DNA of 64,000 bases from Desulfobacterales bacterium (GTDB taxonomy: Bacteria > Desulfobacterota > Desulfobacteria > Desulfobacterales > SpSt-501), in assembly GCA_030834695.1 (NCBI GenBank), contig JAUQXK010000064.1, positions 1-64,000 of the forward strand, read 5' to 3'. Made by a program: the position numbers and the translations under genes. The notes under the pieces were generated by a model, which saw only the letters and a program-made list of their open reading frames with translations, was not told where the DNA came from and ran no database searches. Below are positions 1-64,000 of this stretch, piece after piece; position 1 is the stretch's first letter, and every line of letters starts with the position of its first letter.

Positions 1-90
1 TGGTGCCTAGGGCCGGAATCGAACCGGCACGGGACATAGTCCCAAGGGATTTTAAGTCCCTTGCGTCTACCAGTTCCGCCACCCAGGCAC
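1..90 (-). tRNA. tRNA-Leu (anticodon UAA)
   Basis: Read on the minus strand this is a full cloverleaf with a 7-bp acceptor stem, a long variable arm as expected for a class II tRNA, a GGTTCGATTCC T-arm and an encoded CCA at positions 3..1. The anticodon loop is CTTAAAA inside an AGGGA/TCCCT stem, giving anticodon UAA, which reads UUA leucine codons. The gene is complete although it sits at the window edge. Confidence 0.97.
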
Positions 91-130
91 GGCAAGCTCA
101 AAGCTGAGAGCTCGGAGCCGGTAGCTTTCG

Positions 131-159
131 AAAATAGCTAAAACTCAAGATAGTTTCAA
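131..159 (-). promoter_or_regulatory. Putative sigma-70 promoter for tRNA-Leu
   Basis: On the minus strand a TTGAAA box (159..154) is followed after exactly 17 bases by TATTTT (136..131), about 40 bases before the tRNA 5' end. The -35 box overlaps the stop codon of the upstream HD-GYP gene, so the tRNA can be transcribed independently of it. Found by eye; not tested. Confidence 0.45.
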
Positions 160-1358
160 GCGAAAACCGGGCAGGCGAATTCGAAGTGCTTCCCTTCGAT
201 CAGCGCGAGGCAGGCATCCACCGCGTCGGGGTCGTAAAGAATGCCTTTCTGGGCTGAAATTTCTTCAAGGGCTTTGTCCAGGCCCCTGGACGGGCGGTAG
301 GGGCGATGCGAGGACATGGTCTCCACCACATCGGCCACACCGACGATCCGGGCTTCCATCAAGATGCCCTCACCGGACAATCCCTGCGGATATCCGGTTC
401 CGTTCAGGCGTTCGTGGTGTTGCAGAACGATCTGCGCGACCGGCCAGGGGAAGTCCACGCTCTTGAGAATGTCATACCCGGCCTGCGAGTGGCCCTGAAC
501 CAGGCCCATCTCAAGGCTGCTCAGGTGGGAGGGCTTGGTCAGAATCTCGGCCGGCAGCGAGATCTTGCCGATGTCGTGGATAGCCGACGCGATGGTGAGC
601 CCCTCGACCTGGTCCGGCGAAAGCCCCATCTCCCGGCCGATCCCGCGCGCCAGCTCCGCCACCCGCTGCTGGTGGCCATAGGTGTACGGATCGCGCTTCT
701 CGACCGTCATGGCGATCGCCATGACGCTACCGCCGATAATTTTTTTCAGGTGGTCCAGGCTCTGCTGGAGCTCATGCTGAACATTCCGGCGGTGGTTGAC
801 CTCGCGGCGCAGTTGTTCGTTGCTGCGCAGGAGCGCTTCGGTCCGCTGGTGAATCATGTTTTCGAGTTCGACGTTCAAAGATTGCAGGCGCTGCTCGGCC
901 TGCCATTTGGCGCTCAGGGCGGAGGCACATTGCACGATCTCCTGCGGATGAAACGGTTTTTGCAGGAACAGCAGCCGGTCGCAGAAATTCAAGTGCCGCG
1001 GCAGATTGTCGGAATCGCTGCCGATGTAGCCGGTGACCAGCACGATGTTGGCAGCCGGATCGATCTTCAGGATCTTCTCGGCCGCCCAAATTCCGGAGGG
1101 CCCCGGCGGCATGTTGACATCCATGAAAATGGCTGAAAACGCAGTTCCCGTTTCAAACGACCGCTCCACTGCGTCAAGCGCTCCCTGCGCATGGGTGCAA
1201 CAGGTTACTCTGAAGCGGGGAGCCGTCCGGCCTTCCGCCGATGCTGGAGCGGAGTGGCATAAAAATCTGATATGGGCGGATTCCAGGATATCCTTGTAGA
1301 TTTCCAGCAGAACCGGCTCATCGTCCACAGCCAGGATGTTGAAGGCGGTATCAGTCAA
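156..1358 (-). CDS. Response regulator with HD-GYP phosphodiesterase output domain
   Basis: The protein is 400 residues, cytoplasmic. Residues 7-145 form a receiver domain with acidic pair D12/D13, phospho-acceptor D80 in DVNMPP and K134 in QKPF. A coiled-coil linker spans about 150-210. The C-terminal HD-GYP domain has HDIGK at 261-265 and HHERLNGTGYP at 314-324, the residues that bind the metal centre and hydrolyse cyclic di-GMP in this family. The receiver is longer than usual between helix 1 and strand 2. The start is TTG: no ATG lies in frame before the receiver. It probably lowers cyclic di-GMP in response to a histidine kinase encoded elsewhere; no kinase is adjacent. Confidence 0.9.
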   Translation of the reverse strand: MTDTAFNILAVDDEPVLLEIYKDILESAHIRFLCHSAPASAEGRTAPRFRVTCCTHAQGALDAVERSFETGTAFSAIFMDVNMPPGPSGIWAAEKILKIDPAANIVLVTGYIGSDSDNLPRHLNFCDRLLFLQKPFHPQEIVQCASALSAKWQAEQRLQSLNVELENMIHQRTEALLRSNEQLRREVNHRRNVQHELQQSLDHLKKIIGGSVMAIAMTVEKRDPYTYGHQQRVAELARGIGREMGLSPDQVEGLTIASAIHDIGKISLPAEILTKPSHLSSLEMGLVQGHSQAGYDILKSVDFPWPVAQIVLQHHERLNGTGYPQGLSGEGILMEARIVGVADVVETMSSHRPYRPSRGLDKALEEISAQKGILYDPDAVDACLALIEGKHFEFACPVFA

Positions 1359-1504
1359 TTCGAAAACGGTCCTCGTTCTTCAATTTAAATCCTTACAAAC
1401 TCCCATGCAAAATCGAAACCAGCCGGCCCGCCTCAGGCCGGCTCCAAGCCGATGGACAGCGGAGAGCCGTTCGGCCGGGCATTCTCGGCAGGTTTTTTAT
1501 CCCG

Positions 1505-2161
1505 TTAAGGATTTGATTTAATGTTGAATGAGTTCAATACGGCGTGACACTTGCACGCGGTGGCAAGGATGAAGGAGGGTCTGGCCATCCGGATTTGATG
1601 CAGCGCTTCGTAGAGGTCGCGGGGCCGCAGACCGCCAACACCCGGTGCCAGCTGGTAGCTTCGAACGACCATAATTTTGACGCCCGGGGCATGAATATGC
1701 CGGATGAAGGCATGCATGCTTTGCGCCCGCTTTCGGCCGGTGAAGGAGCAGACGCTGCCGGATTCCGAGCAGTCCGGTGGGCAGATGAAATCGGCGTTGC
1801 TCGCATACCACTGTCCCTCGGCTCCGCGCATGGCATTGGGAAACTGACAGGTGAGCTCAGCCGGCATGGCGAACGGCTCGATTTGAAAACTATCGGAGAG
1901 CGTTGCCCACACCCACTCGTAGGCCACATGGACCGGGGCGGCCGTCACGATCCATTGCTTTTGAAGGGGATTTACGAGACGGTTTTTCAAGAACTCGATG
2001 CCGTCGGCTTCGATCACATGGAAGCCGCTGTCCTTAAGCCTTCGGCACCGGCGGGCGTCCCGCTCCACGATGAGGATTTCGGCCGCCGCGCCCGCGCGGC
2101 CGATGGTTTCAGCCGCTCGTCGCCCGAATTTCCCGCCGCCGATAATCCAGAATTCCTGCAT
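1505..2161 (-). CDS. NAD(P)-binding Rossmann-fold protein of unknown function, with a cysteine cluster
   Basis: The protein is 218 residues. It opens with a Rossmann glycine motif (GGGKFGRRAAE, about 8-18), followed by an acidic end of strand 2 (IVERD) and an ADG.EFL segment, resembling the TrkA-N / ketopantoate-reductase type of dinucleotide fold. The middle carries a short cysteine cluster (CPPDCSESGSVC, about residue 128-139), which could bind a metal. No potassium-channel or TrkA-C domain follows. The ATG start has GGGGA about 5 bases upstream. I do not recognise a specific function. It is divergent from maf with its own promoter-like sequence. Confidence 0.65.
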   Translation of the reverse strand: MQEFWIIGGGKFGRRAAETIGRAGAAAEILIVERDARRCRRLKDSGFHVIEADGIEFLKNRLVNPLQKQWIVTAAPVHVAYEWVWATLSDSFQIEPFAMPAELTCQFPNAMRGAEGQWYASNADFICPPDCSESGSVCSFTGRKRAQSMHAFIRHIHAPGVKIMVVRSYQLAPGVGGLRPRDLYEALHQIRMARPSFILATACKCHAVLNSFNIKSNP

Positions 2162-2206
2162 GTGTCCCCGCCCGGACCCGCCGTTCGCTCCGAAGTTGAG
2201 AGCTTG

Positions 2207-2235
2207 TTATTACGGCCCAGGTGCGGCCTTGTCAA
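2207..2235 (-). promoter_or_regulatory. Putative sigma-70 promoter for the NAD-binding protein gene
   Basis: A perfect TTGACA (2235..2230) is separated by 17 bases from TAATAA (2212..2207) on the minus strand, about 45 bases upstream of the ATG at 2161. It lies in the 102-base divergent interval with maf. Confidence 0.45.
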
Positions 2236-2263
2236 ACACCGCGCCATTTGCTAAACAAAATTA

Positions 2264-2914
2264 ATGAAAGTACCTGAACTCAAAACTAAAATCATCCTGG
2301 CATCGCAGTCGCCGCGGCGTCGTTACCTGCTCGAAAGGGCCGGACTGCGGTTTGCCGTCATTCCGAGTCGCTTGGACGAAGCATCCATTACAGCGGCAAC
2401 CCCGGATGATTATGTTCGCGAACTGGCGCAGGCAAAAGCCATGGACATCGCTCGAATGCATCCCGATAGCTGGGTGATCGGGGCCGACACGGTGGTGGTG
2501 GCGGAAGGCCGCATCCTGGGCAAGCCAGCCTCAACCGCGCAGGCCCGCGACATGCTGCGCCGGCTGAGCGGCCGGATGCATCAGGTGCTCACCGGCTTCT
2601 GCATCTGCCGGTTGTCCGGCGAGCACGTGTTTACCGACGTCGTGCGTACGGATGTTCTTTTTAAAACCCTGACGGACGACGAAATCGAATGGTACATCCA
2701 GACCGGCGAGCCTTTCGACAAAGCCGGCGCTTATGCCATTCAAGGCATCGGCACGTTTCTGGTGAAGCGCATCAACGGATCCTATACCAATGTGGTCGGC
2801 CTGCCGGTGTGCGAAGTGGTCGAATTCCTGATCCGGGAACAAGTGATCAGGTTCGACCGACCGCACCCGCTGGTCAACGGCCCGCACGACGAGAGCGCAG
2901 CGGCCGGTCCATGA
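2264..2914 (+). CDS. maf: Maf family nucleoside triphosphate pyrophosphatase
   Basis: The protein is 216 residues. The family signature SQSPRRRYLLERAGL lies at about residues 14-28, with GADTVV and KPAS motifs following, as in Maf/YhdE/YceF proteins. These hydrolyse non-canonical or modified nucleoside triphosphates to the monophosphate and pyrophosphate, sanitising the nucleotide pool. Length is slightly above the usual 190-200 because of a C-terminal tail (about 195-216). The start ATG has no strong Shine-Dalgarno. Its stop overlaps the yggS start by 4 bases (ATGA), so the two are translationally coupled. Confidence 0.93.
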   Translation: MKVPELKTKIILASQSPRRRYLLERAGLRFAVIPSRLDEASITAATPDDYVRELAQAKAMDIARMHPDSWVIGADTVVVAEGRILGKPASTAQARDMLRRLSGRMHQVLTGFCICRLSGEHVFTDVVRTDVLFKTLTDDEIEWYIQTGEPFDKAGAYAIQGIGTFLVKRINGSYTNVVGLPVCEVVEFLIREQVIRFDRPHPLVNGPHDESAAAGP

Positions 2915-3603
2915 ATACCATCGCAGCCCGACTGAGCGCCCTCACTTCCCGAATTCGCACCGCGGCGGCCGCTGCGGACCGATCCGCCGGCGAGATCCGT
3001 CTGGTGGCGGCCAGCAAGACCTTCCCGCCCCCGGCCATCCAGGAGGCGGTCGCGGCCGGCGTATCCGATATCGGCGAAAACTACATTCAGGAAGCGCGGG
3101 ACAAATACGCCGCTCTCCAGGGGATCCCGGTGACGTGGCACTTCATCGGCCACCTCCAGACCAACAAGGCGAAATATGCCGTTCGGATGTTCGATCTCAT
3201 TCACACCGTGGACTCCTACCGCCTGGTTCTCGAACTCGACCGCTGCGCTCAAAAGATCAACAAGGTCCAGGCCGTCCTCATCCAGGTGAACGTCGCCGGA
3301 GAAGAATCCAAATCGGGAGTGGCGCCCGAGGAGGCCCTGCCGCTCATTCGCCGTGCGGCGGCACTCGAACACATCGCGGTCAGGGGGCTCATGACGCTTC
3401 CGCCCTATTTCAACGCGCCGCAGAAGGTTCGCCCGTTCTTCGCCGCCCTGCGCCGGCTCCGCGACCGCATCGCCGCTGAGCAGGTGGAAAACATCGGCAT
3501 GCAGGAACTGTCCATGGGCATGACCGGTGATTTCGAGGCCGCTATCGCCGAGGGCGCGACACTCGTGCGCATCGGCACGGCGGTTTTCGGAGAACGATCG
3601 TGA
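2911..3603 (+). CDS. YggS/PROSC family pyridoxal-phosphate homeostasis protein
   Basis: The protein is 230 residues, the usual length. It is an alanine-racemase-like TIM barrel without the second domain. The PLP lysine is in VAASKTFP near residue 36, and family motifs GENYIQEA, WHFIGHLQTNKAK and LMTLPP and the SMGMTGDFEAAIAEGAT phosphate-binding segment are present. The family buffers PLP and amino/keto acid metabolism. A longer in-frame reading exists upstream inside maf, but the ATG at 2911 overlapping the maf stop matches the family N-terminus. The 3' end overlaps queH. Confidence 0.95.
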   Translation: MNTIAARLSALTSRIRTAAAAADRSAGEIRLVAASKTFPPPAIQEAVAAGVSDIGENYIQEARDKYAALQGIPVTWHFIGHLQTNKAKYAVRMFDLIHTVDSYRLVLELDRCAQKINKVQAVLIQVNVAGEESKSGVAPEEALPLIRRAAALEHIAVRGLMTLPPYFNAPQKVRPFFAALRRLRDRIAAEQVENIGMQELSMGMTGDFEAAIAEGATLVRIGTAVFGERS

Positions 3604-4130
3604 GACTCCTGCTGCACATCTGCTGCGCGCCCTGCTCGATCGTGCCGGTGGCCGAGTTGCGGGCGGCCGGAGCGGCGGTCACCGGCTTCTTCTACCGCCA
3701 CAACATCCACCCTTTTTCCGAGTGCCGGCGCCGCCAGGATACCCTACAGGACTATGCCGGCCGGATCGGCCTGGAGATGATCTGGCAACCGGGCTACGAG
3801 CTGGAAGAGTTCATCCGCAGCTTGGTGTATCACGAAGACGAGCGCTGCCTCATCTGCTACCGGTTGCGGCTGGAGACCACCGCCGCCCTGGCTCGCCAGG
3901 GTAACTTCGACGCCTACTCGACCACCCTGCTCTACAGCCGCTATCAGAAGCACGACCGTCTGCGGGAGATCGGCGAATCCGTCGGACGCACGCTGGGCGT
4001 TCCTTTCCTTTACCGCGATTTCCGACCCGGATGGAAACAGGGCGTCGAGGAATCCCGACGCATCGGCCTTTACCGGCAGAAATACTGCGGGTGCATCTAC
4101 AGTGAAAAAGAGCGCTTTTTCCGCGAATAG
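3600..4130 (+). CDS. queH: Epoxyqueuosine reductase QueH
   Basis: The protein is 176 residues. It has the N-terminal HICCAPCS cluster (C8, C9, C12), a second cluster around CLICYRLRLE, and a C-terminal YCGCIYSE motif: the conserved cysteines of QueH (formerly DUF208), which bind a 4Fe-4S cluster and another metal. QueH performs the last step of tRNA queuosine synthesis, reducing epoxyqueuosine to queuosine, and replaces the cobalamin-dependent QueG in many anaerobes. The GTG start overlaps the yggS stop (GTGA). FolE2, which supplies the first queuosine precursor step, is also in this window at 53 kb. Confidence 0.93.
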   Translation: MRLLLHICCAPCSIVPVAELRAAGAAVTGFFYRHNIHPFSECRRRQDTLQDYAGRIGLEMIWQPGYELEEFIRSLVYHEDERCLICYRLRLETTAALARQGNFDAYSTTLLYSRYQKHDRLREIGESVGRTLGVPFLYRDFRPGWKQGVEESRRIGLYRQKYCGCIYSEKERFFRE

Positions 4131-4157
4131 CCGGATGCGGATCTTCTCAGGGACGCC

Positions 4158-5984
4158 ATGTACGGAAACTTCATCTATTTCATCCTGGTCCTGCTGATCT
4201 ACCTGACCTACCAGCCCCCCGAGGACCCCACCTTCGGCGTCCTGGAAAGCCTGCTTCTGTTCGGCGGACTGTCGCTGGCATTCGCGGGGTTCACGCGCAT
4301 CATGTTCCGCCGCATCGAACGCCAAGTCGGGCGGGCGGACTTCGCGCGCCTGGACCAGCTCTTCCACGCGACGCAGCTGCGCAGCTCGGTTCTGGCCGTG
4401 GCGATTTTCGCCCTGGACATTTACGCGCTCAACCTGCCTTCGTGTGTGAACCATCTGCCGCTGTTCAACCGGTGGCCGACCCTGCAGGCGTTCATCTTTC
4501 TGATGCTTTTCATGGGATATCTCGGCGTGGTCTGGGGCTGGGCCTACGACACCTACCGCAAATTGTATCATCCGCATTTCACGCGCTGGGACTATGTCGG
4601 CTCCAACATTTCGTTTTCGGCACCCATTCTTCTGCCCTGGCTGCTGCTTTCGGGAGTCGCCGATCTGATCCAGGCTCTGCCGCTTCCGGGCGTGAAGGCG
4701 CTTCTGGACACCACCGAGGGGCAGACCGTCTATTTTTGTTCCTTTTTGGCCCTCGTCGCCGTGACCGGGCCGCTTATGATCAAGACGTTCTGGCGCTGTC
4801 GACCAATGGACCCCGGGCGGCAGCGCGAGCGGATCGAGCAGCTGTGCCGAAGGGCCGGCATGGCCTATCAGGACATTCTGTATTGGCCGCTGTTCGGCGG
4901 CAAAATGATCACCGCTGGCGTGATGGGCCTGATCCGACGATTTCGCTATATTCTCGTCACTCCATCTCTGCTCAGCCTGCTGGCTCCGGAAGAGATCGAC
5001 GCCGTGATCGGCCACGAGATCGGCCATATCAAGAAAAAGCACCTGCTGTTCTACCTGTTGTTCTTTACAGGCTATCTGGTCCTTTCATATGTTACCTTCT
5101 ATGTCACCGCGTACGCGATGATTTTCCTCGAACCCGCATGGAGGCTCGTGCATCGCTCCGGAGCCAACCCCGGAATGGTGACCTCCATCGTTTTCAGCGT
5201 GACGATCATCTGTGTCTTTCTGGCCTATTTCCGGTACGTGTTCGGTTTCTACATGCGCAACTTCGAGCGCCAGGCGGACGGCTACGTCTTCTCGCTGTTC
5301 GACAGCGCCGCCGCCCTGATTTCCACCTTTCACAAGATCTCCCTGACCAGCGGCCAGCCGGCCGACCGCCCCAACTGGCACCACTTCAGCATCCGCCAGC
5401 GCATCGACTTCCTCAAAAAATGCGAACAGGACCGAAACTGGATCCGGCGTCACGACGCCCGCGTCCGTCGCGCGATCGGCCTTTATCTGGCCGGGCTGGC
5501 GCTGCTGGCCGTATTCGGCTATCAGCTCAACATGGGGGCCATGGGGGCCAAACTAGGGGATCATCTCGTCGCCACCATCATCCTGCGCGAGATCGAGCGC
5601 GCTCCGGAGAACCCCCGCCTCTACGGCCTGCTGGGCGACCTGCACTACCGGCGCCAGAACTTTGCCGAGGTCAAACAGGCTTATGAAAAATCCCTGGCGC
5701 TGCGGCCGGACCAGCCCCAGGTGCTCAACAACCTGGCCTGGCTGCTCGCCACCTGCCCCGACGAGCGCCTGCGCGACCCGGCCCGCGCACTGGCGCTCGC
5801 CCGTCAGGCGGCCCGGCTCGATGAGTCCGCTTTCATTCTGGACACGTTGGCGGAATGTTATTTTGCAAACCAAGAATACGAGCGGGCGCTGGAGGCGGGC
5901 CAGCGCGCGCTGGCCCTGGCCGAGGGCGATCGCAGCCACTATGAAGCGCAGCTGCGCCGATTCATGCAGGCCATCGAAAAATAG
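4158..5984 (+). CDS. Membrane M48 family zinc metalloprotease with C-terminal TPRs
   Basis: The protein is 608 residues. Several hydrophobic segments occupy the first half (about 5-20, 30-50, 75-95, 110-130, 150-215). The zinc site is HEIGH at 286-290, with the third ligand E370 in ERQAD, as in M48 proteases (HtpX/Ste24/BepA group). Two more hydrophobic spans lie near 295-360. The C-terminus (about 480-600) has TPR repeats. It probably degrades or handles misfolded envelope proteins. A Shine-Dalgarno (AGGGA) lies 6 bases before the ATG. It follows queH by 27 bases on the same strand. The exact substrate cannot be read from sequence. Confidence 0.9.
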   Translation: MYGNFIYFILVLLIYLTYQPPEDPTFGVLESLLLFGGLSLAFAGFTRIMFRRIERQVGRADFARLDQLFHATQLRSSVLAVAIFALDIYALNLPSCVNHLPLFNRWPTLQAFIFLMLFMGYLGVVWGWAYDTYRKLYHPHFTRWDYVGSNISFSAPILLPWLLLSGVADLIQALPLPGVKALLDTTEGQTVYFCSFLALVAVTGPLMIKTFWRCRPMDPGRQRERIEQLCRRAGMAYQDILYWPLFGGKMITAGVMGLIRRFRYILVTPSLLSLLAPEEIDAVIGHEIGHIKKKHLLFYLLFFTGYLVLSYVTFYVTAYAMIFLEPAWRLVHRSGANPGMVTSIVFSVTIICVFLAYFRYVFGFYMRNFERQADGYVFSLFDSAAALISTFHKISLTSGQPADRPNWHHFSIRQRIDFLKKCEQDRNWIRRHDARVRRAIGLYLAGLALLAVFGYQLNMGAMGAKLGDHLVATIILREIERAPENPRLYGLLGDLHYRRQNFAEVKQAYEKSLALRPDQPQVLNNLAWLLATCPDERLRDPARALALARQAARLDESAFILDTLAECYFANQEYERALEAGQRALALAEGDRSHYEAQLRRFMQAIEK

Positions 5985-6007
5985 ACGCGGCGTCGTCCGG
6001 CGAAGGC

Positions 6008-6256
6008 CTACTTCGGCGTCGAGCCGTCTGATTTGAGTTTCCGGCCGCTGAGGTAGACTTTGCGCCCTCCCCCGGCGACCAGAAACACGGCCATGAAATA
6101 CATGCAGAAATAGATGAACGGAATGGCTCCGGAGAAGGATTCGATCTGCCGGATCTGGGGCATCACCAGCGGAATGCGGAAGAGCAAGCCCACGCCGGCC
6201 ATCACCAGCAGCAGCCCCCAGATGAGTTGGAGCATGGCTTTGCTGTTGTCGTTCAT
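6008..6256 (-). CDS. Small two-transmembrane protein, function unknown
   Basis: The protein is 82 residues with two hydrophobic helices (about 8-30 and 43-62) joined by a short loop, and a basic C-terminal tail (KVYLSGRKLK). The order suggests a small inner-membrane protein with both ends in the cytoplasm. No catalytic motif is visible. It is convergent with the M48 protease gene, 23 bases from its stop, and stands alone on its strand. I do not recognise the family. Confidence 0.6.
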   Translation of the reverse strand: MNDNSKAMLQLIWGLLLVMAGVGLLFRIPLVMPQIRQIESFSGAIPFIYFCMYFMAVFLVAGGGRKVYLSGRKLKSDGSTPK

Positions 6257-6379
6257 AGCAAGAGCTCAGGGATGAAAATCGAGGGTCCTATGATTTAAGG
6301 GGTCAAGGGTTCGGGTTTCAGGAAAAAAATGGCCGACATGAATTCCATCCGCATTGAGCCCTGGCCCCTTGCCTTTCCA

Positions 6380-7171
6380 CTATCCGCTCAGCTTTCCCGT
6401 AAACACTGCCTTGCGTTTTTCCAGGAACGCCGCAGTGCCCTCTTTGGCATCGGAACTCGCCAGCGTCAGGGCGAAGGCATCGGTTTCAATGGTGCACCCG
6501 GTGGCAAGGTCCGTGTTCAGCCCGTGGTTGATCGCCTGTTTGACCGCCCGCAGCGAAACCCGCCCCTTGGCGGCGATGTCACGGGCGGTCTTCAGCACGT
6601 CTTCCATCAGGCCGGCTGAGGGAACGACCCTATTGACCAGGCCGATCTGCGCCGCCTCTGCCGCGCTGATCATTTTGCCGGTGAAGATCAGCTCCTTGGC
6701 TTGGTTGGCACCGACCAGCCGCGGCAACCGCTGGGTGCCGCCGAACCCCGGAATGAGTCCGAGGTTAATCTCGGGCAGGCCGAATTTGGCGTTCTCAGCA
6801 GCATAGATGAAGTCGCAGGCCAGCGCGATTTCGCTGCCGCCTCCCAGGGCGAATCCGTTCACCGCTGCAATCACGGCCATCGGCAGCTCCTGCAGCTTCG
6901 CAATGATGGCATGCCCGATCCGCGAAAACATTTTGGCCTGAAGCGCGGTAAAGGTTGCCAACTCGGTGATGTCCGCTCCGGCCACAAAGGCTTTCTCGCC
7001 GGCTCCGGTCAGAATGAGCACCCGGACGCCTTCGTCTGCGGCGATGTCGTCCAGCGCTCTGGACAATTCCGCCAGCAAGGCATGGTTCAAGGCGTTCAGC
7101 GCCTTGGGCCGGTTGAAGGTAATCGTGGCGATCCCCTGATCCACTTGGAACAGAATATTTTCGTAGGCCAT
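6380..7171 (-). CDS. Enoyl-CoA hydratase/isomerase (crotonase family)
   Basis: The protein is 263 residues, typical length. Crotonase landmarks are present: FVAGADITEL, the oxyanion-hole segment NGFALGGGSEIALAC with the first catalytic glutamate, and LPEINLGLIPGFGGTQRLPRL with the second, then GLVNRVVP. Both glutamates favour a true hydratase (short-chain, for beta-oxidation or butyryl-CoA-type metabolism) rather than an isomerase. A longer in-frame reading begins 7 codons upstream, but a strong GGGAGG lies within it about 7 bases before the ATG at 7171, so I chose that start. No other beta-oxidation gene is adjacent. Confidence 0.93.
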   Translation of the reverse strand: MAYENILFQVDQGIATITFNRPKALNALNHALLAELSRALDDIAADEGVRVLILTGAGEKAFVAGADITELATFTALQAKMFSRIGHAIIAKLQELPMAVIAAVNGFALGGGSEIALACDFIYAAENAKFGLPEINLGLIPGFGGTQRLPRLVGANQAKELIFTGKMISAAEAAQIGLVNRVVPSAGLMEDVLKTARDIAAKGRVSLRAVKQAINHGLNTDLATGCTIETDAFALTLASSDAKEGTAAFLEKRKAVFTGKLSG

Positions 7172-7267
7172 GGCTCTCCCTCCCCGAGGCAATCGATGCC
7201 GTTTTGATGGAAATTATTACTCCGGCCATATCACTCATCGCCGGATCTCGGCTCAAATTGTATCTGT

Positions 7268-9433
7268 TTACTTGCCGGAGTAATATCCCGATGCCCCCGG
7301 CGCGGGCTCGTTGAAGGCCGTCGGGTTGATTTCCTTGATGTAGCTACGCAGTCCCTGAACAATCGATTCGGCCAAGTGCTCCTGATAGCTTGCGGTGGTG
7401 AGCAGGCGGCATTCCTCGCGGTTGCTGATGAACGCCGTCTCAACCAGGACCGAGGGCATGCGGGCCCCCAGCAACACGTAAAAAGGCGCCTGCTTCACGC
7501 CCTTGTCCTTGACGCGGTCGTAGCCCCGGCGGTTCAGATTCCTTACCAACGCCGATTGCACCATCTCGGCCATGCGGCTGGACTCGTTGATCTTGGCGTT
7601 CTTGAGCAGATCATTCAGAATGGAATGCAAGTCGCTGATGTTCTTGGTGGAAGTGGCGTTCTCCATGGCGGCCACGCGGATCGACTCGTCGTCGGTGGCG
7701 AGGTTCAGGAAATAGGTCTCCGTCCCGTAGGCGCGCGGGTCGCGCGAGGCGTTGGTGTGGATGGAGACAAACAGGTCGGCGCCGCGCGTGTTGGCAAAGG
7801 CGGTGCGCTCCTCCAGGGTCAGGTAACGGTCCTCGGAACGGGTGAGAATGGCCTCCAGGTTCATCTCCTCGCGAATCTTGCGAGCCACGCGCTTGGCGAT
7901 CTCCAGCACCACATCTTTTTCATGAACCCCTGGAATGAAGCCGGGGGCGCCGAAATCTTTGCCGCCGTGGCCGGGGTCGACGACGATGCGCCGGACCCCT
8001 AACGCGAGCTGCCGGGCCAGGGCCCCGCGCGGGACTTTCCGGCTGCGTTCGACCGTCGATCCGGGCGGCGGCGGTGCGGCGTCCTCGTCCCGCTCCGCGG
8101 CGATCGATCCCGTGCCGTTGCGTCCCCAGACATCAATGACGATACGGAACGGGTCGCGCAGCGAAAAAACCTTGTACGTGTCGAAGGATTTGATGTCCAC
8201 CACCACCCGCACGGAGTCGAGCGTGTATCGGGCGGCGCGCGCGTCGCTGAGCAGGTCGTCGTTGATCGGGATGGTCTTCTGCTTGCCGCCGCCCAGGGTG
8301 CTGTTGCTCAGGTCCACATAAAGGCGCGGCGGCTTTTCGATGGTCGGGTCCTTTTTCAGCAACCGGTGCGTGAATTCGGTTTCACGATCGACGTAGACCA
8401 CGACCCGCGTGTAGTTCGGGTTCGACCAGTGCCGCAGATCCTGCACGACCGCAAGGCCCTCTTCGCCTTCAGCCGGCTTGGCGGTTTCGGCAGCGATATC
8501 CGGCGGAACCGGTGCGGCTGGTTCGCTCGGGAAGGCCGCCACCGGCGGAGGCAGCGGTCTGCGCGCCACTGTTTCCGGCGGGGGCCGGACCGGGCGCATG
8601 GCCTTCAACTCCTGGGAGGCCTTGGCCGCGAAAGGACTTTCTGGAAATTCTTTGGCGACCTTCTCGAAATTCTCGCGGGCGGCGCGCTGATCCGAGTCGA
8701 ACTTCAGGCGCTTGTGCAGATCCTGGTAGAGGACCCCCTCCAGGTAGAGCGCCTGAGCAGCCGTTGGGCCAGCCGGGTCTTCCAGATAAGCGTTGTGAAA
8801 GCGGCCGATGCACAGCATCCATTCACGACGGGTGTTTTCGGTGGGCTGGCTGCCGCGCAGCTTCTGGAAGCAAGCGTCTCCCTTGAGCAGTTGGCTCGCG
8901 GCGCCCGAGGCGGCGGCCGCCGGCGAGGCGGTTTTCGCTTCGGCAGGCTTTTTGGGTTTTTCCTTTTCGGCCGCAACCGGGGTTCCGCGGGAAATTTCTT
9001 TCGCCGGCGGTTCTTCCTTGATCGCCCCCGGTGCAGCGTTCAGTCGTTGAAGCTCGGCGCCGGCCCGATCGCGGTAGCCGCTGTCCGGGAATTTTTTCTG
9101 GAGTTGCTCAAAAAACTCCGCGGCGGCTTTTTTGTCGGCATCATTCCGAAAACCCTTGTACAGATCCGAGTAAAGCAGGCCGGAGTGGAATAAACTGGCT
9201 GGCGCCCACGGGCCCTTGGAGTCTTGACGATAGACGGCCTGAAATTTGTCGATGCACTGGGTCCAGTTCGACCGGACCTTGGTTTTTTGGGGGCTTTTGC
9301 GCAGCTCGCGGGCGCAGGCTTCGGCGTCGAAAAAGGCATCACTAGCCCCCGCGCCGGCGGCATGGCCGACGCTGGGGAGCGCGATGAACAAGAAGAGGCT
9401 GACTAAAACAAAGCAAAGCGATCTATGCATCAT
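7268..9433 (-). CDS. N-acetylmuramoyl-L-alanine amidase with duplicated N-terminal helical repeats and AMIN domain
   Basis: The protein is 721 residues. A signal peptide (about 1-25, ending GHA) directs it to the periplasm. Two homologous TPR-like units lie at about 30-130 and 180-275, each with a W..CI..F.. and LLYSDL/VLYQDL pattern. An AMIN domain follows (about 325-430), then Amidase_3 (about 483-705) with zinc and catalytic residues in DPGHGGKDFGA, EKDVVLEIAKR, SIHTNAS and VETAFISN. Such enzymes cut the peptide stem from glycan during daughter-cell separation, and AMIN targets them to the septum. The long duplicated N-terminal region is beyond the standard AmiC layout and may bind partners. 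It has a 74-base gap to mutS upstream. Confidence 0.93.
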   Translation of the reverse strand: MMHRSLCFVLVSLFLFIALPSVGHAAGAGASDAFFDAEACARELRKSPQKTKVRSNWTQCIDKFQAVYRQDSKGPWAPASLFHSGLLYSDLYKGFRNDADKKAAAEFFEQLQKKFPDSGYRDRAGAELQRLNAAPGAIKEEPPAKEISRGTPVAAEKEKPKKPAEAKTASPAAAASGAASQLLKGDACFQKLRGSQPTENTRREWMLCIGRFHNAYLEDPAGPTAAQALYLEGVLYQDLHKRLKFDSDQRAARENFEKVAKEFPESPFAAKASQELKAMRPVRPPPETVARRPLPPPVAAFPSEPAAPVPPDIAAETAKPAEGEEGLAVVQDLRHWSNPNYTRVVVYVDRETEFTHRLLKKDPTIEKPPRLYVDLSNSTLGGGKQKTIPINDDLLSDARAARYTLDSVRVVVDIKSFDTYKVFSLRDPFRIVIDVWGRNGTGSIAAERDEDAAPPPPGSTVERSRKVPRGALARQLALGVRRIVVDPGHGGKDFGAPGFIPGVHEKDVVLEIAKRVARKIREEMNLEAILTRSEDRYLTLEERTAFANTRGADLFVSIHTNASRDPRAYGTETYFLNLATDDESIRVAAMENATSTKNISDLHSILNDLLKNAKINESSRMAEMVQSALVRNLNRRGYDRVKDKGVKQAPFYVLLGARMPSVLVETAFISNREECRLLTTASYQEHLAESIVQGLRSYIKEINPTAFNEPAPGASGYYSGK

Positions 9434-9507
9434 GAACCGTGTCGATGATCCGATAACGAATTAAGACAGTTTATCGCAAAAAACGAAAGTTTTCCATAGG
9501 GATCCGC

Positions 9508-12159
9508 CTAATTTTTTTCGGGCGACGCGCCGGCGCCGACTTCCATGCGAGCCATCTCCTGGAGCCGATCCAGCAGGTTCAGGGCCTCAAGCGGCGAGGT
9601 CCGGCTGAGGTCCAGTTCACGCAGTTTTTCGATCACCTTGCTGTCGGCCGGCCGGAACAGATCAAGCTGCAATGGCGAGGACCGGGCCGACTTCGGCGAG
9701 AGGTCCGGCCATGCGAATCCATGCTCCCCGTTCTCGATGCTTAAGAGAATTTTCTTGGCGCGCGCGATCACCTCGGCAGGGATCCCGGCCAGCCGCGCGA
9801 CCTGGATCCCATAGCTGCGATTGGTGCCGCCGGGAACCAGCTTGCGCAGAAAAATAATCTCGTCGTTCCACTCCCGGACGGCAATGTTGAGGTTGGTGAC
9901 CCGCGGCTTGCGGTCGGCCAGCTCGGTGAGTTCGTGATAGTGGGTGGCGAAAAGAGTCTTGACGCCCTTCTGGCGAAGGTCGTGCAGGTATTCGGCCACC
10001 GCCCAGGCAATGCTCAGCCCGTCGAAGGTACTGGTCCCGCGTCCGATCTCGTCCATAATGACCAGGCTGCGCTCGGTGGCGTTGTGCAGGATGTTGGCGG
10101 TCTCCTGCATCTCCACCATGAAGGTGCTCTGACCCTGAGACAGATTGTCCAGGGCGCCGACGCGCGTGAAGATCCGGTCCACGATGCCGATGCTGGCCTT
10201 GCGTGCCGGAACGAAGCCGCCCATCTGAGCCATGATGACCGACAGGGCCACCTGACGCAGAACGGTGGACTTGCCGGCCATGTTGGGACCGGTGATAATG
10301 AGAACCTGGTTGGAGACATCGTCCATTTCGATGGTATTCGGCACGAAGCGTTCTCCCGTGATCATTTTCTCGACCACCGGATGTCGGCCGTCTTCGATTC
10401 GGATGGCGCCGTCCTCAAGGATCTGCGGCCGGCAGTACCCATTTTGCGTTGCCACTTCCGCGAGGTTCAACAGGCAATCCAGCCGGGCCAGAAAACGGGC
10501 GACCGAGAGAATTTTGGGATGGTGCCGCACGACCTCGTCCCGGATCTCCAGAAACAGCCGGTGTTCGAGAACGGCCCGCTGCTCCTCGGCACCCATGACC
10601 TTCATTTCGAATTGTTTGAGCTCGTCGGTGATAAAACGTTCGGCATTCACCAGCGTCTGTTTACGGACATAGTGCGACGGCACCGCACCCGCCCGGCTCT
10701 TTGGCACTTCAATGTAATAGCCAAACACCCGGTTGAAGCTCACCTTGAGGGCGCTGATCCCGGTGCGCGCCTTCTCACGCACTTCCAATTGAGCCAGATA
10801 GCCTTTGGCATCCGAGCTGATGCGCACCAGCTCGTCGAGCTCCGGGTTGAAACCGGTTTTAATCAGCCCGCCTTCGTGCACCGTGAGCGGTGCATCCTCG
10901 CGGATGGCGCGCTGAATCAGCCCCTCCAGCGTGGCGAGCTCATCGATCGTTTCGGTCGGCCGATAGGCTTCGGCGTTGAAACCGATGAGTGCCGCCCAGA
11001 GGGCCGGCAGCGCCCGCAGCGAACCTTTCAATGCCACCAGATCGCGCGCGTGCGCCTGCCCCATCACCGTCTTGCTGCCGAGGCGCTCCAAATCATGGAC
11101 GTCTTTCAGGCGCTCCCGCAGCTCCCGGCGCAGCCCTACGCGCTCCTTGCCTTCGGCGACGGCCGCCAGGCGCATTTCAATTTCGCGAGCCTCACGCAGC
11201 GGGCTTCGCAGCCAGTCGGCCAGGAGCCGCGCGCCCATGGCCGTACGGGTGTGATCGAGAACGCTCAGCAGCGTCCCGCGGCGGGTGCCGGTGCGGATGT
11301 TGCGGATCAACTCCAGGTTTTGGCGACTGACTTCGTCCACGACCAGGCAGCGGTCCATCCAGTAGGTTTCGAGCTGACTCAGGTGCGCGGTTTTCTGTTT
11401 CTGGGTCTCGCCCACATAAGACATCAACGCCCCGGCAGCACTGATGCCGGCGGTAAAAGACTCGCAGCCGAAACCCTCCAGCGTCAAGGTGCCCAACTGT
11501 TCGGTCAGCCGGCCGTAGCCGCGGCGATAGTCGAACGCCTGGTCTTCGATGTAGCTGAAGGCGGCATCCGCGAACAGGGCGGGCATGCGTTGAATCCAGG
11601 CGTCATCGGGGTTTCTGCGGGCGCTTTCGGGCAGCAGGATTTCGCGCGGACTCAGCCGCCGTGCCTCGTCCAGAACCTGGGACGGATCGGACGATTCCGT
11701 GACCCGAAACGTCCCGGTGGATATGTCCAGGTAAGCCAACCCGCCCACCCCTTTGGCCTGGAAAACGGACAGGATAAAATTATTCGTGCGCGCGTCCAGG
11801 AATTCCTCGTCGATGATCATGCCGGGGGTGATAACGCGGACGACTTCACGGCGAACCAAACCCTTGGCCACGGCCGGATCCTCCACCTGGTCGCAGATTG
11901 CCACCTTGTACCCGCGCTCAATGAGCCGGGCGATGTAGCCGGATGCGGCCCGGTGCGGAACCCCGCACATGGGAATCGGCGAAGGATCATTCTTGTTGCG
12001 AGAGGTCAGGGTGATTTCAAGGATGCCGGCGGCAAGCTCGGCGTCTTCGAGAAACATCTCATAGAAATCCCCCATGCGGTAGAAGAGAATGGCATCCGGG
12101 TAGTCGGCCTTGATGGCCAGATACTGCTGCAGCATGGGAGTGGATTTCGAAATCGTCAT
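9508..12159 (-). CDS. mutS: DNA mismatch repair protein MutS
   Basis: The protein is 883 residues, typical for MutS1. The N-terminal mismatch-recognition domain has the GDFYEMF motif (the Phe-X-Glu that intercalates at mismatches). Connector, lever and clamp domains follow, then the ABC-type ATPase with Walker A GPNMAGKST, the MVEMQET segment, Walker B VIMDEIGRGTS and ATHYHEL. It recognises replication errors and recruits MutL, which is not encoded here. It is followed downstream by the amidase and preceded by a LapA-like gene 40 bases away on the same strand. Confidence 0.98.
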   Translation of the reverse strand: MTISKSTPMLQQYLAIKADYPDAILFYRMGDFYEMFLEDAELAAGILEITLTSRNKNDPSPIPMCGVPHRAASGYIARLIERGYKVAICDQVEDPAVAKGLVRREVVRVITPGMIIDEEFLDARTNNFILSVFQAKGVGGLAYLDISTGTFRVTESSDPSQVLDEARRLSPREILLPESARRNPDDAWIQRMPALFADAAFSYIEDQAFDYRRGYGRLTEQLGTLTLEGFGCESFTAGISAAGALMSYVGETQKQKTAHLSQLETYWMDRCLVVDEVSRQNLELIRNIRTGTRRGTLLSVLDHTRTAMGARLLADWLRSPLREAREIEMRLAAVAEGKERVGLRRELRERLKDVHDLERLGSKTVMGQAHARDLVALKGSLRALPALWAALIGFNAEAYRPTETIDELATLEGLIQRAIREDAPLTVHEGGLIKTGFNPELDELVRISSDAKGYLAQLEVREKARTGISALKVSFNRVFGYYIEVPKSRAGAVPSHYVRKQTLVNAERFITDELKQFEMKVMGAEEQRAVLEHRLFLEIRDEVVRHHPKILSVARFLARLDCLLNLAEVATQNGYCRPQILEDGAIRIEDGRHPVVEKMITGERFVPNTIEMDDVSNQVLIITGPNMAGKSTVLRQVALSVIMAQMGGFVPARKASIGIVDRIFTRVGALDNLSQGQSTFMVEMQETANILHNATERSLVIMDEIGRGTSTFDGLSIAWAVAEYLHDLRQKGVKTLFATHYHELTELADRKPRVTNLNIAVREWNDEIIFLRKLVPGGTNRSYGIQVARLAGIPAEVIARAKKILLSIENGEHGFAWPDLSPKSARSSPLQLDLFRPADSKVIEKLRELDLSRTSPLEALNLLDRLQEMARMEVGAGASPEKN

Positions 12160-12199
12160 GGAAAAATGAGGGCTGTAAGAATCAAAATCGGATGGTACA

Positions 12200-12589
12200 T
12201 CAGCTGCGGCTAACCGGCGAGGTAACAGAGGTCTCTACCGGACCGGACGGCTGGCCGGCCGGAGCTTCGCCTTTCAGCCGTGCCAACTCGGATCTCAGGG
12301 TTTCCATTTCCTGGCGTTGGCCGGCGTTTTCCGCCGTCAGGCGCGAGATGGCCTTGCGACGACGCCAGCGCTCCACTGTGTTGAACAAATAAGCCACGAT
12401 CAGGCCAAAAATAAAAAACAGCAGGTGATAGGCCACCAGCGGCAGGTTCGGCGACTGGTATTCCGGAAACGCCTTGAGATCCAATCGCAGGACCTGCTGG
12501 GTCTCCATAAAATATCCCTCGTTCTGATAGACTATCAGTGCGATCGCGCATAGGATCAACAGCCATAAGAACATCTTTGTTTTTTTCAT
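12200..12589 (-). CDS. LapA-domain (DUF1049) membrane protein
   Basis: The protein is 129 residues. A first hydrophobic helix (about 5-22) and a second (about 50-72) flank an extracytoplasmic loop, followed by a basic stretch (VERWRRRKAI) and a coiled coil (about 80-108): the LapA/YciS-like arrangement. In enterobacteria LapA works with LapB in envelope lipopolysaccharide homeostasis; no lapB is adjacent, so that role is only inferred. The C-terminal tail is Pro/Ser rich. Confidence 0.75.
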   Translation of the reverse strand: MKKTKMFLWLLILCAIALIVYQNEGYFMETQQVLRLDLKAFPEYQSPNLPLVAYHLLFFIFGLIVAYLFNTVERWRRRKAISRLTAENAGQRQEMETLRSELARLKGEAPAGQPSGPVETSVTSPVSRS

Positions 12590-12676
12590 CCCCAGCCCTC
12601 CATCCTCTGGTGCCAGAGCCCTAAAAAAAGAAAAGCGCCACGGGTTGATGATTTTCGGTTGCGCCGCAACACGGCG

Positions 12677-13252
12677 TTAAACCCGGCGGGCGGCGCGTGC
12701 CGACCCTTTTCGGAGATTCGGTTGGTTGGCCGCCGTGGAACCAGAAGCCGTCGGTTCGGCATTCGGAGTGCGCTGAAGGTCAATGGTCTGAAAATGGGGT
12801 TTTAAAAGCGCGAATGTTTCCTGGAGATGCTGCGGGATCACCCGCACATCGGCAAATACGGCCAGCGCATTGGTGTCGCCGGACCAGCGCGGGACAATAT
12901 GAAAATGAAGGTGCTCTTCGATCCCCGCGCCGGCAACCCGTCCAAGGTTCAGGCCGATGTTGAATCCCTCCGGATGCATGACCTTCTTAAGAATGGCAAC
13001 GGACTGCTCGACTGTTGCCAGAAGGACTCCCATTTCAGTTTGATTGAGCTCGCTCAGCGTCGATAGATGCCGTACGGGAGCTACCAACAAATGCCCGTTG
13101 ATATACGGGTATTTATTCATGATCACCAGGGTGCTCTTTCCTTTGTAAAGAGTGAGCTCATCGCTCACGGAAAAAGCGTTGCAGAATACGCAGCCTTTTT
13201 CCTTGGCGCCGAGGATGTACTCGATCCTCCAGGGTGCCCACATGGTCTTCAT
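12677..13252 (-). CDS. HIT family nucleotide hydrolase/phosphorylase
   Basis: The protein is 191 residues. It opens MWAPWRIEYI and has a CVFC pair near residue 20, NKYPYINGHLLVAPVRH, and the histidine triad EEHLHFHIVPRW near residue 115. These mark the AP4A-phosphorylase-like HIT branch, which acts on dinucleoside polyphosphates or adenylylated compounds. The second half of the zinc site is reduced. The C-terminal tail from about 160 is low-complexity and basic, so the functional part is about 160 residues. Confidence 0.9.
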   Translation of the reverse strand: MKTMWAPWRIEYILGAKEKGCVFCNAFSVSDELTLYKGKSTLVIMNKYPYINGHLLVAPVRHLSTLSELNQTEMGVLLATVEQSVAILKKVMHPEGFNIGLNLGRVAGAGIEEHLHFHIVPRWSGDTNALAVFADVRVIPQHLQETFALLKPHFQTIDLQRTPNAEPTASGSTAANQPNLRKGSARAARRV

Positions 13253-13385
13253 GCTCAGTGCCTTCTTCCGGGTGTTGATTCGTTGTTGCCTGCTGATTGC
13301 GGGCGGCTTTTGAACTTACATACTTTTATCATAATTACCGGTAGCTTAGCATAGACATCCAATTTAATCGGTTTGCCCCCAAAAC

Positions 13386-14126
13386 TCAACCTTTTTTTCG
13401 ATCCAAAACAACCACTTCCACGGATCCCCAGACGCCCATTTTCTCGGCCGCCACGATGACCACGCCGAGGACACCGCTGATTCGTTTGGCGAACTCGATT
13501 CCGGCGGGGATGTCCTGCTTGGAAAGAATCCGGTTGCCGATGGCGGTGGCGGCTGCATCCGCCAGCGCGCCGGAGCGCGACACGACACACACGGCATCCG
13601 CCCGGCCGAAGCTGAGCGAATGCCCCACCGTACCCGACGACGTGCACACGGCGATCGGATCGTTCTGTCCACCGGTGCGTAGGCCGATCCGCAGGCTGAG
13701 CGGCGACGTGCCGGCAAAAACGGCTACCGTAACCGCCGCGCCGGTTTGAAGGAAGATGTCCCCTCCGTTTTCAATGATCACCTCGTCCGTATGCGCCAAA
13801 AGCCCGCGCCCCACGTGCTCGGCCACGGCTCCGGCCACCGCCGCCATGGGCCCCACGCCGGCGGCGTGGCCGGCTTCGATCATGTCATGCACGATGTTCG
13901 GCGCCGGACCGGTCAGCGGCCAAGGGCTCAACGCCGAAAGGAAGCCCGGATACCGGCGGATGTAAGCTTCCAGATAGCCCCTCTGCTCCAGAATCAAGTC
14001 CCGTGTCAAGGCGCTCAAATCGCACCGCGCCTGGACATGAAGGTCGGTTTCCTTCACGGCAACTTCAAAGGCCGTCAGATGTCCGCTATGGACGCGGGTG
14101 CGATAGGTTCTCGGTTCGACCATCAT
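13386..14126 (-). CDS. UPF0280 family protein (ApbE-like fold)
   Basis: The protein is 246 residues. Features of the UPF0280 family include the N-terminal YR.RV....L..F.V.VKETDL pattern, GVGPMAAVAGAVAEHVG, IIENGGDIFL and the CTSSGTVGHSLSFGRADAV segment, which resembles the flavin-binding region of ApbE FMN transferases. The biochemical function is not established. It begins with two consecutive ATG codons. It lies 23 bases after dGTPase, so the two are probably cotranscribed. The 133-base gap to the HIT gene is AT-rich and shows no clear signal. Confidence 0.82.
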   Translation of the reverse strand: MMVEPRTYRTRVHSGHLTAFEVAVKETDLHVQARCDLSALTRDLILEQRGYLEAYIRRYPGFLSALSPWPLTGPAPNIVHDMIEAGHAAGVGPMAAVAGAVAEHVGRGLLAHTDEVIIENGGDIFLQTGAAVTVAVFAGTSPLSLRIGLRTGGQNDPIAVCTSSGTVGHSLSFGRADAVCVVSRSGALADAAATAIGNRILSKQDIPAGIEFAKRISGVLGVVIVAAEKMGVWGSVEVVVLDRKKG

Positions 14127-14149
14127 ATCGCGCGGAGGTGCGGGGACGC

Positions 14150-15352
14150 CTATCGCGGGTTCACCCCCCCGTAGTTGTCGTTCGGCAGGTATCCGGGCCG
14201 CATGTCGTCGGGGCAGAGATCCAAAAAATAGCGATCCGTCATGCCGGCAATGAAATCCCGCACCACCTCGGCCGATCGATGCCGCTCGAGGTAGTCGTCG
14301 GACATTCCGTTTAAAAACCCTTTAAAAATGACCGAGTCCACCCGCCGCGTTTCCAGATCCTCAAGAAAGCGATCAAAAAGGCGCTTGAACAGATCCTGGA
14401 GCAAGGCGCTGTGGGGCTTCATGTGCGGGTTCAAGTAAATGCGCTCGAGGTTGAATCGTTTCAACTGCCTGAGCGCCTCGGAAACCTCGGGACTGAAGGC
14501 CACAAAATCGTTTCCATGGCTGGTTCGGATGATGTCGGTCGCCAGACGGAAGACGATGGTCCCGTTGCTATCACCCAGCACCGCCACGCTGGCGGCGGGC
14601 AAGTCGGGCCGCCCGATCAGACCCAGGCGAATGGCGTCTTCGATATCTCGACCGATATAGGCGACGGTGTCGACCATGCGTACGAGGCACCCCTCCAGGG
14701 TCATGGGGATCAACTCCGTGCCGATCTGGCTCGCCTTGGCCGTCATTTCCGCCTGCAGATCAATAAACGATTTGGTCCGATGGGGCGCCAGCTCGGGGGT
14801 ATGGACCTCGCCGTCGTGACACAAAATTCCGTCCAGAGTCTGCAGGCACAGGTTCCAGCCCTTGCCCTTGCGCTCGACGCAATCTAAAAAGTGAACGCTT
14901 TGGACATTGTGATGAAACGAACCGATACCGTGCTCCCGGCAGAGTTGGGAAAGGAAACGCTCGCCGTCATGCCCGAACGGTGTGTGGCCGATATCGTGGC
15001 CCAGGGCGATCGCTTCGATGAGGTCTTCATTCAGCCCCAGAAAACGACCGATGGACCGGCCGATCTTGGAAACCAGCTGAACATGCAGCACCCGGTGGGT
15101 GATGTGATCGTTGCGGATCAAATAAAAGACCTGGGTCTTGTCGATATATCGGGTGAAGGCACGCGAGTGAAGGATCCGGTCCGCATCCGCGGAAAACGCC
15201 TGACGATACCCTTCGGTCAGCAAATCTTCCGCGCGGCGCCGGACGGCCCGCGAGTTGGGGGTGGCATAGGGCGAAAGGTTCTGCTCCTCTTTCCGGTCCA
15301 ACAGCGCACGGATCGACCTTAAATCCGGCGGTTCAGATTTCACGGCGTTCAA
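14150..15352 (-). CDS. Deoxyguanosinetriphosphate triphosphohydrolase-like protein
   Basis: The protein is 400 residues. It is an HD-domain hydrolase with SRAFTRYIDKTQVF, THRVLHVQLVSKIGRSIGRFL, the metal-binding GHDIGHTPFGHDGE and a further YIGRDIEDAIRLG aspartate, all typical of dGTPases that split dNTPs into nucleoside and triphosphate. The start is a TTG inside the end of the ATP-grasp gene (20-base overlap), supported by a strong GGAGG 6 bases upstream. This overlap implies translational coupling. Confidence 0.9.
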   Translation of the reverse strand: MNAVKSEPPDLRSIRALLDRKEEQNLSPYATPNSRAVRRRAEDLLTEGYRQAFSADADRILHSRAFTRYIDKTQVFYLIRNDHITHRVLHVQLVSKIGRSIGRFLGLNEDLIEAIALGHDIGHTPFGHDGERFLSQLCREHGIGSFHHNVQSVHFLDCVERKGKGWNLCLQTLDGILCHDGEVHTPELAPHRTKSFIDLQAEMTAKASQIGTELIPMTLEGCLVRMVDTVAYIGRDIEDAIRLGLIGRPDLPAASVAVLGDSNGTIVFRLATDIIRTSHGNDFVAFSPEVSEALRQLKRFNLERIYLNPHMKPHSALLQDLFKRLFDRFLEDLETRRVDSVIFKGFLNGMSDDYLERHRSAEVVRDFIAGMTDRYFLDLCPDDMRPGYLPNDNYGGVNPR

Positions 15353-16118
15353 TCATCGCCTCCATCAAACGGGAATAATCAATCCCGGCTTTCCGAAATC
15401 CCTCTCGTCCGTATTTCATATTGGCCTCCAGCACATAGAATTCGCCGTTCCACCGGCAAATATCGATACCGACATCATCCCAGCCGCATGCCTGAGCCGT
15501 GTGCGCCGCAAGCTGCAGCGCCGTTTCGGGCAGCGGGTCCAGGCAGATACTCCCCCCCAGGGATACATTGGAACGGAAGTCTGCATCCGGTGCGATGCGC
15601 CAGTACGCATGCACGATGCGACGGCCGATGACGACAACCCGCATATCGCGATCGATGGGAAGATAGTCCTGGATGTAGGCGACCGGGTTGCGCTCGCTGT
15701 AGGACTCCAGGCTGTCGCGGTCACGGATCAGAAAGACACCTCTACCCCGCGCCGATCCCCGGGCGATCTTGGCGACAAAAGGAAATTCGAAATGCCGGAT
15801 GATGGCCTGCTTCTGACGTTTTCCATAAAAAACGCAGGTGCGCGGATGGGGAATGCCGAGCAGATCAAAAAGAGCCGTCTGTTTGATCTTGTCCTGCACA
15901 CACTTGTATGTATGGTAGCTGGGGAACGTGCGCTTGCCGATCGAATTGAACAAATCCGCATAGAAAGTGGTTGGATAGTAAATGATGTCAGCCTTCCGGA
16001 TCTCGTCCCGGTCATCGGGCGGATACTCATTGAAATTGGTGTGCACCCCGAGAGTGACGACATTGCGGCAGTCCCGCAAGCGGGATTCCAGCGCGAATAC
16101 TTTCCGTTGAAATTCCAT
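15333..16118 (-). CDS. RimK-like ATP-grasp ligase
   Basis: The protein is 261 residues. After an N-terminal pre-ATP-grasp domain (about 1-85), the central part has FVAKIARGSARGRGVFLI (nucleotide-binding lysine and flexible loop), YIQDYLPIDRDMRVVVIG and the metal-binding VLEANMKYGREGF. This is the layout of RimK/GshB ATP-grasp enzymes, which join a carboxylate to an amine via an acylphosphate. The substrate cannot be read from sequence; peptide or cofactor modification is possible. It overlaps the dGTPase start. The Shine-Dalgarno is weak. Confidence 0.78.
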   Translation of the reverse strand: MEFQRKVFALESRLRDCRNVVTLGVHTNFNEYPPDDRDEIRKADIIYYPTTFYADLFNSIGKRTFPSYHTYKCVQDKIKQTALFDLLGIPHPRTCVFYGKRQKQAIIRHFEFPFVAKIARGSARGRGVFLIRDRDSLESYSERNPVAYIQDYLPIDRDMRVVVIGRRIVHAYWRIAPDADFRSNVSLGGSICLDPLPETALQLAAHTAQACGWDDVGIDICRWNGEFYVLEANMKYGREGFRKAGIDYSRLMEAMIERREI

Positions 16119-16177
16119 TAAAGTTCTTAATCACATAAAAATTTTTAACAGCTTGGTTTTATTTATTTTTTGACGAA

Positions 16178-16708
16178 CTATTTTTTCGCACCGGATGGTG
16201 CGCGAAAAATTTCAACCAGTCTTTTCATAGCCCGTTCGGTATGGCTGCCCTTCCAGTACACTCGGCCACATTTCGGACAGGTGCTGAAATTCGCCTGCGT
16301 ATTCCACACGTAATCCGGCATCAAACCTCGAACGGCATGCTTGGCAACCGCTACGATTCGTTCGTTGCAGGTGATGCAGCGTGAAAAGGCTTGGATATCC
16401 TCCTGCCGGATGGCCGCTTTGCGGATCAGCTCGACAACCTGGTCCGCAGGGGCATTGGCCCGAATAAAGATCGTATTCAGGCCCATACGCGTTCCGACGT
16501 ACCGCTGCGTGCGGGTCAGAAAAATGCGGTCCGGCCCGATGCCCTGAATGAATGCCCCCTTGGGGTATTCGCTTTCAAGGAGGGTGTCAAACCCCATGAG
16601 CCGAAGCCATTTCCCCAGCCGGCCCAGGGTTCTTTCCGCGGCAAAGGTGGTTGGCATGCGTGTCGCAAAAAGGCGGTGGTCTATAACGTTGATCAGCGGG
16701 GATACCAT
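16178..16708 (-). CDS. Mut7-C PIN-like RNase domain protein with zinc ribbon
   Basis: The protein is 176 residues. The N-terminal LGRLGKWLRLMGFDT segment and FLTRTQRY match the Mut7-C domain, a PIN-like fold proposed to be an RNase. It is followed by a zinc ribbon with paired cysteines (RCITCNE near 112 and CPKCGRVYW near 145). The usual first acidic residue of the family motif appears as AAERTLGRL. A second in-frame ATG 17 codons downstream (16657) fits the family N-terminus about as well, so the start is uncertain. A 182-base divergent gap separates it from the kinase-like gene; no clear promoter is visible there. Confidence 0.78.
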   Translation of the reverse strand: MVSPLINVIDHRLFATRMPTTFAAERTLGRLGKWLRLMGFDTLLESEYPKGAFIQGIGPDRIFLTRTQRYVGTRMGLNTIFIRANAPADQVVELIRKAAIRQEDIQAFSRCITCNERIVAVAKHAVRGLMPDYVWNTQANFSTCPKCGRVYWKGSHTERAMKRLVEIFRAPSGAKK

Positions 16709-16890
16709 ACAATGAATGCCCGGGAGGGGTCAATGCCGTGGCCCGCGGATCAAGCCCATTTGCCGAAACTGCGGCAGGTCCGGGCGCATGGGTGGAGCGG
16801 CTTCGCTTGAAATAGCCCTCAAGGATCCGAAGGCTTTACCGATTGTATATATGGAACCTGGTTCCTGCTCAAATCTCCGAGGAATATCCT

Positions 16891-19335
16891 ATGCGGAAAT
16901 GGAAAATCATTTTGGGCGCCTTGGCGCTCGCCGGCGTTGCGGTGGCTCTTCTGGCCAGAGACCAGATGAATCACAATATCATCCAGCTAAAAAACGGCCG
17001 CATTATCCCCGTCGACCGGGTTTGGGAGTCCGGGGCGGATCTGTTTTACGAGAACGACAAAGAAATCCACTTTGTCAGCCTGGCGGACATCCAGTCCATC
17101 GAAAAACAGAGCCTCTCGATCTGGCTGCGCACGGCTGGCGCTCAGATTACGAGCTTTGCGGACCGGTCAGTGAACACTCTCATGACAAAAGCTCAGGACG
17201 GCCTTGGGCTGAGGCGTCCGCCGAATTCCGTCTATTGGTTGCTGATCGGCGTGCTGGTGTTTCCGATCGGATTGGTGCCGACGGTGCGCTGGGTCTGCCG
17301 GCGCTCAAAGAAAAAGAAACTGGTTTGCGTTGCCGCCCCGGCCAAGGAACCATGCCAGGAAATGCCCAACCGCGCCGACGTGGTGCGCTTTTTTTTAAAC
17401 TTATACCGGCAACAACTTGGATTCGGCCCGGACGCACCGACGGATTTTGTCCAGTTGCCGTCCGTCCCCGCAGGAACCAACCAAATCTACGATCTGCGGG
17501 TGAAAAACGGCGGCGAATGGATCCGGCGGCGCATGACGCTCGGTCCGCTGGGCGAGGATAGCGGGAGCAAAAGCAAATGCTATTATGTCATCTTCGATCA
17601 GCATCTGGTGGTCAAGATCCCCCCCAAACCGATCATCGATTTTGAAAATTATGTCGCCAGCATCAAAAAAGAGAGGCGCATTGTCGAAAGGCTCAGCCCG
17701 AAGGAGTGCATCGTTCCCGGCGTATCCGTCATCCTAAGCCAAATCCATCACCTGCCGCCTCAGCCCGGTTCCCCGCCGGATCTGCTTGAAGAGAAGTATA
17801 TCGCTTGGTTGCGAAAAACACCGGCCCACCAGGACTATTTGAAGATCAACGGCACGTTTGTTTTTTTCATGGACCTTTCGCGCTACTACTTCCTGAGCCA
17901 TATCATCGACAGCCTTCACGATCTGGCGGATCCGATTCGGTCCGAAATCAATTCAACCGCCGACCTGATCCGCTATCCGGCGAAATTCAAAGAACGCTAC
18001 GGCGAGCAGAACGAATCGGTCGGTTTCGAAATCCGGGATCTCTATCACCAGTGCGAAGCCGAAGTGCGACAGCTTTTGAAAAACGCCGGGAAGTCCGCCG
18101 CCGTGACGCCGTACCGCACCCAAGTCTGGTTCCTGAATTTTCTTGAAAAGAAAAACATCGGCGAACCCGATTCGACCATTTCCGGCCAGGTCGCCGGCGA
18201 GGTTGCATCCATCTTCGAGCGCTGGTTCGAGAAATATCGTGGGGCCGTGGAGGCCTATCTCGCTGCCATCCGCGGTTTTACGGCACGTCTTTGCCTGGAA
18301 CAGAACCGACAAATTATATCCGGCATCGTTGCCAATTTGCTGGACCTGCTCGCCTGGCTCAACGAAAAGAAGGTGGCCATGCGGGACCTGAAGCCTGACA
18401 ATCTTCTAGTGGCTGGCGACCCACAGAACTACCCGGCCTTCCTGCGATCGGCCTCGGACTATTCCTTGGGCTTCATCGATGTGGAAACGGCCGTCGATCT
18501 ATGTGCGGCCGAAGGCGCCAAGATTAAACAGCCCTTGCTGGGAGGGACTCCCTATTACGCCACCCCCTCGCATCTGTTTCCCAATTCGGCCCTGCAGGCA
18601 TGCTTTTCCGACCCCGCCTGGGTTCTGCACTTTCAGGATTGGCATGCGGTTTTGGTGATGGTCTTCAAGGCCGTCACGGGTGGCCTTCTCTTCGACCGCA
18701 CGGCTAAACTGTTCGGGGACATAAAAAACCGAGTCTCCGACGCGATGCGCCAGCGGGCACCCCTGGAGCCCCTCATGGCAGACGTCAGTCGCAGGTTCTG
18801 GCGCAGCGCGGCAACCGAGTTTCGAGCCAAGGCGAAGGCGCACGAAACGGCCTTACGATCAGTGGAAGTCGACCTGCCGAAAACCGTGAAAGCCTTGTTC
18901 GTTCAAGTCCTCCAGCGCGACATCGCATCCATCAACGAATCGGTGCGTCAGCTGATCGAAAGCCAGAAGCATTTCTCGTCCCGTGAAAGCCGCGAACAGT
19001 TGCAGAAGTCCTCACGCCAGCGGGTTTGCCGGATTTTGAAGGCCCTTCAGACCAAAATGCAGTTTGATGCACCGGCGCCGGAGGCGCTGCAGGCCACCGA
19101 ACGTTTCCTGCACCACCTGGCGATGTTGAAGGCTCTGGTGGAGCGTAAATCTCAGATCCTCGGCGTCTTGGAAGGTATGAAGGCGCCCCGATTGAACGCC
19201 CACGAGCTGCTGCTGCTCATGTTCAATAGCGTTTTGAAGGCCATGTGTCGTGAAGAATGGTATGAATTTGCGGAAGATGCACCCGATCCGACGCTGCCGT
19301 CCGACGACGAGTTGTCGCTGGCCACCACGATTTAA
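16891..19335 (+). CDS. Membrane-anchored divergent protein-kinase-like protein
   Basis: The protein is 814 residues. A first hydrophobic helix (about 5-21) is followed by a presumed periplasmic segment (about 25-75) that resembles the start of the gene at 24.8 kb. A second helix lies at about 114-135, then a cytoplasmic kinase-like domain: K242 in VVKIPP, an E-rich helix, the catalytic loop RDLKPDN (498-504) and GGTPYYATPS as an activation-segment end. The metal motif is FIDVE (D530) instead of DFG. About 257 residues separate K242 from the catalytic aspartate, far more than the usual 90-120, implying a large insertion. I chose the ATG with GAGG 8 bases upstream; a frame 16 codons longer exists. 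Whether it phosphorylates is unknown. Confidence 0.75.
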   Translation: MRKWKIILGALALAGVAVALLARDQMNHNIIQLKNGRIIPVDRVWESGADLFYENDKEIHFVSLADIQSIEKQSLSIWLRTAGAQITSFADRSVNTLMTKAQDGLGLRRPPNSVYWLLIGVLVFPIGLVPTVRWVCRRSKKKKLVCVAAPAKEPCQEMPNRADVVRFFLNLYRQQLGFGPDAPTDFVQLPSVPAGTNQIYDLRVKNGGEWIRRRMTLGPLGEDSGSKSKCYYVIFDQHLVVKIPPKPIIDFENYVASIKKERRIVERLSPKECIVPGVSVILSQIHHLPPQPGSPPDLLEEKYIAWLRKTPAHQDYLKINGTFVFFMDLSRYYFLSHIIDSLHDLADPIRSEINSTADLIRYPAKFKERYGEQNESVGFEIRDLYHQCEAEVRQLLKNAGKSAAVTPYRTQVWFLNFLEKKNIGEPDSTISGQVAGEVASIFERWFEKYRGAVEAYLAAIRGFTARLCLEQNRQIISGIVANLLDLLAWLNEKKVAMRDLKPDNLLVAGDPQNYPAFLRSASDYSLGFIDVETAVDLCAAEGAKIKQPLLGGTPYYATPSHLFPNSALQACFSDPAWVLHFQDWHAVLVMVFKAVTGGLLFDRTAKLFGDIKNRVSDAMRQRAPLEPLMADVSRRFWRSAATEFRAKAKAHETALRSVEVDLPKTVKALFVQVLQRDIASINESVRQLIESQKHFSSRESREQLQKSSRQRVCRILKALQTKMQFDAPAPEALQATERFLHHLAMLKALVERKSQILGVLEGMKAPRLNAHELLLLMFNSVLKAMCREEWYEFAEDAPDPTLPSDDELSLATTI

Positions 19336-19410
19336 ACATTCGCATAGCCTTTCGTTGCACCGCTGCATTCATTGACGCCGACGCTGCATCGGTGTAGCTT
19401 TAACCCTGGG

Positions 19411-20010
19411 ATGAAAGACGAATCTCAAATCCTGAATATCGAAGACGGCCGGCTGCTTTTGAAGCTCGCGCGAAGCACCCTGATGGAAAAATTCGGTCGC
19501 CGGCTTGCGCCAGCCGAAGCTGAACGGCTGCAGTCAGCACTGACGGCACCTCTGTTCCAAATGCGCCGAGGCACCTTCGTCACCCTCACGCTGGCGGGTG
19601 AGCTCCGGGGGTGCATCGGCAGCCTCTTCCCAAGCGATCCGCTGACCGAGGGCATCCGGCGCAATGCGGTCCATGCTGCCTTTCAAGACCCGCGTTTCAG
19701 GCCCCTCAAGAAAGAAGAACTCGATCGGGTCTCCATCGAAGTCAGCATTCTCACCGATCCTCAGCCCGTGCCTTACTCCACCGACCAGGACCTCTTGAAA
19801 AAGCTGCGCCCCCATCTCGACGGGGTGATTATTCGGCAGGGTTACGCCAGCGCCACCTTCCTGCCCCAAGTCTGGGCTCAGTTGCCGAACGCCGAAGACT
19901 TCCTGGGTCATCTCTGCCTGAAGGCGGGTCTGCCCCGCGAGGCCTGGAAACGGTCCAAACTCGACGTGGCGACATATCAAGTCCAACGCTTCGCTGAAGA
20001 CATCGAATAG
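19411..20010 (+). CDS. AMMECR1 domain protein (AmmeMemoRadiSam protein A type)
   Basis: The protein is 199 residues. It has the AMMECR1 hallmarks: FVTLTLAGELRGCIGSL near residue 65, AFQDPRFRPLKKEEL, IEVSILTDPQPV and GVIIRQGYASATFLPQVW. In bacteria this domain is usually encoded with a MEMO-like protein and a radical SAM enzyme; neither is adjacent, so its partners must be elsewhere. Function is unknown beyond that association. The ATG at 19411 gives the family N-terminus; an upstream in-frame ATG adds 13 residues without alignment support. It is 75 bases downstream of the kinase-like gene. Confidence 0.88.
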   Translation: MKDESQILNIEDGRLLLKLARSTLMEKFGRRLAPAEAERLQSALTAPLFQMRRGTFVTLTLAGELRGCIGSLFPSDPLTEGIRRNAVHAAFQDPRFRPLKKEELDRVSIEVSILTDPQPVPYSTDQDLLKKLRPHLDGVIIRQGYASATFLPQVWAQLPNAEDFLGHLCLKAGLPREAWKRSKLDVATYQVQRFAEDIE

Positions 20011-20101
20011 GTCGGCCGACCCGACATCGCTGCCGAGGTGCGGATTGCATTCAAGCCACTCCTGTTCAATGCGGCCATAACATTCACCGCCGAACCGCGG
20101 C

Positions 20102-20872
20102 TTAGGTTGAGCCGGTTTGCTTGCCGGAGCGACCATCGCCGGCCGAAAGCAGGAACTGGATCGCGGTCTTTCCCAGACTGATGACATCCAGCCGATTCAA
20201 TTTAGCACTGGTCTTGACCGCCTCACGGTTGACCCGGACCCGGGACAGCCCTCCCACGTAGCTGAGATACCAGCCGTCTTCCAATCGGTTGATCACCGCA
20301 GCCGTTGGTCCGATCCCGAATCCCCGCACACGGATATCGGCGTTCGATGATTTCCCGATCCGAACCGGCGTGTTGCCCAATACCAGTTCTTGTTTTTCTC
20401 CGGAAAGCACAACCAATTTCCCCTTGAAATCGCCTCGGTTCTCTACCGGCGCCTCTTTTGAGGCAGACGCTTCGCATCGACCGGCCGGTTTGCTTCGCTG
20501 TAACAGCGCCCGGACTTTCTCAGTATCGATCTGCATCGTCTTGATGATCGATGCGGGAAAATGTTCGGCACCGCTGTTGCCTTTCGGGTTGGAAAACAGC
20601 AGGGAGTGTTTTCCAATGCTGATCTCGTCTCCGTCGATCAGCCAATGCGCTTTAATGCGCTGATTGTTGACGAACGATCCGTTTTCACTTTTCAAATCAA
20701 TCAACAAGAATTCGTCGGCGATGGATTCTATCTTTGCGTGCTGAAACGAAACCGCCAAATTGTCGATCACAATGTCATTGACCGGATGCCGGCCGATGAC
20801 GAACGCATCCCCCATGCCGATGGGGAAGTTGCGCAACTCTTTGCCGCTATAGCGCAGTGATAAGACAGCCAT
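20102..20872 (-). CDS. Double FHA-domain protein
   Basis: The protein is 256 residues. FHA-1 (about 1-95) has VIGRHPVNDIVID, SFQHAKIE and the NGSFVNNQ turn: the phosphothreonine-binding Arg, Ser-X-X-His and Asn. FHA-2 (about 150-245) keeps the fold (VRIGKSSNADIRV) but lacks the S..H motif (GPTAAVINR instead), so it may not bind phosphopeptides. The middle, about 105-148, is a polar linker. A strong GAGGAG lies 6 bases before the ATG. It is the last gene of the kinase / GGDEF-like / FHA series and is the obvious candidate reader for the kinase two genes upstream. Confidence 0.9.
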   Translation of the reverse strand: MAVLSLRYSGKELRNFPIGMGDAFVIGRHPVNDIVIDNLAVSFQHAKIESIADEFLLIDLKSENGSFVNNQRIKAHWLIDGDEISIGKHSLLFSNPKGNSGAEHFPASIIKTMQIDTEKVRALLQRSKPAGRCEASASKEAPVENRGDFKGKLVVLSGEKQELVLGNTPVRIGKSSNADIRVRGFGIGPTAAVINRLEDGWYLSYVGGLSRVRVNREAVKTSAKLNRLDVISLGKTAIQFLLSAGDGRSGKQTGST

Positions 20873-20966
20873 TTTTAACTCCTCACGCGTTCAACTGGTT
20901 ACGCTGTTAGCATCGAGCCGTTGCGGCGCTCATGCGTCCGCTTGCTTCAGGCATTCCATCCCGGCC

Positions 20967-23150
20967 TTACATGAATTCCTGCAAGTTTCGCAACCGGTGG
21001 ATCATCTCCGCATGTTCTCCGCTGGCGCAGCGAATGAACATAGCTGTATTGGCAATGGTTTTTTTGTCATAATGAATCACCGATCCCGCGATTTTAGCCG
21101 GAAACGCCCGGCCCGATCCGCCAACCGGTTTCGAGTTAATGTGTTTCAACAGGCGCCGAGCGGTAAGGTGCGCCTCCTTGGCAGTCGTCATCGGCAGTAT
21201 CGCGATGAAAAGGTGGTTATTCATGGTTCCGATCCAATCGGCATTGCGCAACTGCTGCTGTATTTCCGATAAAAACTCAATGGTTACCTCCATCGGCACC
21301 GTGGAGTGGTCGGGAACCGTATACGATGAACTCACCGGCAAAATGGAGAAGGTGATTCCGCTTAAATCGGTTCCATATCGTGCCGAACGCGAGATTTCCT
21401 TTTCCAACAGCGCGAGGGTTATTTCTTGGTTGAACACAATGTCATGGATCGTACGACCGTCGGTTTTCGCGTTTTGCTGGACCTGCTGGATCCGCTCGAA
21501 AATTTGTTGAAAGTCGTTTTCATCCAGCCGCTGACCTCCGGTATCGGCGCGCACCGCCTTGAGGATCTTCTTCAACTCTCGGTCTTCGGACAGCCCTTCC
21601 TCAAGACGTTGCAGCAAGGTCACCTGACGCGGGTCCCGGGTGTTTAATGAGGCACTGTATGCAGCCAGCTCGGTGCGAATCGCCTGGACGCTGGCGTCCA
21701 GGCGGTCCTTTAAGCGAGCTTCCACCTGATGGACAAGCTGAGGGGCGATTCCTTCACCGCGAAGGCCTGCAACCATTTGGGTATTGAAAAAAAAGACCAG
21801 GGTGCGCAGCCGTTCGTCGCTGGCGCCCGCCAGGCCGGGTCCGACATCCAGCATTTTCGGGCTGAGGCGCTCAATGGCGTCGACCAGAACGTCGCACAAA
21901 GCCTGGCTGCCGCCTGCGTGCCGCTCGATCTCGGTGGCCAGATACAAAAACCGCGCCAGTCCGTAAGGATCCGCTTTCCATCGGTTCGCCAGATCGGCCC
22001 CGTCCAACCCGATCGCCTCAGCGCCCTGATTCAACGACTCGACCAGTTGAACATTCTGGCTATCCTGGCCCAGCCGCTTGATTAGTTCCCAGAAGTCCGA
22101 AAGCGGCATCCCTTCCGCGGCAAGGCAATCTCTCATTTTCGGCAAAAGCCGCCGCAGCTCTTGGTCCGACGTGACGATTCGCTGAAACACGAAAGCCAAT
22201 CGGTCGATGGTCGTTTTGCCCTGAGCATACTCTTTCTTCATCAATTCCAGAATGACATTATCCGATAGCTCCTCGGTCTGTTGTCGGATCTCATCGGTTG
22301 AATCCAGCAAGATTCCGAGGGACCGCTGCGCATGAATCGCCTCCTGGAGTTCGCATTTCATTTTCACCAAAGCAGCGGCCAACTCCGAAAGGCTGAGCGT
22401 CGAGCAGTCGGGCAACCCATTTCGGATTTCGCGGCCGAGCGTTGCGAGGTGGTGGGTGATGGAGCAAGACGGCCTCTGCCCTGCATTCGCCTCCCTGGCT
22501 CGGCCCGCTTCACCGCTGGCGACCAATTTTCTTGAAAACGCCACCGGGTCGATGATCAACTGCTTCAGCGACAGCCCATGATCGACCTCCTCCATGAGCA
22601 ATTTTCCCGCAATCAAGCCCAACGCTTCCTGGTGTTGCCGCGATGCATCCAATTCATCGCTGAGCGTCTCTGTCTTCGTGACGGCCGATTTTGAAACGAT
22701 CTGATCATCCTCCGTCACCTTCTGGTAGGAAACGTGATTGATACGAATATGCGTGATCGGAAGCGATCCGAAAGCGGTTTTCATCAAATCGGCGGTCGGG
22801 TAGTTGCGGCTGTCCAAAAATATTCTTATGAAGTCCTCGACTTCTCGTTTCTGAACATCTCGAAGCAATGCGATCGATGTCACCTTTGCCTTCTTAAAGT
22901 GGGATGACATCTTGAAATAATTCAGGCTCGGATCCAGCGGTTCGTCCTCAAGAAAAAACTGGCCTCGGCTGTAAAGCAGCACCACCGGTGAAGCGGCCTT
23001 GAGCAAATCGCAAATGGAACGATAAAACTCCTCAACCGCCTGGACCGAATACGGATGGTCCGAGCCATACATGGAGACACGGTTAAACATGAGCACGAAC
23101 GATTTGCCTGCCTTGTGATGGCTCTTGCGGCTGGAGTGCAATTTTATCAT
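20967..23150 (-). CDS. Large helical signalling protein with degenerate GGDEF-like C-terminus
   Basis: The protein is 727 residues. The N-terminus (about 15-165) has a LFNRVSMYGSDHPYSVQAVEEFY start, an LYSRGQFFLEDEPLD strand pair and an IRINHVSYQKV end, a layout seen before HEAT or HD domains in deltaproteobacterial signalling proteins. The middle is long alpha-helical. The C-terminus (about 565-720) resembles a GGDEF fold (LLEKEISRSARYGTDLSGITFSIL), but the catalytic motif position reads MNNHLFIAIL, so cyclic di-GMP synthesis is unlikely. The ATG overlaps the kinase stop (ATGA), so the genes are coupled. A frame 21 codons longer would run into the kinase gene and is not supported. Confidence 0.72.
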   Translation of the reverse strand: MIKLHSSRKSHHKAGKSFVLMFNRVSMYGSDHPYSVQAVEEFYRSICDLLKAASPVVLLYSRGQFFLEDEPLDPSLNYFKMSSHFKKAKVTSIALLRDVQKREVEDFIRIFLDSRNYPTADLMKTAFGSLPITHIRINHVSYQKVTEDDQIVSKSAVTKTETLSDELDASRQHQEALGLIAGKLLMEEVDHGLSLKQLIIDPVAFSRKLVASGEAGRAREANAGQRPSCSITHHLATLGREIRNGLPDCSTLSLSELAAALVKMKCELQEAIHAQRSLGILLDSTDEIRQQTEELSDNVILELMKKEYAQGKTTIDRLAFVFQRIVTSDQELRRLLPKMRDCLAAEGMPLSDFWELIKRLGQDSQNVQLVESLNQGAEAIGLDGADLANRWKADPYGLARFLYLATEIERHAGGSQALCDVLVDAIERLSPKMLDVGPGLAGASDERLRTLVFFFNTQMVAGLRGEGIAPQLVHQVEARLKDRLDASVQAIRTELAAYSASLNTRDPRQVTLLQRLEEGLSEDRELKKILKAVRADTGGQRLDENDFQQIFERIQQVQQNAKTDGRTIHDIVFNQEITLALLEKEISRSARYGTDLSGITFSILPVSSSYTVPDHSTVPMEVTIEFLSEIQQQLRNADWIGTMNNHLFIAILPMTTAKEAHLTARRLLKHINSKPVGGSGRAFPAKIAGSVIHYDKKTIANTAMFIRCASGEHAEMIHRLRNLQEFM

Positions 23151-24070
23151 TTTTCGTCGTATTCGATATGTTTCCGTCCATAGCTGCGCAGCGCATCCAA
23201 AAATTGGCTGCACGTAGGATATCGCTGCTGCGGGGCCGGCGACGTCGCAATGGCCACGATATCGTCAATCTCCGGATGGAGTCGCGGATTGACCTGGGAC
23301 GGCGAGCGGGTAAAAACAGCATGGCCGTTGACTTTTTTCCGGAGCAAATCTTCGTATGACGAGCAGGCAGCCAACGGCAGCTTATTAACCAGAAGCCTGA
23401 AAAGCAGCATGCCGGCGGCATAGACATCGGCGCGCGCGTCGGTTTCGGCAAGGGTGATTTGCTCAGGAGCCATATAGAGAGGGCTCCCGCGAAGCACCGG
23501 ACGGGCGCTGGCCGGATGACCGACCATTCGTGAGATCCCGAAGTCGGTGATGATGGGTATATGGGCAGCGGCGCACATCAGAATGTTCTCAGGCTTGATG
23601 TCGAGATGAATAACCCCTCGACGATGAGCATACCCCAGAGCTTCCAGGAGTTGCCTGAGAACCGAAAGGGTCGTTTTCACTGGGAGGATGCGCCGGGGCG
23701 GCAAAAGGTTCTTCGAGATCCTGTCGAGAACAGCCGCCAGAGACGTCCCATCAATCAACTGCATGGTGAAATAACGGAAAAACTCATTCTCGCCGATATC
23801 ATAAACCGGCACGATGTTCGGATGCGACAGCCCGGCGACCGCCTCGGCTTCCTGCTCAAAGAGGCGGATGGAATCATCCGTCCACAAACACTTCGGCAGC
23901 ACTTTCACTGCAATTCGTCGCTTTAAGCTTTGCTGATACGCGATGAAAACGATACCCATGTTTCCGCGCGCCAATTCTTTCACGATGGTCGCGTTGCCGA
24001 TGGTCATACCGATGGCATGAGTGGCATCATATGGAGGCAAGTGAGATCCATGCAGCGCTGCGACAGTCAT
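23147..24070 (-). CDS. Serine/threonine protein kinase (Hanks type)
   Basis: The protein is 307 residues, a soluble kinase domain with little else. The glycine loop ARGNMGIVF is present, with K56 in IAVKVL, a helix-C glutamate near 76, the catalytic loop HLDIKPENIL (D157), DFG (176-178) and SPLYMAPEQ. HLD replaces HRD, so activation-loop phosphorylation control may be weak or absent. No transmembrane helix or PASTA domain follows. AAGAGG sits 5 bases before the ATG at 24070; ATG and GTG codons just upstream are too close to it. First gene of the three-gene kinase / GGDEF-like / FHA unit. Confidence 0.93.
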   Translation of the reverse strand: MTVAALHGSHLPPYDATHAIGMTIGNATIVKELARGNMGIVFIAYQQSLKRRIAVKVLPKCLWTDDSIRLFEQEAEAVAGLSHPNIVPVYDIGENEFFRYFTMQLIDGTSLAAVLDRISKNLLPPRRILPVKTTLSVLRQLLEALGYAHRRGVIHLDIKPENILMCAAAHIPIITDFGISRMVGHPASARPVLRGSPLYMAPEQITLAETDARADVYAAGMLLFRLLVNKLPLAACSSYEDLLRKKVNGHAVFTRSPSQVNPRLHPEIDDIVAIATSPAPQQRYPTCSQFLDALRSYGRKHIEYDEK

Positions 24071-24323
24071 CATCACCTCTTGCCCGGTGGGCCGACTGAA
24101 ATAATCTTCCGATGCATGGTTCTATATTCGGCAACTTTCCTGAAATCTAAAGAAAATCAGCTTAAAGCACGGTTGGTGACCGGCTCCGGTGTAAGGCGGT
24201 GTCGGCATCCATTTTCAACTGCGTCGCTTCCCGCGGGGTTGAAACCTGGCCGGAATTGTGGTGTAATGTTTAACGGAGCTTGATTAGCTTGGATTGACAC
24301 TTCTCAAGCCAGGCCAGACGGTT

Positions 24324-24698
24324 ATGGAACATATTCTGATTATTGATGATGAAGCCCCCATTCGCTCCATGATTCGACTCATCCTGGAGCGCGCCGGCTA
24401 TACGGTGGCCGAAGCGTCGGATGGCATCGAAGGGATCCGATGTTTTCGTGAGAAACCGACGGACCTGATCATCACCGACCTGATTATGCCCAACAAGGAC
24501 GGGATCGGTATGATCCTTGAGTTGAAAAAGGAGTTCGCCTCTGCCAAAATCATTGCCATGTCCGGGGGGGGCTTGAACCGTCCGGAGGGATATCTGCGTG
24601 GAGCCAAGAAGCTGGGGGCGGCGTATACCCTATCGAAGCCCATCAACCGGCAAGAGCTTCTAAGAGCCGTCAAAGACACTCTCAAGGGTCAAGGCTGA
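24324..24698 (+). CDS. Single-domain response regulator (CheY-like)
   Basis: The protein is 124 residues, a receiver domain alone. Acidic pair D8/D9, phospho-acceptor D52 in ITDLIMP, S80 in AMSGGG and K105 in SKPI are all present. There is no output domain, so it acts through protein contact. The ATG at 24324 gives the standard N-terminus; an upstream TTG in frame adds 10 residues. It is divergent from the Ser/Thr kinase across a 253-base gap in which I see no other gene. No histidine kinase is nearby. Confidence 0.92.
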   Translation: MEHILIIDDEAPIRSMIRLILERAGYTVAEASDGIEGIRCFREKPTDLIITDLIMPNKDGIGMILELKKEFASAKIIAMSGGGLNRPEGYLRGAKKLGAAYTLSKPINRQELLRAVKDTLKGQG

Positions 24699-24848
24699 AT
24701 TTCCCACGCGGACCCTCCCTTCCTTCCCGACCATCCCAGCGAATCCTGCTGTGCCAGCCCGATTGTCAAGCTCTTTCGTTCGTTCTAAAAAGCTGTTATA
24801 TTAAAAATTTTTATGGTTCAGCGACCGTCATTCGGGGTGTTTCGCGAC

Positions 24849-25688
24849 ATGGTTTTTTCACTGAGGGACATAAGAGTCGGCCGGCAGCGAACGCAATACC
24901 TGCGCTTCGCCATGACCGTCCTGATCGGGTTGTTGTCGGCCATAGTCGGGCGCACATGGGGCGAGGCTGCGGACACGATTTATTTCAGAGACGGAATGCG
25001 CACCGTATGCGAGGGCAACGCTTGGGAAAAGGGAGACGAAATCCACTGTGAATATGACGGAGGGTTGCTGGTTTATCGAAAATCCGACGTGGCGCGCATC
25101 GAAAAAGGTCGATCCGTCGAGCCGGAGTTGGATTCGAAGAATGTCCAGGAGGCCGCCCCTCCGCCTGCCCGCGTAACGCCACCCCTTCCGGCACCAGCAC
25201 CGGGAATCGCTTCACCCGCATCCCCCCCAAAACCACCGGGCATCGCCTTTTACGACCCGCGGCGAGCCAAGAAATACTGGACCAGTGAAACTCGCCACCA
25301 TGATACCTTTCGGGATGCGATCTCGGCTTTATCGGAAGAATTCAACCGGCCGGCCGCATGGGTCGAGGAAAACATGGGGGACAGCAACGAACTGAACGAT
25401 GTGCGGGAAACCCTTGCTGTGCGCCTTTCGGGATCCTCCGCAACGAACGCCGACCCGGCCGCCGCGCCGGAAGCCGCCATTGAGTTTTACAACCCGCGAC
25501 GCGCCAAAAAATACATGACCAGCCCGGATGTCCGACACGACAGCTTCCAGGAAGCCGTGGACGCCTTGGCGCGCGACTTCGACAAGCCGGCCGATTGGGT
25601 GGAACGGAACATGGGAGATTCCAACGATGTCGATCAGATCCGCAAGAGCCTGAGAAAAAGTGCCCAAGAAGCCGGAATGGATCGATGA
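24849..25688 (+). CDS. Exported or anchored protein with a tandem 58-residue repeat
   Basis: The protein is 279 residues. A hydrophobic segment (about 20-38, ending WGEA) is a signal peptide or anchor. Residues 42-88 (DTIYFRDGM...ARIEK) resemble the periplasmic segment of the kinase-like protein at 16.9 kb. A Pro/Ala-rich linker (about 103-131) leads to two repeats at 132-189 and 211-268 with 32 identical positions of 58, each opening FY-[DN]-PRRAKKY and ending WVE-NMGDSN. I do not recognise the repeat. An upstream ATG (24813) would add 12 residues but has no ribosome-binding site; the ATG at 24849 has GGGG 11 bases upstream. Confidence 0.65.
   Translation: MVFSLRDIRVGRQRTQYLRFAMTVLIGLLSAIVGRTWGEAADTIYFRDGMRTVCEGNAWEKGDEIHCEYDGGLLVYRKSDVARIEKGRSVEPELDSKNVQEAAPPPARVTPPLPAPAPGIASPASPPKPPGIAFYDPRRAKKYWTSETRHHDTFRDAISALSEEFNRPAAWVEENMGDSNELNDVRETLAVRLSGSSATNADPAAAPEAAIEFYNPRRAKKYMTSPDVRHDSFQEAVDALARDFDKPADWVERNMGDSNDVDQIRKSLRKSAQEAGMDR
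25242..25652 (+). repeat. Tandem coding repeat, two units of 174 bp
   Basis: Unit 1 is 25242..25415 and unit 2 is 25479..25652, separated by a 63-base Ala-rich linker. The units encode 58 residues each, with 32 identities. Conserved positions cluster at the start (FY, PRRAKKY, TS) and end (WVE, NMGDSN). Predicted helical middle sections vary more. Confidence 0.85.
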
Positions 25689-25733
25689 AATTCCCCTTTC
25701 AACTTCAGAGCGTTGACTTCCGATAGTGTCGTA

Positions 25734-25762
25734 TTGACATGCGGCAGGCTTTTCGATAAGAT
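25734..25762 (+). promoter_or_regulatory. Putative sigma-70 promoter upstream of the two-TM protein and ExeA-OmpA genes
   Basis: A perfect TTGACA (25734..25739) is followed after 17 bases by TAAGAT (25757..25762). It lies 84 bases before the ATG at 25846 and is the best-looking promoter in the cluster. Confidence 0.5.
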
Positions 25763-25845
25763 TGCCAATATTTTGTTATGTAATTTGAGACAGTTATATT
25801 CACCTTTTCGAAGTCGGCATCGTGGTCTGAAAGGATAGCCGGGAA

Positions 25846-26403
25846 ATGCCTACATTGAACCGGGATCTTGTCATAGTTTTCCGGATTGTCGCCAGCTGCT
25901 TAACGGCCGGATTACTCATATTCTTCATTTCCGCCTTTTCCGGTGAAGACCTGCTCAAGAACCACAGCACCATCAAGGATCTGGACAAAATCTTGGGTGA
26001 AATTTCCACCGAACTGAACGGCAGAATCGAGCAGAGAACGCGGCAATTGGGCGAAGCGCCGAAAAAAAACCCCTATCGCAAATTTTACTGCGCTGAATTG
26101 GCCAAGGAGATCCACGAAGTATCGTATCTGACGGAAAAGCAGAAGATCATGTTCGACGCTTACAGCGTGCGCGATTTCGAGAATAAATCCAAAAAACTGG
26201 TTTCCTATTCCGAAACGGCCAACGTGGAGGGTCTGCTGGAAGAGCTCGATATTGTTAAACGCGAGCTCAAGAACTCGGTGAACCTCATCGACACGCGCAG
26301 AGAAAAATTGGTCCGCCAGCGGACCGCCTATCTGGTTTTGTTTTTCATTCTTTGGATCGCCATCTACTTTTATTACGGCCGGGGCTTCATACGGAGTCGA
26401 TAA
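25846..26403 (+). CDS. Two-transmembrane helical protein, function unknown
   Basis: The protein is 185 residues. A membrane helix (about 9-30) is followed by a largely helical region (about 35-155) rich in charged heptads, then a second membrane helix (about 160-178). The two helices would anchor a periplasmic helical domain, a topology shared with sensor input domains, but no HAMP or output domain follows. One cysteine (YCAEL) lies near residue 83. GGGAA lies immediately before the ATG and AAGGA about 10 bases upstream. The ExeA-OmpA gene starts 77 bases later and is probably cotranscribed. Not a family I recognise. Confidence 0.6.
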   Translation: MPTLNRDLVIVFRIVASCLTAGLLIFFISAFSGEDLLKNHSTIKDLDKILGEISTELNGRIEQRTRQLGEAPKKNPYRKFYCAELAKEIHEVSYLTEKQKIMFDAYSVRDFENKSKKLVSYSETANVEGLLEELDIVKRELKNSVNLIDTRREKLVRQRTAYLVLFFILWIAIYFYYGRGFIRSR

Positions 26404-26480
26404 AGGCCTGCGGCTCGAGACAGACGCCAACGCTTCCTGGAACGGAGTGCTTCACTTTATCCCTTAATGCAGGGCATTGC

Positions 26481-28010
26481 ATGTACCTCTCATTTTATCA
26501 ACTGACGCTTAAGCCCTTTCAAATCACCACGGATCCCAAATTTCTGTGGCTGGGGGAAAAGCATACTGAAGCGCTGGCTACCCTCAAGTACGGCATTCAA
26601 GAAGACAAGGGCTTCCTTTTGCTCACCGGTGATGTCGGTACCGGCAAGACCGCCCTGATCAAGCTGTTGGTCAAAACCATCGACGTGGCGGCGATCGTGG
26701 CAACCATCCCGGATCCCGGAATGGAGGCCATCGACTTCTTTAATTTTTTAGCGGCCGAGTTTCAAATGAATCGCCGATTCGCCTCCAAAGGCGAGTTTCT
26801 GATCGAGTTCAAGCAATTTTTGCTCAAGGCTTATTCCTCCCGGCAGAAAGTGCTGCTGATCATCGACGAGGCGCAACGGCTAACCATTGAGATGCTCGAA
26901 CAGGTTCGATTGCTGTCGAATATCGAGCTCGATAACCGCAAGCTGATCAACATCTTCTTTGTCGGCCAAACCGAATTTAATCGGGTTTTGTTGGATGAGC
27001 GCAGCAAGGCGGTCCGTCAGCGGATCACGGTAAGCTACCATATCGAACCGCTGAGGGAAACCGAAACACCGCTGTACATGCGTCACCGCCTGAATGTCGC
27101 CGGATCGCGCCGAGAAATTTTTACGCCGGAGGCGGTTCGGCAGGTCCATGCATTCTCGGGCGGCTATCCGCGCCTGATCAATATCATTTGCGACCACGCG
27201 TTGCTGACCGGCTACGCGGGGGGGGCGAAATCCATCGACCACAACCTCATCCGGGATTGTGAAAAGGAACTGCGCTTGCCGGACCCGCCCCCGGCGTCGG
27301 GTGCCTACGCTTCCAGCGGCCCTCCGAACCCATCTGCGTCAAATGCGATGGCACCGGCCGGTTCGACTCGGACCTTCAGCTGGAAACTGCCGGTTTCACT
27401 GGTCCTCCTGCTCCTCTTGGGCTTTACCAGCCTGATGATTTACCAATACCGGTCCCCCGAATCCCAGCGATGGTCGTTGGAAGACATAGCACCGCAGACT
27501 TACAAGGGTCGGTCCGCTGCACCGACGGCGGAAGAACCTACGGGGGCCGCTGAAGGCGACGAGCCTTCGGATGTCCAACCCGCTTCAAAGCCAATTCCGC
27601 CCGTCGCGGTTGCAGGCTCAGGAAGCACGCCGGAGGCGGTTTCTTCAGAGGCGTTGGCCGTGAACCCCTTTGCCCGTGGACGGGTGATCATCTTCTTTCC
27701 TTACAATTCGAACGATCTCACCCCGCAGGCCCTCGCCGCCTTGGACCAGATTGCGCTGTTTCTTAAATCGAACCGGGACACGAAAGCCAGCATCCGGGGT
27801 TACACGGATGCGGTGGGTTCCATCACCTACAACATCAGCGTGTCACAGTTTAGGGCCAACTCGATCAAGAGTTATCTGGCGGGAAAGGGCGTCAACTCGT
27901 CGAACCTGATCGCGGTGGGGTTGGGCCCCAAGAGCCCCATTGCTTCCAACGACACCCCAGAAGGCCGACAACAGAACCGGCGCGTTGAAATCGAACTCGG
28001 CCAGGAATGA
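26481..28010 (+). CDS. ExeA-like AAA ATPase fused to a transmembrane helix and OmpA peptidoglycan-binding domain
   Basis: The protein is 509 residues. It opens MYLSFYQLTLKPF as ExeA/GspA-type proteins do, with Walker A GDVGTGKT (50-57), Walker B VLLIIDEAQ (124-132) and an HAFSGGYPRLIN sensor segment. A Pro/Ala-rich stretch leads to one membrane helix (about 302-322), a second low-complexity linker, then an OmpA C-terminal domain (about 395-505) with IRGYTDAVGSITYN, SQFRANSIKSYL and NRRVEIEL, which binds peptidoglycan. ExeA normally ends in a different peptidoglycan-binding domain, so this is a variant of the same logic: ATPase inside, wall anchor outside. The ATG at 26481 fits the family; a longer frame overlaps the preceding gene. 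Confidence 0.88.
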   Translation: MYLSFYQLTLKPFQITTDPKFLWLGEKHTEALATLKYGIQEDKGFLLLTGDVGTGKTALIKLLVKTIDVAAIVATIPDPGMEAIDFFNFLAAEFQMNRRFASKGEFLIEFKQFLLKAYSSRQKVLLIIDEAQRLTIEMLEQVRLLSNIELDNRKLINIFFVGQTEFNRVLLDERSKAVRQRITVSYHIEPLRETETPLYMRHRLNVAGSRREIFTPEAVRQVHAFSGGYPRLINIICDHALLTGYAGGAKSIDHNLIRDCEKELRLPDPPPASGAYASSGPPNPSASNAMAPAGSTRTFSWKLPVSLVLLLLLGFTSLMIYQYRSPESQRWSLEDIAPQTYKGRSAAPTAEEPTGAAEGDEPSDVQPASKPIPPVAVAGSGSTPEAVSSEALAVNPFARGRVIIFFPYNSNDLTPQALAALDQIALFLKSNRDTKASIRGYTDAVGSITYNISVSQFRANSIKSYLAGKGVNSSNLIAVGLGPKSPIASNDTPEGRQQNRRVEIELGQE

Positions 28011-28037
28011 GCCGCGACACGCACCTCGCCGGAACTT

Positions 28038-28520
28038 TCAAACCCCGAAATGAAACCTTTCCTTGAGAAGATCGAGGGTGGCACGACTGACTTTCAGTCG
28101 GGACAATTCTGCTGAAGATACCCAGCGCGCGTCGGTGGCATCTCCGGCCGGGTTCAGGTTTCCTTCCATGTAATCCGCCATCACGTCCACCACCACGTAG
28201 TGAAAGCGGACGGCTCCGTCCGCATCTCGTTCGACGACATCAAACGTGAAAACCGGCTCGCGCGCGTGAATGCTCACGCCGGTTTCTTCGAAAATTTCGC
28301 GTTGGGCGGCCTGCTGGAGGCTTTCGCCGATTTCAACACTGCCTCCGGGAATGGCCCAGTAACCTTCGGCCGGCGGCTTGCCTCGCTGCACCAGCAAAAT
28401 GCACCCATCCTTAAAAACGATTGCTCCGACCGCCACCCGCGGCCGATCCGGATAAAAATTCCCACTCGCCGCGCTCATGATGTCCATCGAATTTGATTGA
28501 TTGACACGCTGCTCCATCAT
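28038..28520 (-). CDS. NUDIX hydrolase
   Basis: The protein is 160 residues. The Nudix box runs from G60 in GGSVEIGES through REIFEETGV (74-82) with all metal-binding glutamates. The flanking RPRVAVGAIVFKDGCILLVQRGKPPAEGYWAIPGG pattern, broken into its parts, matches the ADP-ribose/nucleotide pyrophosphatase-like group. It hydrolyses a nucleoside diphosphate linked to another moiety; the exact substrate cannot be read. GGAG lies 4 or 7 bases before two adjacent ATGs. Convergent with the ExeA-OmpA gene, 27 bases apart. Confidence 0.92.
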   Translation of the reverse strand: MMEQRVNQSNSMDIMSAASGNFYPDRPRVAVGAIVFKDGCILLVQRGKPPAEGYWAIPGGSVEIGESLQQAAQREIFEETGVSIHAREPVFTFDVVERDADGAVRFHYVVVDVMADYMEGNLNPAGDATDARWVSSAELSRLKVSRATLDLLKERFHFGV

Positions 28521-28563
28521 CCCACTCCGAATGGCCGGCCGCCCGACTGACTTGGTCTTCGTA

Positions 28564-28592
28564 TTGACACCGATCGTCTTTTCCCCTATTTA
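28564..28592 (+). promoter_or_regulatory. Putative sigma-70 promoter for the aminotransferase
   Basis: A perfect TTGACA (28564..28569), 17-base spacer and TATTTA (28587..28592) lie 72 bases before the ATG at 28664, in the interval divergent from the NUDIX gene. The -10 match is only moderate. Confidence 0.38.
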
Positions 28593-28663
28593 CAAAGGCC
28601 TTTAATGCCGGATCGCGTGGCGGCTCCGGCCATCCTCATGCAACCCGGGATATTCGAGCCAAC

Positions 28664-29806
28664 ATGGTCATCGCTTCCAAATTGCCGGAAATCGGCCTAA
28701 CCATCTTCTCCGAAATGACCCGCCTGGCCCTTCAGCACGGCGCCATCAACCTCTCGCAGGGGTTTCCAGACTTTGATACCCATGTCGAGCTGAAGGACCT
28801 GGTCGCCAAGTACATCCATTCGGGCCACAACCAATATGCCCCCATGCAGGGCGTCGGCGCCCTGCGGGAAATCATCGCCAACAAGACTCGCCAGTTGTAC
28901 GGCGCTGTTTATGATCCGGCAACGGAAATCACGATTACCACCGGCGGCACCCAAGCCATCTACACCGCCGTGACGGCGATGGTACACCCGGGCGATGAGG
29001 TCATCCTGGTGGAGCCGGCCTACGACTGCTATGCCCCGATCGTCCGATTGAACGGCGGCGTACCGGTCTATGCCGCGTTGGATTTTCCCTCCTATCGGAT
29101 CGACTGGGATGCCTTTGGGCGTCTGATCAATGCGAAAACCCGTTTGATCATACTCAACTTCCCGCACAATCCCAGCGGTGCCGTTCTCAGCGCGCAGGAT
29201 CTGGATGCTCTGGCTGCGATCCTGCGCCCCACTCCGATACTCATTCTCAGCGACGAGGTTTATGAACACATTGTGTTCGACGGCTTAAGCCACCAAAGCA
29301 TGTCGCGACATCCCGAACTGAGACAGCGCAGCTTCGTGGTCAACTCTTTCGCCAAGACCTACCATACCACCGGTTGGAAGGTCGGATATTGCATCGCTCC
29401 CCGTCCACTCTCCGATGAGTTCCGCAAAATTCACCAATATATGGTCTTTGCGGTTAACACCCCGATCCAGTATGCGTATGCCGAATTCTTGGAAGACCGG
29501 CAGCGGTACCTGAGCCTTCCTTCGTTTTACCAGGCTAAACGCGATCGCTTCCTCGATCTGATCCGAAAATCGAGGTTCCGCCCTCTGCCCTGTCACGGCA
29601 CCTATTACCAGCTGCTGGATTATAGTCAGATTTCGAACGATCCGGAAATGCAGTTTGCAAGACGCTTGACGATGGAATACGGTGTAGCCGCCATTCCGCC
29701 CTCGGTGTTCTACCACCGCGGCGACGACCACAACGTCTTGCGCTTCTGCTTCGCCAAAAGGGAAGAGACGCTCAAAGCGGCGGCTGAGCGGCTGAACGCC
29801 ATCTAA
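28664..29806 (+). CDS. Class I/II pyridoxal-phosphate aminotransferase (methionine-aminotransferase-like)
   Basis: The protein is 380 residues. It has INLSQGFPDFD, the YAPMQGVGALREIIA segment, ITTGGTQAIYTAV, NFPHNPSGAV, SDEVYEHIVFDG, the Schiff-base lysine in SFAKTYHTTGWKVGY, and RFCFAKREET near the end with the carboxylate-binding arginine. The sequence pattern is closest to the YbdL/KAT-II branch, which transaminates methionine and aromatic amino acids. It is a stand-alone gene followed by a palindromic repeat. Confidence 0.92.
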   Translation: MVIASKLPEIGLTIFSEMTRLALQHGAINLSQGFPDFDTHVELKDLVAKYIHSGHNQYAPMQGVGALREIIANKTRQLYGAVYDPATEITITTGGTQAIYTAVTAMVHPGDEVILVEPAYDCYAPIVRLNGGVPVYAALDFPSYRIDWDAFGRLINAKTRLIILNFPHNPSGAVLSAQDLDALAAILRPTPILILSDEVYEHIVFDGLSHQSMSRHPELRQRSFVVNSFAKTYHTTGWKVGYCIAPRPLSDEFRKIHQYMVFAVNTPIQYAYAEFLEDRQRYLSLPSFYQAKRDRFLDLIRKSRFRPLPCHGTYYQLLDYSQISNDPEMQFARRLTMEYGVAAIPPSVFYHRGDDHNVLRFCFAKREETLKAAAERLNAI

Positions 29807-29869
29807 AGCCGGTATCGCAGGATCCATCCGCTGCGTTTCGTATCAGCGCCCGGCATTCTTTTGCCAAAA

Positions 29870-30006
29870 TTGACGGACTCGTAAAAAGTCGTCACCCCGG
29901 CGAAGGCCGGAGTCCGGCGGATTTCTAACGGCATGTGAATGCTCGATTCCGGCTTTCGCCGGAATGACAAAAAACAGCATTTTCAGACTTCTTGCGAGTT
30001 CATCAA
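29870..30006. repeat. MITE/REP-like palindromic intergenic repeat (about 137 bp)
   Basis: The ends form an imperfect inverted repeat of about 20 bases: TTGACGGACTCGTAAAAAGT on the left and, read from the right end, TTGATGAACTCGCAAGAAGT. Inside, a second pair of arms (CGGCGAAGGCCGGA and TCCGGCTTTCGCCGG) forms another hairpin. There is no open reading frame inside. The nested-palindrome design and A/T-rich flanks are typical of non-autonomous elements dispersed in deltaproteobacterial genomes. No second copy is in this window. Confidence 0.7.
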
Positions 30007-30103
30007 AATTTAGCTGGATGATGAAGAACTAGTGTCGGGTCGTCAGCCAGGCCGCGTGATGATATGGGCGCGCAGCATAATCTTTCGGCAGCAGCTGCCG
30101 GCC

Positions 30104-31744
30104 TCACGGCAGCGACTTCCTCGACTGCAGCCAGTATGGGTTGATCAGGTCCTCGAATATCGTCATCGCGGCTGCGGCACCCTGGCCGGAAGCGGTCACG
30201 ATCTGCTTGTAGCCGCCCTCGACATCCCCAGCGCAGTAGACGCCCGGCTGGCTGGTGCGATGACGGCCGTCCTGCTTAATGTAGCCGTCCGCTGTAAGCT
30301 CGAGTTTCATTTTATGGGCCAGCTCCACCGCCGGTTCGTAGCCAATGGCGATAAAAACGCCGTCAGCCGAAAGGGTTGAGGTCTGCTGGGTGGCATGGTT
30401 GAAAATGACGATCTCGCGCACCCGCTCATCACCCCGGATTTCCCGAATCTCCGAATTCCAGAGCACGGGTATCCGATTTTCGGCCAGCTGCCGGGTGAGG
30501 AATTCCTGAGCGCGGAAGCTGTCCCGACGATGGATCAAGGTGACCTTGACCCCCATATGGAAGAGGTGCAGGGCCTCGGTCACAGCGCTGTTGCCCCCAC
30601 CGACCATCACCACGTCCTTCCCCTTGAACAAGGGACCGTCGCAGGTGCTGCAATAGCTCACCCCGCGGCCGGCGAGCCGCGTTTCTCCAGGCACATTGAG
30701 CTGGCGATGGCTGGCTCCGGTGGCCAGCAAAACGGTTTTCGTCAAGAACTTGCGACGACTGGTCTGCACGACGATCGGAGAGCCGTACTGCACGTCCAGC
30801 ACCCCTTCTCCCGGAAAAATCTGGACGTACTGAAGTGCATGGCTCACCAGGATGTCGACCAGGGTTTTCCCGCCCACGGACGTGAATCCGGGATAGTTTT
30901 CGACGACCGGGGTGGTGGCCACTTGCCCGCCCAAGGCTTGGCGTTCGACGATGGCGGTTTTCAAACCGCTGCGCTCGGCGTAAATCCCGGCGGTCAAACC
31001 GGCCGGGCCGCCGCCGACGATGAGCAGGTCGGTTTCGACCTGCTCCGCATCGCTTTCCGGAATGAACAGGGTCTGCGGTTCCAGCTTCTGAAGCGACAGG
31101 GCGAAGACCTCTTCGGGCTGGGCGCCCTGGCCGATCAGAATGTCGTTGGCAAAAGCCTGGGGGACGCTCTGCGCGGAATACTGGTTTGCCAGCTCGGGCT
31201 GGCACTGGATATCAATGATCTCCAAGGAAACCTGTTCCGGCAGTTCGATGGCCGCCTTTACGGCGTTGACCGCCTGCTGCGGGCAATACGGACAGGTAGG
31301 GCTGACGAACACCTTGATGCGTCGCGGTGCGTCAATGCGTCGGATCACCTTGCGCGACTGTTCGCTCAGGTTGCTTCTTCCCAGGCCGACCAGGATCAGG
31401 ATCTCGAGAAACGTCCGCGCTTCCTCGCCCATGGGGGCGCCCAGCCAGCGAATGTCGTATTTTCCGGGAGCGACCAACAGCGTTGGAGATCTCGTGACCT
31501 GGTAACGGCGGGCCAGTTCGTGAGCGAGATCGTATTCTTTCAACGTGATCCGGGGACTCAGTTCGCGGAACGCACGAATCACCTGCCGGGTTGCCTGGGC
31601 GAAAACATCGTCGGAGCCCTTCTGGACGAACAACAGCAGCGGCATATCGTTCGGCAGTTTCTCGAATGTTTGGCGGAGCTGTCTCAGATAAGCCTCGCTG
31701 GCAACGTCTCTCGCCGGCTCACCACTGCCTTGCGCACCTTGCAT
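30104..31744 (-). CDS. AhpF-like FAD-dependent disulfide reductase with tandem thioredoxin folds
   Basis: The protein is 546 residues. The first thioredoxin fold (about 15-125) lacks a CXXC, the second (about 140-225) has CPYC (151-154), and a thioredoxin-reductase module follows (about 238-540) with the FAD motif VGGGPAG, the redox pair CSTC (365-368), NAD(P) motif VGGGNSA and the GVYCAGDV segment. This is the AhpF layout, in which electrons pass from NAD(P)H and FAD through CSTC to the N-terminal CPYC and then to a peroxiredoxin. No ahpC lies nearby, so its partner is elsewhere. It is transcribed on the minus strand from a promoter-like site about 150 bases upstream. Confidence 0.93.
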   Translation of the reverse strand: MQGAQGSGEPARDVASEAYLRQLRQTFEKLPNDMPLLLFVQKGSDDVFAQATRQVIRAFRELSPRITLKEYDLAHELARRYQVTRSPTLLVAPGKYDIRWLGAPMGEEARTFLEILILVGLGRSNLSEQSRKVIRRIDAPRRIKVFVSPTCPYCPQQAVNAVKAAIELPEQVSLEIIDIQCQPELANQYSAQSVPQAFANDILIGQGAQPEEVFALSLQKLEPQTLFIPESDAEQVETDLLIVGGGPAGLTAGIYAERSGLKTAIVERQALGGQVATTPVVENYPGFTSVGGKTLVDILVSHALQYVQIFPGEGVLDVQYGSPIVVQTSRRKFLTKTVLLATGASHRQLNVPGETRLAGRGVSYCSTCDGPLFKGKDVVMVGGGNSAVTEALHLFHMGVKVTLIHRRDSFRAQEFLTRQLAENRIPVLWNSEIREIRGDERVREIVIFNHATQQTSTLSADGVFIAIGYEPAVELAHKMKLELTADGYIKQDGRHRTSQPGVYCAGDVEGGYKQIVTASGQGAAAAMTIFEDLINPYWLQSRKSLP

Positions 31745-31899
31745 TTACAAACCTCCTACCGTCCGAGCACCTGGCGCCGGATGATCTCGAAAAAATTGCG
31801 GTGGATAGATAGCTTCGCGGATTGAAATGGCTCGCCCGAAGCCGCTGTCCGGCGTGCGGTTGTCCGGGTTCTGATAGCATCCGCATCGCTAAACAACAT

Positions 31900-31927
31900 A
31901 AAATAAAACCACACGGGCCGGTGTCAA
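31900..31927 (-). promoter_or_regulatory. Putative sigma-70 promoter for the AhpF-like reductase
   Basis: A perfect TTGACA (31927..31922), a 16-base spacer and TATTTT (31905..31900) on the minus strand lie in the 199-base gap after ispD. The predicted leader would be about 150 bases. Nothing else is evident in the gap. Confidence 0.45.
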
Positions 31928-31943
31928 TCCACCGGGGCTGCCA

Positions 31944-32672
31944 TCAGCTGCCGTCCGGCGCTTCCGGTGCTTTCAGCAGCGCCTCGGCCAGAGCCAGGTC
32001 TTCCATCGTGGTAATCTTAATGTTGCGGACGCTTCCAGGCAGAACGCGAACCGCGATCCCGATGCGTTCCACCATGCTGGCATCGTCGGTGGCCGCTTCC
32101 TTTTCACGGCGGGCGTGCTCGTGCGCCGTCCGAATCACGGCGGCCTGAAACGCTTGCGGAGTCTGGGCGACCCACACGCGCTCCCGGGACAGGGTGGCTT
32201 CGATGCAACCGGATTCTGAAATTCGCTTGAGGGTATCCCAGACAGGCAAGGCGGAAATGCATGCCCCGTGCTTCCGAGCGACGTCGACACAGGCTGTGAT
32301 CGTTTCGCCGGTCACCAGCGGCCTCACAGCGTCATGGATCACCACCAGCACAGCGTCGGGAGGGATGGCTGCCAGCCCATTGAAGACCGAATCCTGCCGC
32401 CGCGGTCCGCCGGCAATTACCAAAACGCTTTTGCGCAGACCGGCCGGGACGATCACGGTTGCGCGCGCGAAGGCGATATCGTCCGGGGGCACCACCACGA
32501 CCAGTCGATCAATGACGTCGCATCCGTCAAAGACACGCAGGGTCCGCGCGAGAATCGGTACGCCCGCCAGCGCGACATACTGTTTCGGCAAGCGGCTCCT
32601 GAAACGCGTCCCCTTGCCGCCTGCAACGATTAGAGCATAGACCATATCTGCGCTGACCGGATCGAAATTCAT
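31944..32672 (-). CDS. ispD: 2-C-methyl-D-erythritol 4-phosphate cytidylyltransferase
   Basis: The protein is 242 residues. Motifs of IspD are present: ALIVAGGKGTRF with the basic loop RLPKQY, VVPPDD, GG.RRQDSVFNGL, VVIHDAVRPLV, TLKRI, QTPQAF and TDDASMVE. It forms CDP-methylerythritol in the non-mevalonate isoprenoid pathway. Three starts are possible: a GTG at 32726 overlapping the preceding stop (GTGA), an ATG at 32672 with AGGGG 7 bases upstream (chosen), and an ATG at 32645. No ispF follows, unlike the common ispDF pair. Confidence 0.93.
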   Translation of the reverse strand: MNFDPVSADMVYALIVAGGKGTRFRSRLPKQYVALAGVPILARTLRVFDGCDVIDRLVVVVPPDDIAFARATVIVPAGLRKSVLVIAGGPRRQDSVFNGLAAIPPDAVLVVIHDAVRPLVTGETITACVDVARKHGACISALPVWDTLKRISESGCIEATLSRERVWVAQTPQAFQAAVIRTAHEHARREKEAATDDASMVERIGIAVRVLPGSVRNIKITTMEDLALAEALLKAPEAPDGS

Positions 32673-32722
32673 CCCATGCCCCTGCCGGATTTCGTCGGTC
32701 GGGCCGATGGGCGAAATCGACT

Positions 32723-34057
32723 TCACCTCAAATACTTCAGCTCCTTCGGCAAGGGGACCCCCTTGCCCATTAAATCTTCACCGTAATTAACGGCGGAGAG
32801 GATTTCGATGTCCTTGAGCGTGCGGGCATCCCCTTCGAACACCACTTCCTTTAGGTTTTCTTTCTGAATCTTGCCGCCCGCCCATTGGATGTCCAGCACA
32901 CTGCTGGCGTCAAACCGGTCTTCGCCTACGACGAGTTCGACCTGGCCGCCGTAATATTGGACAACCTTGGCAACCAGCAGGCTGGGTCTAGCGTGGAAGC
33001 CGAGCTTCTGCGGAACCCCCACGCGAATCTGCCCGCGCTCAATGTTTTCGTTGAGAATCATCCGAGCGTGCTCTTTGCCCAGCGCGAGAAAATGACAGAC
33101 ATAATAAAGGCCGTAATTCATGGTGCAGTCGAGCAGGCGTTCGGGGGCGACGACCATCGCCAGTTCGTCCTGGATGCGCTTATAGGTGTTTTTGTACCCG
33201 GCCTCATGGAGGTGCCGTTCGTAGAAATGCAGCAGCCGGCCGACCATCTGCAGCAGGTGAAACACCACGGAGAAAAAGCCGCGCAGTTGTTTGAGCTTCC
33301 GGTTACCGAAGCGAAACCCTCCGTGAATCACGTAGGTGTCAAAGGAGGATTGCAGGTTGTGAACCAGCATCTCGTAGCGACGCACTTCGACTTCATTGAC
33401 CTTGTCGGGAACGATCCCCAGGATCTCTTGATGGCTGTAACGCTCGTAGAATTTGATCTGATCGAAATTCTTCACCAAGTTGAGAAATTCGCTGGCGATC
33501 TTGACGATGTTCTGCTTCTGCTGGTTGCGGTTCTCGTCGTCGATGTCGTACTCCAGCAGGTCGGTCGTCTGGATGCTGGGAAAATCGGCATCTTGAAATC
33601 GGTCCTCCGGGAGACGGATTCCCAACCGCTGGGCCTCGTTCAGCGCCATTGGCGCCATCTTCTGGAGGCATTGGTTGAGAAAACGCAGGCTTTCTTCACC
33701 TTCGCGTTCGAAATCCGCGCTGTCCGGCAGATCATAGTAGCGCAATCGGTTAGAGATATGCTTCTGAAAATTGGAAGCCAGGCCGATATGACGCATGCCG
33801 GCGGTCAATTCGCGAAACAAATACCAGTTCTTGTTGTTTTTCGCGCCGTGGTAATCGAGAAAGTCTTCCAGCAACGTCGAAGATGAAGCCAGCGTCGAAT
33901 AGAATTTCTGCGTAAACCGCACATGGCTCGAAGGCAGGCTGGCGAGATGGACCGTGCATTTCAGAAAATCATGCGAAAAAATGCCGATCTTTTCGGAAAA
34001 TTTAGAGCCGGGCGCGGGCCCGGAGGCTTCCGGGTGAGTTCGTGAAAGTTGATCCAT
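32723..34057 (-). CDS. Conserved helical protein with C-terminal HPr-like domain
   Basis: The protein is 444 residues. Residues 1 to about 335 are mostly alpha-helical with no motif I recognise. Residues about 342-425 match HPr of the phosphotransferase system: the LGFHARPSLLVAKV site with H355 in the position phosphorylated by enzyme I, followed by ASSVLDIQWAGGKIQKE, where HPr has its serine-46 segment (here an SVLDI pattern without an obvious kinase serine in the usual context). No ptsI, ptsH or sugar transporter lies nearby. Its stop overlaps the longest ispD frame. It lies just after rnpB on the same strand. A regulatory role is inferred, not shown. Confidence 0.7.
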   Translation of the reverse strand: MDQLSRTHPEASGPAPGSKFSEKIGIFSHDFLKCTVHLASLPSSHVRFTQKFYSTLASSSTLLEDFLDYHGAKNNKNWYLFRELTAGMRHIGLASNFQKHISNRLRYYDLPDSADFEREGEESLRFLNQCLQKMAPMALNEAQRLGIRLPEDRFQDADFPSIQTTDLLEYDIDDENRNQQKQNIVKIASEFLNLVKNFDQIKFYERYSHQEILGIVPDKVNEVEVRRYEMLVHNLQSSFDTYVIHGGFRFGNRKLKQLRGFFSVVFHLLQMVGRLLHFYERHLHEAGYKNTYKRIQDELAMVVAPERLLDCTMNYGLYYVCHFLALGKEHARMILNENIERGQIRVGVPQKLGFHARPSLLVAKVVQYYGGQVELVVGEDRFDASSVLDIQWAGGKIQKENLKEVVFEGDARTLKDIEILSAVNYGEDLMGKGVPLPKELKYLR

Positions 34058-34141
34058 GCCATCCTGATGGATGATAGGCTTCCGCCCGTGAAGGTTTTAT
34101 GTCGCCATGGCGGTTTCGTTTCCGGTGACGGGATGAATCAG

Positions 34142-34530
<389 letters not shown>

Positions 34531-34545
<15 letters not shown>

Positions 34546-35268
34546 CTGCTCTTCATCCCAATAAATGATCCTCTCACAGTTCGGGCAATTCTTCAAGCGA
34601 TCGACCCGCTGCAGTTCGTTGTACATCTGTGGCGGGATGTTCACATGGCAGCCGAGACAGACGGATGCGGAAACCGAGCAAATGGCCACCCCATTGGCCT
34701 TCTTGGATTTTACCCGGCGGTAAAGGGCCAGGGCCTCCGCCGAAATTCGGTCGGCCAGCGCCGCCGCCTCGGCCGTCAAGCCCTCCAGTCGTTGTCGGGC
34801 CTGCTCCGCATCCTGCAGCACACTTTCTTTTTCGGTGCGAATCAAACCGGCCTGGGTATTCAATCGATGCTGATGCTCGCTTACCCGAGCGTTTGCTGCC
34901 TCCACCTGCTCCATTCCCGCCAGGATCTCATCTTCGATCTTGGATCCGATGGCGCCAAGGTCATCGATCTCTTTCAGACCGGACTGGTATTCCTTGTTGG
35001 TTTTCACCGAGCGCAGCTTTTCCTGGCTCTTCGCGATCCGGCCCTGATTCATCTGCAAATCGGATTCAAGGGTCCGGATGCGTTTGGTGATTTCTTGAAT
35101 ATCCGCCTTCCCGGATTCAACGGCGGAAATAAATTCGTTGAGCTGAGCGTCCAGTTCGGCGGTACGCCCTTCCACTTGGCTCAAGTCCAGCTGCGTTCGA
35201 TGGATTTTCAATTCAACATCCTGGAGTTTGACCAGCATGGATATCTGCTGCCGGATCTCGTTGCGCAT
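34531..35268 (-). CDS. C4-type zinc-ribbon coiled-coil protein
   Basis: The protein is 245 residues. Residues about 5-170 form a long coiled coil, followed by a zinc ribbon with CLGCHVNIPPQMYNEL and CPNCERIIYW near the C-terminus: the bacterial zf-RING_7/DUF164 family, whose role is uncertain (possibly nucleic-acid binding). AAGGAG lies about 10 bases before the ATG at 35268; a frame 13 codons longer lacks support. The TAA stop lies inside the 5' end of rnpB. It sits between nif3 and rnpB, a gene order I associate with Desulfobacterota. Confidence 0.9.
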
Positions 35269-35343
35269 GGGTGTCTTGCTCCTTGGTTGCAGGGGGTATC
35301 GGGCCAAATGCCCTCACCCCTCGGCAACGTTTCGGCGGTGAAA

Positions 35344-36156
35344 TCAAACCACCGTGAATGGGTCCTTTTCCAGCGAACAGGCCTGCACCCGGACCGGCGG
35401 GTGCCGGCGGCCGAAAATACGTCTTAAGCGTTGCGCGATCGCATCGACCATCAGGTGCTCGGAATGGAAGTGCCCGACATCCAGCACTCCGCGCCGGGCG
35501 TATTCAATGTCGCGCACCTCATGATAACGCAGATCACCGCTGATGAACGCGTCCGCGTCCGTGCTTAAAAAGCCACCAACGGCGCTGCCGCCGCTTCCGG
35601 TTACCAGCGCCACCTTTTTGACACGCAACGCGGGGTCGCCGGCCATTCGAACCGCCGCAGCGCCCAACCGCTGTTTCACCTGCTGCGCCAGATCGGAAAG
35701 GCACATGGCCCGCGCCAGCGTTCCGACCCGACCGATGCCCGGATGATGGCGGTCGGTGGCACCGCCGGGGGGTATCAGTGGCCTCAGTCGGCGCAGCCCC
35801 AGGCGGTGCGCCAGCATATCGTTGAGCCCGTCTGCGGCGGCATCCAGGTTGGTGTGCAGGCAATAAATCGCCAGACGGTGCCGCACGGCCTGTTCGATGA
35901 CGGTTCCTAAAGCTGTGTCGGTTTCAATCCGCTGGAGTGGCCGGAAAAAGAGGGGATGATGCGTGATGAGCAGATCGGCTTGGGAACCGCAGGCCGCGGC
36001 CACAACGTCCGGTCCAGGATCCAGCGCGACCCACACCGAGTCGACGCGTCGGTGCGGATCGCCGATCTGAAGACCGACATGGTCCCATGCTTCAGCCAGC
36101 GATGGAGGAGCCATGTGCTCCAACACGTCAATGATGTCGGCAAGCAGCAACGGCAT
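35344..36156 (-). CDS. Nif3-like dinuclear metal centre protein
   Basis: The protein is 270 residues. The family metal ligands are visible: THHPLFF, LHTNLDAA and, near the C-terminus, GHFHSEH. AWDHVGLQIGD near residue 25 is the N-terminal signature. Members are hexameric with two metals per subunit; some act in GTP cyclohydrolase-like chemistry, but function here is unproven. A longer in-frame reading runs back into the neighbouring tRNA gene, so I chose the ATG at 36156. Shine-Dalgarno is weak. Confidence 0.9.
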   Translation of the reverse strand: MPLLLADIIDVLEHMAPPSLAEAWDHVGLQIGDPHRRVDSVWVALDPGPDVVAAACGSQADLLITHHPLFFRPLQRIETDTALGTVIEQAVRHRLAIYCLHTNLDAAADGLNDMLAHRLGLRRLRPLIPPGGATDRHHPGIGRVGTLARAMCLSDLAQQVKQRLGAAAVRMAGDPALRVKKVALVTGSGGSAVGGFLSTDADAFISGDLRYHEVRDIEYARRGVLDVGHFHSEHLMVDAIAQRLRRIFGRRHPPVRVQACSLEKDPFTVV

Positions 36157-36300
36157 GGTACGATACGACGCAACCTCGCAAATTCGGGAGTACACCGGCT
36201 TTGGGGTCGCCGGCATGAAAGAAGGCGCGGATTGCATCAACCCACGCCTTGCATCGAACCATTTTAAAACACCGCCGTCGGACGGGTCTGCGCAGGGCGA

Positions 36301-36373
36301 TGGGCCCACCTGGGATCGAACCAGGGACCGACCGGTTATGAGCCGGTGGCTCTGCCAGCTGAGCTATGGGCCC
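36301..36373 (-). tRNA. tRNA with CAU anticodon (elongator Met or lysidine-type Ile2)
   Basis: The minus strand reads GGGCCCATAGCTCAGCTGG and ends CCCAGGTGGGCCCA, a perfect 7-bp acceptor stem with discriminator A. The anticodon loop is CTCATAA, anticodon CAU. Sequence alone does not settle Met versus Ile2; the A-rich loop and the CCGG anticodon stem are compatible with both. The 3' CCA is not encoded. It is not an initiator tRNA, as the acceptor has a normal first pair. Confidence 0.95.
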
Positions 36374-36394
36374 TCACGGCCTGCTACCGCAATC

Positions 36395-36423
36395 TGTTTA
36401 TCGACCGGCCGCAGGTTTGTCAA
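36395..36423 (-). promoter_or_regulatory. Putative sigma-70 promoter for the CAU tRNA
   Basis: A perfect TTGACA (36423..36418), 17-base spacer and TAAACA (36400..36395) on the minus strand, 22 bases before the tRNA. It lies between the rpoD stop and the tRNA, so the tRNA need not depend on rpoD transcription. Confidence 0.45.
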
Positions 36424-36472
36424 GATTCGTGCATCGTCTGAGGCTCCGCCGCCGCAGGCCGATTCCGTCGGC

Positions 36473-38356
36473 TTACGTTTCAATGAAATGCTTCAGTTTG
36501 CGGCTGCGAGTGGGGTGGCGGAGTTTACGCAGCGCCTTGGCTTCGATTTGCCGGATGCGCTCACGGGTGACCGCAAAGTCCTGACCGACCTCCTCCAACG
36601 TATGATCGGCCTTTTCGCCGATGCCGAATCGCATCCGCAGCACCTTTTCCTCACGCGGTGTGAGGGTGGCCAGCACTTTGCGGGTTTGCTCGGCAAGGTT
36701 CATGCTGACGGCTGCCTCGGATGGAAGCATGAATTTCTTGTCCTCGATGAAATCCCCCAGATGGCTATCCTCTTCCTCGCCGATGGGAGTCTCCAGCGAA
36801 ATCGGCTCCCGCGCGATCTTCAACACCTTGCGGACCTTTTCCAGGGGGATCTCCATTTTCTCGGCAATTTCCTCGGGGGAGGGTTCGCGCCCCTGCTCCT
36901 GCACCAGATAACGCGACGTGCGAATCAGCTTATTGATGGTTTCGATCATGTGTACCGGGATACGAATGGTTCGCGCCTGATCGGCGATCGCCCGGGTAAT
37001 GGCCTGCCGGATCCACCAGGTGGCGTACGTGCTGAATTTGTAGCCGCGACGGTACTCGAATTTATCCACGGCTTTCATCAAGCCGATGTTGCCCTCCTGG
37101 ATCAAGTCCAGAAACTGCAGTCCGCGATTGGTGTATTTCTTGGCGATACTCACCACCAACCGCAGATTGGCCTTCGTGAGTTCGCTCTTTGCCAGCTTCG
37201 CCTTCAAGCGCCCCTCGTCCACGCTGGCCATAATGCGTTTCAGTGCGCGGCTGTTTGCGCAAATTTCAACCTCCCGCGCGCCATGTTTCTCGATGACCTG
37301 GCGGATGTCGACATAGGCGCCGGCAAGTTCGTCTTTCGTTGCATCACTGCGGCCGGATGCCCATTTTGAAAACGCGGTCTTGGAAGTGAGGTGATCCCGC
37401 AGGTCTTTGACGGAGGCGCCGAGTTTGTCCGCGTACTTAGCCACTTTTTTGGTCATGGATTCGGACCACTCGATCTCCTGTTGGATCCTGCCTTCGATTT
37501 CTTCGATCACGCTGGCCTCCAGCCGCCAGTCTTTCAGGAGATTGAAAATATCCGATATCAGCCGCTGCAGGTTGCGTTTGGCCTTGCGTTGCTCATCCGC
37601 GTCGCCGGCGGCGACAAATGCCTTCTCACGCTGGTCTCGGTTCTGCTGATGAAGCGTCTTGATCTGGCGGATGGTTTCGAGAAATTTTTCGGTCTGAAGC
37701 ACCTCGTCGTTATAAGTGTCGCCCTCGTCAATATCTCTCAAAACGTGCTTCGGCCGCAGGCTGCCGCTTTGGATTTTATCACCCAGTTCGATGATGGCTT
37801 CCACTCCGATGATCGATTCCAGCAGCGCGCGCAGCACTTCCTGCTCTCCCGCTTCGATCTTCTTGGCGATTTCCACCTCGCCCTCGCGGCTGAGCAGAGT
37901 GACCATCCCCATCTCGCGCAAGTACATCTTGACGGGGTCGGTCACGGATCCATAATCGCCCCCATCCACCTCCTCGCTGACCATTTTGCTTTCGGAAACG
38001 CTTTTCAGTTTCACGATTTTTTTGTTTTGCTTCTCGTCCACCACCTCGATACCGTTGTCGTCGAACAGCATCAGGGTTTCGTCGATCTGTTCGGGGGAAA
38101 GCATGTCTTCTGGAAGCAGCTCGTTAATTTCGTCGTAGGTCAGAAACCCCTGTTTCTTGCCCTTGGTGAGCAGCTCTTGAATCGCCTTTTTATTAACTTT
38201 GTTTTCAGGCGCTTTGCCAACGTCCGCGCCTGGCCCCGGTTCGGTTGAACGCTTGGAAACCCTCGGGCTCTTCGCTGGAACCGCCTTTTTGGAATCGCCC
38301 GGACGTTTGGCGGCTTTCTGAGGGGTTTCTTTTGAGTTTACAGATTTCTTGGACAT
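36473..38356 (-). CDS. rpoD: RNA polymerase primary sigma factor RpoD (sigma-70)
   Basis: The protein is 627 residues. Region 1.1 (about 55-140) follows a basic N-terminal tail of about 50 residues. Region 1.2 has [11 protein letters not shown]. The non-conserved region is about 220 residues. Region 2 is classic ([32 protein letters not shown] broken across core and -10 recognition, [14 protein letters not shown]). Region 4 has [28 protein letters not shown] for -35 recognition. It directs core polymerase to housekeeping promoters. It follows dnaG by 33 bases, the widespread dnaG-rpoD pairing. Confidence 0.98.
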
Positions 38357-38389
38357 GTCGTGGTGTCTCCCCGAATCCTCCGAAGTTGC

Positions 38390-40240
38390 TTACACTATTT
38401 TTTTTCGCAACGCCGACATTTTCTGCTTCTCGCGCCGCACGGCCATTTTTTGCTTTTCGCTCAAAAGCCGCATCACTTCAGCCTCATCATGCTCGCGCTC
38501 GGCTGCCTCAATCGCGGCTTGCATCGAGGCCCCGCTCACCTGTTTCTGCCGGGTTTCCATGAACCGACGCAAAAAGGCGCTGCACCCGCTGCGGGTCCAA
38601 CCCTCGTCGCTCATCGCCAACGCCACCAGGGTCTCTTTCAACGCGCCCTCTTCGATTTTTGCCAATAATTCCGGAAGCTGTTCGGCCGATTCAAACCGAT
38701 GCCGCAAAATGCTCTCACCGGCTGATTTTAGAAGCGGATGCGAAAAATTTTCCAAAATCCCATTTTGAATGATTTCCGGTATGATTTCCGGAAATTGCAG
38801 CATCATGGCGATGATCCGTTGCTCGTACGGCTCATGGATGCCAGCCGCCCGGCGGCCGGCATCCGTAGCAGTCCCAACACCGGGCCGGGGCCCGGCGTTG
38901 GGACTGCCGTGGGCTCTAAGTCGTTCCAGGATGACCGTTTCGTCCAGACGGATGCGCTCGGCCAGCTGCTTGACATATAGCGCCCGAGCGACGCTATCGT
39001 TGATGGCGGTTAAATACGATTGCAGGTCCGACACGATCCGGATTTTGCCCTCGGTGCTCAGCCCATGTTGCTGAACGGCCTGTTCCATCACAAACGTGAT
39101 CACTCCGGGTGCGCTTTGGGCGAGGCGCCGGAACGCATCAACGCCGTGCGCCATCAAAAACGAGTCGGGATCGTGTCCCTCCGGCAAGACCAAGATACGG
39201 GTATCGGCACGCTCTTCGGAAAAAACGTCACCGCGCCTAAAATCCACATGCTCTTTCCAAAAAAGGTCGATGCAACGCCGGGCCGAACGAATGCCGGCTT
39301 CATCCGAGTCGTAAACCAGCACCATCCGGCCGGCATATCGCGCCAGCAGTCGAATCTGCTCGGGCGTCAATGCGGTTCCCAGCGTAGCGACCGCATGGGT
39401 GACCCCATGCTGGTGCAACGCGATCAAATCCAGATAGCCTTCGACGATGAACACCGACCCCGACGTGCGGCAGGAATCCTTGGCATGGTTCAGACCATAA
39501 AGCACGCGGCGCTTGGTGTAAACGAGTGTCTCCGGAGAATTCAGATACTTCGGGGCGGAGCTATCCATCACTCGGCCCCCGAACCCGACCACCCGGGCAT
39601 TTTCATCATGAATGGGAAAAATGATGCGATCTCGAAAGCGATCGTAAAAACCGCTGCCGTCCCGGCGTGGAATCACCAGGCCCGCCTTTTCGATCAGGGT
39701 CGGGGAGAATTTCTTGCGGGTGATGTATCCCAACAAATGGTCCCAACCCTTGGGGGCGTACCCCAGCTCGAACTTTTCAATGGTCTCGCGCGTCACCCCC
39801 CGTCGAGTGAGATAGTCCACAGCCGGCTTGCCCGTAGGCTGTTGCAGAAGCGCCTGTCTGAAATAATCCGCGGCCAGTCGATTTACTTCCAATAAGGTGG
39901 CCTGTTCGCTCATCTGACGCTTGGCACGGGGAGATAAGGATCGTTCCGGGATCTCAACTCCGCCGCGTGCGGCCAAGCGCCGCACGGCATCGGCAAAACC
40001 GACGCCATCCCGCTTCATGATAAAGCTGAAGACGTTGCCGCCCGCACCGCACCCGAAGCAGTGAAAAATTTGCTTATCGGGGCTCACCGTAAACGACGGC
40101 GTTTTTTCGGCGTGAAACGGACACAGTCCGGAGAAATTTTTCCCGCTCTTCTTTAACAGAACCGACTCGCCGATGACCTCGACGATGTCCGCCGCGTGCC
40201 GGATCTCCGCAATCTTGTCTTCGGGAATGTGACCCGCCAA
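38390..40240 (-). CDS. dnaG: DNA primase DnaG
   Basis: The protein is 616 residues. The zinc-binding domain has C40, H43, C61 and C64 in CPFHAEKTPSF and HCFGCGAGG. The catalytic core holds FSLRDRIIFPIHDENARVVGFGGR-type RNA polymerase motifs, and the TOPRIM acidic motif VEGYLDLIAL and VYDSDEAGIRSA. The C-terminal helicase-binding domain (about 470-616) is preceded by a linker (about 440-470) encoded over a 40-bp palindrome. It primes Okazaki fragments with DnaB. It sits 16 bases after hisA and 33 before rpoD. Confidence 0.97.
   Translation of the reverse strand: MAGHIPEDKIAEIRHAADIVEVIGESVLLKKSGKNFSGLCPFHAEKTPSFTVSPDKQIFHCFGCGAGGNVFSFIMKRDGVGFADAVRRLAARGGVEIPERSLSPRAKRQMSEQATLLEVNRLAADYFRQALLQQPTGKPAVDYLTRRGVTRETIEKFELGYAPKGWDHLLGYITRKKFSPTLIEKAGLVIPRRDGSGFYDRFRDRIIFPIHDENARVVGFGGRVMDSSAPKYLNSPETLVYTKRRVLYGLNHAKDSCRTSGSVFIVEGYLDLIALHQHGVTHAVATLGTALTPEQIRLLARYAGRMVLVYDSDEAGIRSARRCIDLFWKEHVDFRRGDVFSEERADTRILVLPEGHDPDSFLMAHGVDAFRRLAQSAPGVITFVMEQAVQQHGLSTEGKIRIVSDLQSYLTAINDSVARALYVKQLAERIRLDETVILERLRAHGSPNAGPRPGVGTATDAGRRAAGIHEPYEQRIIAMMLQFPEIIPEIIQNGILENFSHPLLKSAGESILRHRFESAEQLPELLAKIEEGALKETLVALAMSDEGWTRSGCSAFLRRFMETRQKQVSGASMQAAIEAAEREHDEAEVMRLLSEKQKMAVRREKQKMSALRKKIV
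38868..38907. repeat. 40-bp near-perfect palindrome inside dnaG
   Basis: The arms GCAGTCCCAACACCGGGCC and GGCCCGGCGTTGGGACTGC are inverted copies differing at one position, around a GG centre. It encodes residues about 445-458 in the linker before the helicase-binding domain. There is no U-run after it on the dnaG strand, so it is not a standard terminator. Its predicted hairpin would be very stable. Confidence 0.9.
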
Positions 40241-40256
40241 CGAACGCCCTCCGCCT

Positions 40257-41018
40257 TCAGGCGCGGACCGCCGCGCCCGACGACGCCGGCACCGGAGACC
40301 GGCTCAAGGCCAAGGCCTCTTCAAAGCGCAGGGCCCCACTATAAAGCGCTTTGCCGGTAATGACTCCCGTCACCCCGACCGCTTCCAGTTCCATCAAGCT
40401 GCGGATGTGATCGAGCGTACCCACTCCGCCGGAGGCGATCACCGGGATCTGAACCGATGCAGCCAGTTTTCGGGTTTCTTCGATTCCCGGCCCGACCTGC
40501 ATCCCATCCCGCTGAATGTCCGTAAAAATGATCGCGCACACCCCTGCGTCCTCCAGCTGCCGCGCCAGATCCACCGCCAACGTCTCAGTCGTTTGGGTCC
40601 AGCCTCGAATCGCCACCCGCCCCTGACGGGCATCGATGCCCACGGCAATTCGGCCCGGATAGGCCCGGCAGACTTCCCGGACGAAAGCGGGGTTTTCGAT
40701 GGCGCCCGTCCCGATGATCACGCGCTGGGCACCCGCCGCCAAACCCGCGGCCACCGTACCGACGTCGCGCATCCCTCCGCCGACCTGCACCGGGATGCCA
40801 GCGGCCCGGATGATCGCGGCGATCTGTTTTTGGTTGCACGGCGTTCCCTGAACGGCCGCGTCGAGATCCACCACATGCAGCAACTCCGCGCCGGCATCCA
40901 CCCAACGCCGGGCCACCGCCTCCGGGTCGTTCGAGTATACGGTTTCATCCTGCATTCGGCCCTGTACCAACCGAACACACTGGCCGTCCTTTAGATCGAT
41001 GGCGGGAATAATCAGCAT
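40257..41018 (-). CDS. hisA: Phosphoribosylformimino-5-aminoimidazole carboxamide ribotide isomerase
   Basis: The protein is 253 residues, a (beta/alpha)8 barrel. It starts MLIIPAIDLKDGQCVRLVQG with the first catalytic aspartate, and has GVDAR-type GIDARQGRVAIRGW for the second, VQVGGGMRD and the two phosphate-binding glycine segments (ASGGVGTL near the end). It performs the fourth step of histidine synthesis. A frame 39 codons longer overlaps hisB and is unsupported. hisB lies 46 bases upstream on the same strand; other his genes are not in this window. Confidence 0.95.
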   Translation of the reverse strand: MLIIPAIDLKDGQCVRLVQGRMQDETVYSNDPEAVARRWVDAGAELLHVVDLDAAVQGTPCNQKQIAAIIRAAGIPVQVGGGMRDVGTVAAGLAAGAQRVIIGTGAIENPAFVREVCRAYPGRIAVGIDARQGRVAIRGWTQTTETLAVDLARQLEDAGVCAIIFTDIQRDGMQVGPGIEETRKLAASVQIPVIASGGVGTLDHIRSLMELEAVGVTGVITGKALYSGALRFEEALALSRSPVPASSGAAVRA

Positions 41019-41064
41019 GGCAACGTCGTCAAATCTGAATAGAAAGGGTGGACGGAAAATCGTC

Positions 41065-41652
41065 TTAAAGCATGCCCTTGGATGAACGCACACCGCATAT
41101 GCGCTCATCGATGCTAACGGCCTGTCTAAGCGCACGCCCGAAGGATTTAAAGACGGCCTCCAGGATATGATGTTCGTTTTCCCCGTAAGGCACAGTGATG
41201 TGAAGATTCATTCCGACATGGTTGGCTATCGCTCGAAAAAATTCCTTGGCCAGGCTGCGATTAAAAACCTGACTCGTAGCCTCGCCGGGCGGAACTTGAA
41301 AAACCAAGTAGGGGCGCCGCGACAAATCGACGGCAACCGTGGCCAGCGCATCATCCATGGGTGTCACGGCATACCCGTACCGGCGAATCCCATTCCGGTC
41401 GCCCAGGGCTGTTTGAATGGCGTCTCCCAGGACGATGCCGACATCTTCGACCGTGTGATGGGAATCGACGTCCAAGTCGCCTTGAGCGTGGAGCGTCATG
41501 TCGATAAAGCCATGCGTTCCAAACAGCGTCAGCATGTGGTCGAAGAAAGCAACCCCGGTGGTAACCTGGGGGGTGCCAACGCCATCAAGGTCCAGGCTGA
41601 TGCGAATGGCGGTTTCCCGGGTCCTGCGTTCCAATTCAGCTTTTCGGTTCAT
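41065..41652 (-). CDS. hisB: Imidazoleglycerol-phosphate dehydratase
   Basis: The protein is 195 residues, the monofunctional length. Metal-binding motifs are FFDHMLTLFGTHG, DVDSHHTVEDVGI, a second repeat half with FFRAIANHVGMNLHI and NEHHILEAVFKSFGRAL. It dehydrates imidazole glycerol phosphate in histidine synthesis. It is transcribed into hisA. No promoter is obvious; a terminator-like hairpin for tRNA-Ala lies just upstream. Confidence 0.97.
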   Translation of the reverse strand: MNRKAELERRTRETAIRISLDLDGVGTPQVTTGVAFFDHMLTLFGTHGFIDMTLHAQGDLDVDSHHTVEDVGIVLGDAIQTALGDRNGIRRYGYAVTPMDDALATVAVDLSRRPYLVFQVPPGEATSQVFNRSLAKEFFRAIANHVGMNLHITVPYGENEHHILEAVFKSFGRALRQAVSIDERICGVRSSKGML

Positions 41653-41719
41653 GGAGGCTGGCTGCCTTCTCGTGTTCGAGGCCGCTTAGATGTCCGTCGG
41701 CGCTTCGCTGGTTCCAACT

Positions 41720-41751
41720 AAAAAATTCGGGCGGCCCTGGCAAGACCACCC
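41720..41751 (-). terminator. Putative Rho-independent terminator between tRNA-Ala and hisB
   Basis: On the minus strand GGGTGGTC pairs with GGCCGCCC across a 7-base loop (with G-U pairs), followed by GAATTTTTTAG. It would end transcription from tRNA-Ala before hisB. Confidence 0.55.
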
Positions 41752-41876
41752 GATATGGGGTTTGACGGCGAGGCGCCATCACGCTGCCGACAAAACCAGT
41801 TTCTATTTCCACGCCCTTGTGCTATATTTTTGATCCTTGGCAATTTCATTCCGCGCGGGGAGGTTCAATTTGAAAG

Positions 41877-41949
41877 TGGAGATGAGGGGGATCGAACCCC
41901 TGACCTCGGCGTTGCGAACGCCGCGCTCTCCCAGCTGAGCTACATCCCC
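41877..41949 (-). tRNA. tRNA-Ala (anticodon CGC)
   Basis: The minus strand reads GGGGATGTAGCTCAGCTGGG and ends with a T-arm and discriminator A. The anticodon stem CGGCG/CGCCG encloses TTCGCAA, giving anticodon CGC, which reads GCG. The CCA end is not encoded. The acceptor contains one G-U pair and is otherwise complete. Confidence 0.96.
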
Positions 41950-41961
41950 ACACAAATTTTC

Positions 41962-41990
41962 CTTCTAACAAATTATTTCCGCTTGGTCAA
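41962..41990 (-). promoter_or_regulatory. Putative sigma-70 promoter for tRNA-Ala
   Basis: TTGACC (41990..41985), 17-base spacer and TAGAAG (41967..41962) on the minus strand, 12 bases before the tRNA 5' end, in an AT-rich stretch. Confidence 0.5.
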
Positions 41991-42081
41991 TGAAAAACAA
42001 TAAGTTTTCAGCTTTGAATTGGCCGCACCCGGCTGCGCCAACATCGACAGCGCGTGAGGCAGTCGCCCAAAGGAGCCCGTG

Positions 42082-43806
42082 ATGCATGAACTGAAGTTGA
42101 CGGATGCGTTTAAAACCTTCACACGGGATCAGGACAAGATTATCCCGCCCGAAGAAACCCTCCGACGGTTTCGAGAAAGGCTCAAGACGAGACGACTAGA
42201 CCTGCTTAAAGAGACGGTTCGAATCGATAACGGCCGCCTCGGAATTCCGGTCTATTTGAGCCGGTGCGGCCGGGATGCCCAGCGCGTCATCGGTACGCGC
42301 AAACAAATGGGAAAGGGGGCCACGCCACCGCAGGCCGAGGCGAGCGCCGTGATGGAACTGGCCGAGCGGTTCAGCCTGTTCAGTTTCATGCAAGATCCGG
42401 CGCATTTCACCCACGGCCCTCTGGCCGCCATCTGCGAACCGGCCATCCCCTTCGAGATGATCGCCCGTTCGGTTCATGATGCTTCGGAGGACCTCCCGCA
42501 AGCCCGGCGTATCTTTGAATCCCTTTCCTTCAAATGGACCCGGGCTTTCAATTTGACCCGGGGACAGGCCGTCATGATTCCATTCGATTGGTTTTTCACC
42601 ATTAACGAGTTTAATGGGTCCTCTGCAGGCAATTGCAGAGAAGAGGCCATTTTGCAGGGCATCTGCGAAATTGTGGAACGTCATGTGTCATCCATTATCA
42701 GCCATGAACAACGCCGCGTTCCGGCGATTCGTCCCGAATCCGCGCAAGACCCCCTCGTCGTCGGCATGCTGGATCGATACCGTCAGTGCGGCATCCGTCT
42801 GTTCATCTCTGATTTCACTCTCGATACCGGAATCCCCACCGTCGGTGTGCTGGCATATGATCCTCAAACCCATCCGGAGGCGAGTGAAATCGTCTGGACC
42901 GCCGGCACCACACCCGATCCGGAAAAAGCGTTGAGTCGGGCACTAACAGAGGTGGCCCAGCTGGCCGGCGATTTCAACACCGGCGCCAACTATGTCGCCA
43001 GCGGGCTTCCCAAATTCCGAAATCTGACGGAGGCGCGCTATGTGACCGATCCCGGCTCCCGTGTCGATCTGGCCAGCCTGCCGGACCTGTCCAACCCCAA
43101 CATCCGCGTGGAAGTCGAAAGCTGCGTCCAAGCATTGGCCCGGCGCGGGCTCGATGTTTTCCTGATCGAAACCCAGCACCCCGGCATCCAGGTCCCCGCA
43201 TACTACACTATCGTTCCGGGCGCCCATTTCCGGGAAAGATCGCGGAGCACCAGCGTGCTGATGTTCGCGGCCAAGCATGCCGTCGAAACACTGGCGGTCC
43301 CCGAGGCGGCTGCCGCTCTGGAACGCATCGATGCGGTTCTGCCCGGGAAATATTTTGTTCAATTTTATCTCGGCCTGATCCGGCTGAAGGCGACCGAATC
43401 GGAATCGGCGCTGCCTTATTTCCGACGCGCTTTGGAACTCGACCCCGATCCGACCGAAACGGCCAGCGTGTACAGTTACATGGGAGTCGCCTTAAAAAAC
43501 ATCGGCCGCTTTGACGAGGCGCTCGGATTTCTGCGCAAGGGGCTGGAAATCGATCCGGACCGCACGGATATTCACAACCTGATCGGGTTTTGCCATTATA
43601 AACGAGGCGAACATGAGGAGGCCATCGCGGCGTTTCAGCGGGTGATTGAACTGGATCCGAGTTCCGCCCTTGACTACGCCAATCTCGGCGTCAACTATCA
43701 AGCCCTGGGGCAGGCAGCCAAGGCCAAGGACTGCTATCAGCTGGCTCTGAGCCTGGATCCTGGAATCGATTTCGCGCGCACGCGTCTGTCGCAAATGGGC
43801 GGTTGA
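42082..43806 (+). CDS. YcaO-domain protein with C-terminal TPR repeats
   Basis: The protein is 574 residues. The YcaO domain (about 60-385) has the QMGKGATPPQAEASAVMELAERF start, NGSSAGNCREEAILQGICEIVERH and RALTEVAQLAGDF, which include the acidic residues that bind ATP and magnesium in YcaO enzymes. TPR repeats run from about 430 to 570 (LDPDPTETASVYSYMGVALKNIG and similar). YcaO enzymes activate a peptide amide by phosphorylation, for example to make azolines or thioamides; E. coli YcaO itself affects ribosomal S12 modification. No TfuA partner or typical precursor is adjacent, so the substrate is unknown. AAGGAG lies 6 bases before the ATG. Confidence 0.9.
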   Translation: MHELKLTDAFKTFTRDQDKIIPPEETLRRFRERLKTRRLDLLKETVRIDNGRLGIPVYLSRCGRDAQRVIGTRKQMGKGATPPQAEASAVMELAERFSLFSFMQDPAHFTHGPLAAICEPAIPFEMIARSVHDASEDLPQARRIFESLSFKWTRAFNLTRGQAVMIPFDWFFTINEFNGSSAGNCREEAILQGICEIVERHVSSIISHEQRRVPAIRPESAQDPLVVGMLDRYRQCGIRLFISDFTLDTGIPTVGVLAYDPQTHPEASEIVWTAGTTPDPEKALSRALTEVAQLAGDFNTGANYVASGLPKFRNLTEARYVTDPGSRVDLASLPDLSNPNIRVEVESCVQALARRGLDVFLIETQHPGIQVPAYYTIVPGAHFRERSRSTSVLMFAAKHAVETLAVPEAAAALERIDAVLPGKYFVQFYLGLIRLKATESESALPYFRRALELDPDPTETASVYSYMGVALKNIGRFDEALGFLRKGLEIDPDRTDIHNLIGFCHYKRGEHEEAIAAFQRVIELDPSSALDYANLGVNYQALGQAAKAKDCYQLALSLDPGIDFARTRLSQMGG

Positions 43807-43818
43807 ATCCCGGTCCGA

Positions 43819-46077
43819 TCATGCACCGGGGTTCGCCGCTCCGGAAAGCCCTGCTTTCAGCCGTGCAAGGTCCTCGCCGATCTTCCGGCCGCGCACGTGC
43901 ATGTCGGCCAGCAGGGCGGCGGCGCTCTCCTTGTCGCCCTGCTGGGTGCCCAACCGTTCCGCCAACACGCCAAAATCGGTCGAATAGGCCTGAAGCTGCT
44001 GGATGACCGCCTGCTCGAAGCGCTCCGCGACGGTCTCGGCCAGACGAAACAGATACCTGAATTTGAGGTTCTCCTGATAATCCTTCAGGTGGAACTCCAG
44101 GGACTGGCGGGTCTCGCGTTTGATCACCCGCATGGCCTCCTGTATCGCCCGCACATCGTCTTCTCCGCGTTTGACCGGTTTTTTCATGATTTTTTTAAAA
44201 CCGCTCACCGTCCGGTAGAACCCTCGCCGCAGGACCGCCTCGGTGCGAATCCTGGCGGTATATCCGATGGCCGTAGCCAGCGGCGGAATGCTGAGCCCTG
44301 TGTGGCGCAGCAGGGCTTCGACGCTTGGCATGCCGATGATTTCCGGGCCGGTGCATTCGATCGAAATTCCCAGGTTGGCCATCAGGCTGCAAAACTCCGC
44401 ATGAGCGTCGGCGATCAGGCTTTGATAAGGTGTCGCAATGGACTCCAGAGCGCTCCGGATCTTGTTCTCTTCCGCCGCGATGAACCGGATGATCTCCGGG
44501 TTGATGTGCTCGGTAATGAATGAATCCAGTGCCTGTTTGAACACCTGAAACACCTGATACAATGTCTGGAAAAATCCGGATTGGCGCAATCGGTCCGTGT
44601 AGCTGTCCGGCACCAACCGATAGCCGGAGATAAAGTCGTTGATGGACGCCATAATCGCGCCAGAGGCCGGCGCCAGGTAGCGATTGACGTCCCCTGAAAC
44701 ATCCTGCTTGATCGCGGGCCCCACTCCGGACAGCGAACTCTGCAGGGCTGCGAGAATCTGGCCGAATCGCTGTTGGTGGCGTCGGAGACGTTCAGCGATT
44801 TTGCGGGCGCCCGCGGCGTCGCGTGAGAGGATATCGCGGTTGACCCCGATCCAGTGGGTCATGCCGGCGGAGATGCCGCCGAGCCGTTCGATGGGGTTCT
44901 GCAGCAGCAGCATGTACCGCTGGTGCTCCAGGATTCGGTTTAAGACGCTGGTGAACCGCCGGCTTTCCTGGTCCGAAAAGCTCACCAGGTCCACTTCGGC
45001 TTTCCAATGTTCCTGGCGTCTCCGGTCTCGCTCCGTCAGGTTGCCGTCCAGGGAGCCGAACAGGTTGAAGAGAGCGGAGAAGGCGTAAACCTCCGGCCGA
45101 GGCCGGATGAGCGATAGCTCGTCGGAAACCCGAGCCACCAGAGTTTTCAAGTCCTCGAGCGATGGGTGTTCACTGAAATCACAGTTCACCACAAAGAGGA
45201 TGTTGTCGAGTATGCCCATCTTCTTGATCATGGTAAGAAACTTGATGTCAGCGCGTCGCAGACCGGTGCGGCTGCTGATGACATAAATCAGCAGATGGGC
45301 CGACCGCAGATAGTCTTGAATCATGGCCAGATGCAGCGGGTTGGAGGAGTCACTGCCCTGGCAGTCCGCGATTTCGATGTTGCCGCCGAGGGCATCGGAG
45401 CGGATATCCAGCTGGATGTCACGTAGGTAGACGGCCAACGACTCATTCCCCGTAAACTTCCAGTGCTCCATGAACCGTTCGGCTTCGTAATGCTGGGTGG
45501 CCTGCTGGTCGGTCAAAAAGGACCGAACGGCCTCATACCCCCTCAAGTAGCAGGAAAGCAGCACCATATTGTGATTACGAGCGTCCTCGGAAATCCGCAG
45601 GTCGGCATTCAGGGCGTTCAGGGCCTGTTGAAGCTCCGCCCGCTCCTGTTCGCGGCGGATGTCGAAGCGATCTCCCGCGGACCGCCAGTGAAGCGAAGGA
45701 AACAGCACCAGGGCCTGCTCCATATCCGCGTTCACTTCGCTCCAGGATTTATAATACAGGGTGGCCTTCAGGCGTTCGCCCGCCCGCACCCGAGTCACAA
45801 TGGATGTCACCACGCCCGCGCCGCGCTTCAGGAAATCGCCCTTGAGCAAGGCGTTTAAAAACGTGCTCTTGCCGGATTTAATGGGGCCGACCACACCGAC
45901 GCGGATAATGGGTTCGTTCAGCTGTTCGGGCAGAGCGGTGCACGTCTTCTCCCAATCGCCGAAGCCAACGTCCGCCAGGCCGGGAATCGACCGAGCCGTC
46001 TGGAAGAGCCCGCGTACATCCTGATTGATCTGCAGTATGCTGCGTTTATGAGACCCGTAATCGTCCATGGCCGTCAT
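43819..46077 (-). CDS. Dynamin-like large GTPase
   Basis: The protein is 752 residues with the chosen start. The P-loop is GPIKSGKST near residue 64-72, the switch II region reads EIADCQGSDSSNP (DxxG), and the G4 motif is weak (VNCDFSE). The remaining two thirds are predicted helices, forming the neck and trunk of bacterial dynamins. It ends in a long helical GTPase effector region. Such proteins remodel or protect membranes. The start is uncertain: ATG at 46077 or 46068, or a TTG at 46140 with AAGG nearby. It is convergent with the YcaO gene, 12 bases apart. Confidence 0.82.
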   Translation of the reverse strand: MTAMDDYGSHKRSILQINQDVRGLFQTARSIPGLADVGFGDWEKTCTALPEQLNEPIIRVGVVGPIKSGKSTFLNALLKGDFLKRGAGVVTSIVTRVRAGERLKATLYYKSWSEVNADMEQALVLFPSLHWRSAGDRFDIRREQERAELQQALNALNADLRISEDARNHNMVLLSCYLRGYEAVRSFLTDQQATQHYEAERFMEHWKFTGNESLAVYLRDIQLDIRSDALGGNIEIADCQGSDSSNPLHLAMIQDYLRSAHLLIYVISSRTGLRRADIKFLTMIKKMGILDNILFVVNCDFSEHPSLEDLKTLVARVSDELSLIRPRPEVYAFSALFNLFGSLDGNLTERDRRRQEHWKAEVDLVSFSDQESRRFTSVLNRILEHQRYMLLLQNPIERLGGISAGMTHWIGVNRDILSRDAAGARKIAERLRRHQQRFGQILAALQSSLSGVGPAIKQDVSGDVNRYLAPASGAIMASINDFISGYRLVPDSYTDRLRQSGFFQTLYQVFQVFKQALDSFITEHINPEIIRFIAAEENKIRSALESIATPYQSLIADAHAEFCSLMANLGISIECTGPEIIGMPSVEALLRHTGLSIPPLATAIGYTARIRTEAVLRRGFYRTVSGFKKIMKKPVKRGEDDVRAIQEAMRVIKRETRQSLEFHLKDYQENLKFRYLFRLAETVAERFEQAVIQQLQAYSTDFGVLAERLGTQQGDKESAAALLADMHVRGRKIGEDLARLKAGLSGAANPGA

Positions 46078-46145
46078 CACCGTCGTTTCCGGTCTGCCCC
46101 TGAGCATTCGGCAGCTTGCGGGGCGCATCGTGTTTTGCAATCGCC

Positions 46146-46174
46146 TTGTAAGGGATTTTTAGATGTGATATAGG
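46146..46174 (+). promoter_or_regulatory. Putative promoter for the small cysteine-rich protein gene
   Basis: TTGTAA (46146..46151), 17-base spacer and TATAGG (46169..46174) on the plus strand, about 90 bases before the ATG at 46264. Moderate match only; the 123-base interval is otherwise featureless. Confidence 0.4.
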
Positions 46175-46263
46175 TTCAGCCACGGTGTCAAGAGAAGGCG
46201 GCACCCCTGTCGACTATCGGCGCATCGACGAGGAGCCATCGACCGCAAGGGGAATGTCGGTGT

Positions 46264-46410
46264 ATGTCCGAGAAACATCCTGAATGTCCTCTCTACAACC
46301 CGCTGAACTGCAAGGAATACTACAACCCCAAGCTTTGTGCGTTTGTCCGCAGGGACAAAGCTTGCCTCAAGAAAAAAAAACCGAAAACCAAGGAAGCCGA
46401 CAAGGACTGA
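46264..46410 (+). CDS. Small protein with four regularly spaced cysteines, function unknown
   Basis: The protein is 48 residues. Cysteines at 8, 16, 25 and 34 are almost evenly spaced (7, 8 and 8 residues between them), inside CPLYNPLNC, KEYYNPKLC and AFVRRDKAC. The last third is lysine-rich (KKKKPKTKEADKD). The pattern suggests one metal site or two disulfides. AAGGGG lies about 11 bases before the ATG. It lies convergent to algH (8 bases away) and divergent from the dynamin gene. I do not recognise the family. Its reality rests on the cysteine regularity, the ribosome-binding site and the promoter-like sequence. Confidence 0.6.
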   Translation: MSEKHPECPLYNPLNCKEYYNPKLCAFVRRDKACLKKKKPKTKEADKD

Positions 46411-46418
46411 CGCTCGTT

Positions 46419-46988
46419 TCATGCGTGACCGGCGATGTCCGATAACATGGCCGGGTTGACCCCGATCCGTCGCAGTGTCTCCTCCCAGCGAACCGCCACC
46501 GGAAGAACGAAAATGGGGTCTTCAAACACCGGATGCGTCAGCCAGGCATTTTCTTTTATTTCGGCCTCCAATTGACCCGGACCCCATCCGGCACAGCCCA
46601 GACTGACCATGAAGGCCTTCGGCCCGCGCTGGGCTGCAATCGCCTCAAGAACGTCCCGGGTGTTGGTCAGCGCCAGCGACGGCGTCACCATCAATGAGGC
46701 TTCCCAATCAAACGGCCAGCCGTGCAGGATGAACAGTTCGCCGCCGTGTACGGGACCACCGGCATGAATCGGAATGGCGTCGGCCGCCGTTGCACCCCGG
46801 ATCGACAATTCGTCAAAAATATCCTGCATGTGGAGGTTTTCATGGACGCGATTGACCACGATTCCCATGGCCCCCTGCTCATTGTGTTCGCAAATGCAGG
46901 TAACCGTTTGTGAGAAATTCGGGTCGACCAGCCCGGGCATGGCCACCAGAAAATGTCCCTTCAGAGAACCGGCATAGATACTCGACAT
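46419..46988 (-). CDS. AlgH/YqgE family protein (UPF0301)
   Basis: The protein is 189 residues. It has LKGHFLVAMPGLVDPNFSQTV, CEHNEQGAMGIVVNR, GGPV near residue 78, LTNTRDVLEAIA and GCAGWGPGQLEAEIKENAWL, the signature segments of UPF0301. The family takes its name from alginate regulation in Pseudomonas, but the molecular role is not established. The start MSSIYAGSLKG fits the family. A promoter-like sequence precedes it. Confidence 0.93.
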   Translation of the reverse strand: MSSIYAGSLKGHFLVAMPGLVDPNFSQTVTCICEHNEQGAMGIVVNRVHENLHMQDIFDELSIRGATAADAIPIHAGGPVHGGELFILHGWPFDWEASLMVTPSLALTNTRDVLEAIAAQRGPKAFMVSLGCAGWGPGQLEAEIKENAWLTHPVFEDPIFVLPVAVRWEETLRRIGVNPAMLSDIAGHA

Positions 46989-47030
46989 GTCTTCTCCGAG
47001 GAAGATGCGAAATAGCCATCGAAGATTAAA

Positions 47031-47059
47031 ACCCTAAAGGGATCAGGCAGGTTTGTCAA
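47031..47059 (-). promoter_or_regulatory. Putative sigma-70 promoter for algH
   Basis: A perfect TTGACA (47059..47054), 17-base spacer and TAGGGT (47036..47031) on the minus strand. The -35 box lies inside the last codons of the upstream cyclase gene, and the -10 box is 43 bases before the algH ATG. Confidence 0.42.
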
Positions 47060-49625
47060 GTTCGAGCAGTTCGTAAACCTTCAGGCCGCCGAGGTCGGTC
47101 GGACATTTTGCCGGTGGGCAAACGGCATGTACGACGGGGCGCGAGCGCACCGACCGCAGGGTGGCATCGCTGATCAGAATCCCGTTTGGAAAGGCCTTGG
47201 CGAGGCCCTGCAGCCGAAACACCGTATTCACCGCGTCGCCGATCACGGTATAATCCATTTTTTTCTCGAAACCGATGTTTCCGGCGACCACTTCACCGGT
47301 ATGAACGCTGATTCCCATCTCGATGGTTTGACCCAAGTCTCGGCTCAACCGCAGGTTCATGCCGGCCAGCGAGCGCTTCATATCCAGGGCGGCCAGCAGG
47401 GCGTTGTCCGGATCGGCGACACTGGAGACCGGCGCGCCGAAAACCGCCAAAAATCCATCGCCGATATATTTGTCAACGATGCCGTGATGCTTAAACACCA
47501 GGCCGCCCATCGCCTCGAAGAAACGGTTCAACAGCGTCACCGTCTTGGGCGGGCCGATCTGCTGAGCGATCCGCGAAAATCCGCGGATGTCGATGTTCAG
47601 CAGCGTGATGGTCTTCACTTCTTCGATAACCGGTTTGCCGTCTTCCAGCCCGTGGATGATTTTATCGACGACTTCCTTCGGCACGAAGGTCTGAAACAGG
47701 CGGCGCACATCGCGCTCATGTTCGGCGGCTGCCACCGTCTTCTTGTACAAGCGCGCATTCTCCAACGCAATGCTGACCGAGGCCGCAATGGCCTGCAGCA
47801 GGTCGCGGTCGTTGGCGTCAAAGTGCCCGGACACTTTGTTCAACACTTCGATCACACCGATCACTCGACCTTGGGAGATCATCGGAACGCACAGCGCCGA
47901 ACGCGTCCGGAACCCGGACACCTCATCGATCACCGGGAAAAACTGCATGGATTTTTCGGTGTCGTTGACGATAACGGCCTCACCGCGAGCCGCCGCATGA
48001 CCGGCAATGCCCTGCCCCAGTTTAAGCCGGAACGTCTGAAGTGCGGGTAGGCTTCCGTTGAAGGCCACGGCCACTTCCAGTTCCTCTCCTTCCAAGAACA
48101 ACAGCGATCCCGCCTCGACGTTGACCACCTCTCGAATCATGTCCATGGTATACTGAAGGACTTTGTTCATGTCGAACGTGGACGATGCCAGCGCACCGCC
48201 GACCTGACGAATCGTTTCCAGTTCCTGGGTGCGTTTGAGCACGGCCCCCAACAGCCGATTGCGTTCCACGGCCAGCGCCAGCCCGCCGGCGATCCAGCTG
48301 ACGAGGTTTTGGGCCTCCCGAAAGGCCTCGGAGCTGCGGCCGACCATCACCAGCACGCCCACCATTCGCCCTCCGGTTCTGAGCGGAATCAAGCAACAAC
48401 TGCCGGTGCGGCGCGGCGGGAAAAACGCCAGATCCAACGACGTCGGCTCTTCCGGCGGTTCGTCCAGAATCATGCAGGATTCCTGTTGCAGCGCCTGCTC
48501 GATGACGGAGCCCTCATAGATATGCTCAGAGTGTTTTAAAACCGTGCCGGCGGCGAAGCTGACCCACTCTTTGACGTGGACGGTTTTGGTCTTGGTTTCA
48601 TCCTTCACGAGAATGCCGGCCGCCTCAAACGGTACGACACCGTGAAGCTCGTGCAGCACTGTGTGCATTAAGTCACCGTCCCGAAAGCTTGAATTCAGCA
48701 GTTTGACCATCCGGTCGACGGTCCGCAGGCAAACGGCCGCACGGTCGTTTTCCCGCAGCAGCCGCAGGTTTTCAAACGTAAAGGCGGCATTGCTCAGCAG
48801 CGGGGTCAACAACTCACTTTCTTCCTGGGTGTACCTTCGTTGGGAATCGCTGCTTGAAATCGTGAGCACGCCGATGATGGTTTTGCTGGTCTTGATCGGC
48901 ATGCACACGAAAGACTTCGAACCGTAGTGGGGGAGATTGGAACGGCCGAAACGCTTGTCCGTTTCGATGTTTTCCACCACCAGCGGAGATTTGTTGATAA
49001 CCGCGTACTTGGCGATGCTGGAGTCGAAATCGATGCGGTCTCCGGCTTTGACGTGCTCGCCGAGCCCCATGGTGGCCTTGACTCGAAACGTCTTCGGCTC
49101 GGATGGATCGAAAGTCAGCACCGAACCGATATCCGAGTTGGCTAGCAGCAACGCGCGCTCGAGCATGACGTAGAGGATCTCCTCGGCGTCAAATGTGACA
49201 TAACAGAGCTCGGACAGGTCTTTGAGCACCGAGATGCCGGCTGATTTTTTTTCGAGCTGCTGAACGGTCTGGCCGAAGTGATAGCGAATGGACTGGAAGG
49301 ACTGGGCGATGACGTACAGTTCGTCATCGGGCAGGGCCGTTGCCTCCGCGCTGGGACTCGCCACCGGTGATAATCGGATGGAATCCGACAGGACCGCGAT
49401 GCGCTGAAACAGGTTCTTGAGGATGGTGTATCCGATATACGCGCATACCAGGAATCCCAAGAGAAAGTAGGGAACATACTCATCTCCCAGGATGCCGTAG
49501 CGTTGGCTGAAAAAGACAAAGCCCCCGACGGGCAGAAAGAAAAAAAGCCCGAATGCCAGCTGCAATTTGCGCTGCAGCCGGGTCTGGGGGCGGCGTTTGG
49601 GGAAGGGCCAGGAGCTCCAGTTCAT
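47043..49625 (-). CDS. Membrane-anchored adenylate/guanylate cyclase with multiple GAF domains
   Basis: The protein is 860 residues. Two membrane helices (about 22-43 and 51-70) are followed by a helical linker, then three GAF-like sensor regions (about 145-290, 310-455, 480-630), and a class III cyclase domain (about 655-850). The metal aspartates are in LLNIDIRGFS and KYIGDGFLAVFG, and DYTVIGDAVNTVFRL carries the purine-contact aspartate. The lysine before YIGDG favours ATP, so cyclic AMP is the likely product. The GAF regions probably bind small ligands that control the cyclase. It stands between tex and algH, with a 224-base divergent gap on the tex side that shows no clear signal. Confidence 0.93.
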   Translation of the reverse strand: MNWSSWPFPKRRPQTRLQRKLQLAFGLFFFLPVGGFVFFSQRYGILGDEYVPYFLLGFLVCAYIGYTILKNLFQRIAVLSDSIRLSPVASPSAEATALPDDELYVIAQSFQSIRYHFGQTVQQLEKKSAGISVLKDLSELCYVTFDAEEILYVMLERALLLANSDIGSVLTFDPSEPKTFRVKATMGLGEHVKAGDRIDFDSSIAKYAVINKSPLVVENIETDKRFGRSNLPHYGSKSFVCMPIKTSKTIIGVLTISSSDSQRRYTQEESELLTPLLSNAAFTFENLRLLRENDRAAVCLRTVDRMVKLLNSSFRDGDLMHTVLHELHGVVPFEAAGILVKDETKTKTVHVKEWVSFAAGTVLKHSEHIYEGSVIEQALQQESCMILDEPPEEPTSLDLAFFPPRRTGSCCLIPLRTGGRMVGVLVMVGRSSEAFREAQNLVSWIAGGLALAVERNRLLGAVLKRTQELETIRQVGGALASSTFDMNKVLQYTMDMIREVVNVEAGSLLFLEGEELEVAVAFNGSLPALQTFRLKLGQGIAGHAAARGEAVIVNDTEKSMQFFPVIDEVSGFRTRSALCVPMISQGRVIGVIEVLNKVSGHFDANDRDLLQAIAASVSIALENARLYKKTVAAAEHERDVRRLFQTFVPKEVVDKIIHGLEDGKPVIEEVKTITLLNIDIRGFSRIAQQIGPPKTVTLLNRFFEAMGGLVFKHHGIVDKYIGDGFLAVFGAPVSSVADPDNALLAALDMKRSLAGMNLRLSRDLGQTIEMGISVHTGEVVAGNIGFEKKMDYTVIGDAVNTVFRLQGLAKAFPNGILISDATLRSVRSRPVVHAVCPPAKCPTDLGGLKVYELLELDKPA

Positions 49626-49849
49626 TCCACGGACACCGTCTGATGCATCAATGGTTGGCCGAAAACGGCCTGGAACGTATATCGGCCCGAACGGCCTCCC
49701 GCTTGAGCGAATTTTGAACCATTAGCCCCCTCGCCGATGGCGCCGCCAGGCGATATCCGGGTTGACTTTCCCGGCCGGCACGGATAAAGGAGCAACTCCG
49801 TTGAAATCCCAAGAAACCCGTCATCACGATAACCACTTCGAGGCGTTTC

Positions 49850-52114
49850 ATGTCCATCGATTCGATCCACCTCATTGCTCAGCACCTGTCCATCCGGCCC
49901 TCTCAGGTGGAGGCCGTTGCCGCCCTGTTGGCCGAAGGCGCCACCATTCCGTTCATCGCGCGCTACCGCAAGGAGGCGACCGGAAGTCTGGATGAAATCG
50001 CCGTCGGCGCGATTCGCGATCGACTGGACCAGTTGCGCGAGCTCAACGACCGCCGCGCAGCAATTCTAAAGTCGCTGGCTCAGAACGGCCACCTGACCGA
50101 TGCCTTGAAAGCAACCGTGATGACTGCTGAAACCATGGCCGTTCTCGAGGATATCTACCTGCCGTTCCGGCCGAAGCGCCGCACCCGGGCCATGGCGGCT
50201 AGAGAGAAGGGGCTCGATCCCCTGGCTCGGCTGATCTTCGAACAGAAGGGAGCCGTCCCGGAAACCGCCGCTGCCGGTTTCGTTGACCCGGAAAAAGGGG
50301 TGGAAACCATCCCGGACGCCCTGGCCGGCGCCCGGGACATCATCGCCGAAATGATCAACGAAAATGTGCCGGCCCGCACCCGTTTGCGCGAATTTTTCTG
50401 GAAGAACGCGCAGGTGGTCAGCAAGGTTTCATCCGGGATGGAAACGTCCGGGGCCAAGTTTCGGGATTATTTCGACTGGCAGGAACCGGCGGCCTCCGCA
50501 CCGTCCCACCGCGTGCTCGCCCTGCGCCGCGGCGAACGCGAGGAGGTGCTGAACGTGTCCTGGCTGCCGCCGGAAGCCGAAGCGCTCGATCTTCTCGACG
50601 CGATGTTCGTCACCGGGACGGCTGCGGATTCCGAAGAGGTCCGCACGGCGGCACACGACGCCTATCGGCGGCTGCTCAGCCGTTCGCTGGAAACCGAGCT
50701 GCGCCTGGCGGTCAAGGAGCGCGCCGATGCGGACGCCATCCGGGTCTTTGCCGAAAACCTCCGGGAGCTGCTGCTGGCCCCGCCGCTCGGGCCGCGCCGC
50801 GTGCTGGCCGTCGATCCCGGTTTCCGGACCGGATGCAAATTAGCCTGTCTGGACGAGCAGGGCCGCCTGCTGCACCACGCAACCGTTTTCCCTCATGGTT
50901 CCGACCGCCAGCGCAGCGAAGCCGCCCAAGATGTTTTGCAGCTGGTCGAAAAATACCGCATCGAGGTGATAGCCGTCGGCAACGGCACGGCCGGCCGTGA
51001 AACCGATCAATTTTTGAGAGCCCTTTCACTGCCCCCCGCCCTCGCGATGGTGCAGGTGGACGAAAGCGGTGCGTCCGTCTATTCCGCCTCAGAAGGGGCC
51101 CGTCTGGAATTTCCGGATCTCGACCTGACCGTGCGCGGGACCGTTTCCATCGGCCGGCGTCTCATGGACCCTCTGGCGGAGCTGGTTAAAATCGATCCCA
51201 AGTCCATCGGTGTCGGCCAATATCAGCATGATGTCGAGCCCGCGGCGCTCCGGCGGGCCCTCGACGACGTGGTGGTCAGCTGCGTCAACTGCGTCGGCGT
51301 GGATTTGAACCAAGCCAGCCTGGAACTGCTGACCTACGTGTCCGGTCTGGGGCCCCAGCTGGCCCAGAACATCCTGGCCTACCGGCATGCGCACGGCCCA
51401 TTTCGATCCCGCACCGAGTTGCTTCACGTTCCGCGGCTCGGCCCTAAAGCGTTCGAGCAATGCGCAGGCTTTTTGCGGATTCGCGGCGGCGATGATTCTC
51501 TCGACGGCAGCGCCGTCCATCCGGAGAGCTACCCGGTGGTTCAAGCCATGGCTTCCGATCTGGGGTGCAGTGTGTCCATTCTCCTTGCCGACGCGGGCCT
51601 GCGTTCGAAGATCGACCTTACGGGCTACATCAGCCCGACCCGCGGGCTGCCGACCTTGCAGGATATCCTGCGCGAGTTGGAAAAGCCCGGGCGTGACCCG
51701 CGCCGCGAGTTCGAGATCTTCGCGTTTGCTCGAAACGTCGCCGATCTCACGGATCTGTCTCCGGGAATGCGGCTGCCCGGTGTGGTAACGAACGTAACGG
51801 CCTTCGGCGCCTTTGTGGACGTCGGCGTGCACCAAGACGGCCTGGTCCATATCAGCGAGCTGTCGGATCGTTTTGTGAAAAACCCGCTGGAGGTGGTCAA
51901 AGTGCACCAAAAGGTACAGGTGACGGTGCTTTCGGTGGACGCCGAGCGTCGCCGGTTTGCTCTTTCGATGAAAACCGCCCCTGAGCGGCGGGAGCGTTCC
52001 CGCCGGCCCACCGCTGCATCCCCCAGCCTCCAACCGCCTCCGCCGGTACGGCGTGCGTCGCCTCGGCCCTTTCACAATCCGTTTGACCAACTTTTAAAGA
52101 AACCGCGGGGCTGA
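49850..52114 (+). CDS. tex: Tex family RNA-binding transcription accessory protein
   Basis: The protein is 754 residues. It opens with the Tex N-terminal helical region (VEAVAALLAEGATIPFIARYRKEATG, in pieces), then a YqgF-like domain (RRVLAVDPGFRTGCKLA near 318), helix-hairpin-helix motifs (YVSGLGPQLAQNILAYR) and an S1 domain (about 640-710; PGVVTNVTAFGAFVDVGV). The C-terminal tail is basic and Pro-rich. Tex binds RNA and affects transcription. GAGG lies 6 bases before the ATG at 49850. Confidence 0.95.
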   Translation: MSIDSIHLIAQHLSIRPSQVEAVAALLAEGATIPFIARYRKEATGSLDEIAVGAIRDRLDQLRELNDRRAAILKSLAQNGHLTDALKATVMTAETMAVLEDIYLPFRPKRRTRAMAAREKGLDPLARLIFEQKGAVPETAAAGFVDPEKGVETIPDALAGARDIIAEMINENVPARTRLREFFWKNAQVVSKVSSGMETSGAKFRDYFDWQEPAASAPSHRVLALRRGEREEVLNVSWLPPEAEALDLLDAMFVTGTAADSEEVRTAAHDAYRRLLSRSLETELRLAVKERADADAIRVFAENLRELLLAPPLGPRRVLAVDPGFRTGCKLACLDEQGRLLHHATVFPHGSDRQRSEAAQDVLQLVEKYRIEVIAVGNGTAGRETDQFLRALSLPPALAMVQVDESGASVYSASEGARLEFPDLDLTVRGTVSIGRRLMDPLAELVKIDPKSIGVGQYQHDVEPAALRRALDDVVVSCVNCVGVDLNQASLELLTYVSGLGPQLAQNILAYRHAHGPFRSRTELLHVPRLGPKAFEQCAGFLRIRGGDDSLDGSAVHPESYPVVQAMASDLGCSVSILLADAGLRSKIDLTGYISPTRGLPTLQDILRELEKPGRDPRREFEIFAFARNVADLTDLSPGMRLPGVVTNVTAFGAFVDVGVHQDGLVHISELSDRFVKNPLEVVKVHQKVQVTVLSVDAERRRFALSMKTAPERRERSRRPTAASPSLQPPPPVRRASPRPFHNPFDQLLKKPRG

Positions 52115-52180
52115 CATCCCTGGACCCAGCCAGGTGATCTCGGGTCGCCGGGGAGGCCCTGCCAGACAGCCGGAGGAAGC

Positions 52181-52618
52181 ATGCGTGCAGTGGTTCAGCG
52201 AGTCAGCGAAGCGTCGGTCCGGATTCAGAACGAAATGATCAGCTGCATCGGAAACGGGCTGCTGGTCCTACTGGGAGTGGCCCAGACCGACAGCCAAAGG
52301 GACGCGGATTATCTGGCCGGCAAGATCGCCCATTTGCGAATTTTCGAAGACGCCGACGGCAAGCTGAACCGATCGCTGCTGGACGTCGGGGGAGAAATGC
52401 TGATCGTGTCCCAGTTCACCCTGCTGGGCGACTGCCGCAAGGGTCGCCGGCCGTCCTTCATCGACGCTGCCGAACCGGCCCATGCAACCGAGCTTTATGA
52501 GCATTTCGTTCGACAAACAAGGGCGTTGGGTGTCTCCGTCCAGACCGGGCGTTTTCAGGCGCTTATGGCCGTGTCGCTCGTCAACGAAGGCCCCGTTACA
52601 CTGGTTCTCGACAGCTGA
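52181..52618 (+). CDS. dtd: D-aminoacyl-tRNA deacylase
   Basis: The protein is 145 residues. It starts [13 protein letters not shown] and has the family motifs [45 protein letters not shown] and the GPVTL segment near the C-terminus. It hydrolyses D-aminoacyl-tRNAs and mischarged glycyl-tRNA. GGAGGAAGC directly precedes the ATG. It is downstream of tex by 66 bases and convergent with folE2. Confidence 0.97.
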
Positions 52619-52663
52619 CCCAAACGGCCGACTCGCGCACGGCTCCCATCCGCACGGACGGCT

Positions 52664-53434
52664 CTATCCGGAAATAATATGGGCGTAGGCGCTGTGGTTG
52701 TGGATGGATTCAAAATTTTCGGCACTGACTGAAAACCAAATGATATTGGGGTCCGCGACCAGTCGCGTGGCAACATCACGAACGATATCCTCCACGAACT
52801 TGGGGTTCTGGAAGGCCCGTTCGGTGACGCATTTTTCATCGACCCGCTTGAGAACCGAGTATACGTCGCTCGATGCCGTGGCCTCCACCAGTTCGATCAT
52901 GTCCTCCAGCCAGATGAACTTTTTAAAACGCAGCCGCAGCCGGACCTCTCCGCGCTGATTGTGAGCGCCGAAATCGCTGATCTCCTTCGAACACGGGCAT
53001 ACCGAAGTGACGGGCACAACGACCTCGGACATAAGATCCACTTTGCCAGAGGCGTCGCTCGACCCCACGATCCGGCAGGCGTAATCCATCAGCCCGGTCG
53101 CCATGCTGATCGGCGCTTTTTTTTCGATGAAGTAGGGGAACGCCATCTCCAGATGAGCGGAGGCGGCATTCAGGAATTTTTTCATGTGGTCCAGAATGAT
53201 GGAAAAGCGTTGGAGCGAAACCTCCGGCTTCAAGCTGTGCAGCATCTCCACGAACCGGCTCATGTGGGTGCCTTTGTACTCGTGAGGCAGGTCGACGAAC
53301 ATATTGATCGTCGCCACGGTGTGCTGGAACCCATCGCGCCGGTCCCGCACCCGGATGGGGTAGCGCAGATTCTTGATGCCCACCTGGTTGATCGGGATAT
53401 TGCGAAAATCCCTGTCGTTTTGAACGTCCCGCAT
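52664..53434 (-). CDS. folE2: GTP cyclohydrolase FolE2 (type IB)
   Basis: The protein is 256 residues. It carries the family motifs VGIKNLRYPIRVRDR, PHEYKGTHMSRF, SVCPCSKEISDFGAHNQRGEV and CVTERAFQNPKFVEDIVRD. It makes dihydroneopterin triphosphate from GTP and serves folate and queuosine synthesis; FolE2 is used instead of the zinc-dependent FolE. The frame extends upstream but the ATG at 53434 lies 2 bases after the ttcA-like stop and fits the family. QueH is also in this window. Confidence 0.95.
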   Translation of the reverse strand: MRDVQNDRDFRNIPINQVGIKNLRYPIRVRDRRDGFQHTVATINMFVDLPHEYKGTHMSRFVEMLHSLKPEVSLQRFSIILDHMKKFLNAASAHLEMAFPYFIEKKAPISMATGLMDYACRIVGSSDASGKVDLMSEVVVPVTSVCPCSKEISDFGAHNQRGEVRLRLRFKKFIWLEDMIELVEATASSDVYSVLKRVDEKCVTERAFQNPKFVEDIVRDVATRLVADPNIIWFSVSAENFESIHNHSAYAHIISG

Positions 53435-53436
53435 GC

Positions 53437-54168
53437 TCACTTCAACAGATACTCCGGCTTTACATGACGCATGGCCCTGAAGATATTGCCCTTGATTTTC
53501 CGATTGCTGCGGTAAAGCGGTTCGAGAAGGTCCTTGATGGCGGCCCTCCGCGACCGGCCGGCCGACGGGCACGGGTTGACGGTTACCGGCAGATCCCATT
53601 CGCGCACGAAACGGCGGATCAGGTGTCCGTCGGCGTAGGCCATGGGCCGAACCACCCTGAAACGGCCGTTGAACAAGTCCTGAGCCGGCCGCATCGTGCT
53701 GATTTCGCCCGAGTAGCAGATATTCAGGAAAAGCGTCTCGATCACATCGTCCCGATTGTGGCCGAGCGCCAACGTGCAGCAACCCAGCTGTGCGGCGATT
53801 TCAAAAAGCCGTTTGCGGCGTAAGCGCGCGCACAGGAAACAGGGATTTTCGCGATTCAGGGGGCCGTGGCTGACGACACCGAAATCGGTCACCTCGGTCC
53901 GCAGCGGCACCTCCAGCCGCTCGCAAAACGGCCGCATCGCTTCGGCGCCGCTTCCGCCGAATCCCGGGTCGATGTAGGCCGCCTCCAGATGGTAGGCAAC
54001 GCGAACGCGCGACCGCCGCTCGGCAAGCATCCACAGGAGGGTCAGGCTATCGCATCCGCCCGATAGCCCCACCAGGATTCGATCCCCGTCCCGGATCATG
54101 TCATAATCGTGGATGGCTTTGCCCACGGCGCGGTTCAGCGCCTTGTATGCATAACCGGAGCCGCGCAA
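53437..54168 (-). CDS. TtcA-like tRNA 2-thiolation ATP pyrophosphatase
   Basis: The protein is 243 residues. A PP-loop (SGGCDS, near residue 36-41) binds ATP, a CFLCARLRRKRLFEIA segment carries the paired cysteines that hold a 4Fe-4S cluster, and LALGHNRDDVIETLFLN follows. A third cysteine lies in NPCPSAG. These mark TtcA, which thiolates cytidine 32 of some tRNAs. The PP-loop has C where many family members have K. The start is a TTG with GAGGA 10 bases upstream; the next ATG would cut off the conserved N-terminus. Confidence 0.9.
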   Translation of the reverse strand: MRGSGYAYKALNRAVGKAIHDYDMIRDGDRILVGLSGGCDSLTLLWMLAERRSRVRVAYHLEAAYIDPGFGGSGAEAMRPFCERLEVPLRTEVTDFGVVSHGPLNRENPCFLCARLRRKRLFEIAAQLGCCTLALGHNRDDVIETLFLNICYSGEISTMRPAQDLFNGRFRVVRPMAYADGHLIRRFVREWDLPVTVNPCPSAGRSRRAAIKDLLEPLYRSNRKIKGNIFRAMRHVKPEYLLK

Positions 54169-54175
54169 CCGGCCG

Positions 54176-54382
54176 CTATTCCTCGTCGGGCTTGGGCTCC
54201 CTTGATACGATGCGCCCGGCGGCGATCTCTCTCAGGGAAATAACGACGTCCTCGTTCTTGGGAGAGCTGACCAGATAGTCGGAGCCCTCTCGAATCTGCC
54301 GCACTCGCCGGGCCACCATATTGACCAGCTGAAAGCGGTTGGGAACTTTCTTCAGACAATCTTCAACCGTGATCCGTGCCAC
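54176..54382 (-). CDS. rpoZ: DNA-directed RNA polymerase omega subunit
   Basis: The protein is 68 residues. It starts MARITVEDCLKKVPNRFQLV and continues with ARRVRQIREGS, as in omega, and ends with an acidic tail. It helps assemble RNA polymerase. The next gene (ttcA-like) begins 7 bases downstream; greA ends 29 bases upstream. All three lie on the same strand. Confidence 0.95.
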   Translation of the reverse strand: MARITVEDCLKKVPNRFQLVNMVARRVRQIREGSDYLVSSPKNEDVVISLREIAAGRIVSREPKPDEE

Positions 54383-54411
54383 GTTGCGTCCTCCATAACA
54401 GGGGTTGGGGT

Positions 54412-54882
54412 CTAACAGATTTCAACCAGCTCGTAAGCGCGTTTGCCGCCCGGCACATCGATCACCAGCTCGTCGCCGGGCTTCCGTCCCAGAATGGCTC
54501 GGCCCAACGGCGAGGCGATGGAAATGCGCCCGTTTCCGATGTCCGACTCGTCCGGGCCGACCAGTTGATACTCCACGCCCTGCCCGGTTTCCAGGTTCTC
54601 CAGCCGCACGCGGCTGCCGAACACCGCCCGGTCCTTGGGCAAATTGTGGGGATGAATGATCTCCAGACAGGCCAGTTTGTATTCCAACTCGATGATGCGG
54701 CCTTCGATAAACCCCTGGCGGTCTTTGGCGGCAGCGTATTCCGCGTTCTCGCTCAGATCGCCGTGGGCCCGCGCTTCCTCGATCGCTCGAATGTTTTCGG
54801 GGCGCTCGACGCGCTTGAGATTCTCAAGTTCTCGCCGGATGGCCTGGTAGCCTTCCGGAGTGACAGGGATTCGTTCCAACAT
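54412..54882 (-). CDS. greA: Transcription elongation factor GreA
   Basis: The protein is 156 residues, the standard length. The N-terminal coiled coil (about 8-75) ends with the DLSENAEYAAAKDRQGFIEGRI segment holding the two acidic tip residues that enter the polymerase channel. The C-terminal FKBP-like domain has QLVGPDESDI and ISIASPLGRAILGRKPGDEL. It rescues backtracked RNA polymerase. It precedes rpoZ, a functionally linked gene. Confidence 0.97.
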   Translation of the reverse strand: MLERIPVTPEGYQAIRRELENLKRVERPENIRAIEEARAHGDLSENAEYAAAKDRQGFIEGRIIELEYKLACLEIIHPHNLPKDRAVFGSRVRLENLETGQGVEYQLVGPDESDIGNGRISIASPLGRAILGRKPGDELVIDVPGGKRAYELVEIC

Positions 54883-54933
54883 TTCACACCTGATGTCGAA
54901 TGGCAGTTTCTCGCAGAGGTTGCCCCAACCGGC

Positions 54934-55956
54934 CTACAAATATGTCTGCGTCAGTATCTGACCGATCTGAACGGCGTTGGTGGCCGCGCCCTTGCGGATA
55001 TTGTCCGCAACGATCCACAGGTTGATTCCGTTCGGAACGGATTCGTCCCTGCGGATGCGCCCGACCAGCGTCAGATCCTGTCCGGCTGCATCCGTTGCTA
55101 ACGGATAGCGGCTCTGAGAAGGATCGTCGACCACCTGGACCCCGGGGGCCGAGGCTAAAATCTGCCGCACCGCCTCCGGCGAACAGGGCCGTTCGGTTTC
55201 CACATTGACCGATTCACTGTGGCTGAAAAAGACCGGCACCCGCACCGTGGTCGCCGTGACGGCCAGCGTCGGGGCTTCCATGATCTTGCGGGTTTCATTC
55301 ACCATTTTCATTTCTTCCTTGGTATAGCCATTGTCCAGAAACTTGTCGATATGCGGCAGGCAGTTAAACGCAATGCGATGCGGATAGACCGACCGCTCGA
55401 CGGGCAGGAAGTTGATCATGGCCCGGGTCTGGTTGAACAATTCATCAATGGCCTTTTTACCGGTGCCGGACACCGATTGATAGGTGGACACCACAATGCG
55501 TCGAATGCCGAATTTCTGGTGGATCGGGTTCAAGGCGACCACCATTTGAATCGTCGAACAGTTGGGATTGGCGATGATTCCCTTCTGCGTATACTGGGCC
55601 ACGGCGTGCGGGTTGACCTCGGGCACCACGAGCGGAACCTGGGGATCCATGCGCCAGGCGCTCGAGTTGTCGATCACGACGCAGCCATCTTGGGCGGCGT
55701 ACGGAGCGAATCTCTCACTGGTGCCGCCGCCGGCCGAAAAGAGCGCGATGTCGATGCCCTTGAACGACCGTTCGGTCAATTCCTGCACTTCGATAGAATC
55801 TCCCCGGAACTTCAACTTCCGCCCGACTGAGCGCGACGACGCCAGCAACGTCAGATGGTTGACCGGAAAGTTCATCTCCTCGAGACACGCGGTCATCTGG
55901 TTGCCGACCGCGCCGGTCGCTCCCACAACTGCCACGTGAAACTGTCTAGATCCCAT
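54934..55956 (-). CDS. asd: Aspartate-semialdehyde dehydrogenase
   Basis: The protein is 340 residues. The N-terminus has the NADP fold motif VAVVGATGAVG. The catalytic cysteine is in NPNCSTIQM and SGTGKKAIDEL follows. It makes aspartate semialdehyde for lysine, diaminopimelate, threonine and methionine synthesis. A strong AGGAGG lies 6 bases before the ATG at 55956; a frame 7 codons longer lacks such support. It is the likely first gene of the asd / greA / rpoZ / ttcA / folE2 run. Confidence 0.97.
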   Translation of the reverse strand: MGSRQFHVAVVGATGAVGNQMTACLEEMNFPVNHLTLLASSRSVGRKLKFRGDSIEVQELTERSFKGIDIALFSAGGGTSERFAPYAAQDGCVVIDNSSAWRMDPQVPLVVPEVNPHAVAQYTQKGIIANPNCSTIQMVVALNPIHQKFGIRRIVVSTYQSVSGTGKKAIDELFNQTRAMINFLPVERSVYPHRIAFNCLPHIDKFLDNGYTKEEMKMVNETRKIMEAPTLAVTATTVRVPVFFSHSESVNVETERPCSPEAVRQILASAPGVQVVDDPSQSRYPLATDAAGQDLTLVGRIRRDESVPNGINLWIVADNIRKGAATNAVQIGQILTQTYL

Positions 55957-56071
55957 TTTATCCCTCCTGAACACCAAAGCCCGCCCAGTGTCGCTTCGCC
56001 TGCGTCCCAGCCGGCTTTGCCTCTGCCATGCGATCCCGATGCGATAGCGGTCGTTTAATCATGATGATGCA

Positions 56072-56761
56072 TTATGGATGGGCGTCGCCGTCGGGGAAAC
56101 TGCCGAGAATCGAGGTTCCAGCCTGGACTCGGTCGCCCACCGACACCGCCGGGGTCACGTCCTGAGGCAGGTAAACATCCAAACGCGATCCGAAGCAGAT
56201 CATGCCGAACCGCTGGCCTCGGCGCACGGTATCGTCGCATTGCACCTGACAGATGATGCGGCGCGCGATCAGCCCGGCGACCTGAACGACACACAGCCGC
56301 CTCCCCATGCCGGTCTCCAGAAAGACGGCGTTATGTTCATTGCGCATAGAGGCTTCGGCTCGGTCCGCCGCAACGAACTTACCCGGCTGATAGCGGATGC
56401 GATAAACCCGCCCTTCAACCGGGATACGATTGACGTGCACATTGAAAACCGACATGAAGATACTGATTTTGGTGACATCCTCGTCGAAAAAAGGATTCCC
56501 CTTAGTCCGCCCCACGGAAATCACACGGCCGTCGGCCGGTGATACCACCACCCCCGAGCGATTGGGGATCAGCCGGTCGGGGTCCCTGAAAAAACCGGCG
56601 ATGCACAGTGTGCCGACCAGTGCGGCCAGCGCCAGGGGAGTCAGCGCCAACAACGCCAGCACCAGTGTAACAAAGGCTGCTCCGAATAACAGCGGATACC
56701 CGGCTTTGGCAATTGGGAACGCCCAACGGCTGGGAGGATCCGACCAAATAAAGTCATCCAT
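56072..56761 (-). CDS. psd: Phosphatidylserine decarboxylase (short form)
   Basis: The protein is 229 residues. It has two membrane-spanning stretches (about 15-60), FFRDPDRLIPNRSGVVVSPADG, IFMSVFNVHVNRIPVEG and the pyruvoyl-cleavage motif RFGMICFGSRLDVYLP, in which the serine becomes the pyruvoyl cofactor of the alpha chain. Phosphatidylserine is decarboxylated to phosphatidylethanolamine. The short size fits type II enzymes. No pssA is adjacent. A GGGAC lies about 10 bases before the ATG at 56761. Confidence 0.95.
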   Translation of the reverse strand: MDDFIWSDPPSRWAFPIAKAGYPLLFGAAFVTLVLALLALTPLALAALVGTLCIAGFFRDPDRLIPNRSGVVVSPADGRVISVGRTKGNPFFDEDVTKISIFMSVFNVHVNRIPVEGRVYRIRYQPGKFVAADRAEASMRNEHNAVFLETGMGRRLCVVQVAGLIARRIICQVQCDDTVRRGQRFGMICFGSRLDVYLPQDVTPAVSVGDRVQAGTSILGSFPDGDAHP

Positions 56762-56809
56762 GTTCGGCTGTCCCAAAGCTTGTGTTTGCTCTTTTAGCCA
56801 AAAATTTTT

Positions 56810-56838
56810 TTAATAGTTGATATATTTGGTTTTGTCAA
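56810..56838 (-). promoter_or_regulatory. Putative sigma-70 promoter for psd
   Basis: A perfect TTGACA (56838..56833), 17-base spacer and TATTAA (56815..56810) on the minus strand, within AT-rich DNA about 50 bases before the psd ATG. One of the best matches in this window. Confidence 0.6.
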
Positions 56839-56856
56839 TAAAAACTAATGGATATA

Positions 56857-57585
56857 TTAGACGCCCGTTGCCCCATGAACGGCCGGGGAGCAGCGTATGC
56901 GCAACTCGGCATCCGATTGGCGCAGGTAGTGCGGAACGAGAAGGTTCGCATCAAAGGCCCGTACTCTCCCCGCCAGGCGCGGTTGGGCCAAGCGTGCCAG
57001 CGTCCCCGCCCGCGGGAAATTGCGCTCCGGCGGGACAAACTCGGCCCGGTCGCCCAAGACCGATCGAATGCGCTCCTGATAGCGTTCGGCTCCATCGCCG
57101 ATGAAAAGATGCGGTGAGTCGATCGTGCGCAACACGTCCTCCAGCGGAAGCACTTGCTCCGGTGTCAATTGCTCCAGACGGCCGCCGTGTTCACGATAAC
57201 GGCCGGCATAGACCTCGCCTTTGCGAGCGTCCATAAGCGCCCAGATGCTCTGGGGCCAGGGCAGGCAGGCGCCGGCCAACGCCTCCAGGCTCGAAACTCC
57301 CACGCAGGGTTTGTCGCCAGCCAGCGCCAATCCCTTGACCGTACTGATTCCGATGCGCAACCCGGTAAACGATCCGGGCCCGATCGACACCGCCATCCCG
57401 TCGATCGCCTGAACCGTCAGGTTCGCCGATTTCAGCACCGCTTGGATCATCCCCATCAGATGTTCGGAATGGGTCCGGTCCGACAGCACCGCCGTTTCAG
57501 CGACCAGCCGCCCCCCGACTTGCACGGCAACGCTGCAGCAACGGGTGGCCGTGTCAACGGCCAGGATCCTCAATTCCGGTTGCAT
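56857..57585 (-). CDS. tsaB: tRNA threonylcarbamoyladenosine biosynthesis protein TsaB
   Basis: The protein is 242 residues. It opens RILAVDTATRCCSVAV and has HSEHLMGMI and the IGPGSFTGLRIGISTVKGLAL signature. TsaB is the inactive-ASKHA partner of TsaD in forming N6-threonylcarbamoyl-adenosine 37 in tRNA. It follows lon by 44 bases on the same strand. Confidence 0.95.
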   Translation of the reverse strand: MQPELRILAVDTATRCCSVAVQVGGRLVAETAVLSDRTHSEHLMGMIQAVLKSANLTVQAIDGMAVSIGPGSFTGLRIGISTVKGLALAGDKPCVGVSSLEALAGACLPWPQSIWALMDARKGEVYAGRYREHGGRLEQLTPEQVLPLEDVLRTIDSPHLFIGDGAERYQERIRSVLGDRAEFVPPERNFPRAGTLARLAQPRLAGRVRAFDANLLVPHYLRQSDAELRIRCSPAVHGATGV

Positions 57586-57629
57586 TTCAGATTCATCCCG
57601 ATCTTCCGATGTCGGCGTCGCCAGGCCGA

Positions 57630-60047
57630 TCAGCGTCGTACAGACTTGCCCCGGGTTCGTGGCCGTTCTTTTTTCGGGGGTTCCAAAGCGTTTTCCAGCA
57701 CTTCTTCCATCGTTTTCACCGGTATGAATTTCAGTCGTCGCTTAAGATTCTGGGGGATTTCCACAAGATCTTTCACATTTTTTCTGGGAATGATCACGGC
57801 CTTGATGCCGGCCCGCACGGCACCGAGGGCTTTTTCCTTAAGGCCGCCGATCGGCAGCACGCGCCCCCGCAGCGTGACCTCTCCGGTCATCGCGACGTCA
57901 TTTCGGACCGCATTCCCGCTCAAAATGGACACCAGCGCCGTCGCCATCGCGATCCCCGCCGAGGGACCGTCTTTCGGAATCGCTCCCGCCGGCACGTGGA
58001 TGTGAACATCTTGCGTATCCAGGCCGCTTTGCTTGATGCGTGTCTGTTTTATATAGCCGCGCGCAAACGTCACGGCGGCCCGGGCGGATTCCTGCATCAC
58101 CTCCCCCAGCTGACCCGTAATGATGAGATCACCCTTACCCTTTATCAAGGAGGCCTCGACATAAAGCACCTCGCCGCCGGCCTGGGTCCACGCCAGCCCT
58201 GTAGCCAGTCCCATCTGGCTGACCTCCTGGTCCATTTCCGGAATGAACTTGGCGGGGCCCAGATATTTCGCCAGACTTTGCTGAGTGATGCCTGCCGGCT
58301 GGAGCTGTCCCTCGGCAATGCGGCGGGCGATCTTTCTGCAGATGTTGCCGATTTCGCGATCCAGGTTTCGCACACCGGCTTCGGAGGTATATTCCGCGAT
58401 GATTTGCCGCAGGGCTTTTTCGCTGATGGCGATCTGCTTGGCCTTCAATCCGCTCTCGCGGATTTGGCGCGGAATCAGGTGTCGGCGGGCGATTTCGACT
58501 TTTTCCTCTTCGGTGTAGCCCGATAAGGATATGACCTCCATACGATCCAGCAGCGCCGAAGGGATGGTGTCGGTGAGGTTGGCCGTCAGAATGAACATGA
58601 CCCGCGACAAGTCGAACGGCAGGTTCAGGTAATGATCGCTGAACGCAAAGTTCTGCTCCGGATCCAACGCCTCCAAAAGCGCAGAGGAAGGATCCCCCCG
58701 GAAGTCCGCTCCCAGCTTGTCGATTTCATCCATCATGAAGACGGGATTGCTCGTGCCGCATTGCTTGAGCCCCTGCAGGATCCGGCCCGGCAGGGCGCCG
58801 ATATAGGTGCGCCGGTGGCCTCGAATTTCGGCCTCATCCCGGATACCCCCGAGAGAAATACGCACGAACTTGCGTTTGACCGCACGCGCGATGGCCTGCC
58901 CCAGCGAAGTCTTCCCGACCCCCGGCGGCCCCACGAAGCACAAAATCGGGCCTTTCATGCGGGGATTCAGTTTGCGCACACTGAGGTATTCGAGGATGCG
59001 GTCTTTGATCGACGCCAGACCATAGTGTTCCCGGTCCAGGATCTGCCGTGCTTTGCGGATGTCGATGACGTCCGCGGACCATTTGCTCCAGGGCATCTCC
59101 ACCAGCCAATCGAGATAGGATCGAATGACATTGGACTCAGCCGAATCCGGATGCATCTGCTCCAGCCGTTTGAGCTGTTTGAGGGCCTCTTCATTGGCAT
59201 CCGTGGACATCCGGGCTTTCTTGATCTTGCGCTGGTACTCGTCTATTTCCGTCGAGCGTTCGTCGTGCTCACCCAACTCGCGGTAGATGGCGCGCACCTG
59301 CTCCCGGAGGTAGTAGTCGCGCTGGCTTTTCGAGATCTCATCCTTCACTTCCGACTGAATTTTGGCCTGCATGGCGGACAGTTCCAGCTCCCGCGACAGC
59401 AGATCGTTGATGCGTTTCAACCGCGCCACCGGCTCCAGGATCTCCAGCAGGGATTGGGCGTCTTCGATCTTAAGCCGGAGATTCGAAGCCACGAGATCCG
59501 CCAGCTTCCCGGGATCGTCGACGTTCTGGAGGATCGAGATGATGTCGGGGTTGATTTCGCCCCTCAGCGCCAGAATCTTCTCGGATTGTTCGCGCACATT
59601 GCGCATGAGCGCTTCCACTTCCAGCGTTACCTTCTCCACCGGCTCCTCGGGCAGCAGATCGATCTGAACGCGGTAGGGAGATCGTTTGCGTACGAACTTC
59701 GCAATGTTTCCCTTGGTCAACCCCTGAACGAGCACCTTCACGCGACCGTCGGGCAGTTTGAGCATGCGCAGCACCCGTCCGACGGTGCCGGTGCGGTAGA
59801 TATCGTCCTGAGATGGGTTCTCGACAGTCGGATCCTTCTGGGTCGCCAGAAAAACGAATCCGTTTCCGTTAACGGCATCTTCCACGGAGCGCACGGATTT
59901 CTCACGCCCCACGAACAAGGGCAGCAGCATGTCTGAAAAAATCACCACATCCCTGACGGGAAGCAGGGGAAGGTTCGTGGGAATTTCAGTGGTTTTGTCA
60001 TCCTCTTCGATAATACTGATCAAGTCGTCGCGGTCTGCCTCTGCCAT
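57630..60047 (-). CDS. lon: ATP-dependent Lon protease
   Basis: The protein is 805 residues. The substrate-binding LON domain occupies about 25-225, then a coiled-coil region, the AAA module with GPPGVGKT (K379), and the protease domain with catalytic serine S696 in KDGPSAGIAMA and lysine in VLPIGGLKEKALGA. It degrades damaged and regulatory proteins. The ATG at 60047 has AGGAG 5 bases upstream; a frame 24 codons longer lacks a better site. It is divergent from the prepilin peptidase gene. Confidence 0.97.
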   Translation of the reverse strand: MAEADRDDLISIIEEDDKTTEIPTNLPLLPVRDVVIFSDMLLPLFVGREKSVRSVEDAVNGNGFVFLATQKDPTVENPSQDDIYRTGTVGRVLRMLKLPDGRVKVLVQGLTKGNIAKFVRKRSPYRVQIDLLPEEPVEKVTLEVEALMRNVREQSEKILALRGEINPDIISILQNVDDPGKLADLVASNLRLKIEDAQSLLEILEPVARLKRINDLLSRELELSAMQAKIQSEVKDEISKSQRDYYLREQVRAIYRELGEHDERSTEIDEYQRKIKKARMSTDANEEALKQLKRLEQMHPDSAESNVIRSYLDWLVEMPWSKWSADVIDIRKARQILDREHYGLASIKDRILEYLSVRKLNPRMKGPILCFVGPPGVGKTSLGQAIARAVKRKFVRISLGGIRDEAEIRGHRRTYIGALPGRILQGLKQCGTSNPVFMMDEIDKLGADFRGDPSSALLEALDPEQNFAFSDHYLNLPFDLSRVMFILTANLTDTIPSALLDRMEVISLSGYTEEEKVEIARRHLIPRQIRESGLKAKQIAISEKALRQIIAEYTSEAGVRNLDREIGNICRKIARRIAEGQLQPAGITQQSLAKYLGPAKFIPEMDQEVSQMGLATGLAWTQAGGEVLYVEASLIKGKGDLIITGQLGEVMQESARAAVTFARGYIKQTRIKQSGLDTQDVHIHVPAGAIPKDGPSAGIAMATALVSILSGNAVRNDVAMTGEVTLRGRVLPIGGLKEKALGAVRAGIKAVIIPRKNVKDLVEIPQNLKRRLKFIPVKTMEEVLENALEPPKKERPRTRGKSVRR

Positions 60048-60210
60048 GCTTGCTCCTGCCATACATTCTGGGGTAACGCCGTTCGGGAAGCCTTTGAGCG
60101 GGAATTTTTTGGTAGGCAAATATCCGAAATCAGCTTATAATGCAAAAATTAGGCGCTTTTCCGGGTGGCGCCGAATAGCCTGCCCGATAATGTCATCTTT
60201 CAACTGGTAT

Positions 60211-60224
60211 GGCGTCAAGACGCC
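60211..60224. promoter_or_regulatory. Short perfect palindrome in the lon / prepilin-peptidase divergent gap
   Basis: GGCGTC and GACGCC are perfect inverted arms around AA, beside an AT-rich tract that continues to about 60260. The 298-base gap holds no gene. The site could be an operator for lon or for the divergent gene, or part of an RNA hairpin. No convincing heat-shock promoter was found by eye. Confidence 0.3.
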
Positions 60225-60345
60225 TAAAATTTAAATAATAACACATATTTCTAAATTAACAATCGAAACGGTGTCGCCCGCCGGCGGACAATGTCTTCTA
60301 GGCGAAAAAACGTCACCGGTCAAGCCCTACGACACGGGAGCGGTT

Positions 60346-61104
60346 ATGGAATGGGTCGGTTTTATCTTCGGCATGGTCATCGGCAGCTTTCTCAATGTTT
60401 GTATTTACCGGCTGCCGGTCTCACGGTCAATCGTTCGACCCCGGTCCCAGTGTCCGCAGTGCGGTCATCCGATCCGTGCCTTCGACAACATTCCCGTGCT
60501 GAGCTATCTGGTCCTGCGGGGCCGCTGCCGTGACTGCGGGGCGCGGATCCCTCTGCGCTATCCGCTGGTTGAAGCTCTCAGCGGAGCTTTCGCTGCCATG
60601 GCGGTCGCCCGGTTCGGCTTTGGCTGGCAGGCCGCCTTGATGTTTGCGCTGATCGCAGCGCTTCTCGTCATCACCTTCATCGACCTGGATCATCGGATCA
60701 TCCCCGACGCGATCACCTTGCCAGGTATTCCGATCGGCCTGGCCGCCAGCTTCGGCCCCGGATGGATATCCCCGTCCGAATCGCTGATCGGCATCCTGGC
60801 GGGGGGTGGCAGCCTTTTTCTGGTGGCCTGGGGATACCAGCTGATCACGCAGCGCGAGGGCATGGGCGGCGGCGATATCAAGCTGCTCGCCATGATCGGC
60901 GCCTTCATGGGTTGGAAAGGCGTTCTTTTCACGATCTTCGTCGCCTCCCTCACCGGCACCCTCGCCGGAATGGCTTTGATCTGCCGCCGCCGGGGAGACA
61001 TGAAGCTAGCGGTCCCTTTCGGCCCCTTCCTGGCGGTGGGTGCCATCGCCTATCTATTCATCGGAACCGAACTTTGGTCGTGGTATATCGCCGCAGTTCG
61101 ATAG
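60346..61104 (+). CDS. Prepilin peptidase / methyltransferase (PilD family)
   Basis: The protein is 252 residues, an integral membrane protein with several hydrophobic helices. The N-terminal domain has the GSFLNVCIYRLP motif and two CXXC pairs (CPQCGHPI and CRDCGARI), which bind zinc. The aspartates needed for A24 peptidase activity are in TFIDLDHRIIPD and GMGGGDIKLLA. It cleaves and N-methylates type IV prepilins and pseudopilins. GGGAG lies 5 bases before the ATG; a longer GTG frame exists. No pilus gene is adjacent. Confidence 0.95.
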   Translation: MEWVGFIFGMVIGSFLNVCIYRLPVSRSIVRPRSQCPQCGHPIRAFDNIPVLSYLVLRGRCRDCGARIPLRYPLVEALSGAFAAMAVARFGFGWQAALMFALIAALLVITFIDLDHRIIPDAITLPGIPIGLAASFGPGWISPSESLIGILAGGGSLFLVAWGYQLITQREGMGGGDIKLLAMIGAFMGWKGVLFTIFVASLTGTLAGMALICRRRGDMKLAVPFGPFLAVGAIAYLFIGTELWSWYIAAVR

Positions 61105-61377
61105 CATCGACGGCCGACAACCACCATGCGGATGGCCGAGTTCTCAGACACCCAAGCGGCTGCCGCCAAAATCCGGGCTGCCGGAGTCACCCGCACGACG
61201 GCTGCTGGGCCACCGATGACGGAAGTGAGTTGGAGTTTGTGGAATGGCGGGATTTCGATTCGGGATGTGGCGCGCACGCTGTGCAGCGCATAAGCGCTAG
61301 GCCGAGACGTCGAAAATTCCATCTCGGGCGGCACCGTTCGTTTATCGGAATGGAATCTTCGCGCCCTCGGCCGCTTC

Positions 61378-61923
61378 TCAAGCCCTTGCGGCGCCAGTCA
61401 AGCCCATTCCCAGTTGCAGGGCCTTCTGGTTCATCTCTAAAAAATCAGACGGAACACGGGTCTTCAGGACATTGATGATGGACGTGGGTTTGACCACATC
61501 GGTGAGCGCAATCAGTGCCCCGAGCATGCAAATGTTGAAGACAATGGGCTTGCCGATCTGCTCCATCACGGTACGGTAGATGGGAAGCTCGCGCTGAAGG
61601 GCATCCACCTTGCGCTGGATTTTAACGTAGCGGCTGTCGGTGATCAAGAGCCCCCCCGGCCGGATGATCGCGGAAAACCGGTTGTAGGCTTCTTGGGTGA
61701 GGCAAACCAGGACATTCGGCTGGAGCACTTTCGGGTAGTAGATCGGGGTATCCGCAATGATCACATCGGAGCGCGTCGCCCCCCCCCGGGCCTCGGCGCC
61801 GTAGGACTGCGATTGGACCGCATTCAGCCCTTCACACAAGACCGCTGCCTCTGCGAGAATGATGGCAGCCGTGATGACGCCCTGCCCCCCCGAACCTGAA
61901 AACACCAGTCTGCACCGTTCCAT
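61378..61923 (-). CDS. korC: 2-oxoacid:ferredoxin oxidoreductase, gamma subunit
   Basis: The protein is 181 residues. It starts RLVFSGSGGQGVITAAIILAEAA and has QSQSYGAEARGGATRSDVIIAD, the signature of the KorC/IorB-type gamma chain. It forms part of the coenzyme A binding site of the complex. Its ATG overlaps the korB stop by one base (TGATG). The ORF downstream to the prepilin peptidase end is a 273-base convergent gap without a clear gene. Confidence 0.95.
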   Translation of the reverse strand: MERCRLVFSGSGGQGVITAAIILAEAAVLCEGLNAVQSQSYGAEARGGATRSDVIIADTPIYYPKVLQPNVLVCLTQEAYNRFSAIIRPGGLLITDSRYVKIQRKVDALQRELPIYRTVMEQIGKPIVFNICMLGALIALTDVVKPTSIINVLKTRVPSDFLEMNQKALQLGMGLTGAARA

Positions 61924-62729
61924 CAGCTGCGCCCTTTCATCGCCCGCTCGACGATTTTCTGATATTCCTCACAGTACTCCGGCCCCTCCTGCTGAACGAA
62001 GATGCCGCGCTCGATGAGTTCCGGGTGCTCCTGCTTGGCCTTCGATCCGATCGGAGTGGTGTGGTCCTTGAACCATTTGATCATCTCCGGGGCATCGCCG
62101 ATCTTATTCTTGCGCCCGAAATAGGTCGGGCACTGGGTCAGCACTTCGACGACCGAAAAGCCTTTGTGCAGAATGGCCTTTTCGATGACCTCCGTCATTT
62201 GCTGGGCGTGATAGCTGGTGGCGCGCGCCACAAACGTGGCTCCCGCTGCCTTGGACAGCTCCACCACGTCGAAGCTTTTGTCGATCGTCCGATAAGGGGC
62301 CGTTGAGGCGCTGATATTAGACCCGGACAGCGGTGAAAACTGGCCGCCGGTCATTCCGTAAATGCGGTTGTTCATGACGATCGCCGTCATGTCCACATTG
62401 CGTCGCGCCGCATGAATAAAGTGGTTGCCGCCGATCGCCAATGCATCCCCGTCCCCCATCGGCACGATGATCTTGAGCTCCGGGCGGGCGAGCTTGACGC
62501 CCGTGGCGAAGGCCAGGGCCCGGCCGTGAATGGTGTGCATGGTGTGAAAATCCACATAGCCGGTGATGCGCGAGGAGCACCCGATCCCTGAAACCATCAC
62601 GATTTCGTTCTTGGACAGGCCCAAATTCTCAATCGCCCGGATGAGGCCGCCGAGAACTTCCCCATGCCCGCACCCCGGGCACCAAAGGTGCGGAAAGAAC
62701 CGTTCCCTCAGATAGTCCTTGACTGCCAT
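61923..62729 (-). CDS. korB: 2-oxoacid:ferredoxin oxidoreductase, beta subunit (thiamine diphosphate binding)
   Basis: The protein is 268 residues. The cofactor site is visible as CPGCGHGEVLGG near residue 18-29 and GDGDALAIGGNHF, with NNRIYGMTGGQ. It binds thiamine diphosphate and, in the family, contributes iron-sulfur cysteines. It decarboxylates a 2-oxoacid, probably 2-oxoglutarate, passing electrons to ferredoxin. It begins 2 bases after the korA stop. Confidence 0.95.
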   Translation of the reverse strand: MAVKDYLRERFFPHLWCPGCGHGEVLGGLIRAIENLGLSKNEIVMVSGIGCSSRITGYVDFHTMHTIHGRALAFATGVKLARPELKIIVPMGDGDALAIGGNHFIHAARRNVDMTAIVMNNRIYGMTGGQFSPLSGSNISASTAPYRTIDKSFDVVELSKAAGATFVARATSYHAQQMTEVIEKAILHKGFSVVEVLTQCPTYFGRKNKIGDAPEMIKWFKDHTTPIGSKAKQEHPELIERGIFVQQEGPEYCEEYQKIVERAMKGRS

Positions 62730-62731
62730 CG

Positions 62732-63880
62732 TCAGACCCCTTTGCCTTGAATGATTCGCAGGATATTGATGATGTCCGCGGGCGTGATGAAAACGCTGTC
62801 GATGCGGTTGGCCAGGAACACCCGCTCGGGATGCTCCACCGCCAATTTCACCGATTGCATGACCTGCCCCATGTTCATCTCAACGACCACCACCGCCTTG
62901 GTACCGGCGCAGCGGTTGCGTACGACGTCCCGTGGAAACGGCCAAAGCGTCTGCAATTCCAGCAACCCCAGGCGCTCGCCCCGCTGGCGTCGCTCTTCGA
63001 CGACGTGCAGCGCCGACCGCGCCGATGAGCCGTAGGAGATCAGAATGATCTCGGCATCCTCCAGGAAGAACTCTTTGAAACGGGCCAGCTCGTTGGTGCG
63101 GTTTTCCAGCTTGTCGACCAGATGGCGCAACAGGGCATGAACCACGCGCGGCTCGGTAGAGGGAAACCCCCACATGTCGTGCACCAGCCCGGTCACATTG
63201 TACCGGTGCACACCCCCGAAATCCGACATGGGAAGCCGTCCGTCTTCCCGCGGAAGATAGGGATGGTAGTCGACGCCTTCCTTCACCGATGTCCTCAGCC
63301 GTTCCACCAGCTGGACCTCACCGGGCTCCGGCATAACCAGACGCTCCCGCATGTGGGCCACGACCTCGTCGAACAGTAGAATAACAGGGGTCCGGTAGGT
63401 TTCGGACAGGTTGAAGGCCTCCACCGTGATGGCAAACACATCCTGGTGGTTGGAGGCCGTCAGTGCAATGATGGCGTGGTCCCCGTGGGTTCCCCAGCGC
63501 GCCTGGTTCACATCCCCTTGGCTGACATGGGTGGGAATGCCAGTGGACGGGCCGCCGCGCTGCACATCCACGATCACGCAGGGAATCTCCGCCATGACCG
63601 CATACCCCAGGGCCTCCTGCATCAGCGAAAAACCGGGGCCGCTCGTGGCGGTCATGACCTTGCGACCGGTGAGCGAGGCGCCGATAATCGCACAGATCGA
63701 AGCGATCTCGTCCTCCATCTGCAAAAACTTGCCTCCGATCTGCGGAAGCCGGTAGGCCAGATGTTCGGCGATCTCCGTAGAAGGGGTGATCGGGTAACCG
63801 GCATAAAAATCCAGTCCGGCATAAAGGGCCGCTTCGACGCATGCTTCGTTGCCCTGCAGAAATTTAACGTTTTTTCCCAT
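62732..63880 (-). CDS. korA: 2-oxoacid:ferredoxin oxidoreductase, alpha subunit
   Basis: The protein is 382 residues. It starts FLQGNEACVEAALYAGLDFYAGYPITPSTEIAEHL in pieces typical of the alpha chain, with EDEIASICAIIGASLTG, MTATSGPGFSLMQEALG and, near the end, NMGQVMQSVKLAVE. It is the pyrimidine-binding partner of the beta chain. Ferredoxin-linked 2-oxoglutarate synthesis is widely used by anaerobes in the reductive or incomplete citric acid cycle. It starts 6 bases after the ferredoxin-like subunit stop. Confidence 0.96.
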   Translation of the reverse strand: MGKNVKFLQGNEACVEAALYAGLDFYAGYPITPSTEIAEHLAYRLPQIGGKFLQMEDEIASICAIIGASLTGRKVMTATSGPGFSLMQEALGYAVMAEIPCVIVDVQRGGPSTGIPTHVSQGDVNQARWGTHGDHAIIALTASNHQDVFAITVEAFNLSETYRTPVILLFDEVVAHMRERLVMPEPGEVQLVERLRTSVKEGVDYHPYLPREDGRLPMSDFGGVHRYNVTGLVHDMWGFPSTEPRVVHALLRHLVDKLENRTNELARFKEFFLEDAEIILISYGSSARSALHVVEERRQRGERLGLLELQTLWPFPRDVVRNRCAGTKAVVVVEMNMGQVMQSVKLAVEHPERVFLANRIDSVFITPADIINILRIIQGKGV

Positions 63881-63886
63881 TGGATC

Positions 63887-64000
63887 CTACTCCTGTGTCT
63901 CCACTTCGATTGCGAAATCCGGACAGCGCAACTCGCACAGCCGGCAGCAGATGCAATCCTGGGGCCGCACAACCACGACCTTGTCCTGATCGTCCAATTC
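63887..64000 (-). CDS. korD: 2-oxoacid:ferredoxin oxidoreductase delta subunit, ferredoxin-like (5' end outside window)
   Basis: Only the last 37 residues are in the window. They contain a CxxCxxCxxxCP 4Fe-4S motif (CICCRLCELRCP) and the terminal segment DFAIEVETQE, as in the delta chain of KorDABC enzymes. The stop TAG lies 6 bases before korA, and the reading frame is open through the edge, so the gene continues beyond 64000. Confidence 0.9.
   Translation of the reverse strand, partial: ELDDQDKVVVVRPQDCICCRLCELRCPDFAIEVETQE

Follow-up and report, generated by a model that had tools for sequence, protein, structure and literature searches.

What does an exported protein with two copies of an unfamiliar 58-residue module do in the envelope of a Desulfobacterales bacterium? 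The question is raised by a gene in the window, the whole 64,000-nucleotide stretch of contig JAUQXK010000064.1 that was analysed. The original prediction for this gene held that the module is undescribed and that it is carried behind an export signal and a proline-rich stalk, possibly to bind a wall or protein partner. A partner of one or the other kind is plausible, and the structure of the protein, the distribution of its domains and the genes that accompany it suggest what such a partner might be.

The gene spans 24849–25688 on the forward strand, on which all the features of the protein described here also lie, and encodes 279 residues, as judged from the open reading frame and 17 aligned homologues. 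It starts with the ATG at 24849, and its stop codon ends at 25688; an in-frame ATG at 24813, upstream of this start, was rejected, having no visible ribosome site and no support from the closest homologue. The export signal (24849–24968) is likely of the signal peptidase I type, without a lipobox. It comprises an Arg-containing n-region and a hydrophobic stretch, then the sequence GEAA/D; a helix is predicted at residues 6–36, and Ala-Asp comes directly after in most homologues. The signal is thus present as had been predicted and is kept in homologues, but the suggestion of display on the outside is not supported. The earlier layout, a signal and then a proline-rich stalk, is right as to both elements but omits the domain lying between them, a predicted Sm/SH3-like barrel (N-domain, 24969–25106) recognized by a profile match and by predicted strands, with pLDDT mostly >90 over the block. 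The proline-rich linker (25107–25244; 30% Pro over 46 residues) has low pLDDT. Promoter and terminator scans gave results at chance level only and are uninformative as to the operon.

The two tandem units, at 25248–25421 and 25485–25658, are evident from self-alignment, from the unit search in class genomes and from the phylum search, and the repeat FY[DN]PRRAKKY...WVE.NMGDSN is real. An inter-unit linker (25422–25484) places the unit starts 79 residues apart, a spacing that varies in Desulfosarcina-type proteins. The strong similarity of the units stands, although the figure of 32 shared residues given earlier is 31 of 58 when counted as ungapped identity. Their Smith-Waterman score is 186, against 23.2±4.4 (maximum 54) for 2000 shuffles. 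At the DNA level the units are 60% identical, codon position 2 being the most conserved (72%) and position 3 the least (43%), and the same codon is used at 14 of the 31 identical residues; this pattern indicates an old, protein-level repeat. A DNA repeat finder detected no repeat. Recent duplication of the second unit is rejected by the unit tree, which is informative within the window's genus, deeper branches not being resolved by it: in that genus all first units group apart from the second units (97/88 and 87/71), and the duplication is therefore older than the genus.

The 58-residue unit is a genuine, undescribed small domain family. Positions Y4, P6, R8, A26, L30 and N49 are invariant, and F3, R7, Y12, W13, W40 and L58 nearly so. 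The claim that the module is undescribed holds against Pfam-A, NCBIfam, PHROGs and PDB sequences; in the profile searches that were run, no known Pfam domain matching the motifs came up. When 34 units were compared with Pfam and PHROGs, the only matches were scattered and at chance level; the full protein matched no Pfam family at E up to 1 and only chance-level entries of NCBIfam, and a PDB sequence search found no family matching the unit. Matches of the unit to NrdI (0.0075), wHTH-HSP90 (0.005), H-NS and HNH_repeat were each made by a single sequence and were regarded as accidental. A literature search found no publication that describes the motif, and none on a GspA of OmpA type in this group.

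Predicted from the 34 aligned units, a single unit has three helices preceded by a short, bridged segment at its N-terminus (pLDDT 96.6, pTM 0.80), and the model suggests an autonomous three-helix module. In the AlphaFold2 model of the whole protein, built from the 17 homologues, the N-domain and both units have high confidence and the linkers low confidence, as does the mutual arrangement of the domains (pTM 0.31). Comparison of the single unit with PDB folds gave nothing significant (Foldseek E at best 2.5, VIA Z at best 3.5), a lack of match that is no proof of a new fold. The best VIA match is a ParR/RacA-like domain (rmsd 2.2 over 40 residues), and this weak likeness, together with scattered weak HTH matches in Pfam, could be read to mean that the unit is a diverged winged-helix or HTH nucleic acid-binding fold, either exported and acting on periplasmic DNA or part of a protein that is not exported at all. 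Every one of these scores lies in the chance range, however, and the signal sequence is conserved, so that we regard nucleic acid binding as very improbable.

The N-domain comprises about 46 residues with the pattern D.I.F.DGM.T.C..AWE...E..CEY.G..L.Y.K.DV.RIEK, and its two cysteines are conserved in nearer relatives. It is modelled as a beta barrel, and among PDB folds it comes closest to YgdR-type lipoproteins, followed by Hfq; the VIA-align Z scores for YgdR and its relatives (6.8–7.5) are near the usual best match of unrelated models. The N-domain may resemble YgdI/YgdR (DUF903) in its predicted SH3/Sm-like fold (Z 7.5, rmsd 2.2 over 51 residues) but differs in sequence (14% identity), in the absence of a lipobox cysteine and in being only one part of a larger protein, and 13 N-domains searched against Pfam gave no DUF903 match. 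A match of the N-domain profile to 21nr (TLP-IPT) was dismissed as chance, since it consisted of four 5-bit fragments of a repeated chain. Matches to the N-domain at E 1e-4 occur in 70 of 311 class genomes, where the domain is combined with SNase, TPR/peptidase MA, ankyrin-like (by eye) or secretin N0 parts. A relative of the N-domain is fused to GspD-N0/STN at one locus (L173; 1e-8, tested), and three others (L183, L186, L188) appear similar by eye. Given this breadth and variety of partners, the N-domain is a mobile periplasmic module that is not specific to this ATPase system; it is exported and widespread, lacks an entry in Pfam and occurs in these fusions in Desulfobacterales (24969–25106 in the window; L173, L182, L183 and L187–L190).

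The unit, unlike the N-domain, is specific to a system of three genes. The second of these (25846–26403, forward strand) encodes TM25.8, a protein of 185 residues with a hydrophobic segment near each end and, by sequence and Pfam, no known family. The third (26481–28010, forward strand) encodes ExeA_OmpA, a GspA/ExeA-like AAA ATPase (AAA_22, 1.9e-24) with one central hydrophobic, transmembrane segment and a C-terminal OmpA domain (1.4e-19). It has the Walker A sequence GDVGTGKT and the Walker B sequence IIDEAQ, and TIGR03015 matches its ATPase region over the whole model at 1.9e-76, though below the cut-off (257 versus 324.5 bits). Its OmpA domain has the Asp and Arg of the family's peptidoglycan motif.

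Co-occurrence with the genes at 25.8 and 26.5 kb, which the original prediction had proposed as a check, is strongly borne out. TM25.8 is found in 29 of 389 class genomes, among them 24 of the 25 that carry the repeat (hypergeometric 2.6e-32, uncorrected for kinship), and it adjoins ExeA_OmpA at every locus long enough to judge. In most loci the three genes lie close to one another, and two gene orders recur across several Desulfobacterales families: response regulator, repeat gene, TM25.8 and ExeA_OmpA, as in the window, where the ATPase gene is two genes downstream of the repeat gene; and TM25.8, ExeA_OmpA and repeat gene, as in Desulfosarcina-type loci, where it is directly upstream. In two genomes (G001 and G233) all three genes are kept although the repeat gene is megabases from the other two or on a different contig. 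Of five genomes with TM25.8 and no unit, two have a contig end within or just past the ATPase gene, a third shows an N-domain gene with masked bases at the expected site, and two have none there. The connection of the repeat gene with the ATPase module thus has good support.

The gene adjoining the repeat gene on its other side encodes a single-domain response regulator (24294–24698, forward strand; identified by Pfam and locus comparison), and this might be taken to mean that the repeat protein senses or binds a ligand in the periplasm and passes the signal to the regulator and the products of the nearby kinase and FHA genes. In several families besides the window's genus the two genes are adjacent, even away from the ATPase locus (L017, L022, L107). 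Yet the regulator is missing from Desulfosarcina-type loci while TM25.8 and ExeA_OmpA remain, the cluster has no receptor kinase, and of the loci inspected only that of the nearest relative (L016) keeps the kinase and FHA genes, so a sensory role seems to us quite unlikely. Between the Ser/Thr kinase and FHA-domain genes lies a 748-residue protein (20967–23213) without a Pfam match, and it is as a trio that these genes are kept in that relative. In genome G274 a further copy of the repeat gene adjoins a response regulator (L107, 7107–8208), apart from the copy at its ATPase locus (L106, 8150–8986); each copy has about 100 masked bases, in the repeat region of the second and in the N-domain of the ATPase-locus copy.

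The system is narrowly distributed. All 25 class genomes with the unit belong to the order Desulfobacterales, and the unit nearly always occurs as a pair. A scan of 84,980 species genomes yielded 17 loci with unit homologues, whose titles refer to Desulfobacterales or one of its subgroups, the remainder saying only "Deltaproteobacteria". A search of 395 phylum-wide genomes recovered the genome of the window and nothing else besides partial matches at 0.001–0.01 that were taken as chance, and searches of viral and plasmid sequences gave no copies of the repeat protein.

The conserved three-gene envelope module is known in kind, a GspA-like ATPase with a periplasmic adaptor, but not in its present version. 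ExeA binds peptidoglycan and together with ExeB is required for secretin assembly, in which ExeB contacts the N0/N1 domains of the secretin (PMC4098917). OutB ties the secretin to the membrane and the wall, and the domain make-up of GspB proteins varies widely (PMC9239104). Like GspB, ExeB and OutB (T2SSB, PF16537), the repeat protein has a GspA-like AAA ATPase as its companion in the gene module and a Pro-rich linker leading to C-terminal periplasmic domains; in both cases the partner ATPase has a domain of peptidoglycan-binding type. Unlike GspB, it has no HR/T2SSB domain and a cleavable-type signal in place of a transmembrane anchor, and it has in addition an Sm-like N-domain, two new units and a third, two-transmembrane partner. 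The missing HR domain places the repeat protein outside the GspB family, though a GspB-like way of working is compatible with it. ExeA_OmpA for its part shares with GspA/ExeA the order of AAA ATPase, transmembrane segment and periplasmic domain of peptidoglycan-binding type, but its OmpA domain stands where the genome's canonical GspA has PG_binding_1 and C39-like parts. The XrtA/PEP-CTERM ATPase (TIGR03015)/ExeA family is likewise similar in its ATPase domain, the OmpA C-terminus being the difference. The genome holds 11 ATPases of ExeA/TIGR03015 type (26481–28010 and others on contigs including C107, C69, C10, C71, C74 and C129); among them, the one on C71 (L153) is also fused to OmpA but has no repeat protein with it.

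From the GspB-like place of the repeat protein in a parallel module, and from the relatives of its N-domain fused to GspD-N0/STN, we infer an adaptor to a secretin or similar machine. ExeA_OmpA would sit in the inner membrane and grip peptidoglycan by its OmpA domain. The repeat protein would work with TM25.8 and ExeA_OmpA as a periplasmic adaptor, its Sm-like N-domain and two units serving as paired binding sites, and would connect the ATPase complex, anchored in the wall, with a further envelope machine. That machine is probably a secretin, the role being the one that GspB has for GspA. The chances seem to us evenly balanced that it is such an adaptor, scaffolding a secretin or other machine at the wall; the partners, their stoichiometry and the secretin link are what we infer beyond the gene neighbourhood. 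A canonical GspA (AAA and PG_binding_1), with GspB (T2SSB) directly after it, is encoded in the same genome; its parallel architecture favours this reading, but the prior existence of such a pair counts against it, as does the lack of a T2SSB/HR domain in the repeat protein. OmpA-type ATPase loci without the repeat protein (G098, G195, G054 and C71 of the window's own genome, G000) imply that the adaptor is dispensable there. A further point against it is that the repeat-gene cluster has no secretin gene, and the presence of secretins fails as a marker: each of the 18 genomes tested has them, whether or not it carries the repeat, and so they do not discriminate.

The protein might instead be a wall anchor in its own right, its two units binding peptidoglycan or another glycan and the ATPase providing a second, independent anchor. 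It is exported, it has a partner with an OmpA domain, and F, Y, P, R, R, Y and W are invariant or nearly so within the first 13 positions of the unit. These aromatics may be just core, however; the unit matches no known wall-binding family in Pfam, and the partner already brings a peptidoglycan-binding domain. Direct wall binding by the units is thus unlikely, though it merits some weight. It is possible, if doubtful, that the unit is a new small fold and that, with TM25.8 and the OmpA-type ATPase, it defines an envelope-assembly system of three parts, hitherto undescribed, that parallels GspAB and is private to Desulfobacterales.

The 58-residue unit adds a well-bounded domain family, with 34 aligned units and a confidently predicted fold, that comes with a specific set of partners. 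If the GspB-like reading is true, the module would be a second, independently built means of linking an envelope machine with an ATPase that binds peptidoglycan, and this in the Desulfobacterales, environmentally important bacteria whose secretion systems have been little studied.
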